Origin: a virus
DNA length: 64,000 nucleotides
Reading direction: 5' to 3' (one strand)
Virus record (IMG/VR): IMGVR_UViG_3300028557_000041
Location: 1 to 64,000 of that record
Below the pieces are notes generated by a model. That model saw only the letters and a program-made list of their open reading frames with translations, searched no databases and was not told the DNA's origin. The position numbers and the translations under genes are program-made. This document shows, piece after piece, positions 1 through 64,000 of the stretch (positions within the stretch are counted from its first letter, which is position 1; each line of letters begins with the position of its first letter).

Positions 1-132
1 TATTTCAAAGGTCGTACCAGTGAGCATATTGCAAGAGTATTGCACCTGCCATTGGATTATGTTGAACAGGAAATATATTTTGTTCGTGCTGGTAACAAAA
101 ATATATTTCCACCTTCTATGTATGGAGTGTAA
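1..132 (+). CDS. Partial hypothetical protein (C-terminal 43 aa)
   Basis: Frame 1 is open from the window edge to a TAA at 130-132, one base before the next ATG at 134. The visible tail contains GRTSEHIARVLHLPLDYVE, which could be a helix-turn-helix, but with the N-terminus missing no function is assigned. The tight junction and AT-rich phage codon use support it as the end of a real gene. Confidence 0.55.
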   Translation, partial: YFKGRTSEHIARVLHLPLDYVEQEIYFVRAGNKNIFPPSMYGV

Positions 133-133
133 T

Positions 134-430
134 ATGGCAGGTTTTTTTGGTGGTAAAATATTAGTGAAAACTAGGAAAATGATTGAAGGCACTCACCGCA
201 TGGAGGCTTATCAGGACACTTGGCAAGATTCGGTGGATATCGAATATGATGGTGAATTGACACCAGCAGTAACCTCGGCAATCTGTGAAGCGTGGAGAAG
301 CGCCGGAAAACTTGGTATGAATCAGAGTGGTTATGGTGCTTTGCGGTGGAGTAATGCCGATACCATTGTTGGTGTGGATATTGAAAAACGGCAATTAATC
401 CTTGGTTGTTCGGTAAGTATTTGTGATTGA
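134..430 (+). CDS. Hypothetical protein, 98 aa
   Basis: Starts MAGFFGGKILVKTRKM. The frame is open further upstream to 20, but the ATG at 134 is preferred because it follows the upstream stop by one base and has a GGAG-type site (124-127). No family recognised. It is the last gene before a promoter-bearing gap, so it probably ends an operon that enters from the left. Confidence 0.6.
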   Translation: MAGFFGGKILVKTRKMIEGTHRMEAYQDTWQDSVDIEYDGELTPAVTSAICEAWRSAGKLGMNQSGYGALRWSNADTIVGVDIEKRQLILGCSVSICD

Positions 431-436
431 TTTTGT

Positions 437-463
437 AATAGTTGACCGGTTTGGTCGACTATT
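437..463. repeat. Inverted repeat upstream of promoter
   Basis: Arms 437-447 and 453-463 (AATAGTTGACC and GGTCGACTATT) pair over 11 bp with one G:U and a 5-nt loop. It lies 10 bp upstream of the -35 box at 474 and has no T-run, so an operator is more likely than a terminator. Its sequence differs from the TGTTGTA repeats elsewhere in the window. Confidence 0.5.
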
Positions 464-473
464 ATACAGGGTA

Positions 474-502
474 TTGACATTTTTACCAGTTTCCTGTATA
501 AT
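474..502 (+). promoter_or_regulatory. Consensus sigma70 promoter
   Basis: TTGACA (474-479), 17-bp spacer, TATAAT (497-502), followed by GG. Both hexamers match the bacterial consensus exactly. It sits in a 95-bp intergenic gap and reads into the small-gene operon starting at 526. Confidence 0.85.
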
Positions 503-525
503 GGTCTTTTAAGTGGAGAAAATGT

Positions 526-648
526 ATGACTTTTTATGTGTGTGATGGTTTACTTTTTGATTCATATGCAACAGCGGTAGCATATGCCAATGAGCAGTTC
601 CGTAAGTTTGATATTGCTTTGAATATTGAGCGAGTAATCAAGGTATGA
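526..648 (+). CDS. Small hypothetical protein, 40 aa
   Basis: ATG at 526, preceded by a GGAG at 514-517; product begins MTFYVCDGLLFDSY. It is the first gene after the 474 promoter and its stop overlaps the next start (ATGA-type overlap at 645-648). Another ATG at 522 gives only seven codons and is rejected. Function unknown. Confidence 0.5.
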   Translation: MTFYVCDGLLFDSYATAVAYANEQFRKFDIALNIERVIKV

Positions 649-728
649 TGGTCGCAATCAGTATCGGTATTTTGTTGTATATGGTCGTATCAGCGTTATT
701 AATTTATTTTGTTATTGAGGAGTTTTGA
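645..728 (+). CDS. Putative single-span membrane peptide, 27 aa
   Basis: Starts MMVAISIGILLYMVV and is almost wholly hydrophobic, ending IEEF. It overlaps the previous gene by 4 bp, which suggests translational coupling. Peptides this short are hard to prove; hydrophobicity and tight packing are the only support. Confidence 0.4.
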   Translation: MMVAISIGILLYMVVSALLIYFVIEEF

Positions 729-730
729 GT

Positions 731-1264
731 ATGCCAAATTGGTGTAATAATAATATTGAGTTGTCCCATCCTGATAAAGCGATGGTCGAGCGTGCCGCCA
801 AAGCATTTGCTGATGGTACATTGTTGAATGAGTTTATTCCATTACCAAAAGAATTGGAAGACACCACGGCGCCTGCTCGTGAGTCCGATGAAGCATTGGT
901 CGCCAAATACGGTGCTTCTGACTGGTATTCATGGTGCATTAGTAATTGGGGTACCAAGTGGGATATCTCACCATATGGCGTAGAAATCAATGAGCATGGT
1001 GTATTGGTCGGTGCCTTTGATTCACCGTGGGGTCCTCCAATACAGGCCTATGAGCAGTTGGAGCAATTAGGTTTTGAAGTTCGTGCCTATTACAATGAAC
1101 CAGGTATTGGTTTCTGTGGAATGTATGAAGGCTGTGATGAATGCTACGATTATTCTGGCATGGATGCTGACGAAGCAGAAGATTATCTGCCAGAAGCACT
1201 TAATGAAATGTATGGTATCACGGAGAATATGTGTGAATGGGAAGAGGAGAACGAAGAAGAATGA
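731..1264 (+). CDS. Api92-like / DUF1281-type protein, 177 aa
   Basis: The N-terminus MPNWCNNNIEL and the later blocks WCISNWGTKWD and FDSPWGPPIQAYEQL are typical of the Api92-like (YubB/DUF1281) family of phages and plasmids, which has a ferredoxin-like fold and no defined activity. The C-terminus is very acidic (EEENEEE). ATG 731 is chosen over TTG 725 because GAGGAG at 717-722 is 8 nt from the ATG. Its TGA overlaps the next ATG. Family identification is from memory of the motifs. Confidence 0.8.
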   Translation: MPNWCNNNIELSHPDKAMVERAAKAFADGTLLNEFIPLPKELEDTTAPARESDEALVAKYGASDWYSWCISNWGTKWDISPYGVEINEHGVLVGAFDSPWGPPIQAYEQLEQLGFEVRAYYNEPGIGFCGMYEGCDECYDYSGMDADEAEDYLPEALNEMYGITENMCEWEEENEEE

Positions 1265-1434
1265 GTATCTCAAATGTTGACCGTATGCGTGAAGCCTTGG
1301 TTCGTGATGAAATCAATTATTTTCAAACATTGAACCGTGGTGAATTGTTTGAAGCTCTTAAAGAGCTGCTTATTGAAAAATATGATAATATACCAGAACG
1401 GCACATTATCGAAGAATATGAAAGTTTGGCATAA
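1261..1434 (+). CDS. Hypothetical protein, 57 aa
   Basis: ATG overlaps the stop of the Api92-like gene (ATGA), implying coupled translation. Product MSISNVDRMREALVRDE onwards is charged and predicted helical. No family recognised. Confidence 0.55.
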   Translation: MSISNVDRMREALVRDEINYFQTLNRGELFEALKELLIEKYDNIPERHIIEEYESLA

Positions 1435-1436
1435 TT

Positions 1437-1568
1437 ATGAGTAAATGGGAATTTACAATCAAAGAATTAAAGGCACTTCAACAGAAAACGCCAGATACAC
1501 CGGCAATCGTTGAAGCATATGTTGAATGGGTTTTATTAAAAGGTTATTCTATCAAGAAAACCAAATAG
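1437..1568 (+). CDS. Small hypothetical protein, 43 aa
   Basis: ATG at 1437, two bases after the preceding stop. Product MSKWEFTIKELKALQQK onwards is helical and ends in KKTK. Its TAG (1566-1568) abuts the inverted repeat of the next promoter module. Function unknown. Confidence 0.5.
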   Translation: MSKWEFTIKELKALQQKTPDTPAIVEAYVEWVLLKGYSIKKTK

Positions 1569-1619
1569 TGTTGTATATTTACAACAGGGGCTTGAAAACC
1601 CCTGTGGTAAGTGTATAAT
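1569..1619 (+). promoter_or_regulatory. Composite operator-promoter module, copy 1
   Basis: Inverted repeat TGTTGTA-N4-TACAACA (1569-1586), 5 bp, -35 TTGAAA (1592-1597), 16 bp, -10 TATAAT (1614-1619), then GGTA. The same layout with identical spacings recurs at 4630 and 7327. A second hairpin, CAGGGG/CCCCTG (1585-1604), overlaps the -35. The repeat lacks a T-tract, so an operator is favoured over a terminator. Confidence 0.8.
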
Positions 1620-1648
1620 GGTAGTATAAATTGAATGAAAGGTACATT

Positions 1649-1933
1649 ATGTTGAAATTTGAAGGTATTGCAAAAGTTGGTGATGTGATTCGTGCATACG
1701 ATTTTGCACCATGTGCTGGTCGTGATGATGCATTTATTGAAGGTGTGGTAGAGCAGGCTAATTGTAATGAACCTGGTTTTAATTGCTATAAGGTTACGGT
1801 GACTGCTGACAAATTTGTTAAGTTTGAAACCAAACCTAATAAAAAGAATCGTGTTGGTAAAATTATGTTTGTGCCACACCAGACCAGTTTTATGGAATTT
1901 GATTTTCGTGTGATTAATTTGAGCAAGGTGTAA
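1649..1933 (+). CDS. Hypothetical protein, 94 aa
   Basis: First gene of the operon driven from 1569. ATG 1649 follows a GAAAGG site (1637-1642), so it is preferred to the upstream TTG at 1631. Begins MLKFEGIAKVGDVIRAYDF and looks like a compact, strand-rich domain. No family recognised. Confidence 0.65.
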   Translation: MLKFEGIAKVGDVIRAYDFAPCAGRDDAFIEGVVEQANCNEPGFNCYKVTVTADKFVKFETKPNKKNRVGKIMFVPHQTSFMEFDFRVINLSKV

Positions 1934-1934
1934 T

Positions 1935-2243
1935 ATGAGTAAAATTAATAAGACCTTATACGAAGGCATTGATGCGTATGTTAAACATTTGGCAGATGAT
2001 TATACCAATACAGCGGCTTACAATAGTAAAAAGTTTTATATTGCTGTTGGTCGTAAGTATGTTCATATCATCATGGAAGATAACCAACGCAGTTCACATT
2101 CGTGGGTGATGTTGGTAGACGATAAGAAGTTTAAGCAAGGTGACATTCTCAAATCAGCATCATGGAATGCACCAGCAAGAAACTTTATTCGTGGTAATGT
2201 ATTAAGTGGTAATTTTAATCATATTAGATGGTGTGGAGCGTAA
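1935..2243 (+). CDS. Hypothetical protein, 102 aa
   Basis: Begins one base after the previous stop (TAATATG). Contains a basic, aromatic middle and a strand-rich C-terminus. No recognisable motif. Operon position suggests early host-takeover or accessory use, but this is inference. Confidence 0.6.
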   Translation: MSKINKTLYEGIDAYVKHLADDYTNTAAYNSKKFYIAVGRKYVHIIMEDNQRSSHSWVMLVDDKKFKQGDILKSASWNAPARNFIRGNVLSGNFNHIRWCGA

Positions 2244-2245
2244 TT

Positions 2246-2560
2246 ATGAAATTAAATTATAGTGAAAAAGAAGCGGTGATGCAGGCAATATTTGGTAATC
2301 ACAAATCACCTGCTGGCTTTCGGTCAACCTACAAAGGTGTGCCAATTGGTAACTATGAAATGGTAAAACAATTTATTGATTTTACCAAATATTTTGTAAT
2401 GTTCCGTGGTCCTCGTAGGCGTGGTGCCAGTTCCACTCGTAAGTGTGATGCAAAAGCTTTTGATGTGTATCAGCGTGATGCTCGTGTAGTTCATGAGATT
2501 CGTATTGAGCTTGAGGCGTTTCAGCGTGGTGTAAAGTGGGCTAATAATCGTAGTCATTAG
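2246..2560 (+). CDS. Hypothetical basic protein, 104 aa
   Basis: ATG 2246 lies 2 bp after the upstream stop; an in-frame ATG at 2228 would overlap the previous gene and has no better ribosome site. The product has a basic stretch, GPRRRGASSTRK, that could contact nucleic acid. No family recognised. Confidence 0.6.
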   Translation: MKLNYSEKEAVMQAIFGNHKSPAGFRSTYKGVPIGNYEMVKQFIDFTKYFVMFRGPRRRGASSTRKCDAKAFDVYQRDARVVHEIRIELEAFQRGVKWANNRSH

Positions 2561-2586
2561 TATTAAGTCTTAATGGAGGGATATCC

Positions 2587-2673
2587 TTGGCGGACTATAA
2601 ACGGCCTAAACAGCAGCAGTCTTTTTTGTTGGCTATAGACTATAAAGAAAAACCAACACTTATTCTTATTTGA
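2587..2673 (+). CDS. Possible 28-aa peptide with TTG start
   Basis: In the 127-bp gap after 2560 there is a strong GGAGGG (2576-2581 area), 6-7 nt before TTG 2587. The frame encodes 28 residues (MADYKRPKQQQSF onward) and ends at 2673. The ribosome site is the main support; the size and rare start keep confidence low. Confidence 0.3.
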   Translation: MADYKRPKQQQSFLLAIDYKEKPTLILI

Positions 2674-2687
2674 TTGGAGTTTATATT

Positions 2688-3143
2688 ATGGGTACCAGAA
2701 GTTTAACATTTGTTTACAATGAATCCAAGAGCGGAGAAGCCGCTGAGCGTATCATCAATATGTACCGTCAATACGATGGTTATCCAACAGGCCATGGTGC
2801 CGAGTTGGCAGAGTTTTTAAGTGCTGGTCGTATGGTGAATGGCTTGGCTCAAACCAAAACTGTCAAAGAAATTGTTTTTAATGGCATGGGTTGTTTGGCT
2901 GCACAGATGGTAGCAAACTTCAAAGATGGTGCTGGTCAATTCTATTTGCATCCTGTTGTTCAGCAATCGTGTGGTCAGGATTACGAATATCATATTTTGA
3001 ATGTTGATGGTCAATTCAAAATTGAAGTGTATTATTGTGGTTGCAATATGTTTGGTATGAGCAGTGATTATGAGAGTGAAGTTATTTTCTCTGGTTCATT
3101 ACCTGAGTTTGTGGAATTCTGTAAAGAAAAGGAGACAGCATGA
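2688..3143 (+). CDS. Conserved phage protein of unknown function, 151 aa
   Basis: MGTRSLTFVYN and YRQYDGYPTGHGAELAEFL are hallmarks of a protein family seen in many phages and mobile elements with no known activity. ATG 2688 has GGAG at 2676-2679; the in-frame TTG at 2670 is too close to this site. A Cys-rich patch (YYCGCNMFG) occurs near residue 125. Its TGA overlaps the next start. Confidence 0.75.
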   Translation: MGTRSLTFVYNESKSGEAAERIINMYRQYDGYPTGHGAELAEFLSAGRMVNGLAQTKTVKEIVFNGMGCLAAQMVANFKDGAGQFYLHPVVQQSCGQDYEYHILNVDGQFKIEVYYCGCNMFGMSSDYESEVIFSGSLPEFVEFCKEKETA

Positions 3144-3373
3144 AAAAGAAATCAATTAAAGATTTATTTCCCGGTATTATGGTTCTAGATAACGAACCAG
3201 TTGAGGTTAGAAATCCATTTAGTGGTGAGAGCACAGTTCTAACGCCTGATGAGGTTGCGGTTTATGATTATCTCAAAGGTTGTGAATTGATAGGTGACCA
3301 TAAAGGTTTGCGTAAAGCCCTTGATTGGTTTCGTACCAACAATGGTAACGCTTACATGATTTTATTGGATTAA
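3140..3373 (+). CDS. Hypothetical protein, 77 aa
   Basis: ATGA overlap with the upstream gene. Residues such as VRNPFSGESTVLTPDEVAVY and a following helical part resemble small phage proteins of unknown role. No catalytic motif. Confidence 0.6.
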   Translation: MKKKSIKDLFPGIMVLDNEPVEVRNPFSGESTVLTPDEVAVYDYLKGCELIGDHKGLRKALDWFRTNNGNAYMILLD

Positions 3374-3375
3374 AT

Positions 3376-3555
3376 ATGAGTTACGATTCTGATGTTGAAA
3401 ACATTTACATGGTTGAGTTTGAGTCCGGCCGCACCATACATACGAGCTTTTATGAAGTTCAAGATGTGAAGGAATTTTGTGCGGATGAGTATCCAAATGA
3501 AACCATCAAAGTAATTTACCAAGAAGTTTATGTTGGTGGAGATGAAGATGAATAA
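3376..3555 (+). CDS. Hypothetical protein, 59 aa (paralogue of the gene at 3721)
   Basis: Starts MSYDSDVENIYMVEF. Its pattern of (I/Y)xVEF, a central T/H-H-T strand and a final IKVIYQEVY matches the product of 3721-3912 (YYLVEF, VHTQYEG, ILNVWQE), so the two are likely a local duplication. It ends in an acidic GGDEDE tail that overlaps the next gene. Confidence 0.6.
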   Translation: MSYDSDVENIYMVEFESGRTIHTSFYEVQDVKEFCADEYPNETIKVIYQEVYVGGDEDE

Positions 3556-3724
3556 AAACGATTATCAAATCGATTGGAATAAATTGGCCAAGTATAATAT
3601 TGTGGTCAATACACGACCAAAAGATCCGTTGCAAGATGTGATGAAGAATGATGAGTTGGTTTCGTGGATGCAGGAATATCCTGATGCTATGGATGCCATT
3701 AATAAAATAAAGGCAAAGAAATGA
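3548..3724 (+). CDS. Hypothetical protein, 58 aa
   Basis: The frame is open from 3530, but ATG 3548 is favoured by GGAG at 3538-3541. Product begins MNKNDYQIDWNKLAKYN. Sits between the two paralogues at 3376 and 3721. Function unknown. Confidence 0.55.
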   Translation: MNKNDYQIDWNKLAKYNIVVNTRPKDPLQDVMKNDELVSWMQEYPDAMDAINKIKAKK

Positions 3725-3912
3725 ATTATTATCTTGTAGAATTTATGGATGATTCGGTTCATACTCAGTATGAAGGAGTTTCCGCTATTTCAGCCCAAGA
3801 GGCGGTGTATAGTATTAAACTCGGTTGGCCTGATGCCAAGATTTTAAATGTTTGGCAAGAAACTGGTGAAAACGACCAGTGGCGTGATGAAGATTTGGAT
3901 GGTAGGTGTTAA
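3721..3912 (+). CDS. Hypothetical protein, 63 aa (paralogue of 3376)
   Basis: ATGA overlap with the previous gene. Sequence MNYYLVEFMDDSVHTQYEG aligns by eye with the gene at 3376. Predicted strand-helix-strand. Acidic C-terminus. Function unknown. Confidence 0.6.
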   Translation: MNYYLVEFMDDSVHTQYEGVSAISAQEAVYSIKLGWPDAKILNVWQETGENDQWRDEDLDGRC

Positions 3913-4307
3913 TGAGTATTAGTGCATACAAAGAAATTACAGAATGGAATGAACCAGATTTTGTGGTGCCTAATCATATCTATTTGTTTGATGGTAAATC
4001 CAATATTTTAGCCTATGCTCGTGAGAGTGATGGTCAGGTAACAGTATTCAAAAAACCATTACCAATGGACACTCGTAGGCGTAAGTTTATCAAGGTCAAA
4101 CACAAAGAATTGGACGCCATAGGCGCAACGGTGGTGGTTCAACAACCAGAAGCTTTGAATGTGCCACATTGGCAGGTCGTAAGTGATTCAGGCAAGACCT
4201 ATACAGTCACTCTAGAATCTGGTAAATATCAATGTAATTGTATAGGGTATGCCTATCGTGGTAAATGTAAACATAGTGAGCAGATAAAAAATGAAAATAG
4301 TAATTAA
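3912..4307 (+). CDS. SWIM-type zinc-finger protein, 131 aa
   Basis: The C-terminus carries C108-x-C110 and C119-x-H121 (QCNCIGYAYRGKCKH), the CxCx(n)CxH signature of SWIM zinc fingers, which bind nucleic acid or protein. The N-terminal 80 residues are unassigned and include a basic DTRRRKF. ATG 3912 overlaps the upstream TAA (TAATG). A DNA/RNA-binding accessory role is inferred from the finger. Confidence 0.75.
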   Translation: MSISAYKEITEWNEPDFVVPNHIYLFDGKSNILAYARESDGQVTVFKKPLPMDTRRRKFIKVKHKELDAIGATVVVQQPEALNVPHWQVVSDSGKTYTVTLESGKYQCNCIGYAYRGKCKHSEQIKNENSN

Positions 4308-4626
4308 TTCTGATTATGGTGGTTTTTCTTTGTCTGATTGGGCAATCGAAACATATGCTGACCGCAAAGGTATCAAATTGAAAAAAGAAAAAACCACATT
4401 TGGTATAACATTATATACGAATATTGATACCAATGAAGATTTTGAAAGCAGGGACATTGAACGAAATGATCCTGTGTTGATTAAAGTTGTTGAAGATTTA
4501 GGTAGTAAATCATTTGGTTTTGCTGCCAATTTAAAAATTGTGGAAATACCCGATGATGTGGATTGGGAAGTGGTACAATACGATGGTTTGGAACATATTG
4601 CAGAAAAACATAGAACATGGTATTAA
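4291..4626 (+). CDS. Conserved phage hypothetical protein, 111 aa
   Basis: Starts MKIVINSDYGGFSLSD inside the end of the SWIM gene (17-bp overlap). The C-terminus (VEIPDDVDWEVVQYDGLEHI) is of a type found in many phages without a known function. It is the last gene before the tRNA promoter. Confidence 0.7.
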   Translation: MKIVINSDYGGFSLSDWAIETYADRKGIKLKKEKTTFGITLYTNIDTNEDFESRDIERNDPVLIKVVEDLGSKSFGFAANLKIVEIPDDVDWEVVQYDGLEHIAEKHRTWY

Positions 4627-4629
4627 AAG

Positions 4630-4680
4630 TGTTGTATGGACACAACAATAGGTTGACTTCTGGTGTGGTACCTGTATAAT
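4630..4680 (+). promoter_or_regulatory. Composite operator-promoter module, copy 2 (tRNA promoter)
   Basis: TGTTGTA-N4-CACAACA (4630-4647, one mismatch in the palindrome), 5 bp, TTGACT (4653-4658), 16 bp, TATAAT (4675-4680), GGTA. Spacing is identical to copies at 1569 and 7327. The -10 box ends 13 bp before tRNA-Tyr. Confidence 0.8.
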
Positions 4681-4693
4681 GGTAGTTTGAATT

Positions 4694-4779
4694 GGGTAAG
4701 CGGTAAAGTTGGAGAGTTACAGCGGACTGTAAATCCGTTGCCTAAGGCTGAGTTGGTTCGAATCCATCCTTACCCACCA
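4694..4779 (+). tRNA. tRNA-Tyr (GTA)
   Basis: Acceptor GGGTAAG (4694-4700) pairs with CTTACCC (4769-4775), discriminator A, encoded CCA (4777-4779). The anticodon loop CTGTAAA gives GTA. A long variable arm (GCCTAAGGC area) makes it class II as expected for bacterial tRNA-Tyr. One base separates it from tRNA-Glu. Confidence 0.93.
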
Positions 4780-4780
4780 T

Positions 4781-4855
4781 GCACGGTTCGTCTATCGGTT
4801 AGGACATTGCCCTTTCACGGCAGTAAGAGGAGTTCGATTCTCCTACCGTGTACCA
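4781..4855 (+). tRNA. tRNA-Glu (TTC)
   Basis: Acceptor GCACGGT (4781-4787) pairs with ACCGTGT (4845-4851, one G:U), then A and encoded CCA (4853-4855). Anticodon stem TTGCC/GGCAG encloses CTTTCAC, giving TTC. The T arm has GTTCGATTC. Cotranscribed with tRNA-Tyr. Confidence 0.93.
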
Positions 4856-4875
4856 AAAGTATTAAATAGTATATT

Positions 4876-5007
4876 ATGAAAAAGAAAACTAGAGCACATT
4901 TCGTATTATTTTGTAGTAATACACCATTCAAACCAAAAAGAGTGGTGTCAAAGGTCGCCTTCAAGAGGCGTGTTAAACATAAATTGAAAGATTTACATTA
5001 TGAATAA
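4876..5007 (+). CDS. Small basic protein, 43 aa
   Basis: ATG 4876; product begins MKKKTRAHFVLFCS and is about one third Lys/Arg. Its end overlaps the AAA+ ATPase start by 8 bp. Function unknown; possibly nucleic-acid binding by charge. Confidence 0.5.
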   Translation: MKKKTRAHFVLFCSNTPFKPKRVVSKVAFKRRVKHKLKDLHYE

Positions 5008-6160
5008 AAATGCAAAGCATTTCGTTGTAGCGTGTGAAGAACGATTTGGTTCTGAAGTAATTATCACAAGAGATGGCATTACACAAGTTTGCAACGAATC
5101 AGGTGCACCATATCCATATTGGTTGGTGACCAAGGCACAATATCGTTATGACCGTGGTCAATACAAAGTACCACCAAGTGGTGAAAAACCTAAGGTGAAA
5201 ATAAAAGAACAAGAACCTGAATTAGAAGTTGCTTATGCACAACCTGCACAAGTGTTAGAGTTCCGCCAACCAAAATTGTTGGATGAATCTGAACCATCGG
5301 TGCCACAAAAATGGCCTGATTATGTGCCGTTTGGTTTTTTCAAAGATATGAGAAACATTATCAGTAGTAAATCATTCTATCCAATCTTTGTGACTGGTTT
5401 ATCTGGCAACGGCAAGACCTTAATGGTTGAGCAAGTGTGTGCTGAATTAGGTCGTGAGTGTATTCGTGTAAATATCTCCGTTGAAACTGATGAAACTGAT
5501 TTGCTTGGTGGTCCCACATTGGTCAATGGTAATGTGGTCAATCGTGATGGTCCTGTTCTTATCGCTATGAAGCGTGGCGCAGTATTGTTGATTGACGAGG
5601 TCGACCGTGGTTCTAATAAGTTGATGTGTTTGCAAGGTATTATGGAAGGCAAACCACATTACAATAAGAAATCAGGTGAGATGGTTTATCCAAAATCTGG
5701 ATTTACAATCGTTGCTACTGCCAATACCAAAGGTCGTGGTAGTGATGAAGGCAAATATCTATCACAGATTCTTGATGATGCTTTCTTAGAGAGATTCCCA
5801 ATTACGGTAGAACAGGAATATCCTGATACCAAAACTGAGAAAAAGATTTTAACACCGTTGATTGAAGATAAAGAATTCGTAGAGCATTTATGCCAATGGG
5901 CTGATGTGGTTCGTAAATCGTATGATGAAGGTGCAACTGATGAAATTATCAGCACTCGCCGTTTGGTACATATTGCCAAAGCATTTTTGATTTTCAAGGA
6001 TCGTATGAAAGCCATCACCTTGTGTGTGAATCGTTTTGATGAAGAAACGAAAATGGCATTCTTAGATTTGTATAGTAAGGTGGATAGTTCGGTAGAATCA
6101 CCTGCCAATACAAGTACCATTTCTACCACATCTGAGGTTGCCAACCAATCTCAGATGTAG
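5000..6160 (+). CDS. AAA+ ATPase, MoxR/CobS-like, 386 aa
   Basis: Walker A GLSGNGKT (residues 133-140) and Walker B AVLLIDEVDR (194-203) are clear, with a sensor-1 like IVATANTKGRG and an arginine-finger-like DDAFLERFP near 270. Layout fits AAA_5 MoxR/CobS-type ATPases, which are common in aquatic T4-like phages, where their role is unproven. Residues 1-100 form a separate domain followed by a charged linker; the C-terminus is Ser/Thr-rich. A remodelling chaperone role is inferred from the family. Confidence 0.88.
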   Translation: MNKNAKHFVVACEERFGSEVIITRDGITQVCNESGAPYPYWLVTKAQYRYDRGQYKVPPSGEKPKVKIKEQEPELEVAYAQPAQVLEFRQPKLLDESEPSVPQKWPDYVPFGFFKDMRNIISSKSFYPIFVTGLSGNGKTLMVEQVCAELGRECIRVNISVETDETDLLGGPTLVNGNVVNRDGPVLIAMKRGAVLLIDEVDRGSNKLMCLQGIMEGKPHYNKKSGEMVYPKSGFTIVATANTKGRGSDEGKYLSQILDDAFLERFPITVEQEYPDTKTEKKILTPLIEDKEFVEHLCQWADVVRKSYDEGATDEIISTRRLVHIAKAFLIFKDRMKAITLCVNRFDEETKMAFLDLYSKVDSSVESPANTSTISTTSEVANQSQM

Positions 6161-6166
6161 TATAAT
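6128..6166 (+). promoter_or_regulatory. Sigma70-like promoter overlapped by an inverted repeat
   Basis: TTGCCA (6138-6143), 17 bp, TATAAT (6161-6166), GG. A perfect 9-bp inverted repeat, ACATCTGAG (6128-6136) and CTCAGATGT (6150-6158), brackets the -35 and spacer and covers the end of the ATPase gene. It should serve the gene at 6221; the repeat could be an operator. Confidence 0.7.
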
Positions 6167-6220
6167 GGTGGTGTAGCAAGTGAGAAGTTTTTATATTATT
6201 AATTTATTAGGAGTATTACA

Positions 6221-6547
6221 ATGGCATTAACAGTTCGTAAAGGTAAGGTAAACCGTCATGAGAAAATTACCCAAGTAATGTTGTCTGGCAAACCTGTGAG
6301 TCCTGCTGAGATTGAATCAGTATTCAAAGGCACCGACCAAGAGAAAGTCCTGTATCGATTGAGTACCAACATCTATAACATTCGTAAAGATGGCGGTATC
6401 GTTAAAGTAATCAAAGAAGGCCGTAAAGTAAAGGCATATCAGTTGGTTAACTTTGACCAGTTCGATTCTAATGGTCGATTTAAAGGTGTTGTTGCTAAGG
6501 CACAACCAAAAGTAGCTGCAACTCAGCAACAGGCTGTAGCAGTTTAA
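6221..6547 (+). CDS. Putative winged-helix regulator, 108 aa
   Basis: AGGAG (6209-6213) 7 nt before ATG. The order of helices followed by YRLSTNIYNIRKDGGIVKVI and a basic hairpin (KEGRKVKAYQLV) resembles a winged helix-turn-helix, so DNA binding is inferred. The C-terminus is Ala/Gln-rich and flexible. It has its own promoter and is followed by a structured gap. Could be a regulator of the phage promoters. Confidence 0.6.
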   Translation: MALTVRKGKVNRHEKITQVMLSGKPVSPAEIESVFKGTDQEKVLYRLSTNIYNIRKDGGIVKVIKEGRKVKAYQLVNFDQFDSNGRFKGVVAKAQPKVAATQQQAVAV

Positions 6548-6553
6548 TCTTAC

Positions 6554-6606
6554 GCCATCATATAGTTTTTTAGACTCGTTGTGAAACGCTCGGACTATAT
6601 GGTGGC
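6554..6606 (+). ncRNA. Strong hairpin, possible structured RNA or attenuator
   Basis: Arms 6554-6566 and 6594-6606 pair over 13 bp with one G:U. The 27-nt loop contains a nested CGTT/AACG stem. There is no T-run after the 3' arm, so it is not a typical Rho-independent terminator. It may stabilise the 3' end of the upstream mRNA. Confidence 0.45.
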
Positions 6607-6630
6607 ACCACTTTTATATTATGAAAAATT

Positions 6631-6792
6631 ATGACACTTGATAAAGAAGAAATGTTTGAGTATTTGAATACACTGCGTGAAACTGGTGTGACCAATATGT
6701 TTGGTGCCTCACCATATTTACAACAGGCATTTGGTATCGACCGTAAAGAAGCAAAAATCATATTATTGGAATGGATGAAAAGTTATGAGTGA
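6631..6792 (+). CDS. Conserved small phage protein, 53 aa
   Basis: ATG 6631; product contains TGVTNMFGASPYLQQAFG and ends LLEWMKSYE. The MFGA-PYL pattern recurs in small phage proteins of unknown function. Overlaps the next gene by 8 bp. Confidence 0.65.
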   Translation: MTLDKEEMFEYLNTLRETGVTNMFGASPYLQQAFGIDRKEAKIILLEWMKSYE

Positions 6793-7111
6793 CCATCATA
6801 TGGCTGGTGACCAAAAAGCACCTAGTGACCGATTTGATTTTGAACAACAAATTATCAAATGTTGGGGAATAGTTGATGACCTTAAAGAGCTCGATGAAGG
6901 TTTATTTGAGGGCTGGGTAGAACATGATAATGAATACACAGTTTCAAATCATGTGCAGAGCCTTGCTCATGTTTATGATGTTAAATTTCAGAAATTGTGG
7001 AGTTTGTTTGAAGATGTAATGATGGCAGAAGTTCGTAAGAATAAAATGCTTGAAGAAGAATGTGCCGCATTACGTGAACAATTAATGAAAAAAGAAAAAG
7101 GTAAAAAGTGA
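6785..7111 (+). CDS. Conserved phage protein with C-terminal coiled coil, 108 aa
   Basis: RFDFEQQIIKCWGIVDDL is a conserved block in T4-like phage hypothetical proteins. The C-terminal 30 residues (EEECAALREQLMKKE) form a charged coiled coil. Its TGA overlaps the following GTG start. Function unknown. Confidence 0.7.
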   Translation: MSDHHMAGDQKAPSDRFDFEQQIIKCWGIVDDLKELDEGLFEGWVEHDNEYTVSNHVQSLAHVYDVKFQKLWSLFEDVMMAEVRKNKMLEEECAALREQLMKKEKGKK

Positions 7112-7326
7112 AATATATTGCAAAACCAAATTTAATGAATAATGTAGGTCTCAAAGAGTTCAATAATCCAATTGATGCTTTGACCTACCTAAACGAGATC
7201 CTAGGCGCCAAGGCAGGCGACCATCAGGACTATGTGTTCATACCACCATCGACCTCCAAGCGGAACCTAAAGAAGTCCATTGAAGAATATGTTGGTATTG
7301 GTAAGTTGGAATTGAGACCTGAATAG
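7108..7326 (+). CDS. Hypothetical protein, 72 aa, GTG start
   Basis: GTG 7108 overlaps the upstream TGA, the arrangement seen with ATGA overlaps elsewhere here; there is no internal ATG that keeps the N-terminus. Begins KYIAKPNLMNNVGLKEF. The TAG abuts the inverted repeat of promoter copy 3. Confidence 0.6.
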   Translation: MKYIAKPNLMNNVGLKEFNNPIDALTYLNEILGAKAGDHQDYVFIPPSTSKRNLKKSIEEYVGIGKLELRPE

Positions 7327-7377
7327 TGTTGTACCGATACAACAAACGCTTGTATTATTCCGTGGTTGTGTTATAAT
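7327..7377 (+). promoter_or_regulatory. Composite operator-promoter module, copy 3
   Basis: TGTTGTA-N4-TACAACA (7327-7344), 5 bp, -35 TTGTAT (7350-7355), 16 bp, TATAAT (7372-7377), GGTA. Same geometry as copies at 1569 and 4630. Reads into the membrane/lipoprotein operon from 7405. Confidence 0.8.
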
Positions 7378-7404
7378 GGTATCTAAAGTGAGAAAGGAAT
7401 CTAT

Positions 7405-7533
7405 ATGATTAATTTTATTATTGGTTGTGTTTTAGGCTTTGTTGTTGCTACTGTAGGTTTTACTGGTATTGCTCAAGCATTAGATACTGGTATTGATAAA
7501 GTAAAATCAATTAATGTTGATATGGATAAATGA
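7405..7533 (+). CDS. Small membrane protein, DUF3789-like, 42 aa
   Basis: AAAGGAA site 7 nt upstream. One N-terminal transmembrane span (INFIIGCVLGFVVATVGF), then a short polar tail. The GCVLGFVV pattern recalls DUF3789 peptides of phages. Stop overlaps the next start. Confidence 0.6.
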   Translation: MINFIIGCVLGFVVATVGFTGIAQALDTGIDKVKSINVDMDK

Positions 7534-7715
7534 TGGACAAAAAGTATGTTTACTACAAACCATTAAATGTGAATAATTTAAAACAAGTTGCTATTGCAAT
7601 GCATTTAAATTACCTACATACAATTCAATTGAACATGATTGATGAAGCGGTAGAGAAGTCTGATATGCAAGAAGCAAAAGATGTTATTAGTTATATTATG
7701 GAGAAATCTAAATGA
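7530..7715 (+). CDS. Hypothetical protein, 61 aa
   Basis: Two possible starts, ATG 7530 and 7533. Product is helical and slightly acidic (AVEKSDMQEAKDVISY). Overlaps both neighbours by 4 bp. Function unknown. Confidence 0.55.
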   Translation: MMDKKYVYYKPLNVNNLKQVAIAMHLNYLHTIQLNMIDEAVEKSDMQEAKDVISYIMEKSK

Positions 7716-7948
7716 AAAAAGTTGTATTAGTAGTTCTTGTTAGTGTTGGTATTGTTGGTTGTTCTTCAACACCATCATACAAACTAAAAGGTTATACAGG
7801 TCCAGAAGCCATGGAACGCAACGAGGTCGTGCAAGCATCTAAACAATGTATCTACGCCAAACTGCGTCCTAATGTCGAATTTGTGACCGCCAAAACCAAT
7901 AGCGGTAAAGTTCTGGTGCCTGTTAATGTCCATTGCCAACCTTATTAA
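7712..7948 (+). CDS. Putative lipoprotein, 78 aa
   Basis: MKKVVLVVLVSVGIVGC is a signal peptide with a lipobox ending at Cys17, followed by SSTPS. The mature part (61 residues) has two further Cys that could form a disulphide. An outer-membrane lipoprotein encoded by a phage could act in lysis (o-spanin-like) or superinfection exclusion; neither is shown by the sequence. Confidence 0.7.
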   Translation: MKKVVLVVLVSVGIVGCSSTPSYKLKGYTGPEAMERNEVVQASKQCIYAKLRPNVEFVTAKTNSGKVLVPVNVHCQPY

Positions 7949-7961
7949 TCATTGATATATT

Positions 7962-8294
7962 ATGACTATATTTGAAACTCTTAATTCGTTTGGTATTACA
8001 CCGATTCATTTGCAGTTAGGTATTTTAGCTCTTGTTGTGGTGTTTTTGGTTGCAGTTTATTGGAAATTAATTGTGATTGGTGTAGGCATGATTTTCTGTG
8101 TGGTTGTATTTGCTATGCCACATAAATTGGACATTGGCAATCAATCAACAGAATCGATACTTAATAAAGTACCGCCTGCACCTGCAGAATACATTCAAGA
8201 TTGTATTCGGTATACTGGTCACACTGCAGACCATTGCAGAAAACTATGGACTGCTGAGAGAAGTGAAACAGAAGAATTGAAAGAATTAAACTAA
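7962..8294 (+). CDS. Membrane protein, two spans, 110 aa
   Basis: Two hydrophobic segments (about residues 17-35 and 37-52, LGILALVVVFLVAVYW and VIGVGMIFCVVVFAM), then a Cys-containing soluble tail (DCIRYTGHTADHCRKLW). It lies directly after the lipoprotein and overlaps the next gene by 1 bp. A joint envelope role with the lipoprotein is inferred. Confidence 0.6.
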   Translation: MTIFETLNSFGITPIHLQLGILALVVVFLVAVYWKLIVIGVGMIFCVVVFAMPHKLDIGNQSTESILNKVPPAPAEYIQDCIRYTGHTADHCRKLWTAERSETEELKELN

Positions 8295-8515
8295 TGGATG
8301 ATTCTCAATTAGAATTATTATCGAAAGATATTGATAATGCATTGGTACAATGGCTTAATACATATAAGACAACACCGTTAAATGTGTGTGGTGTGGTATT
8401 AGCAAGACTCTTATGGCTGTCTAAATTATCAGACAGTCAGGAAGATTTTATAAAACTATTGGATGCACCTAAAGAAGTTCTTGAACAAGAAAAAGAAAGT
8501 AAACAATTGCATTAA
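8294..8515 (+). CDS. Hypothetical protein, 73 aa
   Basis: Starts on the last base of the upstream stop and ends on the first base of the next start. Product is helical and begins MDDSQLELLSKDID. Function unknown. Confidence 0.6.
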   Translation: MDDSQLELLSKDIDNALVQWLNTYKTTPLNVCGVVLARLLWLSKLSDSQEDFIKLLDAPKEVLEQEKESKQLH

Positions 8516-9390
8516 TGAAAATAGCATTAGCGTCAGATATTCACTTAGAATTCGGTGACCTCATTTTAAAGAATGAGGAGAATGCTGACGTTTTAATTTT
8601 GAGTGGTGACATCTGTACCGCCAGCCAATTTAAGAATAAGCCAAAAGAAAGAATGAAGGTTAAAGATTTCTTTAAACGTTGTTCGTTTCAATTTCCTCAT
8701 GTTGTGTATATCATGGGTAATCACGAGCATTATAATTTTGATACTGTTGATACCTATAATAGATTAAAGGCTGAGTTGGCCGATTTACCAAACATTCATG
8801 TCTTAGAAAAAGAAACATGGGAACATAATGGTGCGACCTTTGTTGCTGGTACATTATGGACTGATATGAACAAAGGTGATCCATTGACTTTATGGCATTG
8901 CAGCAAAGGTATGAGTGATTTTCAAGTAATTAAAAATAGTAATCGTATGGTTCAACATAAGAGAAATGTTTACCATGAGAGTGATCGAAACGAGGATGGC
9001 ACACTAGTTGTTAAAACTGTGGATCATTATCAGTCGCCTTCAAAGTGGTCACCAGAAGATTCTGTGGAAGACCATAAGAAAATGATGGACTACATAAAGA
9101 TTGCTACTGAGAATAAAACAAAACAGTATGTTGTGGTAACACATCATGCACCATCACCAATTAGTATTGCTGAGTGTTATCGTTTTGATACATTAATGAA
9201 TGGTGCGTTTGCTTCTGATTTGTCGGAGTTTATATTGAATCGGCCACAAATCAAAATATGGACTCATGGTCATATGCACAATGTATCCGATTATATGATT
9301 GGTGACACTAGAGTGGTTTGTAATCCTCGTGGTTATATTGGTCATGAGCAAAGAGCAAAAGAATTTAAATTGAAATATTTGGAGGTTTAA
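8515..9390 (+). CDS. Metallophosphoesterase, 291 aa
   Basis: Calcineurin-like phosphoesterase motifs in order: ASDIH (D8, H10), SGDI (D32), GNHEH (about residue 73), VVTHHAP and THGHMH near the C-terminus. These residues bind the two-metal centre that cleaves phosphodiesters or phosphomonoesters. Substrate cannot be told; nucleic-acid or nucleotide turnover is plausible in a phage. Confidence 0.92.
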   Translation: MKIALASDIHLEFGDLILKNEENADVLILSGDICTASQFKNKPKERMKVKDFFKRCSFQFPHVVYIMGNHEHYNFDTVDTYNRLKAELADLPNIHVLEKETWEHNGATFVAGTLWTDMNKGDPLTLWHCSKGMSDFQVIKNSNRMVQHKRNVYHESDRNEDGTLVVKTVDHYQSPSKWSPEDSVEDHKKMMDYIKIATENKTKQYVVVTHHAPSPISIAECYRFDTLMNGAFASDLSEFILNRPQIKIWTHGHMHNVSDYMIGDTRVVCNPRGYIGHEQRAKEFKLKYLEV

Positions 9391-9723
9391 ATGGGAATGT
9401 TTGATTACATACATTATGAAGGACAGGAGTATCAGACAAAAGATACTCCTGCTCAGGCGTGTGATAACTATAAGATTGAGAATAATATTCTTTGGTATGA
9501 AAACTATGATGCCGAATGGATAGATGATAGTGATGGTATTTTAGGTGGTTATCTAAGAAAGTTCAATGAACGATGGGATATGTGTGATAAGTTTGATGGA
9601 CTGGTCCGATTCTATCGTGAAGATGAAGATAATGGTGGTTATAAAGCTGATAAATGGATAGAATACAAAGCTCTATTCATGAATGGTCAAATGATTAAGA
9701 TTGAGAAAAAAGAAAATGAGTGA
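9391..9723 (+). CDS. Conserved hypothetical protein, MGMFDYI type, 110 aa
   Basis: Follows the phosphoesterase stop directly. The N-terminus MGMFDYIHYEGQEYQTKDT belongs to a recurrent phage/bacterial hypothetical family. Acidic and aromatic-rich. Overlaps the next gene by 8 bp. Confidence 0.65.
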   Translation: MGMFDYIHYEGQEYQTKDTPAQACDNYKIENNILWYENYDAEWIDDSDGILGGYLRKFNERWDMCDKFDGLVRFYREDEDNGGYKADKWIEYKALFMNGQMIKIEKKENE

Positions 9724-10048
9724 TTATACACCTGATAGATGGCTTGTTGTGAAGATTACAACGGACAAAGAATCATTATATAAAGTATTTGCCTGCTGGT
9801 ATGGCGGACTTGGTGGTTCTGACTCGTGGCAATTCAATAGCGGTATTGTTAAAGTTGAATTCGTAGATAATTATTACGAATTTCATGGTTACTCCGGATC
9901 GGTGTATCGGTGTCATAAGAATTGCTATGGTACCAACGGTTATGGTGGCAGCGTATTGGCCAATTTCATTGATAAGGCTGAATACAAAATTGAAATAATG
10001 CCTGAGAATACAAATTGGAAGGAATTAAATTATGCCTGTGAGGTATAG
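9716..10048 (+). CDS. Hypothetical protein, 110 aa
   Basis: ATG 9716 is taken over the in-frame TTG 9701. The central WYGGLGGSDSWQFNSGI and later YGTNGYGGSVL are unusual Gly/Tyr-rich stretches in a strand-rich fold. Similar proteins occur in aquatic phages without known role. Confidence 0.6.
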   Translation: MSDYTPDRWLVVKITTDKESLYKVFACWYGGLGGSDSWQFNSGIVKVEFVDNYYEFHGYSGSVYRCHKNCYGTNGYGGSVLANFIDKAEYKIEIMPENTNWKELNYACEV

Positions 10049-10406
10049 TACCAACTGGATGGGTGTGGCCAGTCTACAATGGTATAGAGACCGTGGACTC
10101 ACCGAAAGAGTGAGTAGAACATTAACCGAAGATTCACAATTAACTGGCCGAAAAGCTGGTGATGTATTTGAATATGACAATATTACACAAGAATATTCCT
10201 GTGGCCGTATTGATTGCCGTGGTGAAGATTTAGGTCAATTTGGTGATGAGATTGGTGTACCGCCAATGAAGGCAGAAGATTGGCACCGATTTGGTAAATG
10301 GTTGAACACATTTGAAACTGATTTTATGTGGAATTTAAAAGATTTGGTTGAATTGTATGAAAGAAATAATCCCAAAATAACTTGGGCTGAAGGATATGAT
10401 GATTGA
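10032..10406 (+). CDS. Hypothetical protein, 124 aa
   Basis: Starts inside the end of the previous gene (17-bp overlap). No recognised motif; the C-terminal half is helical (WHRFGKWLNTFETDFMW). Its end overlaps the epimerase start. Confidence 0.6.
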   Translation: MPVRYSTNWMGVASLQWYRDRGLTERVSRTLTEDSQLTGRKAGDVFEYDNITQEYSCGRIDCRGEDLGQFGDEIGVPPMKAEDWHRFGKWLNTFETDFMWNLKDLVELYERNNPKITWAEGYDD

Positions 10407-11244
10407 TTCAAAAAGAATATTGGTGACCGGCAGTTCTGGTTATATCGGCCAGCACCTTGTAAAGCTCCTCATGAAGGAAGGATACGAAGTGTTTGGTACT
10501 GATATCAAACCATGTTTGAATGATTATTTGTTACCCAAACAGTTTCTTCAATATGATATTACAAATGATTATCAATTATGTTATTCTGATGAGTTTGATA
10601 CCGTGGTTCATTTGGCCGCATTGGTCAAAGTAAATGAATCAGTATTAAAACCATATGAGTATTATGATACCAATATTAATGGTACACATAATGTATTAAC
10701 GAACTTGAATTACAAGAATTTTGTGTTTGCATCGACAGGCACAGCCGCTAATCCCATCAACCCATATGCCTTGAGTAAGAGATGTGCTGAGGATATAGTA
10801 GAAAGATATTGCATTGAAAATACAAAAACTTTCACTTCATTCAGATTTTATAATGTGATTGGGTCTGATGGGATTTCACCCACCAATATGGATGGGTTGA
10901 TGTATAACTTATTGAAGGCAAGAGAAACAGGAGTATTTCATTTATATGGTGGTGATTACAATACACCAGATGGCACACCTGTTAGAGATTATGTTCATGT
11001 GAATGAAATATGCCATTCTATTCAAAAGGCAATTGAAACGCCTGCCAATTCATTAGAAAATCTAGGCCATGGTAAAGGCCACACTGTTAGAGAAATGGTA
11101 GACACCTTTAAACTGGTAAACAACTGCGATTTTCAAGTAAACTATTGCCAAAGACGCTCGGGTGATTTAGAATATAGTGTATTGGATAATCCTTCTACAT
11201 ATATGGAATCCGTTTATACATTATCACAACTATTGAAGGTATAA
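10396..11244 (+). CDS. NAD-dependent epimerase/dehydratase (GalE/RmlB-like), 282 aa
   Basis: Extended short-chain dehydrogenase: TGSSGYIGQH (residues 11-20) is the NAD(P)-binding GxxGxxG, and Y124-x3-K128 (INPYALSK) is the catalytic pair, with the preceding STG supplying Ser/Thr. TPVRDYVHV and NLGHGKGHTV are typical of nucleotide-sugar epimerases. At 282 residues it is a little shorter than GalE (about 340). It probably acts on a nucleotide sugar, perhaps for DNA or surface glycan modification; substrate is not determinable. Confidence 0.88.
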   Translation: MMIDSKRILVTGSSGYIGQHLVKLLMKEGYEVFGTDIKPCLNDYLLPKQFLQYDITNDYQLCYSDEFDTVVHLAALVKVNESVLKPYEYYDTNINGTHNVLTNLNYKNFVFASTGTAANPINPYALSKRCAEDIVERYCIENTKTFTSFRFYNVIGSDGISPTNMDGLMYNLLKARETGVFHLYGGDYNTPDGTPVRDYVHVNEICHSIQKAIETPANSLENLGHGKGHTVREMVDTFKLVNNCDFQVNYCQRRSGDLEYSVLDNPSTYMESVYTLSQLLKV

Positions 11245-11248
11245 TATT

Positions 11249-11929
11249 ATGAAAGTTTATTTAAGTGGTTATCGTAGCCATTGGATTTCTCCACATACTG
11301 TTTTTGAGTATATCTTTTTCTGGACAGACTGGAGTAAATGTGGTCGTAGTAAAGGTGTAATTGCCGATGAGGATTATGTGGATCATCCTGTATGGGTTGA
11401 GAAATACACAAAGTATGTTAGACCCATTTGTGAGGCCATTCGTGTTGTGCTCGACTTTATTCACCCACCAATCAAGTATGTGAAGATTGATAGATATGAT
11501 ACATGGTCAATGGATTATACCTTGTCTTATATCATTCTACCAATGTTGAAACAATTGAAAGAAGAAACTCACGGTTCACCATGGATTGATGATGAAGATG
11601 TGCCTACTGAGTTGCGTAGTTCAAAAAGAAAAACAAAATCAAAACGTCATTCTAATCCTGATATTCAAATGTTGGATATGGACGAGGATGATTTAATTCA
11701 TAAACGCTGGGCATGGGTGCTTGATGAAATGATTTGGGCATTTGAACAGAAAGTTGCTGATGATCCTGAATTGAAATTCTTTGATTACACCGAATGTGGT
11801 GATAAATTACCTTGGGACGAAAATTATACTGGACCAAAGGTTGATTGGGATGGACTAAATGCACACAATGAACGAAAGCGTAATGCATTTAGATTGTTTG
11901 GTAAGTATTATGAAAACTTATGGGACTAA
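11249..11929 (+). CDS. Conserved T4-like phage protein of unknown function, 226 aa
   Basis: The blocks KIDRYDTWSMDYTLSY and LKEETHGSPWIDDEDVP are of a protein I associate with T4-like aquatic phages, never functionally assigned. A basic patch (SSKRKTKSKRH) lies mid-protein. The C-terminal helical region precedes a membrane protein gene. Confidence 0.7.
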   Translation: MKVYLSGYRSHWISPHTVFEYIFFWTDWSKCGRSKGVIADEDYVDHPVWVEKYTKYVRPICEAIRVVLDFIHPPIKYVKIDRYDTWSMDYTLSYIILPMLKQLKEETHGSPWIDDEDVPTELRSSKRKTKSKRHSNPDIQMLDMDEDDLIHKRWAWVLDEMIWAFEQKVADDPELKFFDYTECGDKLPWDENYTGPKVDWDGLNAHNERKRNAFRLFGKYYENLWD

Positions 11930-11930
11930 A

Positions 11931-12167
11931 ATGTTATCTTACTATCATTATTGGCAGGCTTTGAAACGATTAGAATCATCACAGAAAACAATTGAAATGA
12001 TGGAACCAGATGTACCAAATATGGTTCAAGCACAGCATGAGATGATTGAAAGAGAAGTGGAATATTACCAAGAAGAATCTAACAAGTTTACCTCAATTGT
12101 ATTGACTTTAATTGTGTTTTTTAGTATAATGTTAGTATTATACACTCAAGGAATGTTTCATGTTTAA
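11931..12167 (+). CDS. Small protein with C-terminal membrane anchor, 78 aa
   Basis: ATG 11931 (one base after the previous stop) replaces the longer frame from 11859, which would overlap the upstream gene. N-terminal charged helix (about 50 residues), then a hydrophobic span SIVLTLIVFFSIMLVLY. The 3' end carries a promoter for the next gene. Confidence 0.6.
   Translation: MLSYYHYWQALKRLESSQKTIEMMEPDVPNMVQAQHEMIEREVEYYQEESNKFTSIVLTLIVFFSIMLVLYTQGMFHV
12102..12130 (+). promoter_or_regulatory. Sigma70-like promoter inside the end of a gene
   Basis: TTGACT (12102-12107), 17 bp, TATAAT (12125-12130), 29 bp before ATG 12160. The high AT of the membrane-span codons could produce this by chance, but both hexamers and spacing are near consensus. 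Confidence 0.55.
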
Positions 12168-12426
12168 AAAAATTAATGAATGGTTACAAGCAAATAAAAC
12201 TTTGTTTTTTGTGGCAGTTGTTGTATTTGGTTTAACATTTTATTACACTCCGTATTTTATGAATACTCCTGTCAATGGTAACTTTGATGGTGGTATTCAA
12301 AACAAATTGGTTTGGTCCGTTAAAGGAGAATGTTTTTTTGTTCGACCATTAAACCAAACCGATACATTGTTGGTTCGTGTTAAAGATTGTGATAAAGGTG
12401 AAGTAATTCAAAAGGTAGGTAAATGA
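12160..12426 (+). CDS. Membrane protein with one N-terminal span, 88 aa
   Basis: Hydrophobic segment TLFFVAVVVFGLTFYYT near residues 14-30, then a soluble domain with two Cys. Possibly periplasmic. Overlaps both neighbours. Function unknown. Confidence 0.6.
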   Translation: MFKKINEWLQANKTLFFVAVVVFGLTFYYTPYFMNTPVNGNFDGGIQNKLVWSVKGECFFVRPLNQTDTLLVRVKDCDKGEVIQKVGK

Positions 12427-12596
12427 AAACAAACGGTGATTTTAAATTAAGTAAAGAAACAAAACGTATGCTTGCTCTAATGCCATGTGATAAACGAGGC
12501 CATTGGAAAAACATGATGATTGAAGCAGAAGTTTTGGAAAAGCGTGCCAGATTGGCCAAACTGAAAGAAAATAAATCTGAAAAAGGAGAAGTATGA
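12423..12596 (+). CDS. Small basic helical protein, 57 aa
   Basis: ATGA overlap with the upstream gene. Lys/Arg-rich, product begins MKTNGDFKLSKETKRML; contains CDKRGHWKN. Similar small proteins occur in T4-like phages; function unknown. Confidence 0.55.
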   Translation: MKTNGDFKLSKETKRMLALMPCDKRGHWKNMMIEAEVLEKRARLAKLKENKSEKGEV

Positions 12597-12853
12597 TGGC
12601 TTTATTCGTTGAAGTGGACTCAGTAGAAAAAGATTGTAAAGTGATTGTTAATTTGGACGGTGTTGGCGAAATTGCACCACTAACCAGTGGTGGTTGTGCA
12701 TTGTTTATGCTTCAAGGTGGTACAATGAAAGTCAAAAATAGTTTTGATGATTTCAAACAATTCGCAATGCAAACAGTATCGAGTGAAGATATTGCAAAAC
12801 GTGTTAAAGCACTTAAAGGCGGAGCCAGACCATTGGAGATTCCAACACTATGA
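12593..12853 (+). CDS. Hypothetical protein, 86 aa
   Basis: ATG 12593 or 12596. Strand-rich: VEVDSVEKDCKVIVNLDGV then GGCALFMLQGGTMKVKNSF, reminiscent of a small beta-sandwich for binding. No family named. Confidence 0.6.
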   Translation: MMALFVEVDSVEKDCKVIVNLDGVGEIAPLTSGGCALFMLQGGTMKVKNSFDDFKQFAMQTVSSEDIAKRVKALKGGARPLEIPTL

Positions 12854-13137
12854 GTAAGTTTACATTTATCTGTGAAGATGATCCAATGCCATTTGCTGAT
12901 GCCATTGTCACCAAAAAAACGTTTGAGTTTAATGCTGACCATTTAGATGGTGTCATTAGTGAGTTTGAAACTTTTTTAAAGGGTTGTGGATATCACATCG
13001 ATGGTAATTTAGAAATTGTAGAAGAATCAAAATCTCTCGGTCAAATTTATTCAAAAGATGGACACAAAGATGATTTGGATGATTTGGATTCCATTTTCTC
13101 TGGCAGAAAAAGTTTAATTCGATCTGATGATTGTTGA
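12850..13137 (+). CDS. Hypothetical acidic protein, 95 aa
   Basis: Product MSKFTFICEDDPMPFADAI onward; an Asp-rich segment (DDLDDLDSIFSG) precedes the C-terminus. Overlaps neighbours by 4 and 1 bp. Function unknown. Confidence 0.6.
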   Translation: MSKFTFICEDDPMPFADAIVTKKTFEFNADHLDGVISEFETFLKGCGYHIDGNLEIVEESKSLGQIYSKDGHKDDLDDLDSIFSGRKSLIRSDDC

Positions 13138-13421
13138 TGAACGATTTATTTTATAATTTGTTTGATTGGATTCGTGATGATTGGAAATCAAATAAGTTCC
13201 GTTTTATCGTGGAATTATTGGCATGGGCAATATCTATTGGTTGTTCTGTTACAATGGCTCTCACCGTTCCTAACCCACCGTTACTCATATTATATCCAAT
13301 TTGGATTCTCGGTTGTGCTATGTATGGTTGGGCTGCTTATACTCGCAAATCTTTTGGTATGGTCGCTAATTACGTTTTACTTACTACTATTGATACAATT
13401 GGCCTAATGAGAATGTTATGA
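13137..13421 (+). CDS. Membrane protein, 2-3 spans, 94 aa
   Basis: ATG 13137 overlaps the upstream stop (TGATG); the in-frame TTG 13131 is disfavoured. Hydrophobic segments around residues 28-45, 49-64 and 75-92. Comparable short membrane proteins occur in T4-like phages; transport or envelope role unproven. Confidence 0.6.
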   Translation: MNDLFYNLFDWIRDDWKSNKFRFIVELLAWAISIGCSVTMALTVPNPPLLILYPIWILGCAMYGWAAYTRKSFGMVANYVLLTTIDTIGLMRML

Positions 13422-14008
13422 ATATTTTTTATCTAGATAATGATCCTGTGAAATGTGCTGAAATGCATGTTGACCGCCATGTTTGCAAAATGGTAATTGA
13501 GTATGCTCAGTTGCTCTCTACTGCACACCGTGTGCTTGATGGTGAGATGTACTTTGGTAAAACAACCAATAATCGCAATATCAAGCGGTGGCGCCTGCCA
13601 GATGAGCGTGAAGAACGATTGATGAAGCCTACGATGATGAACCATCCATCAGCCATATGGGTTCGCCAAAGTAAGGCCAACTATACTTGGCTCTATAATA
13701 TGTGGTGTGAACTACTTAAAGAGTTTACATATCGTTATGGTAAAGTTCATGCCACGGCACGATTGATACCTGACTTGGCTCGTGTACCAGATAATTGTCC
13801 AGTTGGTTCGTTTACTGGTCCTACACCTGCCATGCCGGATGACTGTAAAGTACCAGGTAATTCATTGCAATCTTATCATAACTATTATCGTATGAATAAA
13901 TCACACCTTTGGTCATGGAAAGGTAAGATAAATAAGAGAGAAGTACCGGTCTTTATGAAAGAATGGTTCCGAAAAATGAATGAATCACTTGCCCATGAGT
14001 ATAGTTAA
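13418..14008 (+). CDS. Conserved phage protein of unknown function, 196 aa
   Basis: MNIFYLDNDP and CAEMHVDRHVCKMVIEYAQL are strongly conserved-looking; His/Cys spacing suggests metal binding. The family is frequent in phages and giant viruses as far as I recall, with no known activity. Ends on the A of the next ATG. Confidence 0.7.
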   Translation: MNIFYLDNDPVKCAEMHVDRHVCKMVIEYAQLLSTAHRVLDGEMYFGKTTNNRNIKRWRLPDEREERLMKPTMMNHPSAIWVRQSKANYTWLYNMWCELLKEFTYRYGKVHATARLIPDLARVPDNCPVGSFTGPTPAMPDDCKVPGNSLQSYHNYYRMNKSHLWSWKGKINKREVPVFMKEWFRKMNESLAHEYS

Positions 14009-14289
14009 TGCCAACCTATGATTTTTTGAATAAACAAACCAATCAAGTCGAAGAACACCGTATGTCTTACACGGTGCTAGACGAATTCAAACAAAATAAT
14101 CCCCATTTAGAATTACATATATCTGCAGATAATCTACCAGTATTTTCGGATGCTGGTCGTATGTCTGTTCCTGGTACCAAAACTGCTGATGCTGCCTTTG
14201 AACGAGGCGTAATACAAAGAATCAAAGATACGGTACCCGGAAATACTTTACACAAATCACACAAAACGAAGATGCCTAGAGAATGGTAA
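14008..14289 (+). CDS. FmdB-like conserved phage protein, 93 aa
   Basis: MPTYDFLN at the N-terminus resembles FmdB-type zinc-ribbon proteins, but the cysteines are absent. ISADNLPVFSDAGRMSVPG and GNTLHKSHKTKMPREW are conserved in T4-like phages, where function is unknown. Confidence 0.65.
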   Translation: MPTYDFLNKQTNQVEEHRMSYTVLDEFKQNNPHLELHISADNLPVFSDAGRMSVPGTKTADAAFERGVIQRIKDTVPGNTLHKSHKTKMPREW

Positions 14290-14480
14290 TAGTGAACAAC
14301 CAACTCCCTTACTTACTTAACATCAGGAGGTCAGATAATGGCAAAGTTAATCCTGTAGAAAAAACTCATAAAATTCCCAAGTATAATAAAGATAATAACA
14401 GGAGTTTAGATGAGCAAAAAAAGAATGATGTCAAAGCAGCAGCGGTTATATTACGAACAAAACAAAAAAGAAAGAGTTAG
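14283..14480 (+). CDS. Doubtful ORF, 65 aa, possibly a frameshifted small gene
   Basis: The frame from ATG 14283 lacks a ribosome site, but its second half (KVNPVEKTHKIPKYNKDN onward) reads like a real basic phage protein. An excellent AGGAGG (14325-14330) leads to ATG 14338 in another frame, which stops after MAKLIL. A one-base shift at the AAA near 14343-14345 would give MAKVNPVEK. So either a -1 frameshift, a sequencing indel or a decayed gene. Confidence 0.35.
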   Translation: MVIVNNQLPYLLNIRRSDNGKVNPVEKTHKIPKYNKDNNRSLDEQKKNDVKAAAVILRTKQKRKS

Positions 14481-14568
14481 AGAAGAACTTGTCGAATATA
14501 TAAAAGACAAGCATTTAATAGAAAAAAATAAACCTGATGACGGATTAGCTAAAAATATATTATATTGA
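14410..14568 (+). CDS. Small basic protein, 52 aa
   Basis: GGAG at 14401-14404 before ATG 14410. Product MSKKRMMSKQQRLYYEQ onward is highly charged and helical. It overlaps the doubtful ORF in another frame by 71 bp. Function unknown. Confidence 0.55.
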   Translation: MSKKRMMSKQQRLYYEQNKKERVREELVEYIKDKHLIEKNKPDDGLAKNILY

Positions 14569-14576
14569 GGATTTAA

Positions 14577-15176
14577 ATGAATAAGAATGTGCAGTTTGAT
14601 GATTTCGTAGGCATATACGATGGTTTCTACAGTAGCGAATACTGTAAAGCGATGATTGATTACTTTGAAGAACTTGATGCTATGGGAAAAACATGGCAAA
14701 GAGATTACACAACTGAAACTTTTAAATCTGATACATCAACATCATTACTTGATCCTAAAACTATTTCATTTTCTAGAGATAATCTAGGTGATCATTTTGA
14801 AACATTCACAAACACCTTTTGGCAAGAGTGTTATCCTTTATACGCCAAAGAATTCTCCGTAATTAAAAATATGCCACAACAAATGATCTACACTATAAAA
14901 GTGCAGAGAACAAAACCAACAGAAGGTTATCATATTTGGCATTGTGAGAATGGCAGCCGTGATATGAATGCTCGATTAGGAGTTTTCTTATTATATTTGA
15001 ATTCGATTAATAAGGGTGGTGAAACTGAATTTTTATACACAGGCCAAAGAATCGATCCAGTAGAAGGTCGATTAGTAGTATGGCCATCAGCCTATACACA
15101 TACACACCGTGGTAACCCACCACTTGGTGGACAAACCAAGTATGTTATTACTGGTTGGATTGAGTTTGTGAATTAA
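14577..15176 (+). CDS. 2OG-Fe(II) oxygenase, 199 aa
   Basis: Prolyl 4-hydroxylase-like double-stranded beta-helix enzyme: metal ligands likely H122-x-E124 (YHIWHCENG), distal H177 (AYTHTHRG) and 2-oxoglutarate-binding K188; GGETEF at 147-152 is the usual strand before the core. HxE in place of HxD is a known variation. Substrate unknown. It is one of three such enzymes in the window. Confidence 0.85.
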   Translation: MNKNVQFDDFVGIYDGFYSSEYCKAMIDYFEELDAMGKTWQRDYTTETFKSDTSTSLLDPKTISFSRDNLGDHFETFTNTFWQECYPLYAKEFSVIKNMPQQMIYTIKVQRTKPTEGYHIWHCENGSRDMNARLGVFLLYLNSINKGGETEFLYTGQRIDPVEGRLVVWPSAYTHTHRGNPPLGGQTKYVITGWIEFVN

Positions 15177-15177
15177 A

Positions 15178-15834
15178 ATGTTTAACTATTGCCCACCAAA
15201 AAACCTCGAAGATTTAGAAGCACAAACATTTCCTGATGGCAGAAGATTCTATCTATTACCAGATGGCACAAAATTACCATCAGTAACAACTGTTCTTGGT
15301 GCTCAGAAGAAACAGGCCATCATGGAATGGCGTAAGCGTGTGGGTGAAGATGTTGCCAATGCAATCACAAAGAAAGCAACCTCTCGTGGTACAGCAGTTC
15401 ACGTTTTATGTGAAGATTATCTAAACAATAAAGTGGTTGAACCTGGTGTTAAACTAGATGCCTATGAGATGTTTTTATCAATCAAACCATTTCTCAATCG
15501 AATTAACAATATACACTATCAAGAACAGGCACTATGGTCTAAACAATTAGGCATGGCAGGTCGTGTTGATTGTATTGGTGAGTTTGATGGTGAATTATCT
15601 GTGATTGATTTCAAAACATCAAAGAATATAAAAACAAGAGATGATATCAAAGAATACTTTTGGCAAACTGCGGCATATGCATTGATGTATGAAGATATGA
15701 TTGATACACCAATTAATAATACTGTAATTATTATGGCAGTAGAGAATGAAAAGCCATTATTATTCCAACAAAAGACGGCTGAATATATAGATGGATTAGT
15801 CGAGGCTATAATTTATTACGGAAAACAAAAATGA
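15178..15834 (+). CDS. PD-(D/E)XK exonuclease, MGME1-like, 218 aa
   Basis: Core motif: D131 (AGRVDCIGEFDG), then V-I-D144-F-K146 (D-x-K) and the Q163-TAAYA helix, the pattern of RecB-like nucleases of the MGME1 type. N-terminal PSVTTVLG is also typical. A single-strand DNA exonuclease role in host DNA breakdown or recombination is inferred. Starts one base after the oxygenase stop and overlaps the next gene. Confidence 0.85.
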   Translation: MFNYCPPKNLEDLEAQTFPDGRRFYLLPDGTKLPSVTTVLGAQKKQAIMEWRKRVGEDVANAITKKATSRGTAVHVLCEDYLNNKVVEPGVKLDAYEMFLSIKPFLNRINNIHYQEQALWSKQLGMAGRVDCIGEFDGELSVIDFKTSKNIKTRDDIKEYFWQTAAYALMYEDMIDTPINNTVIIMAVENEKPLLFQQKTAEYIDGLVEAIIYYGKQK

Positions 15835-16265
15835 AAAAACTATTACTCTCATTATTATTTGTACCAATGTTGGCTTTTGCACAACAACAAAAAACTGGTG
15901 TAACATACAATGCAACACTCACTAGAGTTATTGATGGTGATACTGTGGCATTTCAAGCGTTATGGTTACCAGAACCATTAAAGAAAGAATTATCAATTCG
16001 TGTATTTGGTGTTGATACACCAGAAAAAGGCCATCGTGCTCAATGTCCGTCAGAAGATGCACGAGGACAAGCGGCCACAGCATTTACCAAGAAAATGGTA
16101 GAACAGGCCACAACTCGGCAAGTGGTATTAATGAGTTGGGACAAGTATGGTGGTCGTGTCCTAGGTGATGTATTACTGAATGGTCAATCGTTGCGTTCCA
16201 TGTTGATCCAACAAGGATATGCACGGGAATACTATGGTGAGGCCAAGACCAGTTGGTGTCCATAA
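15831..16265 (+). CDS. Exported thermonuclease (staphylococcal nuclease family), 144 aa
   Basis: Signal peptide MKKLLLSLLFVPMLAFA, then an SNase OB-fold: VIDGDTVAF (D35, D37), R57 and E65 in RVFGVDTPE and R109 in KYGGRVLG. The R-x7-E spacing equals R35/E43 of the S. aureus enzyme. Acts on DNA/RNA, presumably in the periplasm. The preceding gene is a second nuclease. Confidence 0.92.
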   Translation: MKKLLLSLLFVPMLAFAQQQKTGVTYNATLTRVIDGDTVAFQALWLPEPLKKELSIRVFGVDTPEKGHRAQCPSEDARGQAATAFTKKMVEQATTRQVVLMSWDKYGGRVLGDVLLNGQSLRSMLIQQGYAREYYGEAKTSWCP

Positions 16266-16342
16266 AGTTGGTATGTTTCCTATTTCATAATATAAAATAG
16301 GTGGTAGGACGGGACTTTTTGTGGTAATAATGAACAAATCGC

Positions 16343-16371
16343 TTGCCTATATAAGTATAAACACTTATAAT
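16343..16371 (+). promoter_or_regulatory. Palindromic sigma70-like promoter
   Basis: TTGCCT (16343-16348), 17 bp, TATAAT (16366-16371). An imperfect inverted repeat from CCTATATAAGT (16346-16356) to ACTTATAATAGG (16363-16374) has one unpaired base and spans the -35 tail to beyond the -10. It reads toward two tiny membrane genes and the tmRNA. The gap 16266-16379 holds otherwise only a 7-bp inverted repeat (16279-16301). Confidence 0.65.
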
Positions 16372-16379
16372 AGGACACT

Positions 16380-16505
16380 ATGAACAAATATTGGAAAAAA
16401 CTCTGCACACCCGAGCAAAACGAAAGACAGTACGGGGCTTTAAAATTTTTGGCTGGTGGTCTAAGTTTTCTTTTTGTTATTTGGTTACTAGAAAGGATAC
16501 TGTAA
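16380..16505 (+). CDS. Small membrane protein, 41 aa
   Basis: ATG 16380; polar N-terminus MNKYWKKLCTPEQNERQ, then one span (FLAGGLSFLFVIWLL). TAATG overlap with the next gene. Function unknown. Confidence 0.5.
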   Translation: MNKYWKKLCTPEQNERQYGALKFLAGGLSFLFVIWLLERIL

Positions 16506-16615
16506 TGCCTAGCAAAGAATGTGTAAGACAAGTTAAAGTAAAAAGTTTTGCATTTTACACCGGTGCCTGTGCTTTTGCATTGGGTGTAATTACAATGCTT
16601 TTTGTGTTGAAGTAA
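16505..16615 (+). CDS. Small membrane protein, 36 aa
   Basis: ATG 16505 overlaps the upstream TAA; a longer frame from 16391 would overlap the previous gene. A single span (FAFYTGACAFALGVITMLFV) after a basic N-terminus. Its stop lies in the first copy of a 22-bp direct repeat. Confidence 0.5.
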   Translation: MPSKECVRQVKVKSFAFYTGACAFALGVITMLFVLK

Positions 16616-16631
16616 TTCGTAGAAGTTGTTT
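16610..16631 (+). repeat. 22-bp direct repeat, copy 1
   Basis: Identical to 16771-16792 (begins AAGTAATTCGTAG, ends GTTGTTT). Contains the AAG-TAA end of the upstream gene. The second copy overlaps the tmRNA acceptor piece; the two bracket one Lys-rich gene. Confidence 0.85.
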
Positions 16632-16644
16632 AAAGGAAGATTCT

Positions 16645-16776
16645 ATGAAAGTTAAAGAGTTAATTAAAAAACTATATGAAGCTGAAGTTCATCATAATGT
16701 TGAAAAGGTTAAAAAACTTTGGCTTAAGTTACTGAAAAAATCTTTGAAACATAAGCATACTGAAGCTGTAAAGTAA
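16645..16776 (+). CDS. Small Lys-rich helical peptide, 43 aa
   Basis: ATG 16645 with AAGGAAG 8 nt upstream. Product MKVKELIKKLYEAEVHH onward is an amphipathic Lys-rich helix with nearly a third Lys. It lies exactly between two 22-bp direct repeats, so it may be a duplicated or inserted unit. Function unknown. Confidence 0.5.
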   Translation: MKVKELIKKLYEAEVHHNVEKVKKLWLKLLKKSLKHKHTEAVK

Positions 16777-16792
16777 TTCGTAGAAGTTGTTT
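16771..16792 (+). repeat. 22-bp direct repeat, copy 2
   Basis: Same sequence as 16610-16631, 161 bp away. Contains the AAG-TAA end of the Lys-rich gene; its last bases (16787-16792) are also the first bases of the helix formed by the tmRNA acceptor piece. Confidence 0.85.
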
Positions 16793-16836
16793 GAAAGTTG
16801 TTGTGGACGTGGGTGCGATTCCCACCACCTCCACCA
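16787..16836 (+). ncRNA. ssrA: Permuted tmRNA, acceptor piece (3' half)
   Basis: Contains the tRNA-like 3' half: GGAC, T stem GTGGG (16809-16813) and CCCAC (16821-16825) around loop TGCGATT, acceptor strand CACCTCC (16826-16832), A and CCA (16834-16836). CACCTCC pairs with GGGGGTG at 16905-16911. Upstream bases 16787-16805 pair with 16923-16943 to form the long tmRNA helix. The exact 5' end is not visible; at least 16787 is needed. The T-loop G at position 55 departs from the usual U. Confidence 0.85.
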
Positions 16837-16904
16837 AAAGTATATTAACGAACCGAGTTTCCGGTAGCAAACACACATTATAGTTGTGGTAATATACTTC
16901 TGAT
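16837..16904 (+). other. tmRNA intervening segment removed in maturation
   Basis: Between CCA and the 5' G of the coding piece. A perfect 10-bp stem, AAGTATATTA (16838-16847) with TAATATACTT (16890-16899), extends the acceptor stem, and two small inner stems occur (ACCG/CGGT and CACA/TGTG). This is the processed loop expected for circularly permuted tmRNA precursors. Confidence 0.75.
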
Positions 16905-17066
16905 GGGGGTGCCTAGATTCGACATGGCAATAATTAGAACAATGGAGAATCGCCAGAGAAGGCGTAATCACTAATTGAATTAAACGCAAACGATAATATG
17001 TATGCACTTGCTGCCTAACAGGTAAGCGGAGTTTCGCCAGGTGAACTTAGCAACAGAATCACCTGG
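16905..17066 (+). ncRNA. ssrA: Permuted tmRNA, coding piece (5' half) with tag ANDNMYALAA
   Basis: Begins GGGGGTG, then the conserved TAGATTCGAC D-loop region. The tag frame GCA AAC GAT AAT ATG TAT GCA CTT GCT GCC TAA (16986-17018) encodes ANDNMYALAA, close to E. coli ANDENYALAA. After the stop there are hairpins, the last a perfect 8-bp stem 17037-17044/17059-17066. No T arm or CCA follows, so the 3' half upstream is the partner. tmRNA rescues stalled ribosomes and tags the products for proteolysis. The 3' end is approximate. Confidence 0.9.
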
Positions 17067-17132
17067 ATAAATAAATCACCAGCATCACACAAACCGCTGG
17101 TAATACACATAAACACACACAAGGAGAAGTAA

Positions 17133-17411
17133 ATGAGTATGACACCCTATGAGATACGGCTAGAACTCTTAAAAATGGCCAAAGAAATGCTCACCGATGA
17201 CTATTATGGCAAGCGTGAAGTTATTTCAAACGAGTGGACAACCAAGGTAGAAGAATCCAAGATTAACGGAACTCCTTCACCACAACACCCAGGTTTTCCA
17301 CCATTTCCCTCCGAAGAAGAAATCATTAAAAAAGCAGAGATGCTCAATGGTTTCGTTTCGCAAACCCCTCCACAACCTGAAGTAAAAATTACAAAGAAAA
17401 CGAATTCGTAA
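17133..17411 (+). CDS. Conserved T4-like phage hypothetical protein, 92 aa
   Basis: AAGGAG site 7 nt before ATG 17133. MTPYEIRLELLKMAKEML and FPPFPSEEEIIKKAE are familiar blocks of a small T4-like aquatic-phage protein, unassigned. A GATAAATA late-promoter-like motif (17066-17073) lies 60 bp upstream. The gap 17067-17132 holds a weak CCAGC/GCTGG stem. Confidence 0.65.
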   Translation: MSMTPYEIRLELLKMAKEMLTDDYYGKREVISNEWTTKVEESKINGTPSPQHPGFPPFPSEEEIIKKAEMLNGFVSQTPPQPEVKITKKTNS

Positions 17412-17464
17412 TTGGAGACCAAGGCGGTCAGATGTTTGGCCGCCGCAATCAATAAGGAAGAAAG

Positions 17465-18007
17465 ATGTTTAAATTTAACACACAGAAGTTTAACACATTA
17501 GCAGTAATATTAGCTGTATTAACAATAGTATATACAGCACCAACTCTATCGAGAGAGTTTATTACAAATACAACACAAAAACAAGTATCAGCGGATTATT
17601 TAAAACAAGTTGAATGCCTCGCCAAAAATATTTACTATGAGTCCGCAGGTGAATCTTATGAGGGTAAATTGGCCGTAGCACAGGTCACAATGAATCGTGT
17701 TAAGAGTGGTCAATTTCCTACAGACATATGCGCTGTTGTTTATCAAAAAACAACGGATCAAAATTTAAGAACCGTATGCCAATTTTCATGGACTTGTATG
17801 GTCAAAGAAATGGTACATGGACAGGATCGGTATAGATGGGAAGAATCTCTACTAATTGCAAAAAGAGCATTGACAGTTTCAGTTTTACATGATAAAATAG
17901 CAGAAACAAACGCATTGTATTACCATGCAGTTTATGTAAATCCTGGCTGGAATAAACAAAAGGTTGTAACGAAAATAGGTAATCATATATTTTACAGTAG
18001 AATTTAA
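17465..18007 (+). CDS. SleB/CwlJ-type cell-wall hydrolase with N-terminal signal anchor, 180 aa
   Basis: Hydrolase_2 family: CLAKNIYYESAGES (likely catalytic E59), VAQVTMNRV, and a C-terminal ALYYHAVYVNPGW. Residues 9-25 are hydrophobic and may be a signal or signal-anchor-release sequence, so the enzyme can reach peptidoglycan without a classical holin. A lysis function is inferred. Follows a basic N-terminus MFKFNTQKFN. Confidence 0.88.
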   Translation: MFKFNTQKFNTLAVILAVLTIVYTAPTLSREFITNTTQKQVSADYLKQVECLAKNIYYESAGESYEGKLAVAQVTMNRVKSGQFPTDICAVVYQKTTDQNLRTVCQFSWTCMVKEMVHGQDRYRWEESLLIAKRALTVSVLHDKIAETNALYYHAVYVNPGWNKQKVVTKIGNHIFYSRI

Positions 18008-18010
18008 ATT

Positions 18011-18232
18011 ATGCCTAATCGTGAAGAAATTAAAAAATTTAGTATGATGATTGAACAAATGGTAACAGATAAACGAATAGGTTATATGGACGCTATCTGT
18101 CACCATTGTAAAGAAACTGGTTTAGAAGTTGAAGTGGCTGCCACCTTAATCTCATCCGCTCTGAAAGCAAAGATTAAAGAAGAGGCACAAGATAACAATA
18201 TGTTGAAGAAAAGTTCTAAACTGCCTATATGA
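18011..18232 (+). CDS. 33: gp33-like late transcription coactivator, 73 aa
   Basis: Blocks MIEQMVTDKRIGYMDAI and KAKIKEEAQDNNML match, by eye, the core of T4 gp33 (IIEKMVEEFGMSYLEA, IIEKIQSEAIDENLL). It is shorter than T4 gp33 (112 aa), lacking the N-terminal part. gp33 bridges host RNA polymerase to the sliding clamp for late transcription. Neighbour gp59 supports a T4-type replication/transcription cluster. Confidence 0.75.
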   Translation: MPNREEIKKFSMMIEQMVTDKRIGYMDAICHHCKETGLEVEVAATLISSALKAKIKEEAQDNNMLKKSSKLPI

Positions 18233-18828
18233 AAAGAATGTTGTGTAAGATACCACACATAATTCATATAGAAAACTTTTTAACAAATGATGAATGTGAT
18301 GATATCACCAAAGCCGGTGATCCTTTACTGACGGATTCAAATGTCGTAAATGTTGATACTGGTTTCAATGAAAAGATGGACAGTTTTAGAATTAGTAAAG
18401 ACTGTTGGTTTGATCATGGTAATCCTCTAGTAGTAAATCTCCACGATAAAATAGAAAAAGAAATAGGTATCAGTAAGAAAAGATTTGAAGCCTTAACAAT
18501 GCTTCGTTATGATATTGGTGGTCGTTATGTACCACATTGGGATTACTTTGAAGATGTGATACCAACATATAATGATATTGTTGCTGGTGTTGGTAATAGA
18601 GTAGGCACAGTTATTGTTTACCTCAATGATGTTGAAGAAGGTGGTCAAACCACATTCACAAAATTAAATCTATCGGTTGACCCCAAAAAAGGAAGTATGT
18701 TATACTTTCGATATGATTACAAAAATAAAAATGATAACATAAACACAATGCATTCAGGTGAACCGGTGATAAAAGGTCACAAATATATTGTAACAACTTG
18801 GATTAGGGAACTTCCGTTTTCATTATGA
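18229..18828 (+). CDS. Prolyl 4-hydroxylase-like 2OG-Fe(II) oxygenase, 199 aa
   Basis: H103-x-D105 (VPHWDYF), distal H175 (MHSGEPV) and K185 form the iron/2-oxoglutarate site; EEGGQTTF at 136-143 is typical of P4H enzymes. Overlaps gp33 and gp59 by 4 bp each, so it is in a replication/late-control operon. Protein substrate unknown. Confidence 0.88.
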   Translation: MKRMLCKIPHIIHIENFLTNDECDDITKAGDPLLTDSNVVNVDTGFNEKMDSFRISKDCWFDHGNPLVVNLHDKIEKEIGISKKRFEALTMLRYDIGGRYVPHWDYFEDVIPTYNDIVAGVGNRVGTVIVYLNDVEEGGQTTFTKLNLSVDPKKGSMLYFRYDYKNKNDNINTMHSGEPVIKGHKYIVTTWIRELPFSL

Positions 18829-19433
18829 TTGAGAATTCAGGCTTTGCTGCGTTTGCGATGTTTCATGCAATGAAATTGCATTTTACATCCGACAGTTATG
18901 ATTACATCAAATACAATGGTAAGACCAATGTTACCAAAACAACATTCTCTACCAGAAAAGACAAATATTCATTCTACCGATTATCTCGTAAATTTGGATT
19001 GACAGAATTAAAAGATTATTATATTGCCAATTTTTTGGTAGATGATGTTCAATGGGTTGGTGATATATTAGGACCAGAATCCGAAGAAAATTACAAAAAG
19101 TGGCAGAAAAGAATACAAAGCTTGACTTATACCTTTGAAAATGATATAATTGTATTATTGAATAAAGTAGAGAATCCAAATGATTTATTGGTGGTAAGAA
19201 GCAATGAATTTCCTAAGTTGATGCAATATACTACACAAGGAGATGTAACACTTGAAACACTTATCATTTTGAACGACCTAATGAATTTTTTCCCAATGTG
19301 GGAAAAAGAAATATATGATGATATTGTTTGGCCTAATTTTAAAACCAAATGTGTGAAGTATAAACCATTTCTACATTATGATAAAGAAAAGTTCAAACAA
19401 ATTTTGAAAGAAAAGATTAAAGAATATGCATAA
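18825..19433 (+). CDS. 59: gp59 helicase loader, 202 aa
   Basis: Resembles T4 gp59 along its length: KLHFTSDSYDYIKYNGKTN, RKDKYSFYRLSRKFGL, IANFLVDDVQWVGDI and the C-terminal IVWPNFKTKCVKYKPFL. gp59 loads replicative helicase gp41 onto gp32-coated forks; gp32 is nearby at 20003. The length is near T4 (217 aa). Confidence 0.88.
   Translation: MIENSGFAAFAMFHAMKLHFTSDSYDYIKYNGKTNVTKTTFSTRKDKYSFYRLSRKFGLTELKDYYIANFLVDDVQWVGDILGPESEENYKKWQKRIQSLTYTFENDIIVLLNKVENPNDLLVVRSNEFPKLMQYTTQGDVTLETLIILNDLMNFFPMWEKEIYDDIVWPNFKTKCVKYKPFLHYDKEKFKQILKEKIKEYA
19122..19150 (+). promoter_or_regulatory. Possible intragenic sigma70-like promoter
   Basis: TTGACT (19122-19127), 17 bp, TATAAT (19145-19150), within the gp59 gene. 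It could add transcription of the nucleotidase. It may also be chance in AT-rich coding DNA. Confidence 0.35.
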
Positions 19434-19911
19434 GATTACCAAGATTTACTTAGACATGGATGGTGTGATTGCAGATTTCAATAGACGATACAAAGAATTG
19501 TATAAGATTGAACCAAAAGAAGCAGACACATATAAAACCTTTGATAAGTTTTTCACCATGTTCATTGCTGACAGACAATTTGCCAAATTGGATTTAATGC
19601 CTGATGCCATGGAGTTAATTAACTATCTCAGGTCATTGCCAATACCAACGGAAATTCTATCTTCAACATCATCTGAAAAGCGTGATGCAGAGATTAGAGA
19701 ACAAAAGATTGATTGGTTGAATAAACACAACCTTGAGTTTCCCGTTAACTTGGTACCAGGTAAAAGATTAAAGAGAACTTTCTCTAATGTAAATTCGCTA
19801 TTGATTGATGATACCTCACAGAATATCGATCAATGGCGAGTAGAGGGTGGTATTGGTATACTTCACACAGACACCATTACTACCATCGGTATTTTGAAAA
19901 TGTATGCTTGA
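19426..19911 (+). CDS. HAD-family 5'(3')-deoxyribonucleotidase-like protein, 161 aa
   Basis: DMDGVIADF (residues 10-18, D10 and D12) is the HAD nucleophile motif; SSTSS and LIDDTSQN fit motifs II and IV. Size fits the NT5C-type nucleotidases of phages, which dephosphorylate (deoxy)nucleoside monophosphates. Starts 8 bp inside gp59. Confidence 0.82.
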   Translation: MHKITKIYLDMDGVIADFNRRYKELYKIEPKEADTYKTFDKFFTMFIADRQFAKLDLMPDAMELINYLRSLPIPTEILSSTSSEKRDAEIREQKIDWLNKHNLEFPVNLVPGKRLKRTFSNVNSLLIDDTSQNIDQWRVEGGIGILHTDTITTIGILKMYA

Positions 19912-19936
19912 CATTGGATAAATATTCTTATATAAT
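19908..19936 (+). promoter_or_regulatory. Consensus sigma70 promoter for gp32
   Basis: TTGACA (19908-19913), 17 bp, TATAAT (19931-19936): a perfect match to consensus, placed 66 bp before gp32 ATG and overlapping the stop of the nucleotidase. gp32 is needed in high amount, so a strong dedicated promoter makes sense. Confidence 0.88.
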
Positions 19937-20002
19937 GAATAATGTGGATAAGTCGTTTTAATAATACACCGTTAATACTCCGTTTATACGAAAGGAAATA
20001 CT

Positions 20003-20887
20003 ATGAGTTTTGCTAATCTCAAACGCCAATCTGGCAACCTCGACAAACTATCTAAAGCAATCGAGGCTCTCAATACTTCAACCGAAGGCTCTGATAAACC
20101 TGATAATTTTTGGAAATGTGAAGTGGACAAAGCTGGCAACGGCATGGCTACGATTCGCTTTCTGCCTGCTTCTGCAGCGGATGGTGAAGATGGTTTACCA
20201 TGGGTCAAAATCTTCTCACATGGATTTCAAGGTCCAGGTGGATGGTTGATTGATAATTGCTTGACAACCAAAGACCAAAAATGTCCAGTTTGTGAACACA
20301 ATTCTGCATTATGGAATTCTGGTATAGAAGCGAATAAAGACATTGTTCGCAAACAGAAACGTAAACTAAATTACATTGCAAACGTTTATATTGTATCCGA
20401 CCCAAAACATCCTGAAAATGAAGGTCAGGTCAAATTGTTTAAGTTTGGTAAAAAGATTTTTGATAAGATTACTGAGGCCATGAATCCTCAATTTGAAGAT
20501 GAAACACCAATCAATCCATTTGATTTATGGAAAGGTGCTAACTTTAAATTAAAAATTCGTAAAGTTGAAGGTTATCAGAACTATGACAAATCTGAATTCG
20601 AATCACCATCTGCATTATTGAGTGATGATGAAGAATTGGAAAAGATTTGGAAGTCTGAATACTCTTTGACCGAAATGATTGCTGATAAAGAATTCAAATC
20701 ATACGATACTTTAAAACAACGCCTTGATAAAGTTCTAGGTCTCAATGGTGAAGCACCAAAGACAACTGTAGAACAAGTGAAAGCTGCTAATGTTGGTAAG
20801 AAAACAGTAGCAGAAGATTCACCTTTCAAGGATGATTTAGAAGATGATGATATGGCTTATTTCAGTAAGCTTGCTGAAGAAAATTAA
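20003..20887 (+). CDS. 32: gp32 single-stranded DNA-binding protein, 294 aa
   Basis: AAAGGAA site before ATG. N-terminal basic B-domain (MSFANLKRQSGNL), core OB fold with a zinc site (H73, C86, C94, C97 in NCLTTKDQKCPVCEHN) as in T4 gp32, and an acidic tail (DDLEDDDMAYFSKLAEEN) that contacts partner proteins. Length is close to T4 (301 aa). Coats ssDNA in replication, recombination and repair. Confidence 0.95.
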   Translation: MSFANLKRQSGNLDKLSKAIEALNTSTEGSDKPDNFWKCEVDKAGNGMATIRFLPASAADGEDGLPWVKIFSHGFQGPGGWLIDNCLTTKDQKCPVCEHNSALWNSGIEANKDIVRKQKRKLNYIANVYIVSDPKHPENEGQVKLFKFGKKIFDKITEAMNPQFEDETPINPFDLWKGANFKLKIRKVEGYQNYDKSEFESPSALLSDDEELEKIWKSEYSLTEMIADKEFKSYDTLKQRLDKVLGLNGEAPKTTVEQVKAANVGKKTVAEDSPFKDDLEDDDMAYFSKLAEEN

Positions 20888-20933
20888 TGATGGGTTGTTT
20901 GTGAATTTTTAACTTTGATTGAAAGGAAATAAA

Positions 20934-21062
20934 ATGAAGTATCTCGTATCTCTACTCGCAGCAGCATTTGCAGTAACCGCCTTTGCTCAAGCTCCTAAGA
21001 AGGAAGAGCCAAAGAAGGAAGCTCCTAAAGCAGAAGTTAAGAAAGACGAAAAGAAGAAGTAA
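20934..21062 (+). CDS. Secreted Lys/Glu/Pro-rich peptide, 42 aa
   Basis: GAAAGGAA precedes ATG 20934. A clean signal peptide (MKYLVSLLAAAFAVTAFA, then Q) is followed by APKKEEPKKEAPKAEVKK-type low-complexity sequence. This resembles small secreted peptides of betaproteobacteria, so it may have come from a host. Ends before a strong terminator. Function unknown. Confidence 0.6.
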   Translation: MKYLVSLLAAAFAVTAFAQAPKKEEPKKEAPKAEVKKDEKKK

Positions 21063-21079
21063 TCTTTTCTTACTTAAAA

Positions 21080-21108
21080 GAAACCCCGCTTAGGCGGGGT
21101 TTTTTATT
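21080..21108. terminator. Rho-independent terminator, likely bidirectional
   Basis: Stem AACCCCGC/GCGGGGTT (21082-21089, 21094-21101), loop TTAG, then a T-run on the plus strand. The minus strand also has a T-rich tail (complement of 21073-21083). It separates convergent genes ending at 21062 and 21109. Confidence 0.93.
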
Positions 21109-23073
21109 TTATACTGGTCGTTTGTTTTGTCGTTGAACTCGTAACAAAGTTGGATCATCAATTCTAGGTGAAACTGAACCATCAATAGCAACACCACCAC
21201 CGCCACCAGAATTATTTCCAATCGATTGTGAATTATCGATAATAGTTGTATTCATTGCAGGAGCGGCCGCCATTTTAATTTCAGCATTCTTACTCATAGT
21301 TGATTCTAACTGTGAATCGGTTCTACCACCAGAAGATACAGGTGTTACCTTTGGTGCTGGTGGTGTGGCTGCAGGTGATGCTGATGATGGTGTGGCTGCA
21401 GGCATTGGTTGATTTGTATTTGAACCTTTGACTGTTGGTGTTTCTGTCGTTGCTTCCACAGGTTTATTGTTTTCTTCAGGTGTAGTGGTAACAACAGGTT
21501 CAACTTCTCCACTAGAATTAGAAATGTGTTCAAATAACTTTTCACTAATTGCTTTACCTGCCTTTTTACCGCCAACATAACCTAATGCGGCGCCCGTTGC
21601 ACCGCCTAAGAAGGCACCAATTGGTCCACCAACTGAACCAATAGTTGCACCGATAGTAGCACCCATTGATGTACCAGCACCAGCGGCAATTATTTGAGCA
21701 GCACTAGAGACCATAACTTCTCTTAGTTGTTTATCATCTATCTTACCTTCTTCTCTATCTGCTATAGCCTGTTTCATTGTTTCCATCATTTCAAATGCAC
21801 CAGCAATACCACCAATAAAAGGCAATTTAGTAAAATATTTTAGAACACCTTTAGCACCTTTTAATACTTTAGACATCTTTGTTGCTTTAGGTTTTTCTTC
21901 AACCTTTTCTACTTTCGTAGCTTTCTTTTCTTCTTCGTATTTCTCTTTACCTTTTTTGGTTGCCTTCTCAGCAGTCTTATTGGGTTTTTCTCCTGTTTTC
22001 TTTTCACCTTCTGCTGGTTTTTCTCCAGGTTTTTGTTCTGCTGGCTTTGGTTCAGCTGGCTTAGGTTCTGCTGGTTTAGGCTCAGCAGTTCCTGGTTTTG
22101 GTTCTGACGGAATAGTTGGAGTTTTAATGCCTCTTAATCTATCTAAAAGGCTTTTTAATCCTAATACTCCTCCAATTTCACCAATTAAGGTCATTAAAGG
22201 TCCAATTACACTCCACAATCCACTCCATATGCTGGATATAACTCCAAGCAACATATTTTTTGCAGTTTCAATTAACCCTTTGATGAAATCGAATAGGCCA
22301 CCACTTTCTTCTTTTTTTGCTTCAGTTTTTACTACAGCAAAAGATCCTAAAGATTTTATCGCATTAATCAATTCTTTGTTACGTTTTTCTTTTTCTTTTT
22401 CACGTATTTTCTTAAAACTTTTTTCTATTTGATATCTTTTTAAAGAATTAATTTGTTCGGCTTTAATTAAATTATACATTCTTGCTAATATAGTAGCAAT
22501 ACCGTCACCTTTTTTCATAGATTGTGTATTGCCTTCTGAAATGGCAGAATACAAACCTACATCGGATTTGTTTAATTTTTCATTGATATATGCTGGCTTT
22601 GGTTTGGTTTCTTTTGCTTTCTTGTCGCCAGCAAAATAACTAATATCTTCTTTACTTCTTCCAGTCATTCGACCTAATAAAGCAGAGCCTAATTTTCCAG
22701 TTAATATCTTTGCAATGTTTAACGGATCAAATTTTTCTTTTAGACCGGTTGAACGTGCTTGCATTTTTTCTGAAATGCCTGATTTGATGGAAGTTAATAC
22801 ACCTTTATCTTCTACCAATTTTTCTGTAATCAAATCTTTTAATGATTTCTTTCTAATCTGTGATGCCTGTTTATACGACATTTTCTTTTCTGTTGTGTCC
22901 GTAATAGAAGCTTCATCTTGTTTTTTTGGTTTACCTAATTTACCCATTTCTTCTTTTGTAGCCGCACGAATATAACTGCCGGTTTCAGCTAAAAGAAACC
23001 AATGGCCTTTCTTATTAAAGGCGTTAGGGTTCCATGAGAAAGTATCTTGACCTAATGTTTTTATTATAACCAT
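21109..23073 (-). CDS. Tape-measure/tail hub-like protein, 654 aa
   Basis: N-terminal beta domain (about 1-45), then a module shared with the adjacent upstream gene (about residues 110-147, GLKEKFDPLNIAKILTGKL). A hydrophobic segment near 270-310, Pro/Lys/Glu repeats (EPKPAEPKPAEPKP), and a glycine-zipper hydrophobic region (GTSMGATIGATIGSVGGPIG) follow. This architecture and its place after gp26/gp51 fit a gp29-like tape measure or internal tail protein, but no sequence match to gp29 is claimed. The C-terminus is Gly-rich. Confidence 0.6.
   Translation of the reverse strand: MVIIKTLGQDTFSWNPNAFNKKGHWFLLAETGSYIRAATKEEMGKLGKPKKQDEASITDTTEKKMSYKQASQIRKKSLKDLITEKLVEDKGVLTSIKSGISEKMQARSTGLKEKFDPLNIAKILTGKLGSALLGRMTGRSKEDISYFAGDKKAKETKPKPAYINEKLNKSDVGLYSAISEGNTQSMKKGDGIATILARMYNLIKAEQINSLKRYQIEKSFKKIREKEKEKRNKELINAIKSLGSFAVVKTEAKKEESGGLFDFIKGLIETAKNMLLGVISSIWSGLWSVIGPLMTLIGEIGGVLGLKSLLDRLRGIKTPTIPSEPKPGTAEPKPAEPKPAEPKPAEQKPGEKPAEGEKKTGEKPNKTAEKATKKGKEKYEEEKKATKVEKVEEKPKATKMSKVLKGAKGVLKYFTKLPFIGGIAGAFEMMETMKQAIADREEGKIDDKQLREVMVSSAAQIIAAGAGTSMGATIGATIGSVGGPIGAFLGGATGAALGYVGGKKAGKAISEKLFEHISNSSGEVEPVVTTTPEENNKPVEATTETPTVKGSNTNQPMPAATPSSASPAATPPAPKVTPVSSGGRTDSQLESTMSKNAEIKMAAAPAMNTTIIDNSQSIGNNSGGGGGVAIDGSVSPRIDDPTLLRVQRQNKRPV
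22700..22742. repeat. 43-bp identical repeat, copy 1 (tail gene module)
   Basis: Identical in the two neighbouring tail genes (other copy 24593-24635). It encodes the EKFDPLNIAKILTG core. Identity at DNA level exceeds that of the flanking similarity, which points to recent duplication or gene conversion. Confidence 0.8.
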
Positions 23074-23076
23074 TTT

Positions 23077-24780
23077 TTATATTGTTGTTTCTAAAACTGG
23101 ATAATCGTCAATCTGTGCTGTACTTATAATTTGTCTGGATTGACCACCACCAGCATTAATGATTGTTTTGGTATTGTTTACTGCTATATTTGTTACAGGT
23201 ACTTGTTCTTTTAATTCTTGATTTTGTTTCGACATAGCATATACAGCCTCACCAGAAGGTGAACTGGTGAAGGCTTCAACTTTGGCCATTTGTTCAGCAC
23301 CAAACCCTCTTGTTAAATCTACACTGGCACCAACGATTGCTTTAGTTATTTCGTTATTCGCTTCTGATTGGCTCTTAAATGAATTTACTCTACTACCTAA
23401 TTTATTTTTAACAAAAGCTGCAACAATTTTTGGTGCCAATACTGAATCATTTACTAAGTCTGGATTGGAAACTAAATCGGCACCAATTTGTTTACCAATT
23501 CTGTTATAGTTATCTTTTCCTGTCAATTGAATCAGACCACGGCCACGATATTTAAATCCATCACCTGGTTCTTTATTACCTAACTCTTGACCTTTGGCAG
23601 TCTGATAACCGTAAACTGTTTCAAAAAATTTAGAATCATCTTTTTTAATTTCATTTAGTTGGTCATCTGTAAGACCTGCAACTCTACTGCCAAATATTTT
23701 ACGGATTCTATCGTTTGAAGTATTGGCATAACCAGTTTCATATTTTGCAGTAAATCCTGATTCTTTACCAACATTACCTAAAATAGCTTTTTGTGCATAC
23801 TCATTTGTTATACCAACTTCAGCCAAAGCCGATCCTATACCAGCGACCACTGCGGCAGTACCACCAATGGCCGCCGCACCTCCTACAGAAGGTGTTGGAA
23901 TTTTAGTTGCTTTGGCAGCTTCAACCACACCAGCGACTGGCTTATCTATTTCTTTTGTTATTTTTGGTACAGTCTTTGTTGGTTGTATAATTTTTTCTGC
24001 TTTACTAACAACCGTGGCCACACCTGGAATATCTTTGGCTTTAGTAACGGCTTTACTAACAACAGTAGTTACTACTGGTGCGGCTGCAGAGGTGGTTGCA
24101 ACAGTAGGTGATGTAACTGTGGATGCAGGTGTTTCTGGTTTCTTTGATTCTTCAGGTTTTTTTGTAGGCGGCTCTTCAATTTTTAAATCTTTTTTGACTT
24201 TTTCAATATCCGTTTTTGCTGGTTTTTTATCTTTTAATTTTTTAATTTCATTAATTAAATTTTCATGCCGTTTGGCATCTTCTGCTTGAACTTCTTCTTC
24301 AAAATTATAGTCTAACTCACGATTTAAATTTTCTTTTTCATAAAAGGTTTTCATGACATTAACCAAACGAGCGGCTACAGTAGCCACATTATCACCTTTT
24401 TGTAATGAACCTCTTTGACCTTCTCTAATTTTACTATAAAAGGCAGTTTCTACATTGCCAACTTTAGTTTCTTGTGGTTGTGTAAAAGAATAAGGTTTCT
24501 CACCTTTTTTTCTATTTTTATTGAAGAAGTATTGCATATCTTCAGGTTTTCTACCTGTTATCTTACCTAAGAAAGCCATACCAAGATTACCCGTTAATAT
24601 CTTTGCAATGTTTAACGGATCAAATTTTTCTTTTAAACCTGTAGTTTTTGCTTTGAATGATTCAGATACGCCTCCACCAATGGATTGACCAAATCCTTGG
24701 CCAGCGACTAATCTATCGGTAATAGTACCTAAGACTCCTCGTTTTCTGGTTGTCGCTGCTTGTTCGTATTTGCTTATCAT
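23077..24780 (-). CDS. Tail-associated GH19-type lysin fused to tape-measure-like module, 567 aa
   Basis: Residues 48-85 are the module shared with the 654-aa protein. A Pro/Lys/Ala linker (about 200-315) leads to a glycoside-hydrolase-19/chitinase-like domain (about 320-505): GNVGKESGF (likely catalytic E340) and YRGRGLIQLTGKDNY. A C-terminal tail (520-567) is strand-rich. GH19 domains in phages cleave peptidoglycan; here it likely acts during tail penetration, replacing the missing gp5 lysozyme. Start overlaps the gp51 stop. Confidence 0.82.
   Translation of the reverse strand: MISKYEQAATTRKRGVLGTITDRLVAGQGFGQSIGGGVSESFKAKTTGLKEKFDPLNIAKILTGNLGMAFLGKITGRKPEDMQYFFNKNRKKGEKPYSFTQPQETKVGNVETAFYSKIREGQRGSLQKGDNVATVAARLVNVMKTFYEKENLNRELDYNFEEEVQAEDAKRHENLINEIKKLKDKKPAKTDIEKVKKDLKIEEPPTKKPEESKKPETPASTVTSPTVATTSAAAPVVTTVVSKAVTKAKDIPGVATVVSKAEKIIQPTKTVPKITKEIDKPVAGVVEAAKATKIPTPSVGGAAAIGGTAAVVAGIGSALAEVGITNEYAQKAILGNVGKESGFTAKYETGYANTSNDRIRKIFGSRVAGLTDDQLNEIKKDDSKFFETVYGYQTAKGQELGNKEPGDGFKYRGRGLIQLTGKDNYNRIGKQIGADLVSNPDLVNDSVLAPKIVAAFVKNKLGSRVNSFKSQSEANNEITKAIVGASVDLTRGFGAEQMAKVEAFTSSPSGEAVYAMSKQNQELKEQVPVTNIAVNNTKTIINAGGGQSRQIISTAQIDDYPVLETTI
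24593..24635. repeat. 43-bp identical repeat, copy 2 (tail gene module)
   Basis: Same sequence as 22700-22742, within the GH19 tail gene. It encodes the same residues of the shared module. Confidence 0.8.
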
Positions 24781-24971
24781 TTACCTTGTCTTTGCTTTAT
24801 CTTTTCGTTTTCTTCTTCAATGAATTGTATAAGCATATTAACGTAAATATCACGTTCCCAAGGTATCATATTTTCAAGTTCAGTCAAACTATACTTGTGA
24901 TGTTGCATCAAGGAAAAGTTTGTTTTATAATAATTTCTTAAATTGTCATGACGAAATGTTAACCGAAAAAA
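24777..24971 (-). CDS. 51: gp51-like hub assembly protein, made by -1 frameshift from gp26
   Basis: The frame has no good start: only GTG at 25013 (inside gp26) or ATG at 24908, neither with a ribosome site. It joins the -1 frame of gp26 at T_TTT_TTC (24971-24965). The part after the shift includes NYYKTNFSLMQHHKYSLTEL and ENMIPWERDIYVNMLIQ, which I associate with gp51, the baseplate hub assembly catalyst. The layout parallels tail chaperone pairs in other phages. Function by analogy; the stop overlaps the next start. Confidence 0.65.
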   Translation of the reverse strand, partial: FFRLTFRHDNLRNYYKTNFSLMQHHKYSLTELENMIPWERDIYVNMLIQFIEEENEKIKQRQGK

Positions 24972-25684
24972 TTGTCTAACCCTTCCACCTCTATCGTGTG
25001 GTTGTATCCACACTTACCACAAGTAGTATTAATAACCTTATTCATTGTTGGTAGGTTATTAAAAAAGTTTTCAATCTTTGCAAATTGATCTTGATTTAAA
25101 GACTCAACAAATTCTATCAATTCTGCTGGATCAGTTTCTTTTGAATAATAATATTGTTCACCATCAAAAATATATTCTATACTCTCAACAATCATTTGAA
25201 ATGCCATGTCTGTGGCACTACTAAACTTTGTTGCTCTTTCTAACATAGAAAATTCTGGATACTTTAACTTAATGGCAATTATGTCGGTTAATTGAACAAT
25301 ATCTTTAGCATCTTCTTTAAATTCAACTTTGATGTCAAGAAGATTAACAGATGTGTCCATCAAATTACCACAAGGTTTGTCATTAACTTCATTTTCACAA
25401 CGATATTTGGTTTCAATTACTTCACCAACCGAACGTGCTCTCAAATTAATAAAGTAAAATTCAACATCAATAATAGGTAATGAATCAATGTCAACATTGG
25501 GTGTCAAAGTACAATTGTGTAAAACTTGCCTGATGTTTTTTTCAATTGTTTCTTTATCATCTGACTCCATTGCCATCATTAAGTTTCTTTGTTCTTTTAC
25601 AAGAAACGGCCTAAATCGAATATGTTTCTTCGATAAAGGTAAATCTATTTCATATACTGGTGCATCAATTTTTGGTAAAGCCAT
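24959..25684 (-). CDS. 26: gp26-like baseplate hub protein (T4_baseplate family), 241 aa
   Basis: MALPKIDAPVYEIDLPLSK then IRFRPFLVKEQRNLMMAMES is the signature start of the T4_baseplate family (gp26). A zinc ribbon is likely from YRCENEVNDKPCG and the C-terminal TTCGKCGYNH. Downstream frame shift extends it into gp51. It helps assemble the central hub. Confidence 0.85.
   Translation of the reverse strand: MALPKIDAPVYEIDLPLSKKHIRFRPFLVKEQRNLMMAMESDDKETIEKNIRQVLHNCTLTPNVDIDSLPIIDVEFYFINLRARSVGEVIETKYRCENEVNDKPCGNLMDTSVNLLDIKVEFKEDAKDIVQLTDIIAIKLKYPEFSMLERATKFSSATDMAFQMIVESIEYIFDGEQYYYSKETDPAELIEFVESLNQDQFAKIENFFNNLPTMNKVINTTCGKCGYNHTIEVEGLDNFFG
24965..24971 (-). promoter_or_regulatory. Slippery heptamer for -1 ribosomal frameshift
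   Basis: On the minus strand the gp26 frame reads AAT TTT TTC GGT TAA. The heptamer T TTT TTC fits X XXY YYZ, lies one codon before the stop, and the -1 frame opens into the gp51-like frame. No clear downstream stem-loop was found by eye. Confidence 0.65.
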
Positions 25685-25710
25685 TTTATTATCACTCCTC
25701 TAAAAAAATA

Positions 25711-26595
25711 TTAATAACCATCCCATTCAGAATATTGAAATGGTCCAGTTTCTTCATAATAATCTTGGCCAGATTCATATTCTAAAGGATATGGTGCTTC
25801 TTCCGATACATAATCGTCCGTTCCACCAAACCATGATGATCCTGAATCATCATAACCATCATAACCGCTTCGACCGGTGTTGTCATTTCCAATTGTTGTA
25901 AATGGATTACTTAAATCTGCTTCATCACCAAATGTGCCAAGTGAACCAATGCCACCCAAAGCAGCAGTGATTCTTGATATAACACTTAACAATAAAGAAG
26001 TGCCTAGTGCTTGTACTGAATTATTCATCCAGTAAGAATAGGCAAATACTACTGTTAATTTGTGGTGACCATCAGCAGACCAATCTAAGTCTAATTGATT
26101 GACAGAAATTGGATAAGCATCAATCAATGTTACAGAATAACTTTTATCATTTTCTACATCATATTGATTTATTGTAATATTTGAAACATAATCTGTTTTA
26201 TATGTAAAATTAAAAGAATACGTTGGATTTATAAATTCTTGCCATGTATCAAAGAATATTCTTTCATTCATATCATCACTAACAATAAAAGTTAATGTTG
26301 TATCATTGTATGTTGGCTGATACGGAAACTTTTCAACAGGATTTGATCCTATTTTTCTGTCTGCTGTAGCAAATGTTCTGCTAGGCAGTTCTGCATTCTC
26401 ACAACGCATCTTTAATATTCTTGACATACCTCTAAAAGGTATCAATGTAATGGGTACAGGTATTTCTACATCAAATTTATTAGGTCTTGCCACATCGGTG
26501 ACAAAGCTCGATTTAAAGTCACTGATGCTACCGCTGGTACCTGGTTCGTTACCAAAAAGGCCGATATTACCAAATAGGTTATCGAAAATGGCCAT
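25711..26595 (-). CDS. Tail-tube-fold protein, possible gp54-like tube initiator, 294 aa
   Basis: ARPNKFDVEIPVPITL, RCENAELPSRTFATADRKI and TLTFIVSDDMNERIFFDTW follow the tail-tube (gp19/gp54) pattern. The 75-residue Gly/Asp/Tyr-rich C-terminal extension is unusual for gp19. Its place in a hub operon suggests a tube/baseplate junction protein such as gp54, inferred from context. Confidence 0.6.
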   Translation of the reverse strand: MAIFDNLFGNIGLFGNEPGTSGSISDFKSSFVTDVARPNKFDVEIPVPITLIPFRGMSRILKMRCENAELPSRTFATADRKIGSNPVEKFPYQPTYNDTTLTFIVSDDMNERIFFDTWQEFINPTYSFNFTYKTDYVSNITINQYDVENDKSYSVTLIDAYPISVNQLDLDWSADGHHKLTVVFAYSYWMNNSVQALGTSLLLSVISRITAALGGIGSLGTFGDEADLSNPFTTIGNDNTGRSGYDGYDDSGSSWFGGTDDYVSEEAPYPLEYESGQDYYEETGPFQYSEWDGY

Positions 26596-26599
26596 TTAA

Positions 26600-27193
26600 C
26601 TATTTCCTTATTTGATCTAATGATTCTTGCCAGACTGTGGCTGGCTGTGCTTTGGCAAACATATGAATAGGTAAATATGCCGCAATGTCCCATTCATTTG
26701 GCTGTATGGCAAGTAATTTAGACTGAATTTGACCATACAAATACTTTTTAAGACATGGCCGAAACTCTTTAAACCGCTTGGAGGCGCCAAGAATTTCATA
26801 GGTGACTCTCATCTTCTTAATATCATCTTTTCTGTCAAGGACAGCGAAATCCATGAGTTTCCCTAAAAATGCCAGTCTGTACTGTAATGGTAAATAATGT
26901 AAGTTAAGTCCCAAAATACCATCAGAATATTTCTCCAATACCAATACCAAAGGAAATTTATCATAATAAGGTAAATCTTTTTTACCAATTGGATTATAAT
27001 AAAAACAATATAATCCACCTAAACCAAAGGTATTCTTTTGTCTAAATTCTTCACGGTTAATAGCTGCTCGAACATTTGCTGGATTTACTAAATCCGAAAT
27101 CTTTGATTTCATCCATTTCAAAGAGTCTTTCGACATCGTTTGAATTTCAGCAGATGACTTTTGATTTGCTAGTGTTGTAAGTTTAGATACCAT
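26600..27193 (-). CDS. 2: Probable gp2-like DNA end protector, 197 aa
   Basis: GLYCFYYNPIGKKDLPYYDK and FPLVLVLEKYSDGILGLNLHY resemble a T4-like protein annotated as DNA end protector gp2. In T4, gene 2 lies beside gene 4 on the same strand, as here. Its N-terminus is helical and the C-terminus may contact DNA ends. Identification rests on recall and synteny. Confidence 0.5.
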   Translation of the reverse strand: MVSKLTTLANQKSSAEIQTMSKDSLKWMKSKISDLVNPANVRAAINREEFRQKNTFGLGGLYCFYYNPIGKKDLPYYDKFPLVLVLEKYSDGILGLNLHYLPLQYRLAFLGKLMDFAVLDRKDDIKKMRVTYEILGASKRFKEFRPCLKKYLYGQIQSKLLAIQPNEWDIAAYLPIHMFAKAQPATVWQESLDQIRK

Positions 27194-27201
27194 TTGATTA
27201 T

Positions 27202-27639
27202 TTAGTTGATTCCCAGATGATCTTCAGTCAGTAATTTGAACTCCCAACCACGATCCAAACAAAACTCGGTAGCCGCCTTCCATTTAGCTTGATTGACCCC
27301 CCAAGTGGTCACCTCGTTGATATACTGTTTCGTGACTCTTTTTCTATGTTCTGGTCGTTGAGTTTGTTTTTTAGGTTTAACTTCTAGTATCATAGTTTTT
27401 AAGAGACCATCTCTCGTTTTGATTTTAACCAAAAAATCAGGAAAGTATCGGTGCCTTTTTCCGTCTACGGGAGATATATAAGGAATAATCAATTCTTCAG
27501 AAGCCCAAGAAACAATGTTATCGTTTCTGTCGAGCCAAGACATTACCTTACATTCCCATGAGGACCGGTAAATGATGTTATTTGCATCCCCAACATACTT
27601 TTGAGGGTTTTTAGGTGTAAATCGTCCAGAATATGCCAT
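27202..27639 (-). CDS. 4: gp4 head completion protein, 145 aa
   Basis: MAYSGRFTPKNPQKYVGD, IIYRSSWECKVMSWLD and ISPVDGKRHRYFPDF are hallmark gp4 (gp50/4) sequences; EVKPKKQTQ and the fold are nuclease-like. ATG at 27639 is chosen; the frame is open 11 codons further. It trims or seals packaged DNA at head completion. First gene of the minus-strand tail operon. Confidence 0.93.
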   Translation of the reverse strand: MAYSGRFTPKNPQKYVGDANNIIYRSSWECKVMSWLDRNDNIVSWASEELIIPYISPVDGKRHRYFPDFLVKIKTRDGLLKTMILEVKPKKQTQRPEHRKRVTKQYINEVTTWGVNQAKWKAATEFCLDRGWEFKLLTEDHLGIN

Positions 27640-27644
27640 AAATA
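27637..27644 (+). promoter_or_regulatory. T4-type late-promoter-like motif
   Basis: CATAAATA, one mismatch from the T4 late -10 element TATAAATA, 27 bp before gp48 ATG, between divergent operons. gp33 in this window makes such promoters plausible. The 8-base motif is AT-rich, so chance is possible. Confidence 0.4.
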
Positions 27645-27671
27645 CTATGTATAACTTTTTTAGAGGAATCA

Positions 27672-28880
27672 ATGGCTATCTTATCCATTCCAACATCCGT
27701 AGCTGGTGTATCGATACCATCAGGTCTATTTAACCCAAATAGTCCACTAGCTTTATTATACGGCGGTCTTGGAGTTAAAACATACAAATATCCTTCAGAT
27801 TTAGCAACCAGTCCATCAAAATCCCACTACGTTCAATTTTCGATATCAGAAATTATACCTGCAAGTTATAGTGGTGGTGGCCAAGTACCACTTAATGAAA
27901 ATTTAATTGAGGGTGATTCTGTTGGTTTACCTGGATTTGGTGGTATAGCTCAAGAAGCTGGTTCTATGTCTGGTGATGAAAGCTCCTGGACAGAATCGAG
28001 CACAGGATTGTTTGAGTTATCTGAAGATTCTGGTTCGGGTGGATTTTTAGGTGATTTTGGTGCCACAATATCGAAAGGTTTAAAAATATCACCAACAAGA
28101 ACTCAGCCAAAGGCTTTTGTTTCATTGTATATGCCAGATACACTCAATGCACAATACAATGCTTCGTATGATGAATTAAAACTCACAGATTTGGGTTCGG
28201 GAATAAACACACTCAGAACAATTGACCAGTTGGCTGGGCCAGCAAAGTCCATTGTAGAATCGTATAAATCTGGTGGCGGAGGTCTTGGTGGTGTTGGATC
28301 AGCACTAAAACAAGCCGGTAATATAGCAGGCACAGATCCAGCCGCCATATCTTTAATTACACGGGGTGGCGCTGCTTTAGCTAATAAAGCAGGCTTTGGT
28401 GTAAATGGAGGAGCATTAGAAGATGTGTTGTTAAAAGGTCAAGGTTATGCCATTAATCCACAGTTACAAATGATTTATCGTGGTATTGGTTTAAGAAATT
28501 TTCAGTTATCATTTGTGTTCACACCAAACTCTCAAGGTGAAGCAAATGAAGTAAACTATATTATAAATTTATTCAAATATCATTTTGCACCAACATTAAT
28601 ATCTGCTAAAGAAGTTTCTTCCGACTCAATGTATTTGGTACCACCTTCAATCTTTAATGTTGAATTCATGATTGATGGTAAAGAAAATCCATTTTTACCA
28701 AAATATGGTAGTTGTGTTTTATCCGACATCGATGTTAATTTTGCACCAAATGGTTGGGCTTCGTATGATGATGGTGCACCAGTTCAATCGACACTCACAA
28801 TGACATTCAAAGAAACAGAGATATTAGATAAAGGCAAAATACAAAAAGGTTATTATGGTGTTGAAGGAGGTTTAAGATAA
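27672..28880 (+). CDS. 48: gp48-like baseplate tail-tube cap, 402 aa
   Basis: The C-terminal two-thirds match the T4 gp48 pattern: INPQLQMIYRGIGLRNFQLS, an FTPNSQGEANEV loop, SIFNVEFMIDGKENPFL and DGAPVQSTLTMTFKETE. The Gly/Ser-rich insertion around residues 75-140 and 195-215 is variable. It caps the baseplate where the tube starts. AGAGGAA site precedes ATG. Abuts gp53. Confidence 0.8.
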   Translation: MAILSIPTSVAGVSIPSGLFNPNSPLALLYGGLGVKTYKYPSDLATSPSKSHYVQFSISEIIPASYSGGGQVPLNENLIEGDSVGLPGFGGIAQEAGSMSGDESSWTESSTGLFELSEDSGSGGFLGDFGATISKGLKISPTRTQPKAFVSLYMPDTLNAQYNASYDELKLTDLGSGINTLRTIDQLAGPAKSIVESYKSGGGGLGGVGSALKQAGNIAGTDPAAISLITRGGAALANKAGFGVNGGALEDVLLKGQGYAINPQLQMIYRGIGLRNFQLSFVFTPNSQGEANEVNYIINLFKYHFAPTLISAKEVSSDSMYLVPPSIFNVEFMIDGKENPFLPKYGSCVLSDIDVNFAPNGWASYDDGAPVQSTLTMTFKETEILDKGKIQKGYYGVEGGLR

Positions 28881-29512
28881 TGTTATATTTTCAAAACTTT
28901 CCTAAAATAGCCACCACAGATTATAAAAACAATGCTGTATTGGCAACCAACTTGATGGCAAGAACAGCAATTATTCCATCTTTGTTGACTAATCCTTTAT
29001 TGTTTTATTCATATGATATACAAGAAGGTGATACACCAGAAATTGTTGCAAGCAAATATTATGGTGATGTTAATAGACATTGGTTAGTATTATATGCTAA
29101 TCAGATAATAGATCCACAATGGCAATGGCCTTTGACCTCACAACAATTAAAAATATACATTCAAGATAAGTATGCAGATGCAGCCAACACAGCCAATGTA
29201 TCAAGTGTTATATCATATGCACAACAAACTGTAAAGTATCATCAAAAAATATTTGGTACGAACAATAGTGAGGGTGGTAAGAGTCAACGAACTATGATTA
29301 TTGATGAATCAGAATACAATTCAACTATACCAGAAACAATAACACAGAACTTTCCAAACGGTGCAGTTGTACAAAGAAGTATTGCTATAAAAGCTTTGAG
29401 TATCTATGATTATGAAGTAGAATTGAATGAAAGAAAAAGAAACATATATTTAATTAATAACATCTACGCACCACAAATAGAAAACCAATTTAAACAATTG
29501 ATGAGTCGGTAA
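28880..29512 (+). CDS. 53: gp53 baseplate wedge protein, 210 aa
   Basis: YYGDVNRHWLVLYANQIIDP and PLTSQQLKIYIQDKY are the gp53 signature (T4: YGNPQLYWVLLMCN, ITSQEA). N-terminal YDIQEGDTPEIVA follows a LysM-like pattern. Its start overlaps the gp48 stop. A wedge component next to gp25/gp6. Confidence 0.9.
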   Translation: MLYFQNFPKIATTDYKNNAVLATNLMARTAIIPSLLTNPLLFYSYDIQEGDTPEIVASKYYGDVNRHWLVLYANQIIDPQWQWPLTSQQLKIYIQDKYADAANTANVSSVISYAQQTVKYHQKIFGTNNSEGGKSQRTMIIDESEYNSTIPETITQNFPNGAVVQRSIAIKALSIYDYEVELNERKRNIYLINNIYAPQIENQFKQLMSR

Positions 29513-29515
29513 ACC

Positions 29516-30859
29516 ATGGCAGGTATTCTATATCCTAAGGACTATGCTCTAGTCAATTTATTGTTGGTCAATTCCGTACAAAATATGGATTTGAAAAACA
29601 TCATGGTTGAACTGTCATACCATGAAGATATATTCAACAACACGGCATCAGGTTATGTAATGGTTGCTGATTCTATGGGATACATTGAATTACTCAGTAT
29701 GAATGGTACTGAATTTTTAAAAATGACTTTTGCTAAAGTTAATGGCCAATCTGAGGTTGATAAAACATTTAGAGTATATAAAGTTGATAAGAGAAAATTA
29801 GAAAACAATATGTACACCGAGTCATATTGTTTGTATTTTTGTTCTGAAGAAATGTTAATGTCTGAACAGTATAAAATATGTAAATCTTATCCACAATCTA
29901 CCATATCAGATAATGTGTATGATATACTTAGTTATGAATTAGGCATATCTGATGATAAAATGGAGATAGATGAAACGTATGGTGTGTATGATTTTGTTGT
30001 GCCTACTTTAAAACCATTTGATGCAATCAATTGGATGTCAAATTATGCTCGACCATCTGCAGGTGTTCCTGGTGCTGACATGGTATTTTTTGAAAACAAA
30101 CATGGATTCAACTTTAAGTCATTACAAAAGTTAATGACTCAACCACCATATTATAATTATAGTTACAATCCAAAAAATACTGATGAAAAGAACATGCACA
30201 GTAATGTTTACAACGTTACAACATATGAAATATTAAATTCGTTTGATACATTACATGGTATAAACTCTGGTGTGTTTGCAAATCATTTGTTGTCTATTGA
30301 TGTTTTAACTAGACGATTAAAAACTACAGAGTTTGATTATATGGCTTATGAAAAAAAATCAAAATCTTTAAATAGATCACCAATTATAAATGATTATTCA
30401 AACATATATGGTGACAAATTAACAGATACTTCAAAAGCTGTATATAAATTAGCATTTTCTAATTTTAATCAAAAAATTGTAGAATATATAGAAAAAGAAG
30501 GACGTGATCCTGAAGATGAAGAAGTTGAAGGTGGCACAGTAGATTCGCCAGCTGTTGGTGCTGATATTTTTGCTGAAACTTTTATACCATATAGAACAGC
30601 ACAACTATCATTAACAAACTATATCAGAATAAAAATATCTGTGCCTGGAGATCCTGCATTGACTGTTGGTCAAACTTTGAATTTTTCTTTATTATCTTTG
30701 ACACCAGAATCAAAAACACCTGATGCATATTATTCTGGCAAATACTTAATTACAGCAGTAAGACATATGATTACAATGAATGAATATAAAACTGTATTAG
30801 AATTGGCAAAAGATAGTGTACCTACAAAGTATGCTTCTGCTACAGGTACTTTGGAATGA
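29516..30859 (+). CDS. 27: gp27-like baseplate hub protein, 447 aa
   Basis: Order and content fit a gp27-type hub: N-terminal domain (VNLLLVNSVQNMDLKNIM), YEDIFNN-like strand, FRVYKVDKRK, and a late tail-hub domain ending in ITAVRHMITMNEYKTVLELA. An acidic loop lies near residue 330-345. It carries the gp5-like spike that follows. Confidence 0.75.
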   Translation: MAGILYPKDYALVNLLLVNSVQNMDLKNIMVELSYHEDIFNNTASGYVMVADSMGYIELLSMNGTEFLKMTFAKVNGQSEVDKTFRVYKVDKRKLENNMYTESYCLYFCSEEMLMSEQYKICKSYPQSTISDNVYDILSYELGISDDKMEIDETYGVYDFVVPTLKPFDAINWMSNYARPSAGVPGADMVFFENKHGFNFKSLQKLMTQPPYYNYSYNPKNTDEKNMHSNVYNVTTYEILNSFDTLHGINSGVFANHLLSIDVLTRRLKTTEFDYMAYEKKSKSLNRSPIINDYSNIYGDKLTDTSKAVYKLAFSNFNQKIVEYIEKEGRDPEDEEVEGGTVDSPAVGADIFAETFIPYRTAQLSLTNYIRIKISVPGDPALTVGQTLNFSLLSLTPESKTPDAYYSGKYLITAVRHMITMNEYKTVLELAKDSVPTKYASATGTLE

Positions 30860-30866
30860 GGATGAA

Positions 30867-31325
30867 ATGACAAAAGCGGTTAATAACTTTGCTGGATTAA
30901 ATGGTTTTGTTTGGTGGGTTGGTGCAGTAGAAAACCGAGTAGATCCATTGGGTTTGGGTCGTTGTCAAGTTAGAATATTTGGTTGGTATGGTAAAGAAAT
31001 ACCAACAAAAGAATTGCCTTGGGCTCAAGCTGTATATCCAATCAATCACTCAAAACATTTTTCGGCACCAATGTTAGGCGATTGGATATTAGGATTCTTT
31101 ATGGACGGAGAAAGTGGCCAATTTCCTTGTATGTTAGGTGTTATGCCTGGAACTTGGCAAGATCCAGATAGTTACAAGTTTGAACAGTCAGAAGATCCAG
31201 ATATGACTGATACAGAAAAAGACCAATATAGTGATCCAGAAGAATTAGAAGGTTCAGATCCAAATGAAGTTACAGATTCTTATAATGCAGAGCCAACAGA
31301 TACACCTGAAGAACCAGAAGAATAA
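30867..31325 (+). CDS. 5: gp5-like OB-fold domain protein, 152 aa
   Basis: FVWWVGAVENRVDPLGLGRCQ and RIFGWYG match the T4 gp5 N-terminal OB domain (GFVWFIGVVEDR type). The lysozyme and beta-helix parts are missing; the tail is instead acidic and Pro/Asp-rich. ATG 30867 preferred over the in-frame start at 30816, which overlaps gp27. The spike is a separate gene at 32089. Confidence 0.8.
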   Translation: MTKAVNNFAGLNGFVWWVGAVENRVDPLGLGRCQVRIFGWYGKEIPTKELPWAQAVYPINHSKHFSAPMLGDWILGFFMDGESGQFPCMLGVMPGTWQDPDSYKFEQSEDPDMTDTEKDQYSDPEELEGSDPNEVTDSYNAEPTDTPEEPEE

Positions 31326-31336
31326 AAGGAGATAAA

Positions 31337-32080
31337 ATGCCAGTATTAGCAGAAATTGAATATGATGAGAGTAAATACAATAGTGTTGTGGAAACTAATC
31401 CACCAAAGCCTTTATGGGTTGGTGATCGTTTGGATGTTCCTGGTCGGCCGACAACACCGGAATTGTCCAGAGGTCATAGAAACGGCACAGTAGTTTCTTT
31501 TACAAACTATCATACGATGTCTATTGATGATCCTAAAGTTACATTACCACAATATGTAAGAACTCAACACACAGCGGTAAGAAACACAGTTCGAACTAAA
31601 AGGGACAGCACCGAAAGTAAACAGTTAAATGAATCAAAAAGCGGTGCCATCAACACACAATTAAGTGAAGCAATTAAATGGGTTCGAGCCAAATTAAAAC
31701 TAATAAATAAACTGTTAAAAACGATTGATAACTTCTTTAAAATGTTGGCAACAGTTGCCATGAAAATTAATCAAATCATAGCTTTTATTAAAGCGTTACC
31801 TGTTACTATTGTTCTTTTGATGGCCAAAATATTAGCTAAACTGATTTCAGCAGGCAAAGCAGCCGCTTCAGCTTCTGTTAGTAAAATTGGTGGTAGTGGT
31901 TCAAACAAAAGTTCTGGTTCTGAACTTGGTGGTTTATTGAAACAAACAAAACAAACATTAACTAGTGCTGCTTCAGTAGCTAGTAGTGCTTTATTATTAG
32001 GAACAAGTGTTGCTTTATTAGCCTCTACATTTTCTGGCTCGGGACCAACGAGTAAGAAAAAAGCTAAAAAAATACTATAA
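31337..32080 (+). CDS. Putative baseplate protein with central hydrophobic segments, 247 aa
   Basis: A polar first third is followed by helical hydrophobic sequence (INQIIAFIKALPVTIVLLMAK) and an Ala/Ser region with a basic end (SKKKAKKIL). Encoded between the two gp5 parts, so a tail-tip role is inferred. No family recognised. Confidence 0.6.
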   Translation: MPVLAEIEYDESKYNSVVETNPPKPLWVGDRLDVPGRPTTPELSRGHRNGTVVSFTNYHTMSIDDPKVTLPQYVRTQHTAVRNTVRTKRDSTESKQLNESKSGAINTQLSEAIKWVRAKLKLINKLLKTIDNFFKMLATVAMKINQIIAFIKALPVTIVLLMAKILAKLISAGKAAASASVSKIGGSGSNKSSGSELGGLLKQTKQTLTSAASVASSALLLGTSVALLASTFSGSGPTSKKKAKKIL

Positions 32081-32088
32081 GGTAAGTC

Positions 32089-32901
32089 ATGGCAGAACAA
32101 GCGAATAACACTAGTATTTGGTATACACAGCATGATGTAAGACCAGGAAAATATCCGTATGTGAATATGACACAAACGGAATCTGGTCACATACAAATGA
32201 TGGACGATACACCAGAGAACGAGAGAATTCGAACTCAACATAGAACAGGAACATTTTATGAAATGTTACCTGACGGTTCCACAGAACACATTGTTTTGGG
32301 AGATGGTTTCTCTGTTTATATGAGGGACAGAAATATTGTTGTCAAAGGTACTTGTAACATAGAAATTTATGGTGATTCTAAACTTCATGTTGTTGGTGAT
32401 TGTTATTCACAAATTGATGGTAAATTATATTCACAGGTTGCTGGTGATGTTAAAATTAATTCGGATGGTAACATTGATATAGTTGCTGCAAAAGAAATTA
32501 ATATAGACGCTGGGGGTGAAAATGGAGATATAACATTCTCTTGTGAAAATGCTCTGACAATCAAAGGAGATTTGGCTGTATCAGGTAGTATAACCAGTGG
32601 TGGTTCTGTTAATGCAACAACAAACTTGACTTGTGGTTACAAAGTATTCTCACAAGGCGGAATAGATTCAATTGGCGGTGTGAATGTTGGATTCACAGTA
32701 CCTGGCTATGAAAATCCTGCAGGTAAAGTTGTTGCCAACGATTCAGTATTATCACCAATGGTAACAGGAACAAATACTGTTCAAGGTGGTGTAGTAAAAG
32801 ATTCTCAAGGATCAATGCAAACAACTCGAGCAAAATTCAATGGCCATAACCACAGTGCACCAAAAGGCGCAACTTCTCCACCTAATCAAAGAATGCCATA
32901 A
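32089..32901 (+). CDS. gp5-like C-terminal spike (beta-helix), 270 aa
   Basis: Long stretch of short strand repeats with Gly/Asp turns (YGDSKLHVVGDCYSQIDGKL, VAGDVKINSDGNIDIVA), the pattern of intertwined beta-helix spikes. The terminal FNGHNHSAPKG carries an H-x-H tip like iron-binding spike apices. It would form the membrane-piercing needle on gp27. Confidence 0.8.
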   Translation: MAEQANNTSIWYTQHDVRPGKYPYVNMTQTESGHIQMMDDTPENERIRTQHRTGTFYEMLPDGSTEHIVLGDGFSVYMRDRNIVVKGTCNIEIYGDSKLHVVGDCYSQIDGKLYSQVAGDVKINSDGNIDIVAAKEINIDAGGENGDITFSCENALTIKGDLAVSGSITSGGSVNATTNLTCGYKVFSQGGIDSIGGVNVGFTVPGYENPAGKVVANDSVLSPMVTGTNTVQGGVVKDSQGSMQTTRAKFNGHNHSAPKGATSPPNQRMP

Positions 32902-32904
32902 TAA

Positions 32905-33783
32905 ATGACATCACTATTTGATAGATTACAATTTAATTTTGATCAAACCAAATTTGGTGCCGGCACAACTTTGTCTGAAGAATCTGTAAATACTATTTCA
33001 GACGCAGCAACAGATATTGAGTTATCAGATTGGCAACTTAATGATTTGGCGAATAACAATGTAATCACAACAAAATATTTTATTAATCCTGTCGCCAATG
33101 TTTGTGATAATTTTGGTGCCAATCTTTCAAATTTAATAACATCCATATCAACATTATCTGTAATTGATAGTGATTCTTTAGCTTTATTAAATTCTTCATT
33201 TAATTGTATGATTCAAATTGATAGATTTAAATCTCATACAGATAACGTTTCTGGTGTTGCTGAAACAACTGCTTCTAATACTATTCCTTGTTATTCAACA
33301 GCCATAGACACCGGTCAAATGTTATTAACAATATTAAATAAAACTGATGGTATGGCCAATAGTTTACCTGCTATGGGATCATTTACAAGTATTTTTATAG
33401 AACCAGAACTAAATGCAAATAATGTATCGTTAGGCAGTAATTGCCAGATTTATATTAATTCTGTAAGCAGCAACACCACAAACTTATCATCTTCGGCAAT
33501 CACATCTATTAAAAATGTGGTTGATAATTTAAATGGTTTTCTTTATACCAGATGGTCACATGATTGGACTTTTTATGGAAACTCAGTAAGCCTTTTAAAT
33601 GATTACTTTAAAATAGACAATTTAAACAATATAGGCTCAACTCAGTCATATTTAATTGACAATTACATAGGCACAGAAACGATTAAAACCGATATTGCAA
33701 ATAATAATGTTGTAATACCTGTCACAGAACCTCCTGTAGTTGTTCCTCCACCTTCATATTTTGAATATTTTAATCAATTTTAA
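32905..33783 (+). CDS. Virion-associated hypothetical protein, 292 aa
   Basis: Ser/Thr/Asn-rich throughout, with few charged residues; ends in a Pro-rich segment (TEPPVVVPPPSYFEYF). Position between the spike and gp25 indicates a baseplate or tail part. No homologue recognised. Confidence 0.6.
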   Translation: MTSLFDRLQFNFDQTKFGAGTTLSEESVNTISDAATDIELSDWQLNDLANNNVITTKYFINPVANVCDNFGANLSNLITSISTLSVIDSDSLALLNSSFNCMIQIDRFKSHTDNVSGVAETTASNTIPCYSTAIDTGQMLLTILNKTDGMANSLPAMGSFTSIFIEPELNANNVSLGSNCQIYINSVSSNTTNLSSSAITSIKNVVDNLNGFLYTRWSHDWTFYGNSVSLLNDYFKIDNLNNIGSTQSYLIDNYIGTETIKTDIANNNVVIPVTEPPVVVPPPSYFEYFNQF

Positions 33784-33798
33784 CGACATAAATATTAA

Positions 33799-34191
33799 AT
33801 GGCAACAATTAAAAAACTATATTCTGACTTGGATCTGACTTTCAGAAGGCTACCCGTGTCCAATGACGTAGCTTTAAGTTTTGATGAGCAAGCAGTCATT
33901 CGTTCGGTTAGAAATTTGTTATTGACTAATTTTTATGAAAGATTGTTTCAACCTACTTTAGGTTCAAACATCGATACATTATTATTTGAACCAATCACAG
34001 TTTTAACTGCTGGATTAATCAAAGCAGAAATTAGAAACGTGATTAATAATTTTGAACCGAGGGTTACTATACAAGACATTGTTGTGGATCCTTCACCGGA
34101 TAGAAATGCTTTTAAAGTTACTTTAACTTTTCTTATAGGAAACAATACTTTGCCGACTGCAGTTAATCTACTTCTTGAAAGGTCAAGATAA
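33799..34191 (+). CDS. 25: gp25 baseplate wedge, lysozyme-like fold, 130 aa
   Basis: RSVRNLLLTNFYERLFQP and LGSNIDTLLFEPI are the gp25 hallmark, and FEPRVTIQDIVV follows. Length equals T4 gp25 (132 aa). gp25 anchors the sheath to the wedge. Its TAA ends on the A of gp6 ATG. Confidence 0.95.
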   Translation: MATIKKLYSDLDLTFRRLPVSNDVALSFDEQAVIRSVRNLLLTNFYERLFQPTLGSNIDTLLFEPITVLTAGLIKAEIRNVINNFEPRVTIQDIVVDPSPDRNAFKVTLTFLIGNNTLPTAVNLLLERSR

Positions 34192-36272
34192 TGGCAACAG
34201 CCAATTCTAATATACAAATTGCTGATTTAGATTTCAGTAATATTAAAAGAAACTTTATACAGTTTCTTCAATCACAAGATACACTCAAAGACTATAATTT
34301 TGAGGGTTCAACAATGTCCGTCTTGTTGGACATATTAGCCTATAATACACACTACAATTCATTCTATTTGAATATGGTGGCCAATGAAATGTTCTTGGAT
34401 AGTGCACTACAGAGAGGTTCCGTTGTTTCTCACGCCAAACTGTTAAACTATGTGCCAAGGTCTTCCGTAGCACCCGCAGCATTTGTTAATATAAATTTTA
34501 ATGGTGTTGCAAATAGTTCTTTTACTTTACCAAAATTTACCAACTTTTTGTCTGAGGCAATTAATGGTGTAAACTATAATTTTGTAACGACCGATGCATC
34601 TACTGTGGCGGTATCAAGCAACACTGCGTCTTTTACAAATGTTGAATTGAAACAAGGTACGCCTATTACACACCGATATACAGTCAACAGAACTACCAAT
34701 CCAAAGAAAAAATTTGAATTAACAAACACTTTGATTGACACTACAACATTAAAAGTTATGGTTCAACAGAGTAGTGGTAATACTTCTTATGATGTTTATC
34801 AATCAGCTGAAAATTATTTGACACTCGATAAAGAATCTAAAGTTTATTTTTTACAAGAGTTAAACAATGGAAACTATGAAATTTCTTTTGGTGATGACAT
34901 TTTAGGAAAAGAGCTGAGTGATGGTAACATTGTTACAGTATCTTATATTGCTACAGATGGTAACAGAGCCACAGGTGCAAACAACTTCTTATTAATGGAT
35001 CGTGTTCTTGGTTACACATCAGTTTCAATTCAACCGAGAGTAAAAGCTTCTCAAGGATCATCTAAAGAAACTATAGAATCAATCAAATATCAATCTGTTA
35101 AATCGTATTCTGCACAAAACAGAGCGGTTTCTAAGAATGATTATATTTCAGCAATTCAACAAAATAGTTTAGGTTTTTCTTTTGATGCGGTCAATGTTTG
35201 GGGCGGAGAAGAAAACGATCCACCAGTTTACGGCCAAGTGTTTATTTCTTTGAAACCAACAGGTGGTTACAGTTTAACTCAAGTTCAAAAACAAAAGATT
35301 GCAGACGATGTTATTAAACCTATTAGTGTGTTGACTGTTACGCCTACAATTGTTGATCCTGATTACACATACATCAAATTGGATGTCAATGTTTATTATG
35401 ATCCAACAAAAACATCATTGTCTGCTTCAGAGATGCAAAATGGTGTAAGAAATGCCATAGCGGCATTTGGTAGAAGGACACTTAACACATTTAACTCAAC
35501 TTTTAGTAGTTATGAATTATTGACAACCATTCAATCTTTTAATAATGCAGTAATTACCAGTGATTATAAAATAAAACTACAAAAGAAATTTTATCCAAGC
35601 CTTTCAACACCAACAACATATAAATTATATTATAATGTTCCTTTACAAAGAGGTTTGTTTCAATCCGGTACAAGCAGTTCACCAACGTTACAATATATTG
35701 ACCCAGCAAATCCACAAAGAACAATCAATAATGTGTACATTGATGAAGTTCCTGTGGCCACATATGGTGTCGAATCGATTTCTGTTATTAATCCTGGTTA
35801 TGGTTATCAGTATGCACCAAAAATTGATATTCTAGGTGATGGATCTGGTGCAACAGCAACCGCTGTGTTAGCTAGTGGAAGTATTAAGAATGTTGTAATT
35901 ACAAATACCGGTAACAATTACACAAGTGCAATTGCAGCAGTAACTCCTCAACCAGGCGATACTACGGGCCAATTAGCGGCATTAGTTGTTAATTTGGAAG
36001 GCAAATATGGTACACTAAGAACATATTATAACAACAATAACAACGCTAAAACTGTTTTAAGTGATAACATTGGAAATATTGAATATGATAATGGTGTCAT
36101 CACTCTGGATGCTTTTAGTCCCGTTAGTGTAAACAATGAATTTGGTTTATTGACAGTCACAGCAACACCAACAGTTTCAACAATATCTTCATCTTACAAT
36201 AGAATTATTACAATTGATGAATATGATGCAAACGCTATCACCGTCAATGTTATACCTAGAACAAACTTTTAA
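34191..36272 (+). CDS. 6: gp6 baseplate wedge, 693 aa
   Basis: N-terminal FIQFLQSQDTLKDYNFEGST and ILAYNTHYNSFYLNMVANEM are diagnostic for T4 gp6. The central region holds baseplate_J-like KNDYISAIQQ. Length is near T4 gp6 (660 aa). A wedge linker to gp25/gp53/gp7. Confidence 0.95.
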   Translation: MATANSNIQIADLDFSNIKRNFIQFLQSQDTLKDYNFEGSTMSVLLDILAYNTHYNSFYLNMVANEMFLDSALQRGSVVSHAKLLNYVPRSSVAPAAFVNINFNGVANSSFTLPKFTNFLSEAINGVNYNFVTTDASTVAVSSNTASFTNVELKQGTPITHRYTVNRTTNPKKKFELTNTLIDTTTLKVMVQQSSGNTSYDVYQSAENYLTLDKESKVYFLQELNNGNYEISFGDDILGKELSDGNIVTVSYIATDGNRATGANNFLLMDRVLGYTSVSIQPRVKASQGSSKETIESIKYQSVKSYSAQNRAVSKNDYISAIQQNSLGFSFDAVNVWGGEENDPPVYGQVFISLKPTGGYSLTQVQKQKIADDVIKPISVLTVTPTIVDPDYTYIKLDVNVYYDPTKTSLSASEMQNGVRNAIAAFGRRTLNTFNSTFSSYELLTTIQSFNNAVITSDYKIKLQKKFYPSLSTPTTYKLYYNVPLQRGLFQSGTSSSPTLQYIDPANPQRTINNVYIDEVPVATYGVESISVINPGYGYQYAPKIDILGDGSGATATAVLASGSIKNVVITNTGNNYTSAIAAVTPQPGDTTGQLAALVVNLEGKYGTLRTYYNNNNNAKTVLSDNIGNIEYDNGVITLDAFSPVSVNNEFGLLTVTATPTVSTISSSYNRIITIDEYDANAITVNVIPRTNF

Positions 36273-39100
36273 TGATTCCAGATAACACAAAAACTTCTTT
36301 ATTAATACCGTATCAACTTCCTGCATATATTCGGGACGATCCCGCATATGCTAATTTTGTATTGTTCCTACAAGCATATTATGAATGGATGGAACAAGAA
36401 GGTGGTGTTACAAATCGTTCAAAAAATATATTAAACTACACAGATATTGATAATACAACATCAGAATTCATTGATTACTTTGTCAATGATTTTTTACCTT
36501 TCTTTCCAAAAGATTTATTAATTGATAAAGCTCGAGCAGTAAAATATGCTAAACAGTTTTATCAAGCAAAAGGCACTCCAGCTTCTTATAAATTCTTGTT
36601 TAAGATTTTATACAATTCTGATTTTGATGTATATTACACAAAAGAATCTGTATTAAGAGCTTCTGCTGGTAGTTGGTACGTTGCAAAAAGTCTTAAACTT
36701 GCATCACTTAATGATAATTTATTGAATATTAAACAATATAGATTATTAGGTGAAATTTCTAGAGCAATTGCCACAATAGAAAATTCTGTCGTGGCAGGAA
36801 ACAAAACTGAAGTGTTTCTTTCCAACATTCAAAGATTATTTGAATCTGGAGAATTTGTTCGTGTAGTTGATGCAAACAATCAAGATGTTTTATTTGGTGG
36901 TCAACCATTAAGAGCTAAGATTGTTGGTCAAATTAGTAGTATAATAATTAATCCAAATGCTCGTGGTTTATTTTATGAACCAGGTGATCCAGTAGTTGTT
37001 TATGGTGGTCTGAATGAAGATGTTTTATTTCCAGTTGGTGCCAATGCAGAAGTAGAAACTGTAACAACAGGATCAATACAATCAATCAATGTTATTGATG
37101 GTGGTTTTGGTTACACTTTAGAATCTCCTATTACTATTACACCTACTGGTGGTGCATCTGCTGCGGTGGCTTCTTTAGATCCAACTAAAGCTTCACAAGT
37201 TTTAATTGCAAACAATGCTATTGCAACCAAATCAGGAATTCAAATTGGTGTACCAAATTATGGATTCAAAAGTTATACCACAAATATACAGTCAACAATA
37301 TACAACTCTTTAGATTTTCAAACAGTTACAGTTAGCCCCATTTCTTCTGTTTTAGTTACTAATGGTGGCGGAGGTTTTTCTTCACCACCAGACATCACGA
37401 CAAAAGCATTGTATCTTACAAACAATAGTGATCCTGTTACATCAAATAATTATAGTGATTTAAAATTTTTAGGTATTCTTGCTTCAATGACAATTCAAAA
37501 TGCTGGTAGAGGTTATCAAGCAAATGACAGAATCGTATTTTCGGGTGGTTCTGGTTATGGTGCATATGCCAATGTGATTACTGTTGCTGCTAATGGTGCC
37601 ATCACTAATGTTGCTTATGTTTATGGTGAACAACTTTATCCAAAAGGTGGTCTTGGGTATAGATTAACTGCATTACCAACTTTAAGTGTTGTATCAGCAA
37701 ATGCAAATGCAGCCAATGCTTTGATAACTGTTTCTGGTATTTTAGGTGATGGTGCAGTATTTGAGGCTAACACAACCAGTATTGGTGCTGTGTCTAAAAT
37801 TAAACTAAACAGTAATGGTGAAGATTATGTTTCAACACCAATCATTTCGTTAAAAGTCCAAGACATTGCTGTATCAAATGTAAGTATTTTAAATATTCCA
37901 CAAAAAGGTGATGTAGCTTATCAAGGAAGCAACGTTGCAACTGCTTTTTATTCTGCATTAGTTGAATCTATTTCACTTTTAGCACCAGATGCAAATCCTG
38001 CTAATACTTTGTATAATTTGAGAGTCTTCAATTATTCTGGTTCAGCAAACACAAAACAAAATATTAAAGTTGGCACAGAAGATCAAAATATTAATTTGAG
38101 AATGGCTAACGTAGCTTATAATTCGGGTTATAATTCAAGTGGTATTAAAACATATGGTAATGGTCGTGCAAGAGCAAACACAAGATTTTTAAATGGTCTC
38201 GTTTTTAGTCAAGGACAATATCTTGATAAAAAAGGTCAGTTAAGTTCTTTTGACGTATTACAAAGTGAAAACTTCAACAATTACACCTACCAAATTACTG
38301 TAGAAAAAGAGATAGCAAAATACAGAGAAACACTATTAGGACTTCTACATCCAGCCGGAATGAAAGTTTTGGGTAGGTATGCTCTAAGAGCAAATTCTAA
38401 TTTTACCGTTACAGAAGAAACATTACTCTTTACAGGTAGACCAATTGCTAATTATACTGGAGAACCATCTTTAGCCACTATAGTTACTGATTTTAATAAC
38501 CGAAGCAATAATATCATAACGTTCTCAGATTTGGTTGGTGCAAACATTGCAGAATTCATATTCTCGACCGGTGATAATTTATCGGTTAAGTCAAATTCTG
38601 TGGTCGAATTGACACCATCAAATGGTCCAAATGTACGTTCCGAGGTAATTCATGTAGATTATACATCAAATACCGTTTACCTTAAAGATAATGTTTTATT
38701 AACTTATGCAAATGTCGCCTATGTTTCTGGAAATGTCAATTCAAACACGATAAATATACGAACCTTGACTGGTTCTTACGATATAGTTAATAATGGAAAT
38801 TATAGTAATACTAGAAACAAACTAGAAGATATCGTATTCTCAGGTGATACCATAAGAATTAACAATGCCAACAATGATACGATTCAAGTTTCCAATGTTA
38901 ATTATGGAACCGGTGTAATCACATTGTCTGGTACTTTGACTGGAAATGCAAGTAATGTCTTATTGTCTGTCAAAAGAACTTTATCAACCAGAGCAATTCG
39001 AATATTTGGACCTGTTGGAATTCAGTTCTATCCAGAACTCACAACAGAAGATGGACAATCTTTAATAACGGAAGATGATCGATTAATCATATTAGGGTAA
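36272..39100 (+). CDS. 7: gp7-like baseplate wedge/virion structural protein, 942 aa
   Basis: N-terminal SLLIPYQLPAYIRDDPAYAN and FYQAKGTPASYKFLFKILYN are shared among T4-like aquatic phages. Later parts contain repeated GGGFSSPPD, GRGYQANDRIVFSG and INVIDGGFGYTLESP-type motifs. It follows gp6 directly, where T4 has gp7 (1032 aa). gp7 naming rests on synteny and size. Confidence 0.6.
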   Translation: MIPDNTKTSLLIPYQLPAYIRDDPAYANFVLFLQAYYEWMEQEGGVTNRSKNILNYTDIDNTTSEFIDYFVNDFLPFFPKDLLIDKARAVKYAKQFYQAKGTPASYKFLFKILYNSDFDVYYTKESVLRASAGSWYVAKSLKLASLNDNLLNIKQYRLLGEISRAIATIENSVVAGNKTEVFLSNIQRLFESGEFVRVVDANNQDVLFGGQPLRAKIVGQISSIIINPNARGLFYEPGDPVVVYGGLNEDVLFPVGANAEVETVTTGSIQSINVIDGGFGYTLESPITITPTGGASAAVASLDPTKASQVLIANNAIATKSGIQIGVPNYGFKSYTTNIQSTIYNSLDFQTVTVSPISSVLVTNGGGGFSSPPDITTKALYLTNNSDPVTSNNYSDLKFLGILASMTIQNAGRGYQANDRIVFSGGSGYGAYANVITVAANGAITNVAYVYGEQLYPKGGLGYRLTALPTLSVVSANANAANALITVSGILGDGAVFEANTTSIGAVSKIKLNSNGEDYVSTPIISLKVQDIAVSNVSILNIPQKGDVAYQGSNVATAFYSALVESISLLAPDANPANTLYNLRVFNYSGSANTKQNIKVGTEDQNINLRMANVAYNSGYNSSGIKTYGNGRARANTRFLNGLVFSQGQYLDKKGQLSSFDVLQSENFNNYTYQITVEKEIAKYRETLLGLLHPAGMKVLGRYALRANSNFTVTEETLLFTGRPIANYTGEPSLATIVTDFNNRSNNIITFSDLVGANIAEFIFSTGDNLSVKSNSVVELTPSNGPNVRSEVIHVDYTSNTVYLKDNVLLTYANVAYVSGNVNSNTINIRTLTGSYDIVNNGNYSNTRNKLEDIVFSGDTIRINNANNDTIQVSNVNYGTGVITLSGTLTGNASNVLLSVKRTLSTRAIRIFGPVGIQFYPELTTEDGQSLITEDDRLIILG

Positions 39101-39105
39101 TATAA

Positions 39106-41178
39106 ATGTCAACAGTAAAAATATCACAACTACCTTTTATAACACAGTTGAATGCTAACACAGAGAAAACTCTGATAGCTGGTGTAGATTTGGTTTCAGG
39201 ATTAACTGGTAAAATTTCAGTTCGGACTTTGGCAAGTGGTTTATATTCCAGAGATGTACTAAACGTTGGTACTAATCCAATTATATTAGAAAATGTTGTT
39301 GCACAGTTTACCAACACTAGTAGTAAATTTATTCAAATTAACCTACAAAACTTTGATGGTGTGGGTTCCAGTGATTTTGTAGCATCAGCCAACAATAGTA
39401 GTGGTTCAAATAACTATATTGATATGGGTATTAATGGACCAGGTTTCAATGATCCAGTTTATTCTTCTATGTTACCTTATGATGGTTATGTTTACTCACA
39501 TGGTCCATCACACAACGACTATCGTGGTAATTTAGTTATTGGTACCGCTTCATCTAATGCAAACGTTGTTTTAATTGCTGGTGGTACACAATCAAATAAT
39601 ATTGTTGGTCGTTTTAATGCCAACAAGTTTAATTTCTTTAATCAAGTAGATATTAATGATGACCTTGTTGTTACTGGTAACGTTTATGTTGATAATATTA
39701 TTTTTGGTGATAACTCAATACAAGAAACATCACTCACAACTCGCCTTGATGCAGCATTCTTAAAAGCCAATAATGCTTTGGCGAATGTGGCCAATGCTAC
39801 GTTTGGATTTAGTTTAACAAGCCCACAAACAATTACAGCCAATATTCTTACTGCTGTTCATCGATTGAGTTTTTCTGCAAACGGATTAATTAGAACTGAA
39901 ACAGGTACAGGCAACTTTAAAAACCTTTCACTTTTAACTGGTGATGAAGTCAGTACAGGTAATAGTGGTTCTATCAATATTACAACAGGTTCAGGTGGTG
40001 CAGTTAGTGGTTATGGCGGTGACGTTAATATAGTTCCAGGTACCGGTAATTCTGGTTACGGAAAAGTTAATATCAATGTTGCAAGTAATCTTTGGACATT
40101 CAACACGAATGGCAGTATAAAATTCCCAGATAATACCACACAAATTACTGCGGCCGCTCCGTTCTCTTATTCAACAGCAAGTTATGGTCATGCAAATGCT
40201 GCGCACGAGAAAGCAAATGTAGCATTTATTCACGCAAACAATGCTTACGAACATGCTAATGTGGCTTTTGATGAAGGCAATGTGGCTTATGCTTTAGCTA
40301 ATAGTGCATATTATATTGCTAATAATGCAATTGCAAATACTGTTGGTGTGTTTACTGCTGGTGATTTCAACATATCTGGTGATTTAACTGCCAACGGCAC
40401 ACTGGTTTTAGCTAATTCAAATTTCTCAGCATCAGAAGCTGCCTTTAGAATCACGGCCGCAGGAAGTTCACAAACTCCAACACAAGCCGGCACACTAATG
40501 CAATTGACCAATAAAGCAAATGTACCAGCTAGAGTGTTGATTGATTCTTTTGGCACTTCAAATACAGCATACCCTATCATTGCTGGTAGAAATGCCAGAG
40601 GTACAGTAGACACACCAGCACCAACACAGAACAATGATATTCTGTTGCGTATTGCTGGTAACTCTTATGGCGATACAGGATATGCACCCTTTGGTGATGC
40701 AAGAATCGATTTTGTGGCCACCGAAAATCATTCAGACACAAATCGTGGTTCCAGAATAAGATTTTGGAATACACCAACAGGTTCAAATGTTGTTAATGAG
40801 ATTGCTTCATTTAATGCCGATTCTGTTTATTTTACTGGTGTCGTGGAACCAGAAAAAGGATTTATCTTTACACCAAGATTACCTGTTGGTAATCAAACGG
40901 CCATTACAATTGATTTTTCGAGTGATGTGATTATTAAAGCCAACTTAGCAGCTGACTTGACATTTACACTTTCAAATTTTGTGTTTGGTAAAGTGGTTGA
41001 AGTTTGGTTAACCAATACGAGTGGATTAACTAGAACTATTACACACGGTTGTTCATCAATTAATTCATCAGAAAATGCAACAACATTTACAATGCCATCA
41101 ACAAGTTCTGCATACCTAAGATATTTCAGTATTGATGGTGATTTAGCAAATACATTTGTAACAGTCCAACACGCTTAA
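39106..41178 (+). CDS. Tail fibre protein with Ala-Asn repeats, 690 aa
   Basis: N-terminal KISQLPFITQLNANTEKTL is a virion-attachment start. Repeats of AxxxAN heptad type (AAHEKANVAFIHANNAYEHA) near 355-405 suggest a trimeric coiled/rod section. The C-terminal part (about 560-690) has beta-rich head sequence (RIRFWNTPTGSN). Encoded between gp7-like and gp8. Confidence 0.75.
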   Translation: MSTVKISQLPFITQLNANTEKTLIAGVDLVSGLTGKISVRTLASGLYSRDVLNVGTNPIILENVVAQFTNTSSKFIQINLQNFDGVGSSDFVASANNSSGSNNYIDMGINGPGFNDPVYSSMLPYDGYVYSHGPSHNDYRGNLVIGTASSNANVVLIAGGTQSNNIVGRFNANKFNFFNQVDINDDLVVTGNVYVDNIIFGDNSIQETSLTTRLDAAFLKANNALANVANATFGFSLTSPQTITANILTAVHRLSFSANGLIRTETGTGNFKNLSLLTGDEVSTGNSGSINITTGSGGAVSGYGGDVNIVPGTGNSGYGKVNINVASNLWTFNTNGSIKFPDNTTQITAAAPFSYSTASYGHANAAHEKANVAFIHANNAYEHANVAFDEGNVAYALANSAYYIANNAIANTVGVFTAGDFNISGDLTANGTLVLANSNFSASEAAFRITAAGSSQTPTQAGTLMQLTNKANVPARVLIDSFGTSNTAYPIIAGRNARGTVDTPAPTQNNDILLRIAGNSYGDTGYAPFGDARIDFVATENHSDTNRGSRIRFWNTPTGSNVVNEIASFNADSVYFTGVVEPEKGFIFTPRLPVGNQTAITIDFSSDVIIKANLAADLTFTLSNFVFGKVVEVWLTNTSGLTRTITHGCSSINSSENATTFTMPSTSSAYLRYFSIDGDLANTFVTVQHA

Positions 41179-41188
41179 TAAATAAATC

Positions 41189-42556
41189 ATGGCCAATAAA
41201 ACACTATTAACAACTTTTTCAAAACAGACTACGGTTGAGCAGTTTTACTTTTCACCGGTGGCTGTTGTTCCTCCTAATATATCTTCAGTATTAACCTCAA
41301 TGTATTGTTTTCTTTCTAAAGTTGATCCTTGGGACGATGAAGATAATCCACCAATACCACAACAAGATGTAAAATATATTAAACGAACATTTAAAAATAT
41401 GTTTGTGGCCAAAAAGATAACATCAAACGATATTAGTCCTGTTATACCACGAGTTGATTGGACTTCAGGAATTACCTACGATTACTATCAAGATGACGTT
41501 GATATTTTCGATGTTGATGAAAATGGATTTGCTAATTATAAGTTCTATGTTAAAAATAGATATGACCAGATTTTTAAATGTTTATGGAACAATAACGATT
41601 CTCCATCAACAGTAGAACCTTACTTTGAACCGGGAACATATGGTACGGATAATATTTTTAGAGGTTCGGATGATTACAAATGGAAGTACATGTATACCAT
41701 TGATGATGGTCTGCGAGTTAAATTCTTAGATAGTAACTGGATTCCTGTACCTGTTGGTACAACCATTCCAAATCCTTTAAATAGTGATTCAGGAACAGGT
41801 GATATTCCAGTCATCAATATTACTAATCGTGGTTCGGGATACGATCCGTCAAATGCAGCCATTACTGTTGTAATAACTGGTGACGGAACTGGTGCGGTTG
41901 CAACTGCTGAGATTGATGGTGATGAAATTGCTGATGTTATTGTTACCAATCCGGGTACAAACTACACTTACGCCAATGTGGCTATCGTTTCGGCTATCGG
42001 TTCAAATGCAACAGCTATTTGTCCAGTTTCACCAATTTCTGGCCATGCTTATGATCCTATTTCTGAACTTGGTTGTACTAAAGTAATGGTTGCTGTGGAA
42101 TTCAATGCTAGTGAGAATGGCAACATACCCATTGATATTGACTATCATCAATTGGGCATTATTGTGAACCCCACGACACGAGAATTGTCACCAAATCCAG
42201 CAAATGGTCAAATATACAAAACAACTACTGACTTGGTTGTTGCCTCTGGCCAAGGTGCATATACTAATGATGAAATTGTTTATCAAGGAACTTCACTGGC
42301 TGACGCATATTTTATTGGAACAGTTTTGAGTTTTGACTCTGGAACCAATACATTAAAGCTAATAAATACAGAAGGAACATTAGCATATAATGATTCAGTT
42401 CATGGATCAGTATCAGGCACCGTTAGAACTCTGTTAACATATAGTACACCAAACTTTGTACCACAGTCTGGATATATGACTTTTATTGAGAACAGAACAG
42501 GAATAACAAGAAGTGAAGATGGTATAGAACAATTTAAGATTGTATTAGGCTACTAA
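41189..42556 (+). CDS. 8: gp8 baseplate wedge, 455 aa
   Basis: FSPVAVVPPNISSVLTSMY, VKNRYDQIFKCLWNNNDSPS and SDDYKWKYMYTIDDG are gp8 signatures. Longer than T4 gp8 (334 aa) by a middle insertion with IDGDEIADVIVTNPGTNY-type motifs also seen in gp6- and gp7-like proteins here. Part of the wedge. Confidence 0.92.
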   Translation: MANKTLLTTFSKQTTVEQFYFSPVAVVPPNISSVLTSMYCFLSKVDPWDDEDNPPIPQQDVKYIKRTFKNMFVAKKITSNDISPVIPRVDWTSGITYDYYQDDVDIFDVDENGFANYKFYVKNRYDQIFKCLWNNNDSPSTVEPYFEPGTYGTDNIFRGSDDYKWKYMYTIDDGLRVKFLDSNWIPVPVGTTIPNPLNSDSGTGDIPVINITNRGSGYDPSNAAITVVITGDGTGAVATAEIDGDEIADVIVTNPGTNYTYANVAIVSAIGSNATAICPVSPISGHAYDPISELGCTKVMVAVEFNASENGNIPIDIDYHQLGIIVNPTTRELSPNPANGQIYKTTTDLVVASGQGAYTNDEIVYQGTSLADAYFIGTVLSFDSGTNTLKLINTEGTLAYNDSVHGSVSGTVRTLLTYSTPNFVPQSGYMTFIENRTGITRSEDGIEQFKIVLGY

Positions 42557-42565
42557 AGGAAAAAA

Positions 42566-45500
42566 ATGGCTTTAAATTTCAACGTTGACCCTTACTATGA
42601 TGATTTCGATGACACTAAAAATTTCCATCGGATTCTTTTTAAACCTGGATTTGCGGTTCAAGCCAGAGAATTAACTCAAGCTCAAACAATACTACAAGAC
42701 CAAATTTCTAAGTTTGGTGCTGGCATCTATGTTGATGGATCAAAAGTTACTGGCGGAAACATTTTTGTTGATACAAACATTATTACCTGTAAGTTAACAA
42801 CAGGCACAACTTCAGAAGATATTTTAAATTATGTTGGTTATTATGCTGTTGGTGTTACGTCAAAATTTGTAACTAGAGTTATTTCAGTTGATGATATAAA
42901 TCTTTATATCAGAACTAAATCGATCAACACAAATAACAATAAAGCATTTTCATCTGGTGAAACAATTAAATTTTTTGATTCAAAGAATGATGCTCTAAAC
43001 TCTGTTATGGGTTATGACATTGCTCCAACATATACAGCCACAGCAATTACAGAAACAAATTTTTCACGTTTTGTAACTGGTACTTTTTTATCTAAATCAT
43101 TAAGTGTTTCTTCTGCTAGCATTAGTGTTGGTGACAACATTGTTATGACATCAATTAATTTGAACGCTTATGTTACAGCCATTACCGGTGTCAATTCGAT
43201 TACCATCAATACACCATTAACACAAGATTTAACTGACGCTACCGTTACAGTATACAAAAAAGCATCAGTTCGTGCATTGGAAGTTTCTGTTGATGATGGT
43301 GTTTGGTTTACTAGTGGATATTTTGTTCGCCATGTGGCATCAAGTATTATTCCTGACCAATTAAATGCTTTTCCATCTGTTGTTGTTGGTTTTGAAGTTG
43401 AAGATGAAATTGTAGATACGTTTACAGATTCTTCTCTATTAGATCCTGCGATTGGTGCTTCCAATTATCAAGCTCCTGGTGCTGATCGATATAAAATATC
43501 ATTAACTTTGGTTTACAAACCATACACTAGCACACAAGAGGTTACTAATTTAACAACAAATAAGTTTATTGAGTTAGTTCGAATTAATGCTGGAGTTATT
43601 GAATCAATCAATGACACTCCAATATTTTCAGAAGTACAAAAATCGATTGCTCGTGGTATTTACGATCAATCTGGTGATTTCTTTGTAAATCCATTTTCAC
43701 TATCAATACAAGATTATTTTAATGAAGCCAATGTGATGCCTGCAGCTATTTCAACGGGTAAAGCATACATTAATGGATTTCGTGTTGAAAAAATTGCTCC
43801 AACACAATATGAATTAGAAAAGGCAAGAGATACAGAAAGTTTGACCGATCAAAATATTTCCACTTATTATGGAAATTATACTTTGATTAAAAATTTAAAT
43901 GGTTCAATTATAAACTTTCAACAAGGTGTTCAAGTTGAACTACACAATGCCGCATTTGGTGCAGCAACTTCAGCAACAAAAATTGGTACCGCTCGAATTC
44001 GTAACTTTGATTATTCTAGTGATACCGGACAAAATTCACAATACAAAGCATTTTTGTTTAATGTTGGTTTGAACAGCAATCCATTTTCCAATGTTCGTTC
44101 AATGATTATTCCTGGTGCAGCGAATAGTTATACATCCGTCACATTCTCAGCAAACACAATTTCACCATATACATTAGTTGATAGTAATTACAATTCATTA
44201 ATATTTGCTTTACCGCAAAATAATATTGCAAACGTAAATAATATTAATTATGAAACTCGTAGATTCTTTAGTGCTCCAACGTTTGTAAATGGTTCGTATA
44301 CCATTAACACAAATGGTAGCAATGAAGATTTTGTTGGTGGTTCTGGTTCAATTCCTGCAGCTCAACGTCAATTAAATTTTGCTGTAGTTACCACTTCTGC
44401 TAGTGGTAGTTATGCGACTGGTACATTTATACCAATGGATCAGGCGAATGTTAGTATTAGTATCTCCAACTCTGGGGTTTCAGCAGGACAGGCGACCATC
44501 AACATTGGTGGAGGATTTAATGGTTCTGCTACAATCTATGCTACCATCAGCGTGGTGGGTGATTCCATTAAGAATAAAGTTATTCAGTACGATACCGCAG
44601 TTTTAGCTTCGGCAAATACAATTGGTACACCAGTTAGTTTAGGTGTGGCAGACATTTATAATTTCAAAGGTGTATATGAATTAGGTAACACAGCAACTTA
44701 TCTCGGTAACTGGTCTGAATATACCACTTACAACTCCGATAGTGCAGTTGTATATGATAGTAACGTTTATGTATCGTTAACTACCAGTAATATTAATCGA
44801 AATCCAGAAACACAAACAGCATATTGGACACAAATCACAAATAGCATCGATGAATACTACTTAAACGATGGACAAAAAGATGCTTTCTACGACCACGGTA
44901 CAATTACAAATTTAACTGGATCTGCTCAAGGTAACGTTGTTGTTGTATTTGATCATTTCACACACTCTGGTGGTACAGGTTTCTTCACAGTAGATTCTTA
45001 TCCTGTTGATTATTCTGATACTCCATCATTTACATCTCCACAGTATGGATCAAATTATAATTTACGAGATATAATTGATTTTAGACCTCGCAGAGATGAT
45101 GGTGTTGGTGTTTCAACATTTAGTACATATCAAATACCTGCACCATACGAGAATATTTACACCGATTATAATTATTATTTGGGTCGTAAAGATAAAATTG
45201 TATTATATCCAACAGGAGTGTTTAAAACTATTCGTGGTGTAAGCTCTTACATTAATCCAGTTGTGCCAGCTGATATTCCAGGAACAATGACATTGTTTAC
45301 TTTAGAATATCCTCCATATACGTTTAGTAGCAATACAGTCATTATCACACCTTCCGATCTAAGAAGGTATACAATGCGTGATATTGGTGTTTTGGATAAA
45401 AGAATTGGTAATTTAGAATATTACACTTCATTATCATTATTGGAAAAAGAAGTAACGGGATCAGATATTACGGATGAAAATAATGAAAACATATTATTTA

Positions 45501-48500
45501 AAAATGGATTTTTAGTTGATAGTTTTACTAGCCATACTGTTGGTGATACTGCAAATCCAGATTATGCTTGTGCCATTGATACATTCGAAAAATGTTTAAG
45601 ACCTACATTTACATCAAATGTGGCTGATTATTTTACTGTTTCCACTCAAGGTGCTTTTAAATTAACACCAGGAAAACAAAACAATTATTTGTTCCTTAAA
45701 AATAATATTGTAACATTTTCTTATAATGAAGTACCTATGGTATTTCAAAATGTTGCAACACAAATTATTAATATTAATCCATTTGAGCTCAGTCGTTTTA
45801 TTGGTTACGCTCAATTAACCCCCTCAAGTGATGTTTGGTATGATACAAAAACTCAACCAATTGTTACATATAAAACACAACAAACTTCTGCCTGGGAAAA
45901 TTTTGTTGATATTGTAGGATTAAAATCTCAGACATGGGAAGATTGGGACATACACTGGTCTGGCACATCATCAGCCACTTTATCAAGACTAGCAGAAAGA
46001 GAAAGTGTAATCACTACAGCAAGAGATGCTCAATCAGGTCGACCATCTTATACAACACCTAGTACTGTAAAATTTAGACAAACAATGTCTTGGATGTCTG
46101 TGCCTGGTGTGCGTTCATCAATCAGAACAACTAAAGTAGTTTCTAATGCAGTTGTTCCTTACGCAAGAAGTAAACCATTTGAATTTACTGTTTATGGTAT
46201 GGCACCAAACACTTTATTACATGTGTTTATGAATGGTGTTTGTATTGATGCATATGTTACTCCAACTTACACTTCAACATCAAGTGTTCCATTTATTGAT
46301 ATTGTAAATGGTGGATCAGGATTAACTAATGGAAATGACCTTTCTATTGTATCGATTACTGGTGCTAACACAATTCCTGCAATTGCTCGAGCTAACGTTT
46401 CTGGCGGTGCAATTACGAATGTTAGAATGTTACAAAACGGCCGTGGTTATGATTTAACTACTGCAAACGTATCTTTAACAACATCATCTTATGCTGTGGC
46501 TCCAGTTTTGAGAATTAGACAATCTTCGTTTACTGGTGCAGAACTTGTAACAAATATTCATGGTGAAGCATCTGGTACAATATTGATACCAAATGATCGA
46601 TTGGTTCATTTCCCAACGGGTGCTTTATCTGTTGAATTTACAGACAACTTCTTAAATCCTTCTAGATCACAAACATATGCTAAAGCAATATTCACAGCAA
46701 AAGGATTATTGGATACAAATGAAGATGTTGTTAGCACAAGACCTCCAGTAACAACTCCACAGATTCCACCTCCACCACCGCCTCCAATTAAGCCGGTGCC
46801 ACCGCCAACTCCACCGGCACCGCCAGCTGTGGTGTTACCACCACCTCCTCCTGCACCAACACCAGGTCCAGGAACTTATGGTATTGCTATTAGACCATCA
46901 ACACAGATATATGGTGGTAGTGCATCGATTTATGCATATTTGAATTCTGCTGCCGGTTCGAACACAACATTTACTGTTCCTATTGTTAGCACAATTCCTG
47001 GTGTTTCTGATTTCACTGCAAGTATAACAGTTCGAACCGGCAGCACAACAGGTCAAACTGTTCTGAATTTAACAGGTGCATCTGGTGGTACTGGAGGCAC
47101 ATTATCCGGAACATCAACAACTCAAAATGGTTATACATTTACTGGAACTCAATCAAGTTTCACAATGTATAATCAAGCAACTACATCATCAACTGTTACT
47201 GCAGCTGCTGCTTTTGTTGCTGATGCCTATAACAATACTTCATTAAGTTTTGTAGAAGGTAAAGCATTAATAACATCACAAATACAAAATCTAATGTTAA
47301 CAAGTGGTGTGACGGCTGCAAATTCTGATTTATTAATCGGTATTACTGACAGTTTTGGTACAGGCACCAGTTCTGCAAACGATGGTTTATATGGTGCTTT
47401 GTATGCGGCTACAGGATCTATACCAACAGGAACGCAAATGGCAGCCGTTTATTTGCACGCATATCAGTTGGCTTTAGCTGGTGATGCGACTTGGGAAACA
47501 AATACTGTTGCAAAGATACGAGATATTGTTGCACAATATGGTCCAGAAGAATTAGTAACTTTAGCTGGCCAGTTTGCTACTGACCCAAGTAATTCATCAC
47601 AATACTCTACAGCAAAAGGTTCAGTTGGTAATTGTGCATTGGATGGAATTGATCCGTTATCACAAAACTTCTTTGTTAATCCAATTCAATTCCCAAGAGG
47701 TGTGTTTATTTCATCTGTAGATATACACTTTGCTACAAAGGATCCTGTTTCTCCTGTTAGTGTTCGTATTCGACCAACTGTTAATGGATATCCTGATGCT
47801 GAAACGGATATTCCTGATTCAGTCGTTTATTTGAATCCAAACGATATTGTTGTACCAGATCAAACTTTGATAGAACAAGCTCTTGGATTACCAACAACAT
47901 TTACATTTAGTAATCCAATCTATTTGAAACCTGGTCAATATTCATTAATGTTGGCAACCGATTCAAAACTTTATAATGTGTATGCTTCTAAAGTTGGTGA
48001 AACTCAATTTGGCACCGATAGAATTGTTTCACAAGTAACATATAGTGGATCTTTATTCAGGTCACAGAATGCTTCAACTTGGGTTGCCGCACCAAATGAA
48101 CAATTAGCATTTAAATTAAATATATGTGATTTTGCTGGAGGTCGAGGAACATTTGATACAACTTCAATAGCTTCAAACCCAGCAATTGAATATGATTTAT
48201 TAAATCTAATGACTCAAGATTTAACATTTAGTAATTATGGTTCTGTTGGTTATAAAATGTTGACTGTTGACAAAGGCACTTCAGTTCAATCTGGTGAAGT
48301 AAATGTGTTTGCAAATGAGAATAACGTTTTCAATACAAGACAAATTCACTCAGCAAATGGTAATATTATCATTCGTTCAACAATTGAAAACGTTGATAAA
48401 TGGACATCTCCTGTTGTTGATCTAGAACGACTCAATGCAATATTGGTAAAAAATAATATTACTAATTATGTCAATGAATCATCAAATACTGCATTAGAAC

Positions 48501-48916
48501 TTTTACCTGGCTTTGGCAACAATGGAAGTATTGCTAAATATATAACAAAACGAGTAACACTTAATAATAACTTTGATTCATCTGGTTTAACAGTATTTTT
48601 AGATGTAAATCGTAGACCTGGAACAAAGATTGAAGTGTACTATAAAGTTTTGAACTCAAATGACCAAAACAGTTTTGATAGTCAACCATATGTATTGATG
48701 AATCCTAAATTTACTGTTGGTGGAAGTTTAGAGTCTACTGGAGTAAGTGATTATACAACAGATACCTATCAGGCACTAAACATTACATATAGTGATGTTT
48801 CTACTGGTTCAGTATATACAAACTTTAAAGTGTTTGCTATTAAGATTGTGATGTATTCTGACAATCCAGCAATAGTTCCTAGAATTAAGAATTTTAGAGC
48901 AATCGCAACGGCATAA
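42566..48916 (+). CDS. Giant DUF4815 virion protein, 2116 aa
   Basis: N-terminal NFNVDPYYDDFDDTKNFHRI and ILFKPGFAVQARELTQAQT are the DUF4815 start seen in T4-like aquatic phages. A Pro-rich hinge (about 1391-1437, runs of PPPPPPP) separates a long N-terminal part from a beta-rich insert (about 1440-1700) and a C-terminal domain. It is the biggest gene here. Probably a baseplate-fibre connector or long tail fibre; role inferred from position. Confidence 0.75.
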   Translation: MALNFNVDPYYDDFDDTKNFHRILFKPGFAVQARELTQAQTILQDQISKFGAGIYVDGSKVTGGNIFVDTNIITCKLTTGTTSEDILNYVGYYAVGVTSKFVTRVISVDDINLYIRTKSINTNNNKAFSSGETIKFFDSKNDALNSVMGYDIAPTYTATAITETNFSRFVTGTFLSKSLSVSSASISVGDNIVMTSINLNAYVTAITGVNSITINTPLTQDLTDATVTVYKKASVRALEVSVDDGVWFTSGYFVRHVASSIIPDQLNAFPSVVVGFEVEDEIVDTFTDSSLLDPAIGASNYQAPGADRYKISLTLVYKPYTSTQEVTNLTTNKFIELVRINAGVIESINDTPIFSEVQKSIARGIYDQSGDFFVNPFSLSIQDYFNEANVMPAAISTGKAYINGFRVEKIAPTQYELEKARDTESLTDQNISTYYGNYTLIKNLNGSIINFQQGVQVELHNAAFGAATSATKIGTARIRNFDYSSDTGQNSQYKAFLFNVGLNSNPFSNVRSMIIPGAANSYTSVTFSANTISPYTLVDSNYNSLIFALPQNNIANVNNINYETRRFFSAPTFVNGSYTINTNGSNEDFVGGSGSIPAAQRQLNFAVVTTSASGSYATGTFIPMDQANVSISISNSGVSAGQATINIGGGFNGSATIYATISVVGDSIKNKVIQYDTAVLASANTIGTPVSLGVADIYNFKGVYELGNTATYLGNWSEYTTYNSDSAVVYDSNVYVSLTTSNINRNPETQTAYWTQITNSIDEYYLNDGQKDAFYDHGTITNLTGSAQGNVVVVFDHFTHSGGTGFFTVDSYPVDYSDTPSFTSPQYGSNYNLRDIIDFRPRRDDGVGVSTFSTYQIPAPYENIYTDYNYYLGRKDKIVLYPTGVFKTIRGVSSYINPVVPADIPGTMTLFTLEYPPYTFSSNTVIITPSDLRRYTMRDIGVLDKRIGNLEYYTSLSLLEKEVTGSDITDENNENILFKNGFLVDSFTSHTVGDTANPDYACAIDTFEKCLRPTFTSNVADYFTVSTQGAFKLTPGKQNNYLFLKNNIVTFSYNEVPMVFQNVATQIININPFELSRFIGYAQLTPSSDVWYDTKTQPIVTYKTQQTSAWENFVDIVGLKSQTWEDWDIHWSGTSSATLSRLAERESVITTARDAQSGRPSYTTPSTVKFRQTMSWMSVPGVRSSIRTTKVVSNAVVPYARSKPFEFTVYGMAPNTLLHVFMNGVCIDAYVTPTYTSTSSVPFIDIVNGGSGLTNGNDLSIVSITGANTIPAIARANVSGGAITNVRMLQNGRGYDLTTANVSLTTSSYAVAPVLRIRQSSFTGAELVTNIHGEASGTILIPNDRLVHFPTGALSVEFTDNFLNPSRSQTYAKAIFTAKGLLDTNEDVVSTRPPVTTPQIPPPPPPPIKPVPPPTPPAPPAVVLPPPPPAPTPGPGTYGIAIRPSTQIYGGSASIYAYLNSAAGSNTTFTVPIVSTIPGVSDFTASITVRTGSTTGQTVLNLTGASGGTGGTLSGTSTTQNGYTFTGTQSSFTMYNQATTSSTVTAAAAFVADAYNNTSLSFVEGKALITSQIQNLMLTSGVTAANSDLLIGITDSFGTGTSSANDGLYGALYAATGSIPTGTQMAAVYLHAYQLALAGDATWETNTVAKIRDIVAQYGPEELVTLAGQFATDPSNSSQYSTAKGSVGNCALDGIDPLSQNFFVNPIQFPRGVFISSVDIHFATKDPVSPVSVRIRPTVNGYPDAETDIPDSVVYLNPNDIVVPDQTLIEQALGLPTTFTFSNPIYLKPGQYSLMLATDSKLYNVYASKVGETQFGTDRIVSQVTYSGSLFRSQNASTWVAAPNEQLAFKLNICDFAGGRGTFDTTSIASNPAIEYDLLNLMTQDLTFSNYGSVGYKMLTVDKGTSVQSGEVNVFANENNVFNTRQIHSANGNIIIRSTIENVDKWTSPVVDLERLNAILVKNNITNYVNESSNTALELLPGFGNNGSIAKYITKRVTLNNNFDSSGLTVFLDVNRRPGTKIEVYYKVLNSNDQNSFDSQPYVLMNPKFTVGGSLESTGVSDYTTDTYQALNITYSDVSTGSVYTNFKVFAIKIVMYSDNPAIVPRIKNFRAIATA

Positions 48917-48918
48917 CT

Positions 48919-49116
48919 ATGAGATTATATAAAGTTCAAGAACACGCCAATTTGGTAAAAGACATGGATAGTAAAGCTATATTAAATACTAATGCTGCTG
49001 CACTATTGGATTACAAAAAGAAACAAGAAATGAAAAAAGATATTGATTCTTTAAAATCTGACATTGGTGAGATGAAACAGATGTTAAATAAAATATTTTC
49101 AATGTTAGAAAAATAA
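48919..49116 (+). CDS. Small coiled-coil protein, 65 aa
   Basis: Charged heptad region (MKKDIDSLKSDIGEMKQML) at the C-terminus. Starts 2 bp after the giant protein stop and precedes a fibre gene; a fibre-assembly or attachment role is possible. Confidence 0.65.
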   Translation: MRLYKVQEHANLVKDMDSKAILNTNAAALLDYKKKQEMKKDIDSLKSDIGEMKQMLNKIFSMLEK

Positions 49117-49131
49117 TACATAGGAATTTAA

Positions 49132-51135
49132 ATGGCTAACACAGTTTTTTTATTAAATTTAAATAATACTTTTGAAGATTGGGTATCTGTAACCAATAAT
49201 CTTGCAAAAGAAAATAATGATTTGGCAGCAAACAATTATGTTAAACCTACTGGAACACTTTATTTAAATGATCCAAGTTTAGGTTTACAGGTTGCCAATG
49301 TGGCTGTGATTGCTGGCCAATTACAAGTTCAAGGAACAGGTTCTTCTGCTTATATACAAAACAACCTTCGTGTAGACCAACAAGTATATTTTACAAACAC
49401 AACACTAGGACTAACAAATGCTGGTCCATCAATTTTTAGTGGTTTAATAACAGCAAATAGCACTGGTACTGGATTATTAGTTTCAAATAATGCAACAATC
49501 AATGGTTTTGCAAACATCAATAGTGTTATTGCCAATACAGTAACATCTTCTGTAATTAATGTTAACACTTTAAATAGTGCTTATGTAAATGCTGCATTCT
49601 TACATGCAAACACAGGATTTAGTAAAGCTAACGCAGCCAACGTATTAGCACAAGCTGCTTTCAATCATGCTAACGGAAGTTACACTCACGCCAATGCAGC
49701 TTTTGATTTAGCAAATACAAAATTTGCAGCTGGTGGTGGTACAGTTGATGGTACTGTATCGATTACTGGTGGTTTAACTGTTGGTGGTAACTTCACAATT
49801 AACGGTGTAACAATTACTGATTCCAACACATTTACACTCAGAGCAAATACAGGAACAAATGACGGTCAATCGTCTTATTTGGTGATTAATAGACGTTCTG
49901 GTATGAGCCCAGCGTCAATGAATGCTGAAATTCGTTGGAATGATGCAAATTCGTATTGGGACTTACGAGATGTCAATAGTTCTAATACAACAACATATAA
50001 CCAGATTATTACAACAAAGCATGTAGATAATTCTGTTTTATCAACCAACACATTTAACGTAGCAACATCGTTTGCTGCGAATACCATATTAAGATATGCT
50101 CAAGCAAATTACAATGCCACAAATGCAGCCTTTGTACATGCAAATGCTTCTTATGATTATGCCAATACTGTTAATAACTATGCTCATGGAGCATATGCGT
50201 TTGCAAATACAACAAATGTAACTTTAACATTGTATGTAGCAAATACAGAAAGATATGCTCAAAGTGCCTATCAGCACGCAAATTCTGGCTTTAATCATGC
50301 CAATGCAGCATATCTTACTGCCAATTCAGCACAATCCAATACCATTATTATTCAAGGTGTTGATACATGGCAAAACACTAGAATTACAGCTGTAGATACC
50401 TATGCTGCTTCTGGTTACTCACAAGCCAATGCAGCTAATCAGTATGCACACTCAGCATACTCACAGGCTAACGCAACTAATAATATTACGTTCTCGGCAT
50501 ACACACATGCCAATGCAGCTTTTGTTCATGCTAATGCCTCATTTGCAGCTGCTAACAACGTATTTCCACAAGTTCAACCGGCATTTGCTCAGGCCAATGC
50601 GGCTACAATATTAGCTCAAGCTGCTTTTGAAACAGCAAATCTTTCCGTTACGACAAATGCTACACAGAACACAAGATTGACCGTAGTTGAAACATTTTCC
50701 ACATCTGGTTACGGACAAGCTAACGTTGCTACCACTCTTGCACAGGCTGCTTTTAATTCAGCTAATTCATCAGCGGCTGCTCTACAAAGTGTTCAATTAC
50801 GAGCATACAAAGAATATGTAAATACTGCAACAGTTACCACATCAACATATGCAATAAATCTAGCAGATTCCAACATTTTCAATTTAACTTTGGGTACCAA
50901 TACAACACTTTCGTTCACTGGTGCACCGACTTCAGGAAACTTGTTCTCTGTTACATTGATATTGACACAAGATGTTACGGGTGGCAGAGTTGTAACCTTG
51001 CCAACGGCTAAATACTCGGATGGTATTGCTCCGGCATTATCTGTAGGTCCAAATGCAACAGATGTTTTGACCTATTTTACATTTAATGGTGGATCAACGT
51101 ATTTTGGTGCTTTTGCTATGGCTAACGCCTACTAA
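49132..51135 (+). CDS. Tail fibre with many Ala-Asn repeats, 667 aa
   Basis: Dense AxxxANAAF repeats (AAFNHANGSYTHANAAFDLA and many more) across about 155-560 form a long rod. N-terminal NLNNTFEDWVSVTNNLAKE is a shared attachment start. C-terminal NIFNLTLGTNTTLSF and a beta domain form the tip. Gap 51136-51252 holds only a ribosome site and AT-rich sequence. Confidence 0.75.
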   Translation: MANTVFLLNLNNTFEDWVSVTNNLAKENNDLAANNYVKPTGTLYLNDPSLGLQVANVAVIAGQLQVQGTGSSAYIQNNLRVDQQVYFTNTTLGLTNAGPSIFSGLITANSTGTGLLVSNNATINGFANINSVIANTVTSSVINVNTLNSAYVNAAFLHANTGFSKANAANVLAQAAFNHANGSYTHANAAFDLANTKFAAGGGTVDGTVSITGGLTVGGNFTINGVTITDSNTFTLRANTGTNDGQSSYLVINRRSGMSPASMNAEIRWNDANSYWDLRDVNSSNTTTYNQIITTKHVDNSVLSTNTFNVATSFAANTILRYAQANYNATNAAFVHANASYDYANTVNNYAHGAYAFANTTNVTLTLYVANTERYAQSAYQHANSGFNHANAAYLTANSAQSNTIIIQGVDTWQNTRITAVDTYAASGYSQANAANQYAHSAYSQANATNNITFSAYTHANAAFVHANASFAAANNVFPQVQPAFAQANAATILAQAAFETANLSVTTNATQNTRLTVVETFSTSGYGQANVATTLAQAAFNSANSSAAALQSVQLRAYKEYVNTATVTTSTYAINLADSNIFNLTLGTNTTLSFTGAPTSGNLFSVTLILTQDVTGGRVVTLPTAKYSDGIAPALSVGPNATDVLTYFTFNGGSTYFGAFAMANAY

Positions 51136-51252
51136 AATACAAAAAGGTCTGGACGCTCGGAGCCCCAAAATTAATTTTTCGTGATTCCAAGATTCCAAAA
51201 AGCAATTTTAGTTTTAGTAGTTTTTTAATTAATTAAAAGGAGTAATAAAAAA

Positions 51253-51585
51253 ATGTCTTTTGTCAAAATTGATGATATTCATTTGTATGCTGGCTTAACA
51301 GCTGACGCAGCTGATTGTTATCGGGTTAAAAAGTGGATGGATGACAACAACATCAACTTTGTTCATCTCTTTTATACCGATGAGAACCAATGTCAAGAAG
51401 TTATTGATACAGTAAATCTTTGGTTTGTAACTCCAGACCAACCAGCTGCTATCACTAAGCTTCCCTTTATTGTTTATTGTGAAGTTGTTGAAGATTTGCC
51501 AATTTCACATTACCCAAGAAAAGTTTTAGTTGGATATGATGAAATTACTAGCAAGTTAAAAGACCTTTACGCAATAGGCAGGTAA
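51253..51585 (+). CDS. Conserved phage protein, thioredoxin-like fold possible, 110 aa
   Basis: AAAAGGAG before ATG. VKKWMDDNNINFVHLFYTDE then TKLPFIVYCEV resemble a glutaredoxin-like fold without the CxxC active site. It precedes the collagen-like fibre gene by one base. Function unknown; may help fibre maturation. Confidence 0.6.
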   Translation: MSFVKIDDIHLYAGLTADAADCYRVKKWMDDNNINFVHLFYTDENQCQEVIDTVNLWFVTPDQPAAITKLPFIVYCEVVEDLPISHYPRKVLVGYDEITSKLKDLYAIGR

Positions 51586-51586
51586 G

Positions 51587-53344
51587 ATGCCTGTTGCCTT
51601 TCGCACACTTAAACAAGGTGTAGTAAGTTCTGGTTCAAGAACTTTCAATAGTCCTGGAAATTTTCAAATCCCTTTAGGCATAACACAAGTTAACCTATCG
51701 GGATTTGGTGCGCAAGGTATTCAAGGTGCAAGAGGTAATACAGGAACACCGGGTACTATTGGAAATCCAGGAAATGCTGGGAATCCAGGTTCAAATGGCG
51801 TTGGTGGTCCAGGTGGTGTTGGCGGTAATGCAGGTGCATTAGGTAATCCGGGAACAGCTGGTACAGCAGGAAATCCAGGTACAGCTGGCACTGCAGGTGC
51901 TGGTGGTAACGGTGGTGCTGGAGGTCCTGGAGGTTCAAGAGGAGTTACCTCACTTACAAATCGTGGAGTTTCTTGGTCAAATACTAGTGGATTTGTTGTT
52001 CAACCTGTAAATGCTCCTAGGGGACCTAGTGGTAATGCAGCAAGTGGTAGAGGAGGCACTGGAGGACTTGGAGCAGTACACAGCAGCCTTAGTCCAAGGT
52101 CTTATGGTATGACGGCTATTGGATCAGGAAGTGGAAATGTTGTATATCCTCAATCAGCAATTGGAACTACAAATTTGGTCAGCAACACTATTTACACCCC
52201 TATTATGGGTGGTTATGGTGGTGATGGTGGATCAACTGGAGGGTCAGGATCACCAGGAAATCCAGGAACTCCAGGAAGTACCGGCACAGCAGGTACACCA
52301 GGAAGTGCAATTGTTACCGCAGGTTCTGGCGGTGCAGCGCCATCAACATGGGTTGGTAAAGACGGTACAGCAGGAAATCCAGGTAATGCAGGTAACTTTG
52401 GTTCATCAGGAACACCAGGAAATACTGGCGCAACTGGTACACCAGGAAATTTAACATATTTTGACACAGTAAATAATTATACATGGAATGGTGGCGCTGG
52501 AGGATTAGGTGGCGCAGGAAGTCCTGGAGGATTAGCAGGACCAGGAACAGCTGGCGGTGCTGCTGGATTAATTGGAAATCCAGGAAATCAAGGTGCAACA
52601 GGAAATTCTGGAAATCCAGGAGCTAATGGCAATGGAGGTTTAGCTGGCAACGCTGGCGTAGGAAATCCAGGAACGGCTGGAAGTCAAGGTGGTGGAGGCG
52701 GTGGTGGCGGTGGTGGTGCAGCCGCTCTATATTGGGGCGCAGAAAATTCTCAATTTTGTTCGCCTTTAGGAAATAATCCTGGATTTTTTAATCCAGCATC
52801 AAGTCAGATGAATCATGTTTCTTGGTTTAATAATGCAAGATATAATTCAGGAACAGGAAATGCTACTGCTGGTCGTGCTGGTAATTCTAACAATTCTGGT
52901 TTTGGATTAGGTGGCGCTTCAGGAACAGCAAACTTTTCTTTCACACCATATCTCACTAATGATTATACAGGCATGTCACCTGTAGGAAGTCCAGGTGCAA
53001 CGGGTGGTGCCGGTTCAGTAGGAAATGCTGGTGCAAATGGAAATGCAACATCTGGTGGTGCTGGTGGTAACGGAAATGCTGGTTCGGCCGGCAATCCAGG
53101 AACTACCGGTGTTACTGGAAATATAGGAACAGGTGCAACTTTAGGGGGTTCTGCTTCGCCAGCACCAACAACTTGGGACGGAAAAGATCCAGGACTTGGA
53201 GTGTTAGGTTCTACAGGTGATGCAGGTGAAACTAAGTCTTATAATTCAGTATCAGTAAATCGTAGAGGAATATATCCTATTGGAATAGGCACAGGAACAA
53301 ATTCAGGATCAGTTACAGTATCTTGGAACAGAACAGTTAATTAA
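51587..53344 (+). CDS. Collagen-like glycine-rich adhesin/fibre, 585 aa
   Basis: N-terminal fibre domain (1-40), then Gly-x-y blocks at about 41-120, 210-235, 255-290, 325-375 and 460-520, with frequent GNP, GTP and GSP triplets, so Pro sits in the third position. A run of ten Gly lies near 370-380. The C-terminus (GIYPIGIGTGTNSGSVTVSW) is a beta cap. Similar glycine-rich proteins are receptor-binding adhesins of T4-like phages. The next gene is a hydroxylase. Confidence 0.82.
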   Translation: MPVAFRTLKQGVVSSGSRTFNSPGNFQIPLGITQVNLSGFGAQGIQGARGNTGTPGTIGNPGNAGNPGSNGVGGPGGVGGNAGALGNPGTAGTAGNPGTAGTAGAGGNGGAGGPGGSRGVTSLTNRGVSWSNTSGFVVQPVNAPRGPSGNAASGRGGTGGLGAVHSSLSPRSYGMTAIGSGSGNVVYPQSAIGTTNLVSNTIYTPIMGGYGGDGGSTGGSGSPGNPGTPGSTGTAGTPGSAIVTAGSGGAAPSTWVGKDGTAGNPGNAGNFGSSGTPGNTGATGTPGNLTYFDTVNNYTWNGGAGGLGGAGSPGGLAGPGTAGGAAGLIGNPGNQGATGNSGNPGANGNGGLAGNAGVGNPGTAGSQGGGGGGGGGGAAALYWGAENSQFCSPLGNNPGFFNPASSQMNHVSWFNNARYNSGTGNATAGRAGNSNNSGFGLGGASGTANFSFTPYLTNDYTGMSPVGSPGATGGAGSVGNAGANGNATSGGAGGNGNAGSAGNPGTTGVTGNIGTGATLGGSASPAPTTWDGKDPGLGVLGSTGDAGETKSYNSVSVNRRGIYPIGIGTGTNSGSVTVSWNRTVN

Positions 53345-53366
53345 TTTTTTTTGAAAGTGGATTATT

Positions 53367-53963
53367 ATGTTATATGCGATTGCACCGTCACCAAATTTTG
53401 GCATAACAGAACAAGATTTCGTAACTTGGAATGGTGGGTTTACTGATGAAGAAATATCTAAGATAATAGAACTAGGAGATTCTTTAGAGAAAGAAGATTC
53501 TAAGATAGATGCTGGTGAGGTTTCTCCAAAAGATGTGCGAATAAGTGACATATCTTGGATACACCCCAGTGAAAAGAATGTATGGATATTTAATAAATTA
53601 TCTTGGATATTAAGGCAGTTGAACGGACAATTTTATCGATTTAATATTACTGGATTCAATGAATCTATACAATATACAACATATTATGGTAAACAAGAAG
53701 AAGGTGGTCATTATCGGTGGCACGCAGATCACGGACAAGATGCACCAAGAAAGTTATCAATGGTATTACAGTTGAGTGACCCAAGTGAATATGAGGGCGG
53801 TAATTTAGAAATATTGTCTAGTCAAGGAGAAGTATTGACTGTAGATAAAAAGAAAGGATTTTTAGCAATGTTTCCTTCTTTTAAAACACACAGAGTAACA
53901 CCAGTTACTTCAGGAATTAGAAAAAGTTTAGTAGTTTGGGCTACTGGTCCAGCGTTTGTATAA
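53367..53963 (+). CDS. PKHD-type 2OG-Fe(II) oxygenase (prolyl hydroxylase-like), 198 aa
   Basis: H119-x-D121 (HYRWHADHG), distal H175 (KTHRVTPV) and R185 form the Fe/2OG site, as in PKHD-type hydroxylases. It starts 22 bp after the collagen-like fibre gene, in the same direction. Modification of fibre prolines is an inference from this pairing. Confidence 0.9.
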   Translation: MLYAIAPSPNFGITEQDFVTWNGGFTDEEISKIIELGDSLEKEDSKIDAGEVSPKDVRISDISWIHPSEKNVWIFNKLSWILRQLNGQFYRFNITGFNESIQYTTYYGKQEEGGHYRWHADHGQDAPRKLSMVLQLSDPSEYEGGNLEILSSQGEVLTVDKKKGFLAMFPSFKTHRVTPVTSGIRKSLVVWATGPAFV

Positions 53964-53997
53964 CCTAAATATAATAGTTAACTATAAGTAAAATAAG

Positions 53998-54336
53998 ATG
54001 CCGGCAGCCTATTCAAATCTATACATCGAACAAGGTACTTCTTTCACTACGACAATCACCGTTGATGATGTCTATGGAGATGTCTTTGATTTGACAAACT
54101 ATACGGCTCAGAGCCAAATTCGTAAGTCACATTATTCCGCTAACACCACGGCTACGTTTACTACGAGTGTCAATTCTGGTCAAGGTTCAATTACTCTTAG
54201 TTTATCTTCAGCAGTAACGGCAAATATTGCCCCAGGTCGTTATGTTTATGATACCAAAATTATTGGAACAAATAATGGCCAAATTACAAGAATATTGGAA
54301 GGTTCTGTAGATGTTTCTCCATCAGTTACGAGGTAA
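53998..54336 (+). CDS. Fibre-associated beta protein, 112 aa
   Basis: YSNLYIEQGTSFTTTITVDD and YGDVFDLTNYTAQSQIRKS form a conserved Ig-like module frequent in aquatic T4-like phages. Ends GSVDVSPSVTR. Likely a fibre base or baseplate decoration; function unproven. Confidence 0.7.
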   Translation: MPAAYSNLYIEQGTSFTTTITVDDVYGDVFDLTNYTAQSQIRKSHYSANTTATFTTSVNSGQGSITLSLSSAVTANIAPGRYVYDTKIIGTNNGQITRILEGSVDVSPSVTR

Positions 54337-54339
54337 AAA

Positions 54340-54567
54340 ATGCCAGATCAAACCATAGGAACAGTAAGAGTACAAGTAGGTACAACAGTTAATCCAAGAG
54401 TTAGCTCGATTAATTATGGCGGTTCAGGTACAATTAAAGGTGCTACTGATGTTGATGTTAGAGGTGCTGCAGACGGAGAAGTTCTGGTATATAGAGCTGC
54501 AACCGATTCGTTTATTGTTGCACCAGTATCGGCCGCTGTGGCTGGACTAGACGCAGGAACATTCTAA
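54340..54567 (+). CDS. Small fibre-array protein, 75 aa
   Basis: Begins MPDQTIGTVRVQVGTTVNP; ends AAVAGLDAGTF, a GG/AGTF ending shared by the two genes that follow (DGGNF, DGGTF). This shared end suggests a common modular fold or a chaperone boundary. Confidence 0.65.
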   Translation: MPDQTIGTVRVQVGTTVNPRVSSINYGGSGTIKGATDVDVRGAADGEVLVYRAATDSFIVAPVSAAVAGLDAGTF

Positions 54568-54804
54568 GTGTCCAATACATCAATACAAATACTTCGGTCG
54601 TATGCAAATACGAGACCAACAACTCTCAATGATGGTGAGTTGGCTTATTCTTTTATAGCCAATACACTTTATATTGGTGATAGGACTGGTCAAATTATTA
54701 GAATTGGTGGTCTCACAACCACCGAAAATGCAGCAAATACAATAGTTCTAAGAGATTCAGCAGGTAATATAAATGTAGCTACCGTAGACGGTGGAAATTT
54801 CTAA
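54568..54804 (+). CDS. Small fibre-array protein, GTG start, 78 aa
   Basis: GTG 54568 directly follows the TAA of the previous gene. SNTSIQILRSYANTRPTTLN and GELAYSFIANTLYIGDR match the N-terminal virion-attachment module of the next fibre gene. Ends VATVDGGNF. Confidence 0.7.
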   Translation: MSNTSIQILRSYANTRPTTLNDGELAYSFIANTLYIGDRTGQIIRIGGLTTTENAANTIVLRDSAGNINVATVDGGNF

Positions 54805-54843
54805 ATAGTAATAGTGGTTAACGCCTAATAATAAGGAAAACAA

Positions 54844-56652
54844 ATGGCAAATACAAATATTTTAATCAAACGCTCGTCAAGCACAACCAGACCAAGTTCC
54901 CTGGCAGCTGGTGAGTTAGGTTATTCGTATCTATCGAATACTCTTTTCTTAGGTACTGCCGCTGGTAACGGTGCCATCAACGTTGGTGGTGTCTATTATA
55001 CTCAAGCAATCGACAATGCAACTTCGGCTGCAACTCCAGACACAATCGTTAAACGTGATGCTTCAGGTAATTCAACCTTTACAAACATCACAGTAACAGG
55101 ATTCATTTCTGGTACAATTGACGGTGTTGCCAATGCTGCTGTCCGTCTACAGACACCAAGAAGTTTCTCTATTTCTGGTGGCGACATCTCTGCTACCGGC
55201 GTTAACTTTGATGGTACAGGTGCAGTTACATTAAATGCCTCACTTAATGCCATTCCAGGTCTAAGTGCTGGTTCATACGGTTCTTCTACTGCCATTCCAG
55301 TTGTTACTGTTGCCGCTAACGGACGTGTTACAGCCATTTCAACGCAGTCCATTTCCACATCATTTGGTCTTTCTGGTGATTCCGGTACAACTCAAATTGA
55401 TGGTGGTGAAACACTATATGTGGTTGGTGGTGCTGGCATCACATCGGCAATTACAGCCAACACAATTACATTAGATGTTGACACAACTGTTGTTCGTTCC
55501 AATACAGCAATCACAAGTCAAACAATTGATGGTTCTGTAACAATTGCTGGCAATTTAACAGTTCAAGGTATGCATACAACAGTTAATACAGCTACATTGA
55601 ATGTTGTTGACCCATTAATTATTTTAGCTTCGAACAATAGTTCTGATGCGGTTGACATTGGTTTTGCTGGACATTACACGGATGGTAGTAGTGTTGCAAG
55701 ACATACTGGTTTCTTCCGTGATGCTGGTACAAAAGAATACTATGTATTTGATGGATACACTCCAGAATTAATTGGTAATAGTATCGATGTAGCCAACGCC
55801 AGCTTTAACACAGCAAACGTTAATGTTGGATATGTTAAATCTACTGGCATTATTAACAATGGTATCAATTTAGATACTCATATTCAAGGTCTATACAACC
55901 TTGCCAATACAACATCAACAACAGCAAGTAATGCAAATGCTAATACTATCTACACACAAGGCGTAGATGCAACACAAAATACCAACATTACTCATGCTGA
56001 TACCAAGGCACAAGCTGCTTTCGATAAGGCAAATAATGCTGTAGTAGCATCAACTGACTTTACGTTTGGTCAGATGGTTGTTGCAGATGGTACAGATTCG
56101 TTAAAGAGTCTTGCCAATGCTTCTTATACATTAACTGGTTCTTTAGCTGCTGCTAAAACAATCACATCACTTTCAGTTGACAATTATGGTCGTGTAACTG
56201 CTGCTACTGGTGCTGATATTGCAATTAATGCATCACAGATTACTGCTGGCACATTGGGTGTTGAAAGAGGCGGTACAGGCCAAGGTTCATTTACAAATGG
56301 TGCAATTCTTGTTGGTAATGGCTCAGGCGCTTTACAAACTCTTGCTAACTCAACATACACAGCAACAGGTTCTGGTGCCGCTAACAATACAGTATCTTCG
56401 TTAAGTGTTGATGCTTATGGTCGTGTAACAGCTGCAACGTTCTCTGCAATCTCTGGTCTAACAATTGGCCAAGGCGGTACAGGTCGTTCAACATTTACTA
56501 CTAACGGTCTAGTATATGGTAACTCTACTGACGGACTATTAGTAACTGCAGCTGCTGGTACTTCTGATCAAACATTTAGTAATCAACTTCTTACTGTTAC
56601 TAATGCTGGTGTTCCGGTTTGGACAAGTGCTCTTGATGGAGGCACATTCTAA
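54844..56652 (+). CDS. Tail fibre protein, 602 aa
   Basis: N-terminal ILIKRSSSTTRPSSLAAGEL module, then GDISATGVNFDGTGAVTL and a middle module (VDPLIILASNNSSDAVDIG, GHYTDG, FFRDAGTKEYYVFDGYTPEL). The latter is repeated in the fibre at 60065. C-terminal domain has VERGGTGQGSFTNGAILVG and a close repeat, GQGGTGRSTF. Ends DGGTF. Confidence 0.8.
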   Translation: MANTNILIKRSSSTTRPSSLAAGELGYSYLSNTLFLGTAAGNGAINVGGVYYTQAIDNATSAATPDTIVKRDASGNSTFTNITVTGFISGTIDGVANAAVRLQTPRSFSISGGDISATGVNFDGTGAVTLNASLNAIPGLSAGSYGSSTAIPVVTVAANGRVTAISTQSISTSFGLSGDSGTTQIDGGETLYVVGGAGITSAITANTITLDVDTTVVRSNTAITSQTIDGSVTIAGNLTVQGMHTTVNTATLNVVDPLIILASNNSSDAVDIGFAGHYTDGSSVARHTGFFRDAGTKEYYVFDGYTPELIGNSIDVANASFNTANVNVGYVKSTGIINNGINLDTHIQGLYNLANTTSTTASNANANTIYTQGVDATQNTNITHADTKAQAAFDKANNAVVASTDFTFGQMVVADGTDSLKSLANASYTLTGSLAAAKTITSLSVDNYGRVTAATGADIAINASQITAGTLGVERGGTGQGSFTNGAILVGNGSGALQTLANSTYTATGSGAANNTVSSLSVDAYGRVTAATFSAISGLTIGQGGTGRSTFTTNGLVYGNSTDGLLVTAAAGTSDQTFSNQLLTVTNAGVPVWTSALDGGTF

Positions 56653-56690
56653 GTAATACTATATAATTTTTTTATAATAGGGAGTTTGAA

Positions 56691-57296
56691 ATGGGTAATG
56701 AAAAGTTTGTTAATTATTATATTGAGGGATTGATTACTACATTAAATGATTGTTTGATAAGAAACATTTCATTACAAGCAAATGACAGAATCAGCAAAGA
56801 AATAATTGAGGAACACACTAAGAAGGTTGAAGGTTTAGATGGTACTATTAATGCTCTTAAAGTAGATTTAGAATCTGCTAAAAAACAGCAAAATGATTCT
56901 GATAATCAACGTTATCAAAATTTAGAAAATAGTATCAAAGACCATGTAAACACAATCAACACATTGAATCAGGAGATTTCTCAGTTAAAAACAATGAAAG
57001 CTGAATATGAAAATGTTAAACATCAAGTACAACATGTAGACACTTTCAGAACCGAGTTAAACAAAACACGGGAAGAATTAAATAATGTTCGTGTTGATAA
57101 TGAAAAAATTATTGCTGATTTAACTAGTTCGTATGAATTAAAAATTAAAGAACTAAATGATAAGATTGACTATTTACAATTAACTCCTGCTAAAAGAAAA
57201 AAAGTTGAGGAAGTAAAAAAAGAAGTTACTGAAACACCAACATTGGATGTTTTTAGTAATTCGGAAGATACACTCAAAGATGGCGGAAGTTTTTAA
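56691..57296 (+). CDS. Long coiled-coil protein, 201 aa
   Basis: Almost wholly heptad-like (LDGTINALKVDLESAKKQQ and on) with a Lys/Glu tail. Ends LKDGGSF, like the small fibre-array proteins. Could be a fibre trimerisation chaperone or a rod. GGGAG site before ATG. Confidence 0.65.
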   Translation: MGNEKFVNYYIEGLITTLNDCLIRNISLQANDRISKEIIEEHTKKVEGLDGTINALKVDLESAKKQQNDSDNQRYQNLENSIKDHVNTINTLNQEISQLKTMKAEYENVKHQVQHVDTFRTELNKTREELNNVRVDNEKIIADLTSSYELKIKELNDKIDYLQLTPAKRKKVEEVKKEVTETPTLDVFSNSEDTLKDGGSF

Positions 57297-57301
57297 GGTA
57301 A

Positions 57302-57793
57302 ATGGCAAACACAACAGTACAGTTAAAGAAATCAGGTGTAACAGGTAACGTACCACCTTCACTATCGTATGGTGAGTTGGCGTTAAACTACGCTGATGGA
57401 AAACTGTTCTATAAAGCCTCAAATGGTTCAATCGCTAGTATTTCTACTAGCCCAGCAACCGATTCTTTTGCTACAATCAATGCTAATTCTTCTCTGATAT
57501 TAGCAACTTCTCCGTATGATACACTATCAATTCTTCCTGGTAATAATATTACCATATCTACGGACACATTTAATAAAAGAATCACAATTAATTCTACAGC
57601 AAGCGGCGGTGGCGATTCAACCGATCAATTTGCCAGAGATAAAGCCAATTCAGCCAATGTTTTGGCTCAAGCGGCTTTTGATCAAGCAAACACGGGAGCA
57701 GGAACTTATACGATAACCGGTGGTCAATATATAGACCACGGTTGGATACCCCAAACACCGGGTCCAATATTATTCGATTACGGAACACTATAA
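57302..57793 (+). CDS. Short tail fibre protein, 163 aa
   Basis: N-terminal TVQLKKSGVTGNVPPSLSYG matches the array's attachment module (GELALNYADGKLF). Ala-Asn repeat DKANSANVLAQAAFDQANTG near 125-145. Ends with a short beta cap. The stop overlaps a late-promoter-like motif. Confidence 0.75.
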   Translation: MANTTVQLKKSGVTGNVPPSLSYGELALNYADGKLFYKASNGSIASISTSPATDSFATINANSSLILATSPYDTLSILPGNNITISTDTFNKRITINSTASGGGDSTDQFARDKANSANVLAQAAFDQANTGAGTYTITGGQYIDHGWIPQTPGPILFDYGTL

Positions 57794-57796
57794 ATA
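57789..57796 (+). promoter_or_regulatory. T4-type late promoter motif TATAAATA
   Basis: Exact match to the T4 late -10 element, 22 bp before ATG 57818, at the end of the preceding gene. A start site about 10-12 bp downstream leaves room for a short leader. Confidence 0.55.
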
Positions 57797-57817
57797 TACA
57801 TATAAGTTGGAAAAAAT

Positions 57818-59710
57818 ATGGCAGCTAACAATTCTACTATAGTTCAAATCCGTAGAGGTACTACGGCACAGACAGCATCTTTTACTGGTGCTTTGGCCGA
57901 ACTCACGGTTGATACAGACCAAAAAACAGTTGTTGTTCATGATGGTGTAACTCTAGGTGGTACAACACTTGCAACTAAATCATTTGCTCAAGCGGCTTTT
58001 AATGCAGCCAATACTGCCACAGGTACAGTTGGTCAATTAGCATTTGATAAAGCCAATTCAGCCAATGTGTTAGCACAGGCATCATATAATTTTGCAAACA
58101 CAATTGCTGCTGGTGCTATTTCTAATGTATCATTAACATTTTCTAATACTGCTTCTGGTACAATACCAGCAGTTAACAGTTTAAAACCAGGTGAACCATC
58201 TATCAATCTAATTGATGGTAGAATGTTTATTCAATTAAACAATGGTCAAATTATTGATATATCTTCTGCACCAACAGGTAACACTTGGCATGTGGCAATG
58301 AATGGTAACGATAACTTTAAAGGTGATACACCAAGTGCCGCTAAGGCAACCATTCGTGCAGCTGTAGCTCTGGCACAACCTGGTGATTCTGTTGTAGTTC
58401 ATTCAGGAACATATACAGAAATTACACCAATTATTATTCCACAGAATGTTCAAGTACAAGGTTCTGGTGAAAGAACTTGTATTATTAAACCAACAACAAC
58501 TTCTAATAATGTTTTCTATGTAAACAATAACAGTTATGTAACTGGTTTTAAATTTATAGAATATACTGGTGCCGCTGTTTCTTTTCCAACAACTACATTA
58601 GAAACAGGTACAGCACAAGCCGGTGGTGCAAATACAATTACTTTAAATTCTGGCGCATCGACTTACACCGATCATTATAAGAGTATGAAAGTTACTATTA
58701 CTGGTGGAACAGGATCAGGACAATCAGCCAATGTTTCTTCTTACAACGGCACAACAAAAGTTGCCACAGTAGATGCAAACTGGTCAACACAACCAAATAA
58801 TACTTCTGTATATTCTTTAGGCATACCACTTAGAAATTCACCTGCAGCTGCAAGTTCTAGGTATACCACATACATTACTGGTAGTCCATACATTTATAAT
58901 TGCTCGTCAATCACAACGACAGGAACAGGCATCAAAATCGATGGAGATTTGGCGACAGGCAACAAGAGTATTATCTCTGCACAATTCACTCAGGTCAATT
59001 CTGGTGGTACGGGGATACATGTATTGAATGATGGTTACACACAGTTGGTTTCCATTTATGGTATTTTCTGTGATACGGCATTCTTAGCCGAATCAGGTGG
59101 TACTGCTTCAATGGGTAACTGTAACGTAAACTTTGGTAACAAAGGTTTAGTTGCCAACGGTAAAGGTAAGTTGGCGATGACAGCTAATTTGTCAATGACT
59201 AGTGCTGAAGCAACTTTTACAATCGACCTAAATAATGTCGTAGCGAATAGTGCTTTGGGAATCACAGCAACTATTCCATACACAGGTTTGATTATGAAAA
59301 TAGATGGAGATGCAGCTGAAAGTTATTATCCTGTTACTGAAGCAACAACATTAAGTGGTGGTAATACAACAGTAACATTCCAAAACTCAATTGCAAATTC
59401 ATTCTCAAGTGGAACAGGTGTTAAATTTTATCAGCAAAGTCAATTGAGAGCATCCGGCCAGACTTTTGAATATGTTGGTGCTGGTACATCAATTAATGCT
59501 TTACCTAAGTTAGGTGGTATTGCTAACTCGGCTGCACAGATAATTGGAATTGATGAAGGTGCTGTGTTTGCTACTTCAACAGACCAAAGTGGTAATTTTG
59601 TTGTATCTGATTTAACGATTAATCAGTCAACATCTACGATTTCAGGAAGAACCTTTTCGAAAAGTCTTTTTGCTGAAATGACTCCTTATATACTCGCTCT
59701 AGAAGGTTAA
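57818..59710 (+). CDS. Beta-helix tail fibre/possible depolymerase, 630 aa
   Basis: N-terminal IVQIRRGTTAQTASFTGAL, Ala-Asn repeats (FAQAAFNAANTATG), then a right-handed beta-helix region (about 160-400) beginning TWHVAMNGNDNFKGDTPSAA and AVALAQPGDSVVVHSGTY, typical of DUF1565/pectate-lyase-like proteins. Such domains can degrade capsule or glycan; no catalytic residues can be assigned here. Confidence 0.75.
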   Translation: MAANNSTIVQIRRGTTAQTASFTGALAELTVDTDQKTVVVHDGVTLGGTTLATKSFAQAAFNAANTATGTVGQLAFDKANSANVLAQASYNFANTIAAGAISNVSLTFSNTASGTIPAVNSLKPGEPSINLIDGRMFIQLNNGQIIDISSAPTGNTWHVAMNGNDNFKGDTPSAAKATIRAAVALAQPGDSVVVHSGTYTEITPIIIPQNVQVQGSGERTCIIKPTTTSNNVFYVNNNSYVTGFKFIEYTGAAVSFPTTTLETGTAQAGGANTITLNSGASTYTDHYKSMKVTITGGTGSGQSANVSSYNGTTKVATVDANWSTQPNNTSVYSLGIPLRNSPAAASSRYTTYITGSPYIYNCSSITTTGTGIKIDGDLATGNKSIISAQFTQVNSGGTGIHVLNDGYTQLVSIYGIFCDTAFLAESGGTASMGNCNVNFGNKGLVANGKGKLAMTANLSMTSAEATFTIDLNNVVANSALGITATIPYTGLIMKIDGDAAESYYPVTEATTLSGGNTTVTFQNSIANSFSSGTGVKFYQQSQLRASGQTFEYVGAGTSINALPKLGGIANSAAQIIGIDEGAVFATSTDQSGNFVVSDLTINQSTSTISGRTFSKSLFAEMTPYILALEG

Positions 59711-59714
59711 TAAA

Positions 59715-60056
59715 ATGGCAACACAAATTCCATTAAATACATTTAAAACAACAACAGCCAACGTTACAACGTCAACGACAACCGTATATACCACACCTGC
59801 TGGTGTAACAACTGTTGTTCTGTTGACACAAGTTTCAAATATTGATCCTACTAATTCTGTAACTGTTTCGGCTAACCATGTTCGTAGTGGTAATTCAGTA
59901 TCACTTATTAAAAATACAACCATACCTGTTAGTGATGCTGCAAGTCTGTTAACTGGTAAATTAATATTACAAACTGGAGATTCATTCTCAATTAGTGCTA
60001 GTGCAAACGACAGAGCACAATTGGTATTATCTTATCTCGAAACTGCTAACGCTTAA
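59715..60056 (+). CDS. Fibre-array beta protein, 113 aa
   Basis: Thr/Val-rich: TTVYTTPAGVTTVVLLTQVS and SFSISASANDRAQLVLSYLE. A compact beta-sandwich typical of fibre tips or decoration proteins. No family named. Confidence 0.65.
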   Translation: MATQIPLNTFKTTTANVTTSTTTVYTTPAGVTTVVLLTQVSNIDPTNSVTVSANHVRSGNSVSLIKNTTIPVSDAASLLTGKLILQTGDSFSISASANDRAQLVLSYLETANA

Positions 60057-60064
60057 TATAAAAC

Positions 60065-61144
60065 ATGTCGACCAAATCCAGATTAATTAGTGGCCGTGTA
60101 CCTGTAACTAGTGCAGCTAACGTTGCAGCTAATAGATATCAATACTTAGACCTAAGTTCTGCTGAGCCAAATCTTGGTACAGGTAATACTGGTGATGTAT
60201 TAATTTATGATAGTACATTTCCAGGTGGTCGTAAGTGGACTGCTCAAGCTGAAATTCGTGGATCAATTGGTGAAGCTGCATACTCAGAGGCAAACACTGC
60301 TTCAGCAAATACATTATATCTCTCTGGTGTTGATGTTGCACAGAACACCAGACTTACAGCCGTAGAAACTAATGCACAAGCAGCCTTTAATGCTGCCAAT
60401 ACAAAGTTGTCATCTTCAGGTGGTACAATCACTGGATCATTAAATGTATCACAAGATTTAGCCGTTACAGGAAACTTGACTGTACTAGGTACAACAACAA
60501 CAATCAATACAACTTCATTTACTGTTATCGATTCTTTAATAACATTAGGAACAGGAAATTATACATCCGATTTATTAGACATTGGTATTAGTGGTCACTA
60601 CAATGATGGCACCAATGCACACACAGGATTCATAAGAGATCCTGACACAAAAGAATGGTATGTATTTAAAGGTTATACTCCTGAAATTACTGCAAATAAC
60701 AATGTTAATATTAACCATGCTTCATTTGCTAAAGCTAATGTTAATGCAGACTACTTTAAAGGTAATGTAGCATTCCCGGATGGTACCACACAAACAACAG
60801 CTGCAACAGGCATAGATTCGTATGCTAGAACAACAGCAAACACCGTTTCTGCAAACACCATTTATACTCAAGGTGTTGATGTTACACAGAATACAAATAT
60901 TACCAACATAAATTCTTTAGCACAAGCTGCTTTCAACAGAGCAAACTCTGGTGCTCGAGCAACATCAAGTAACACAGCACCTACAGGTAATACTGTTGGT
61001 GATTTATGGTTAAGTTTAACAGATGAAACATTGTATATGTATTCATATGATGGTGTAAGTAATAATTGGATTGATATTTCTGGACCAATACTGATATCGT
61101 CCAATATTCTTGTTCAATACACCATCACATCTAATGTAAGTTAA
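60065..61144 (+). CDS. Tail fibre protein, 359 aa
   Basis: N-terminal attachment sequence SRLISGRVPVTSAANVAANR, Ala-Asn repeats, then the module shared with 54844 (NLTVLGTTTTINTTSFTVID, LDIGISGHYNDGTNA, FIRDPDTKEWYVFKGYTPEI). C-terminal domain has GNTVGDLWLSLTDETLYMY. Confidence 0.78.
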   Translation: MSTKSRLISGRVPVTSAANVAANRYQYLDLSSAEPNLGTGNTGDVLIYDSTFPGGRKWTAQAEIRGSIGEAAYSEANTASANTLYLSGVDVAQNTRLTAVETNAQAAFNAANTKLSSSGGTITGSLNVSQDLAVTGNLTVLGTTTTINTTSFTVIDSLITLGTGNYTSDLLDIGISGHYNDGTNAHTGFIRDPDTKEWYVFKGYTPEITANNNVNINHASFAKANVNADYFKGNVAFPDGTTQTTAATGIDSYARTTANTVSANTIYTQGVDVTQNTNITNINSLAQAAFNRANSGARATSSNTAPTGNTVGDLWLSLTDETLYMYSYDGVSNNWIDISGPILISSNILVQYTITSNVS

Positions 61145-61153
61145 GGATTAGAA

Positions 61154-62557
61154 ATGCCATTAAATGAAACCTCGAACACTACGGTACAATTTACAGTAAC
61201 TACAACCAACACAGCCGATGGTACCACATTGTATTGGAAGACCACGGGTAACACCACCAATTCGGATATTGTTGGCGGTAATACGGGTTCTATTACAGTT
61301 ACAAATAATCGTGCTGTATGGAATGTAACAATTTCAGCGGATGATGCTACAGATGGAACTAAAACTTTAGGTATTCAAATTCTTACTGGCTCATTAGATG
61401 GTACACCAGTAGTAAATACCGCAAGCCCAATTGTAATTACTGATACCTCTCAAACACCAGACTATGGTTATTTGTATACATGGGGTAATAACACATACGG
61501 AGTTTTAGGTACCGGAGGTGGGGGTGTTTTAAGTCCAGTTCAAGTTGGATCTCTAACAACTTGGATGAATATTTCTGCTGGTCACAATCATACTATATCA
61601 AAAAAATCTGATTATACTTTGTGGGCTTGGGGATTTAACGGTAACGGACAATTGGGTAACAATAGTATAACTTCAGTAGGTAGTCCTATACAAATTGGAA
61701 GCGCTACGAATTGGAATAAAGTTTCAGCCGGATACAATACTTCATTTGCAATCAAAGACAACGGCACATTATGGGCTTGGGGTGATAATTCATATAGACA
61801 ATCAGGTATAGGATATGGAGGACCTGGTTATTTTACCTATGTACCAACACAAGTAGGATCATTAACAACTTGGGCAGAGGTTGTCGGTGGATATACTCAC
61901 ACATTAGCAGTTAAAAACGATGGTACCTTGTGGGTTTGGGGTACAAATGGAAATCCAAGTAATACTGGTGCTTTAGGATTAAATGAATCTAGCCCATATG
62001 TAATAACAGATAGTCCTGTGCAAAATGGATCATCAACAAATTGGTCAAAAGTTTCCGCTGGAACTCGAAATAGTGCAGCAATTAAAACTGATGGAACATT
62101 GTGGACTTGGGGAGCTCCAGGACTATCTCTTGGTCATAACACTACATCTCATAGGTCCAGTCCAACACAAGTCGGAACAGGAACAAATTGGTCAAACGTT
62201 TCTATGAGTGGTGATAGAGCTCTAGCAATCAAAACCGATGGAACACTATGGGCATGGGGAAATAATAATCGAGGCCAATTAGGTACAAATAACACAAATA
62301 ATTATTCCAGTCCTGTTCAGATAGGAACCGATACAACTTGGCGTGAAGTTTTTTGTGGTAAAAATAATGAATTTACACTAGCAACTAAAACAAATGGTAC
62401 ATTATGGTCTTGGGGATTGGGCAATGCAGGTGGCGGCACCAGTCCGTTAGGATTGGGTTCAACCACTAGTAGATCAAGTCCCGTTCAAGTCGGAACAGGA
62501 ACAACTTGGTTGCGAGCCACATCCACTCTATATGCTGGCCTGGCTATATTAGGTTAA
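61154..62557 (+). CDS. RCC1-type beta-propeller fibre tip, 467 aa
   Basis: After about 105 residues of beta-rich sequence, the rest is RCC1-like blades: repeated (T/S)LW(A/T/S)WG and G(Q)LG with SP(V/T)Q(V/I)G, at about 50-residue spacing (LYTWGNN, LWAWGFNGNGQLG, LWAWGDN, LWVWGTN, LWTWGAP, LWAWGNNNRGQLG, LWSWGLG). That is seven blades. RCC1 propellers in phage fibres are likely receptor- or glycan-binding heads. Confidence 0.85.
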   Translation: MPLNETSNTTVQFTVTTTNTADGTTLYWKTTGNTTNSDIVGGNTGSITVTNNRAVWNVTISADDATDGTKTLGIQILTGSLDGTPVVNTASPIVITDTSQTPDYGYLYTWGNNTYGVLGTGGGGVLSPVQVGSLTTWMNISAGHNHTISKKSDYTLWAWGFNGNGQLGNNSITSVGSPIQIGSATNWNKVSAGYNTSFAIKDNGTLWAWGDNSYRQSGIGYGGPGYFTYVPTQVGSLTTWAEVVGGYTHTLAVKNDGTLWVWGTNGNPSNTGALGLNESSPYVITDSPVQNGSSTNWSKVSAGTRNSAAIKTDGTLWTWGAPGLSLGHNTTSHRSSPTQVGTGTNWSNVSMSGDRALAIKTDGTLWAWGNNNRGQLGTNNTNNYSSPVQIGTDTTWREVFCGKNNEFTLATKTNGTLWSWGLGNAGGGTSPLGLGSTTSRSSPVQVGTGTTWLRATSTLYAGLAILG

Positions 62558-62577
62558 ATAAAAAGGAGAAGTAAAAA

Positions 62578-62940
62578 ATGAGTCATTTTGCAAAAGTAGA
62601 AGATGGAACAGTAACGCAAGTTATTGTTATTGAGCAAGATGTTTTAAACACCGGACATTGGGGTGACCCAGCATCTTGGGTGCAAACATCATACAACACA
62701 CACGGTGGTGTTCACGCTAATGGTGGAACTCCATTAAGAAAGAACTTTGCTGGTATTGGTTACGCATACGATGCTGGTCGTGATGCATTTATTCCGCCAA
62801 AGCCATTCAATTCATGGGTATTGAATGAAGATACTTGTCTGTGGGATGCACCAACACCAATGCCTGTAGAAGAAGGTAAAATGTTTGTTTGGGATGAAGA
62901 TACAACATCTTGGGTAGAATTTGTTCCACCAACAGAATAA
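62578..62940 (+). CDS. Conserved virion-associated protein, 120 aa
   Basis: MSHFAKVEDGTVTQVIVIEQ, PLRKNFAGIGYAYDAGRDAF and PPKPFNSWVLNEDTCLWDAP form a widespread aquatic-phage structural protein. AAAGGAG site. It sits in the fibre array, perhaps a fibre tip or baseplate attachment protein. Confidence 0.75.
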   Translation: MSHFAKVEDGTVTQVIVIEQDVLNTGHWGDPASWVQTSYNTHGGVHANGGTPLRKNFAGIGYAYDAGRDAFIPPKPFNSWVLNEDTCLWDAPTPMPVEEGKMFVWDEDTTSWVEFVPPTE

Positions 62941-62943
62941 ATA
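62936..62943 (+). promoter_or_regulatory. T4-type late-promoter-like motif
   Basis: AATAAATA at the stop of the preceding gene, 22 bp before ATG 62966, the same spacing as the TATAAATA at 57789. One mismatch from the T4 late element; chance is possible. Confidence 0.4.
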
Positions 62944-62965
62944 TAAGATAACCTAGGAATATTAC

Positions 62966-64000
62966 ATGGCATTTCCAACCTCACCGGCAAATAATCAAAC
63001 CGCTCTAGTAAACGGCATTGTTTATCAATGGAATGCTGCGCTTGGTGCTTGGAAAAGAAACGGTTCAATTAACTCCGCTACTATCGGCCAATTAGTTTTA
63101 TCTTCAGGACAAATCTCCACATCAAATGTATCAGGCACGTTAATCGTTTCTGGTGGTGTAGGCATCACAGGTAATTTATATACAGGTGGCATTTATGTTA
63201 CTGGTGCCAATGGTATTACATTCTCAGATGGTTCGGTACAAACATCTGCTGGCGCTTCAGCGGCCACAGGTGCAGCTGCTTTTGATCAAGCTAATGCGGC
63301 CAATCAATATGCTAATTCAGCTTATGCTCAAGCTAATGCAGCCAACTCTTTAGCTGGTTCAGCTTACGGCCAAGCAAACGCAGCCTTTGCACAAGCTAAT
63401 GCGGCCAATCAATATGCTAATTCGGCCTTTGCAAAAGCCAATACTGTAGCCAGTGATTTAGCAAACTTTAGTTCTTTGTTTGCTGGTATTGAAGTAACAC
63501 AAAATACTAGAATTGGTAATGCAGAAACACAAACACAAGCCGCTTTTGATAAAGCAAACTCAGCCAATGTACTGGCACAGGCAGCTTTCAATACAGCCAA
63601 TACAAAATTCTCATCATCTGGTGGTACAATTACTGGTGATACAGTAGTAACAGGAAACTTAACAATTACTGGTGCCACCGTATATGCAAACACAGAAAAC
63701 TTAACTGTCAAAGATAACATCATTACATTGAATTCAAATGTAACTGGTGCACCTTCTTTAAGTGCTGGTATTGAAGTCAATCGTGGTTCTTCTACCAATA
63801 CAAAACTATTATGGTCTGAAGCCAATACGGCTTGGGAATTTACCAACAACGGAACAACTTACGAAAAGATTGCTGGACTAACATACGTTCAAGCAGCCTT
63901 TAATGCAGCTAACACTGCTGGTGGTGCTGATACATTTGCTAGACAAACAGCCAATGCTGCATTCACTCAAGCTAATACAGCAACAACATTAGCACAAGCA
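62966..64000 (+). CDS. Tail fibre protein with Ala-Asn repeats, partial at window end
   Basis: Open from ATG 62966 to the last base (345 codons, no stop). N-terminal AFPTSPANNQTALVNGIVYQ is a fibre attachment start. Repeats of AFDQANAANQYANSAY and AQANAANSLAGSAYGQANAA (about 95-160) follow, then NLTITGATVYANTENLTVKD, similar to other fibres. CTAGGAA site before the start. Confidence 0.8.
   Translation, partial: MAFPTSPANNQTALVNGIVYQWNAALGAWKRNGSINSATIGQLVLSSGQISTSNVSGTLIVSGGVGITGNLYTGGIYVTGANGITFSDGSVQTSAGASAATGAAAFDQANAANQYANSAYAQANAANSLAGSAYGQANAAFAQANAANQYANSAFAKANTVASDLANFSSLFAGIEVTQNTRIGNAETQTQAAFDKANSANVLAQAAFNTANTKFSSSGGTITGDTVVTGNLTITGATVYANTENLTVKDNIITLNSNVTGAPSLSAGIEVNRGSSTNTKLLWSEANTAWEFTNNGTTYEKIAGLTYVQAAFNAANTAGGADTFARQTANAAFTQANTATTLAQA

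Follow-up and report, generated by a model that had tools for sequence, protein, structure and literature searches.

A circularly permuted tmRNA gene on a T4-like viral contig with a conserved, predicted three-way junction between its two halves

The window analyzed herein is a stretch of 64,000 nucleotides, positions 1 to 64,000 of the IMG/VR record IMGVR_UViG_3300028557_000041. The T4-type families gp32, gp59 helicase loader, gp6, gp19 tail tube, gp2 DNA end protector and gp4 head closure are found on the contig, which is T4-like by this gene content, in agreement with an earlier note on the same DNA that had placed a tmRNA on a T4-like phage. Among the matches listed, the identity of its gp6 protein to proteins of isolates does not exceed about 30%, with cyanophages first. 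Adjacent phage tRNA genes for Tyr (GTA) and Glu (TTC) occupy positions 4694-4855. The gene under study, a permuted two-piece tmRNA gene at 16776-17066 (+), lies between two conserved neighbors on the same strand, an exonuclease (PD-(D/E)XK, phrog_298; 15178-15834, +) and a late promoter transcriptional regulator (phrog_254, T4 gp33-like; 18011-18232, +).

Dedicated RNA models agree on the permuted arrangement. ARAGORN called a permuted tmRNA (tmRNA*) at 16742-17109, and the Rfam model RF04321 (tmRNA_permuted) matched 16776-17018 with 119.4 bits (E=1e-22), exceeding its gathering cut-off of 47 bits. The one-piece model RF00023 reached 19.5 bits, below its cut-off of 47, and its match stops at the CCA; a one-piece tmRNA was accordingly rejected. 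The claim of a circularly permuted, two-piece tmRNA, for which the earlier note had proposed exactly these model searches, is thereby upheld. Furthermore, RF01850 (beta_tmRNA) matched 16730-17070 with 99.4 bits, above its cut-off of 84, and among the lineage models the beta score exceeded the alpha (67.8 bits) and cyanobacterial (39.6 bits) scores; by sequence, the gene is of betaproteobacterial type. An unconstrained minimum free energy (MFE) fold of 16776-16970 formed the T stem, acceptor stem, tmRNA P2 and spacer stem all together at -55.7 kcal/mol (z = -3.0), a value that none of 200 shuffles equaled. No promoter or terminator stood out at the tmRNA locus. Altogether, 16776-17066 is a real and probably functional phage two-piece tmRNA, a new member of a kind that has already been published.

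The acceptor half, the spacer and the coding half follow one another as the earlier note had laid out. The acceptor half (16776-16836, +), delimited with RF04321, RF01850 and the MFE fold, contains a tmRNA P2 strand, the T arm, the 3' strand of the acceptor stem and ACCA, and its mature 5' end is predicted. Its end at 16836 had been placed correctly, whereas the start proposed at 16787 lies too far downstream, as the conserved part begins at about 16776. The T stem (16809-16813 with 16821-16825) is followed by the acceptor strand CACCTCC (16826-16832), which pairs as proposed with GGGGGTG (16905-16911) at the beginning of the coding half, and by the terminal ACCA (16833-16836). Pair 3-70 of this tmRNA is a G-U wobble, and G3-U70 is the alanine identity element of tRNA-Ala and tmRNA. 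After an intervening sequence of 68 nt (16837-16904), the coding half extends over 16905-17066, as delimited by Rfam and folds, its predicted 3' end being that of the last helix (17037-17044 with 17059-17066, from the fold). The pairing proposed between 16787-16805 and 16923-16943 exists, not as the single helix once assumed but as two tmRNA P2 helices, 16786-16792 with 16937-16943 and 16797-16805 with 16923-16931. A short hairpin is predicted at 16951-16954/16961-16964, a place taken in the closest relatives by a longer PK1-like region. The tag frame GCA AAC GAT AAT ATG TAT GCA CTT GCT GCC TAA (16986-17018), read by ARAGORN as ANDNMYALAA*, is the tag named earlier, and the coding piece is not followed by a T arm, again as had been claimed. 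A hammerhead-like CUGAUG before the GGGG was considered and dropped, relatives having TTGATG or TATGATG at that place.

Related loci were collected by scanning IMG/VR for a pattern of CCA, 45-75 bases and a 5' acceptor strand, which matched at least 120 stretches. ARAGORN found 112 tmRNAs on the loci retrieved, all but one of them permuted (111/112); copies of the window gene make up three of these calls. For covariation, 38 distinct phage precursors were used, all with the same spacer type as the window. Standard pairs occupied 96.4% of paired cells, compared with 37-52% when the partners were slid, and two-sided changes were seen in 26 of 46 pairs. All seven helices (7/7) received support, and covariation in these phages extends to the acceptor stem, the T stem, P2 and the helices of the spacer. 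The acceptor and T stems were 100% paired, with the T stem intact in 38/38 relatives and two-sided changes in 5/5 of its pairs. G3-U70 was likewise kept in 38/38 precursors, and two loci (L132 and L138) have the acceptor stem rebuilt as CTGGTCC/GGGCCAG with the G-U pair retained. Neither of the results that the earlier note had named as refuting its reading, a hit to an intact one-piece tmRNA or a lack of such covariation, was thus obtained.

The tags of the relatives are mostly ANDNKFALAA or ANDNKYALAA; an AND start and an AA end are nearly always kept and the middle is variable. In nine loci (L128, L136, L142, L144, L152, L163, L167, L180 and L183) the tag is ANDKYALAA, with nine residues and thus one codon fewer than in their relatives. 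By exact pattern, ANDNMYALAA followed by TAA was encoded by no genome of the genome contig collection, a search that excludes that tag only. At one further locus (L164, near 7647-7850), no resume site was found after the coding-half start, and an insertion may interrupt the tmRNA.

Gene order around the tmRNA is also conserved. Most of more than 60 loci, and also the Pelagibacter phage HTVC008M, share the order exonuclease, tmRNA, gp33-like gene, then gp59 and gp32; in most related loci the phrog_298 exonuclease, the tmRNA, a cell-wall hydrolase, the gp33-like gene, gp59 and gp32 lie on one strand. Across the related loci, the proteins encoded by these neighbors share between about 30 and 97% identity. 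Because the position is conserved and common to HTVC008M, the tmRNA appears to be old in this block, which suggests that it is ancestral to the T4-like gene block and not a recent capture. The HTVC008M tmRNA is likewise permuted, with phrog_298 upstream, phrog_254 downstream and gp59 and gp32 beyond, but differs from that of the window in its tag (ANFNEYALAA) and in an unrelated spacer sequence.

The expectation that a permuted tmRNA would be unusual on a T4-like phage does not hold. Permuted tmRNAs of marine and aquatic phages, including T4-like ones, were published in 2022 (PMC9004378), and of the 133 distinct phage tmRNAs in a 2021 database, 53 were classed as two-piece, among them 50 aquatic ones (PMC9004378). 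The tmRNA database that is the source of the permuted model holds 79 bacteriophage tmRNAs (PMC11915505). Since two-piece phage tmRNAs have been published and many loci are found here, including HTVC008M at the same place and the 111 of 112 permuted calls, rarity is not tenable. In the OM43 myophage Melnitz, a two-piece tmRNA adjoins the late-transcription coactivator (PMC9004378). The tmRNAs of Melnitz and related marine phages resemble the present one in being phage-encoded and permuted, in belonging to a T4-like phage and in lying near the late-transcription coactivator gene. However, the ssrA gene of Melnitz clusters with alphaproteobacterial tmRNA, and a glutamine riboswitch has been reported for it (PMC9004378), whereas among the lineage models the beta one fits the window tmRNA best, and no riboswitch was matched. 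With the betaproteobacterial permuted tmRNA (RF01850, RF04321) it shares the order of the halves, the G3-U70 acceptor stem, the T arm, P2, the resume site and an AA-ending tag.

Upstream of the tmRNA lies a partial copy of its own 5' end. The repeat AAGTAATTCGTAGAAGTTGTTTAAA at 16610-16634 (+) is 96% identical to 25 nt at 16771-16795 (+), which cover the 5' end of the acceptor half. The two copies are 161 nt apart, with a 43-aa ORF between them (16645-16776, +) whose TAA stop runs into the 5' end of the tmRNA. Among 30 related loci, a second repeat copy was found only in the window. Sequence related to the 43-aa ORF adjoins the tmRNA in six loci (L127, L130, L140, L145, L154 and L166), and in relatives different ORFs adjoin the tmRNA at the same base. 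Because of this junction and the 25-nt duplicate, the sequences suggest recombination at the tmRNA boundary, of which the direct repeat is possibly a remnant. The same partial duplicate, 161 nt upstream, could be taken as a sign that the gene is a decaying, functionless copy derived from a host, as could a PK1 region that is short compared with those of the closest relatives. Against decay, all helices are intact in the window and compensatory change is seen elsewhere; short and long PK1 regions both recur in relatives; and the position of the gene is conserved across divergent phages. Decay is therefore considered very improbable. Among loci with the window's spacer type, the PK1 region between P2 and the resume site is either short (about 26 nt) or long (about 52 nt), and the two forms alternate among otherwise similar tmRNAs.

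The spacer itself is predicted, by fold and covariation, to form a three-way junction. It is closed by the ten pairs of spacer P1 (16838-16847 with 16890-16899), the 10-bp stem that the earlier note had recognized around the 68-nt spacer. The consensus fold adds spacer P2 (16852-16855 with 16862-16865) and spacer P3 (16872-16874 with 16886-16888), the latter a consensus pairing that is often a short hairpin; the joining strands ACGA (16848-16851) and AGCAAA (16866-16871) are near-invariant. The 18 spacer pairs were 97.2% paired, eight of them with two-sided change. In shuffles of the spacer, the number of extra pair types was no higher than chance, while other covariation measures were above chance. 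The invariance is partly a matter of ascertainment, because the spacer-search pattern fixed about 20 bases (ACGA, CC, GG, AGCAAAC and GGCA); among the nine loci found without the pattern, both joins were kept in eight, with L058 deviating.

Close kinship among the phages, rather than structure, could in principle account for a conserved spacer, as the members have a common gene order and therefore sample one lineage. Yet their neighboring proteins span about 30 to 97% identity, and mean pairwise identity is 0.91 for the spacer minus the P3 loop compared with 0.74-0.76 for the T arm and tmRNA P2 strands of the same RNAs. The helices also carry compensatory changes, including that of the window itself, whose closing pair is A-U where the others have G-C. 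Conservation through kinship alone is accordingly judged improbable, and the comparative evidence indicates that the 68-nt spacer is a conserved, covarying and phage-specific three-way junction.

The distribution of the spacer is consistent with this specificity. The spacer pattern matched 66 viral stretches, 63 of them, on contigs other than that of the window, inside a permuted tmRNA at exactly the same place; the remaining three (L139, L151 and L161) lie outside a tmRNA and look like chance. With a model of the spacer, R1, members scored 61-92 bits and all other phage spacers at most 32 bits. No DNA match to the window spacer was found in isolated phages, and the pattern was absent from the tmRNAs of 84,980 prokaryote genomes; a single match in a cellular genome (L185) lies outside a tmRNA and is attributed to chance. 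In 399 genomes of one bacterial order no spacer was found by pattern or model, a search of low power because few genomes there have a beta-type tmRNA (10 of 250 pass the beta tmRNA cut-off). At the 10 genomic loci above the beta-model cut-off there was no spacer-model match at E<0.1, and their spacers were shorter, simpler or not recognizable. Herein lies the difference from betaproteobacterial permuted tmRNA: the 10 genomic loci have short, plain or unrecognizable spacers and the window a 68-nt three-way junction, so that the window tmRNA departs from a trait, the short simple spacer, that is usual for the type and not defining. In the databases and literature examined, the structured phage spacer appears to be undescribed, although an earlier mention of conserved spacers for betaproteobacterial two-piece tmRNA is possible.

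Other phage permuted tmRNAs carry spacers of other kinds. A second, unrelated type with the near-constant core TAGATGAAAGAAACC...GGGCTCTA was seen at 14 loci (L028, L037, L042, L055, L065, L071, L073, L077, L080, L081, L088, L091, L116 and L118) and has apparent compensatory changes by eye. A third recurring type, ATATGCACATAGCATATAGAGACATAAGAAAC, was found at L031, L039, L044 and L105.

Taken together, the data are best explained, with a probability of roughly 0.92 and on comparative sequence grounds, by a functioning permuted tmRNA that is processed in two pieces and tags stalled products, its spacer aiding maturation. A single precursor would be transcribed, and its acceptor and coding halves would fold together by pairing in the acceptor stem and P2. 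By analogy with known permuted tmRNAs, host tRNA-processing enzymes would cut after the CCA (A16836) and before G16905, freeing the spacer and leaving a two-piece RNA joined by base pairs. Host alanyl-tRNA synthetase would presumably charge the tmRNA through G3-U70, and host SmpB would deliver it to stalled ribosomes, where the tag A-ANDNMYALAA would be added for proteolysis; a host SmpB has to be assumed because none was found on the 64-kb contig, which is partial (the record has 64,115 bases).

The same lack of SmpB on the contig would fit an RNA that does not tag but acts as a decoy, occupying host SmpB, AlaRS or ribosomes and thereby weakening or redirecting host rescue. According to a passage in PMC11915505 that cites the work, the tag-less tmRNA of phage DS6A was reported to inhibit the endogenous tmRNA in E. 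coli. However, every readable member of the window's spacer type retains the tag frame, the resume site and the AA ending. A decoy could do without these features and is for that reason regarded as improbable.

Within the preferred explanation, that of a working tmRNA with a spacer that aids maturation, the most likely role of the spacer, at about even odds, would be to bring the two ends together and present them for cleavage. Alternatively, the tmRNA may work while its spacer, as an aptamer or riboswitch, makes maturation in the course of infection depend on a metabolite or protein. Near-invariant single-stranded joins around covarying helices are aptamer-like, and a precedent is offered by the glutamine riboswitch reported at Melnitz ssrA (PMC9004378). 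On the other side, no Rfam family was found in 16837-16904 even at E<=10, riboswitches included, the only matches being sub-threshold ones on the minus strand and the tmRNA models. The spacer motif was found inside tmRNA only, a restriction that would be atypical of riboswitch aptamers, which as a rule are met in more than one context. A riboswitch thus seems unlikely. A somewhat broader idea, still doubtful, is that the spacer is an RNA domain in its own right, either acting as a switch in response to a ligand or a protein or persisting as a stable RNA after excision. Such a domain would give the phage control of ribosome rescue during infection, other phage groups having other domains.

The spacer of phage permuted tmRNA is usually treated as a discarded linker. 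In the phages compared here its conservation exceeds that of parts of the mature RNA, its helices covary, its joins are near-invariant and it was found in phages only, which suggests selection on the precursor itself. This spacer may therefore provide a small, easily mutated handle on the question of why phages have tmRNA and on the control of its maturation.
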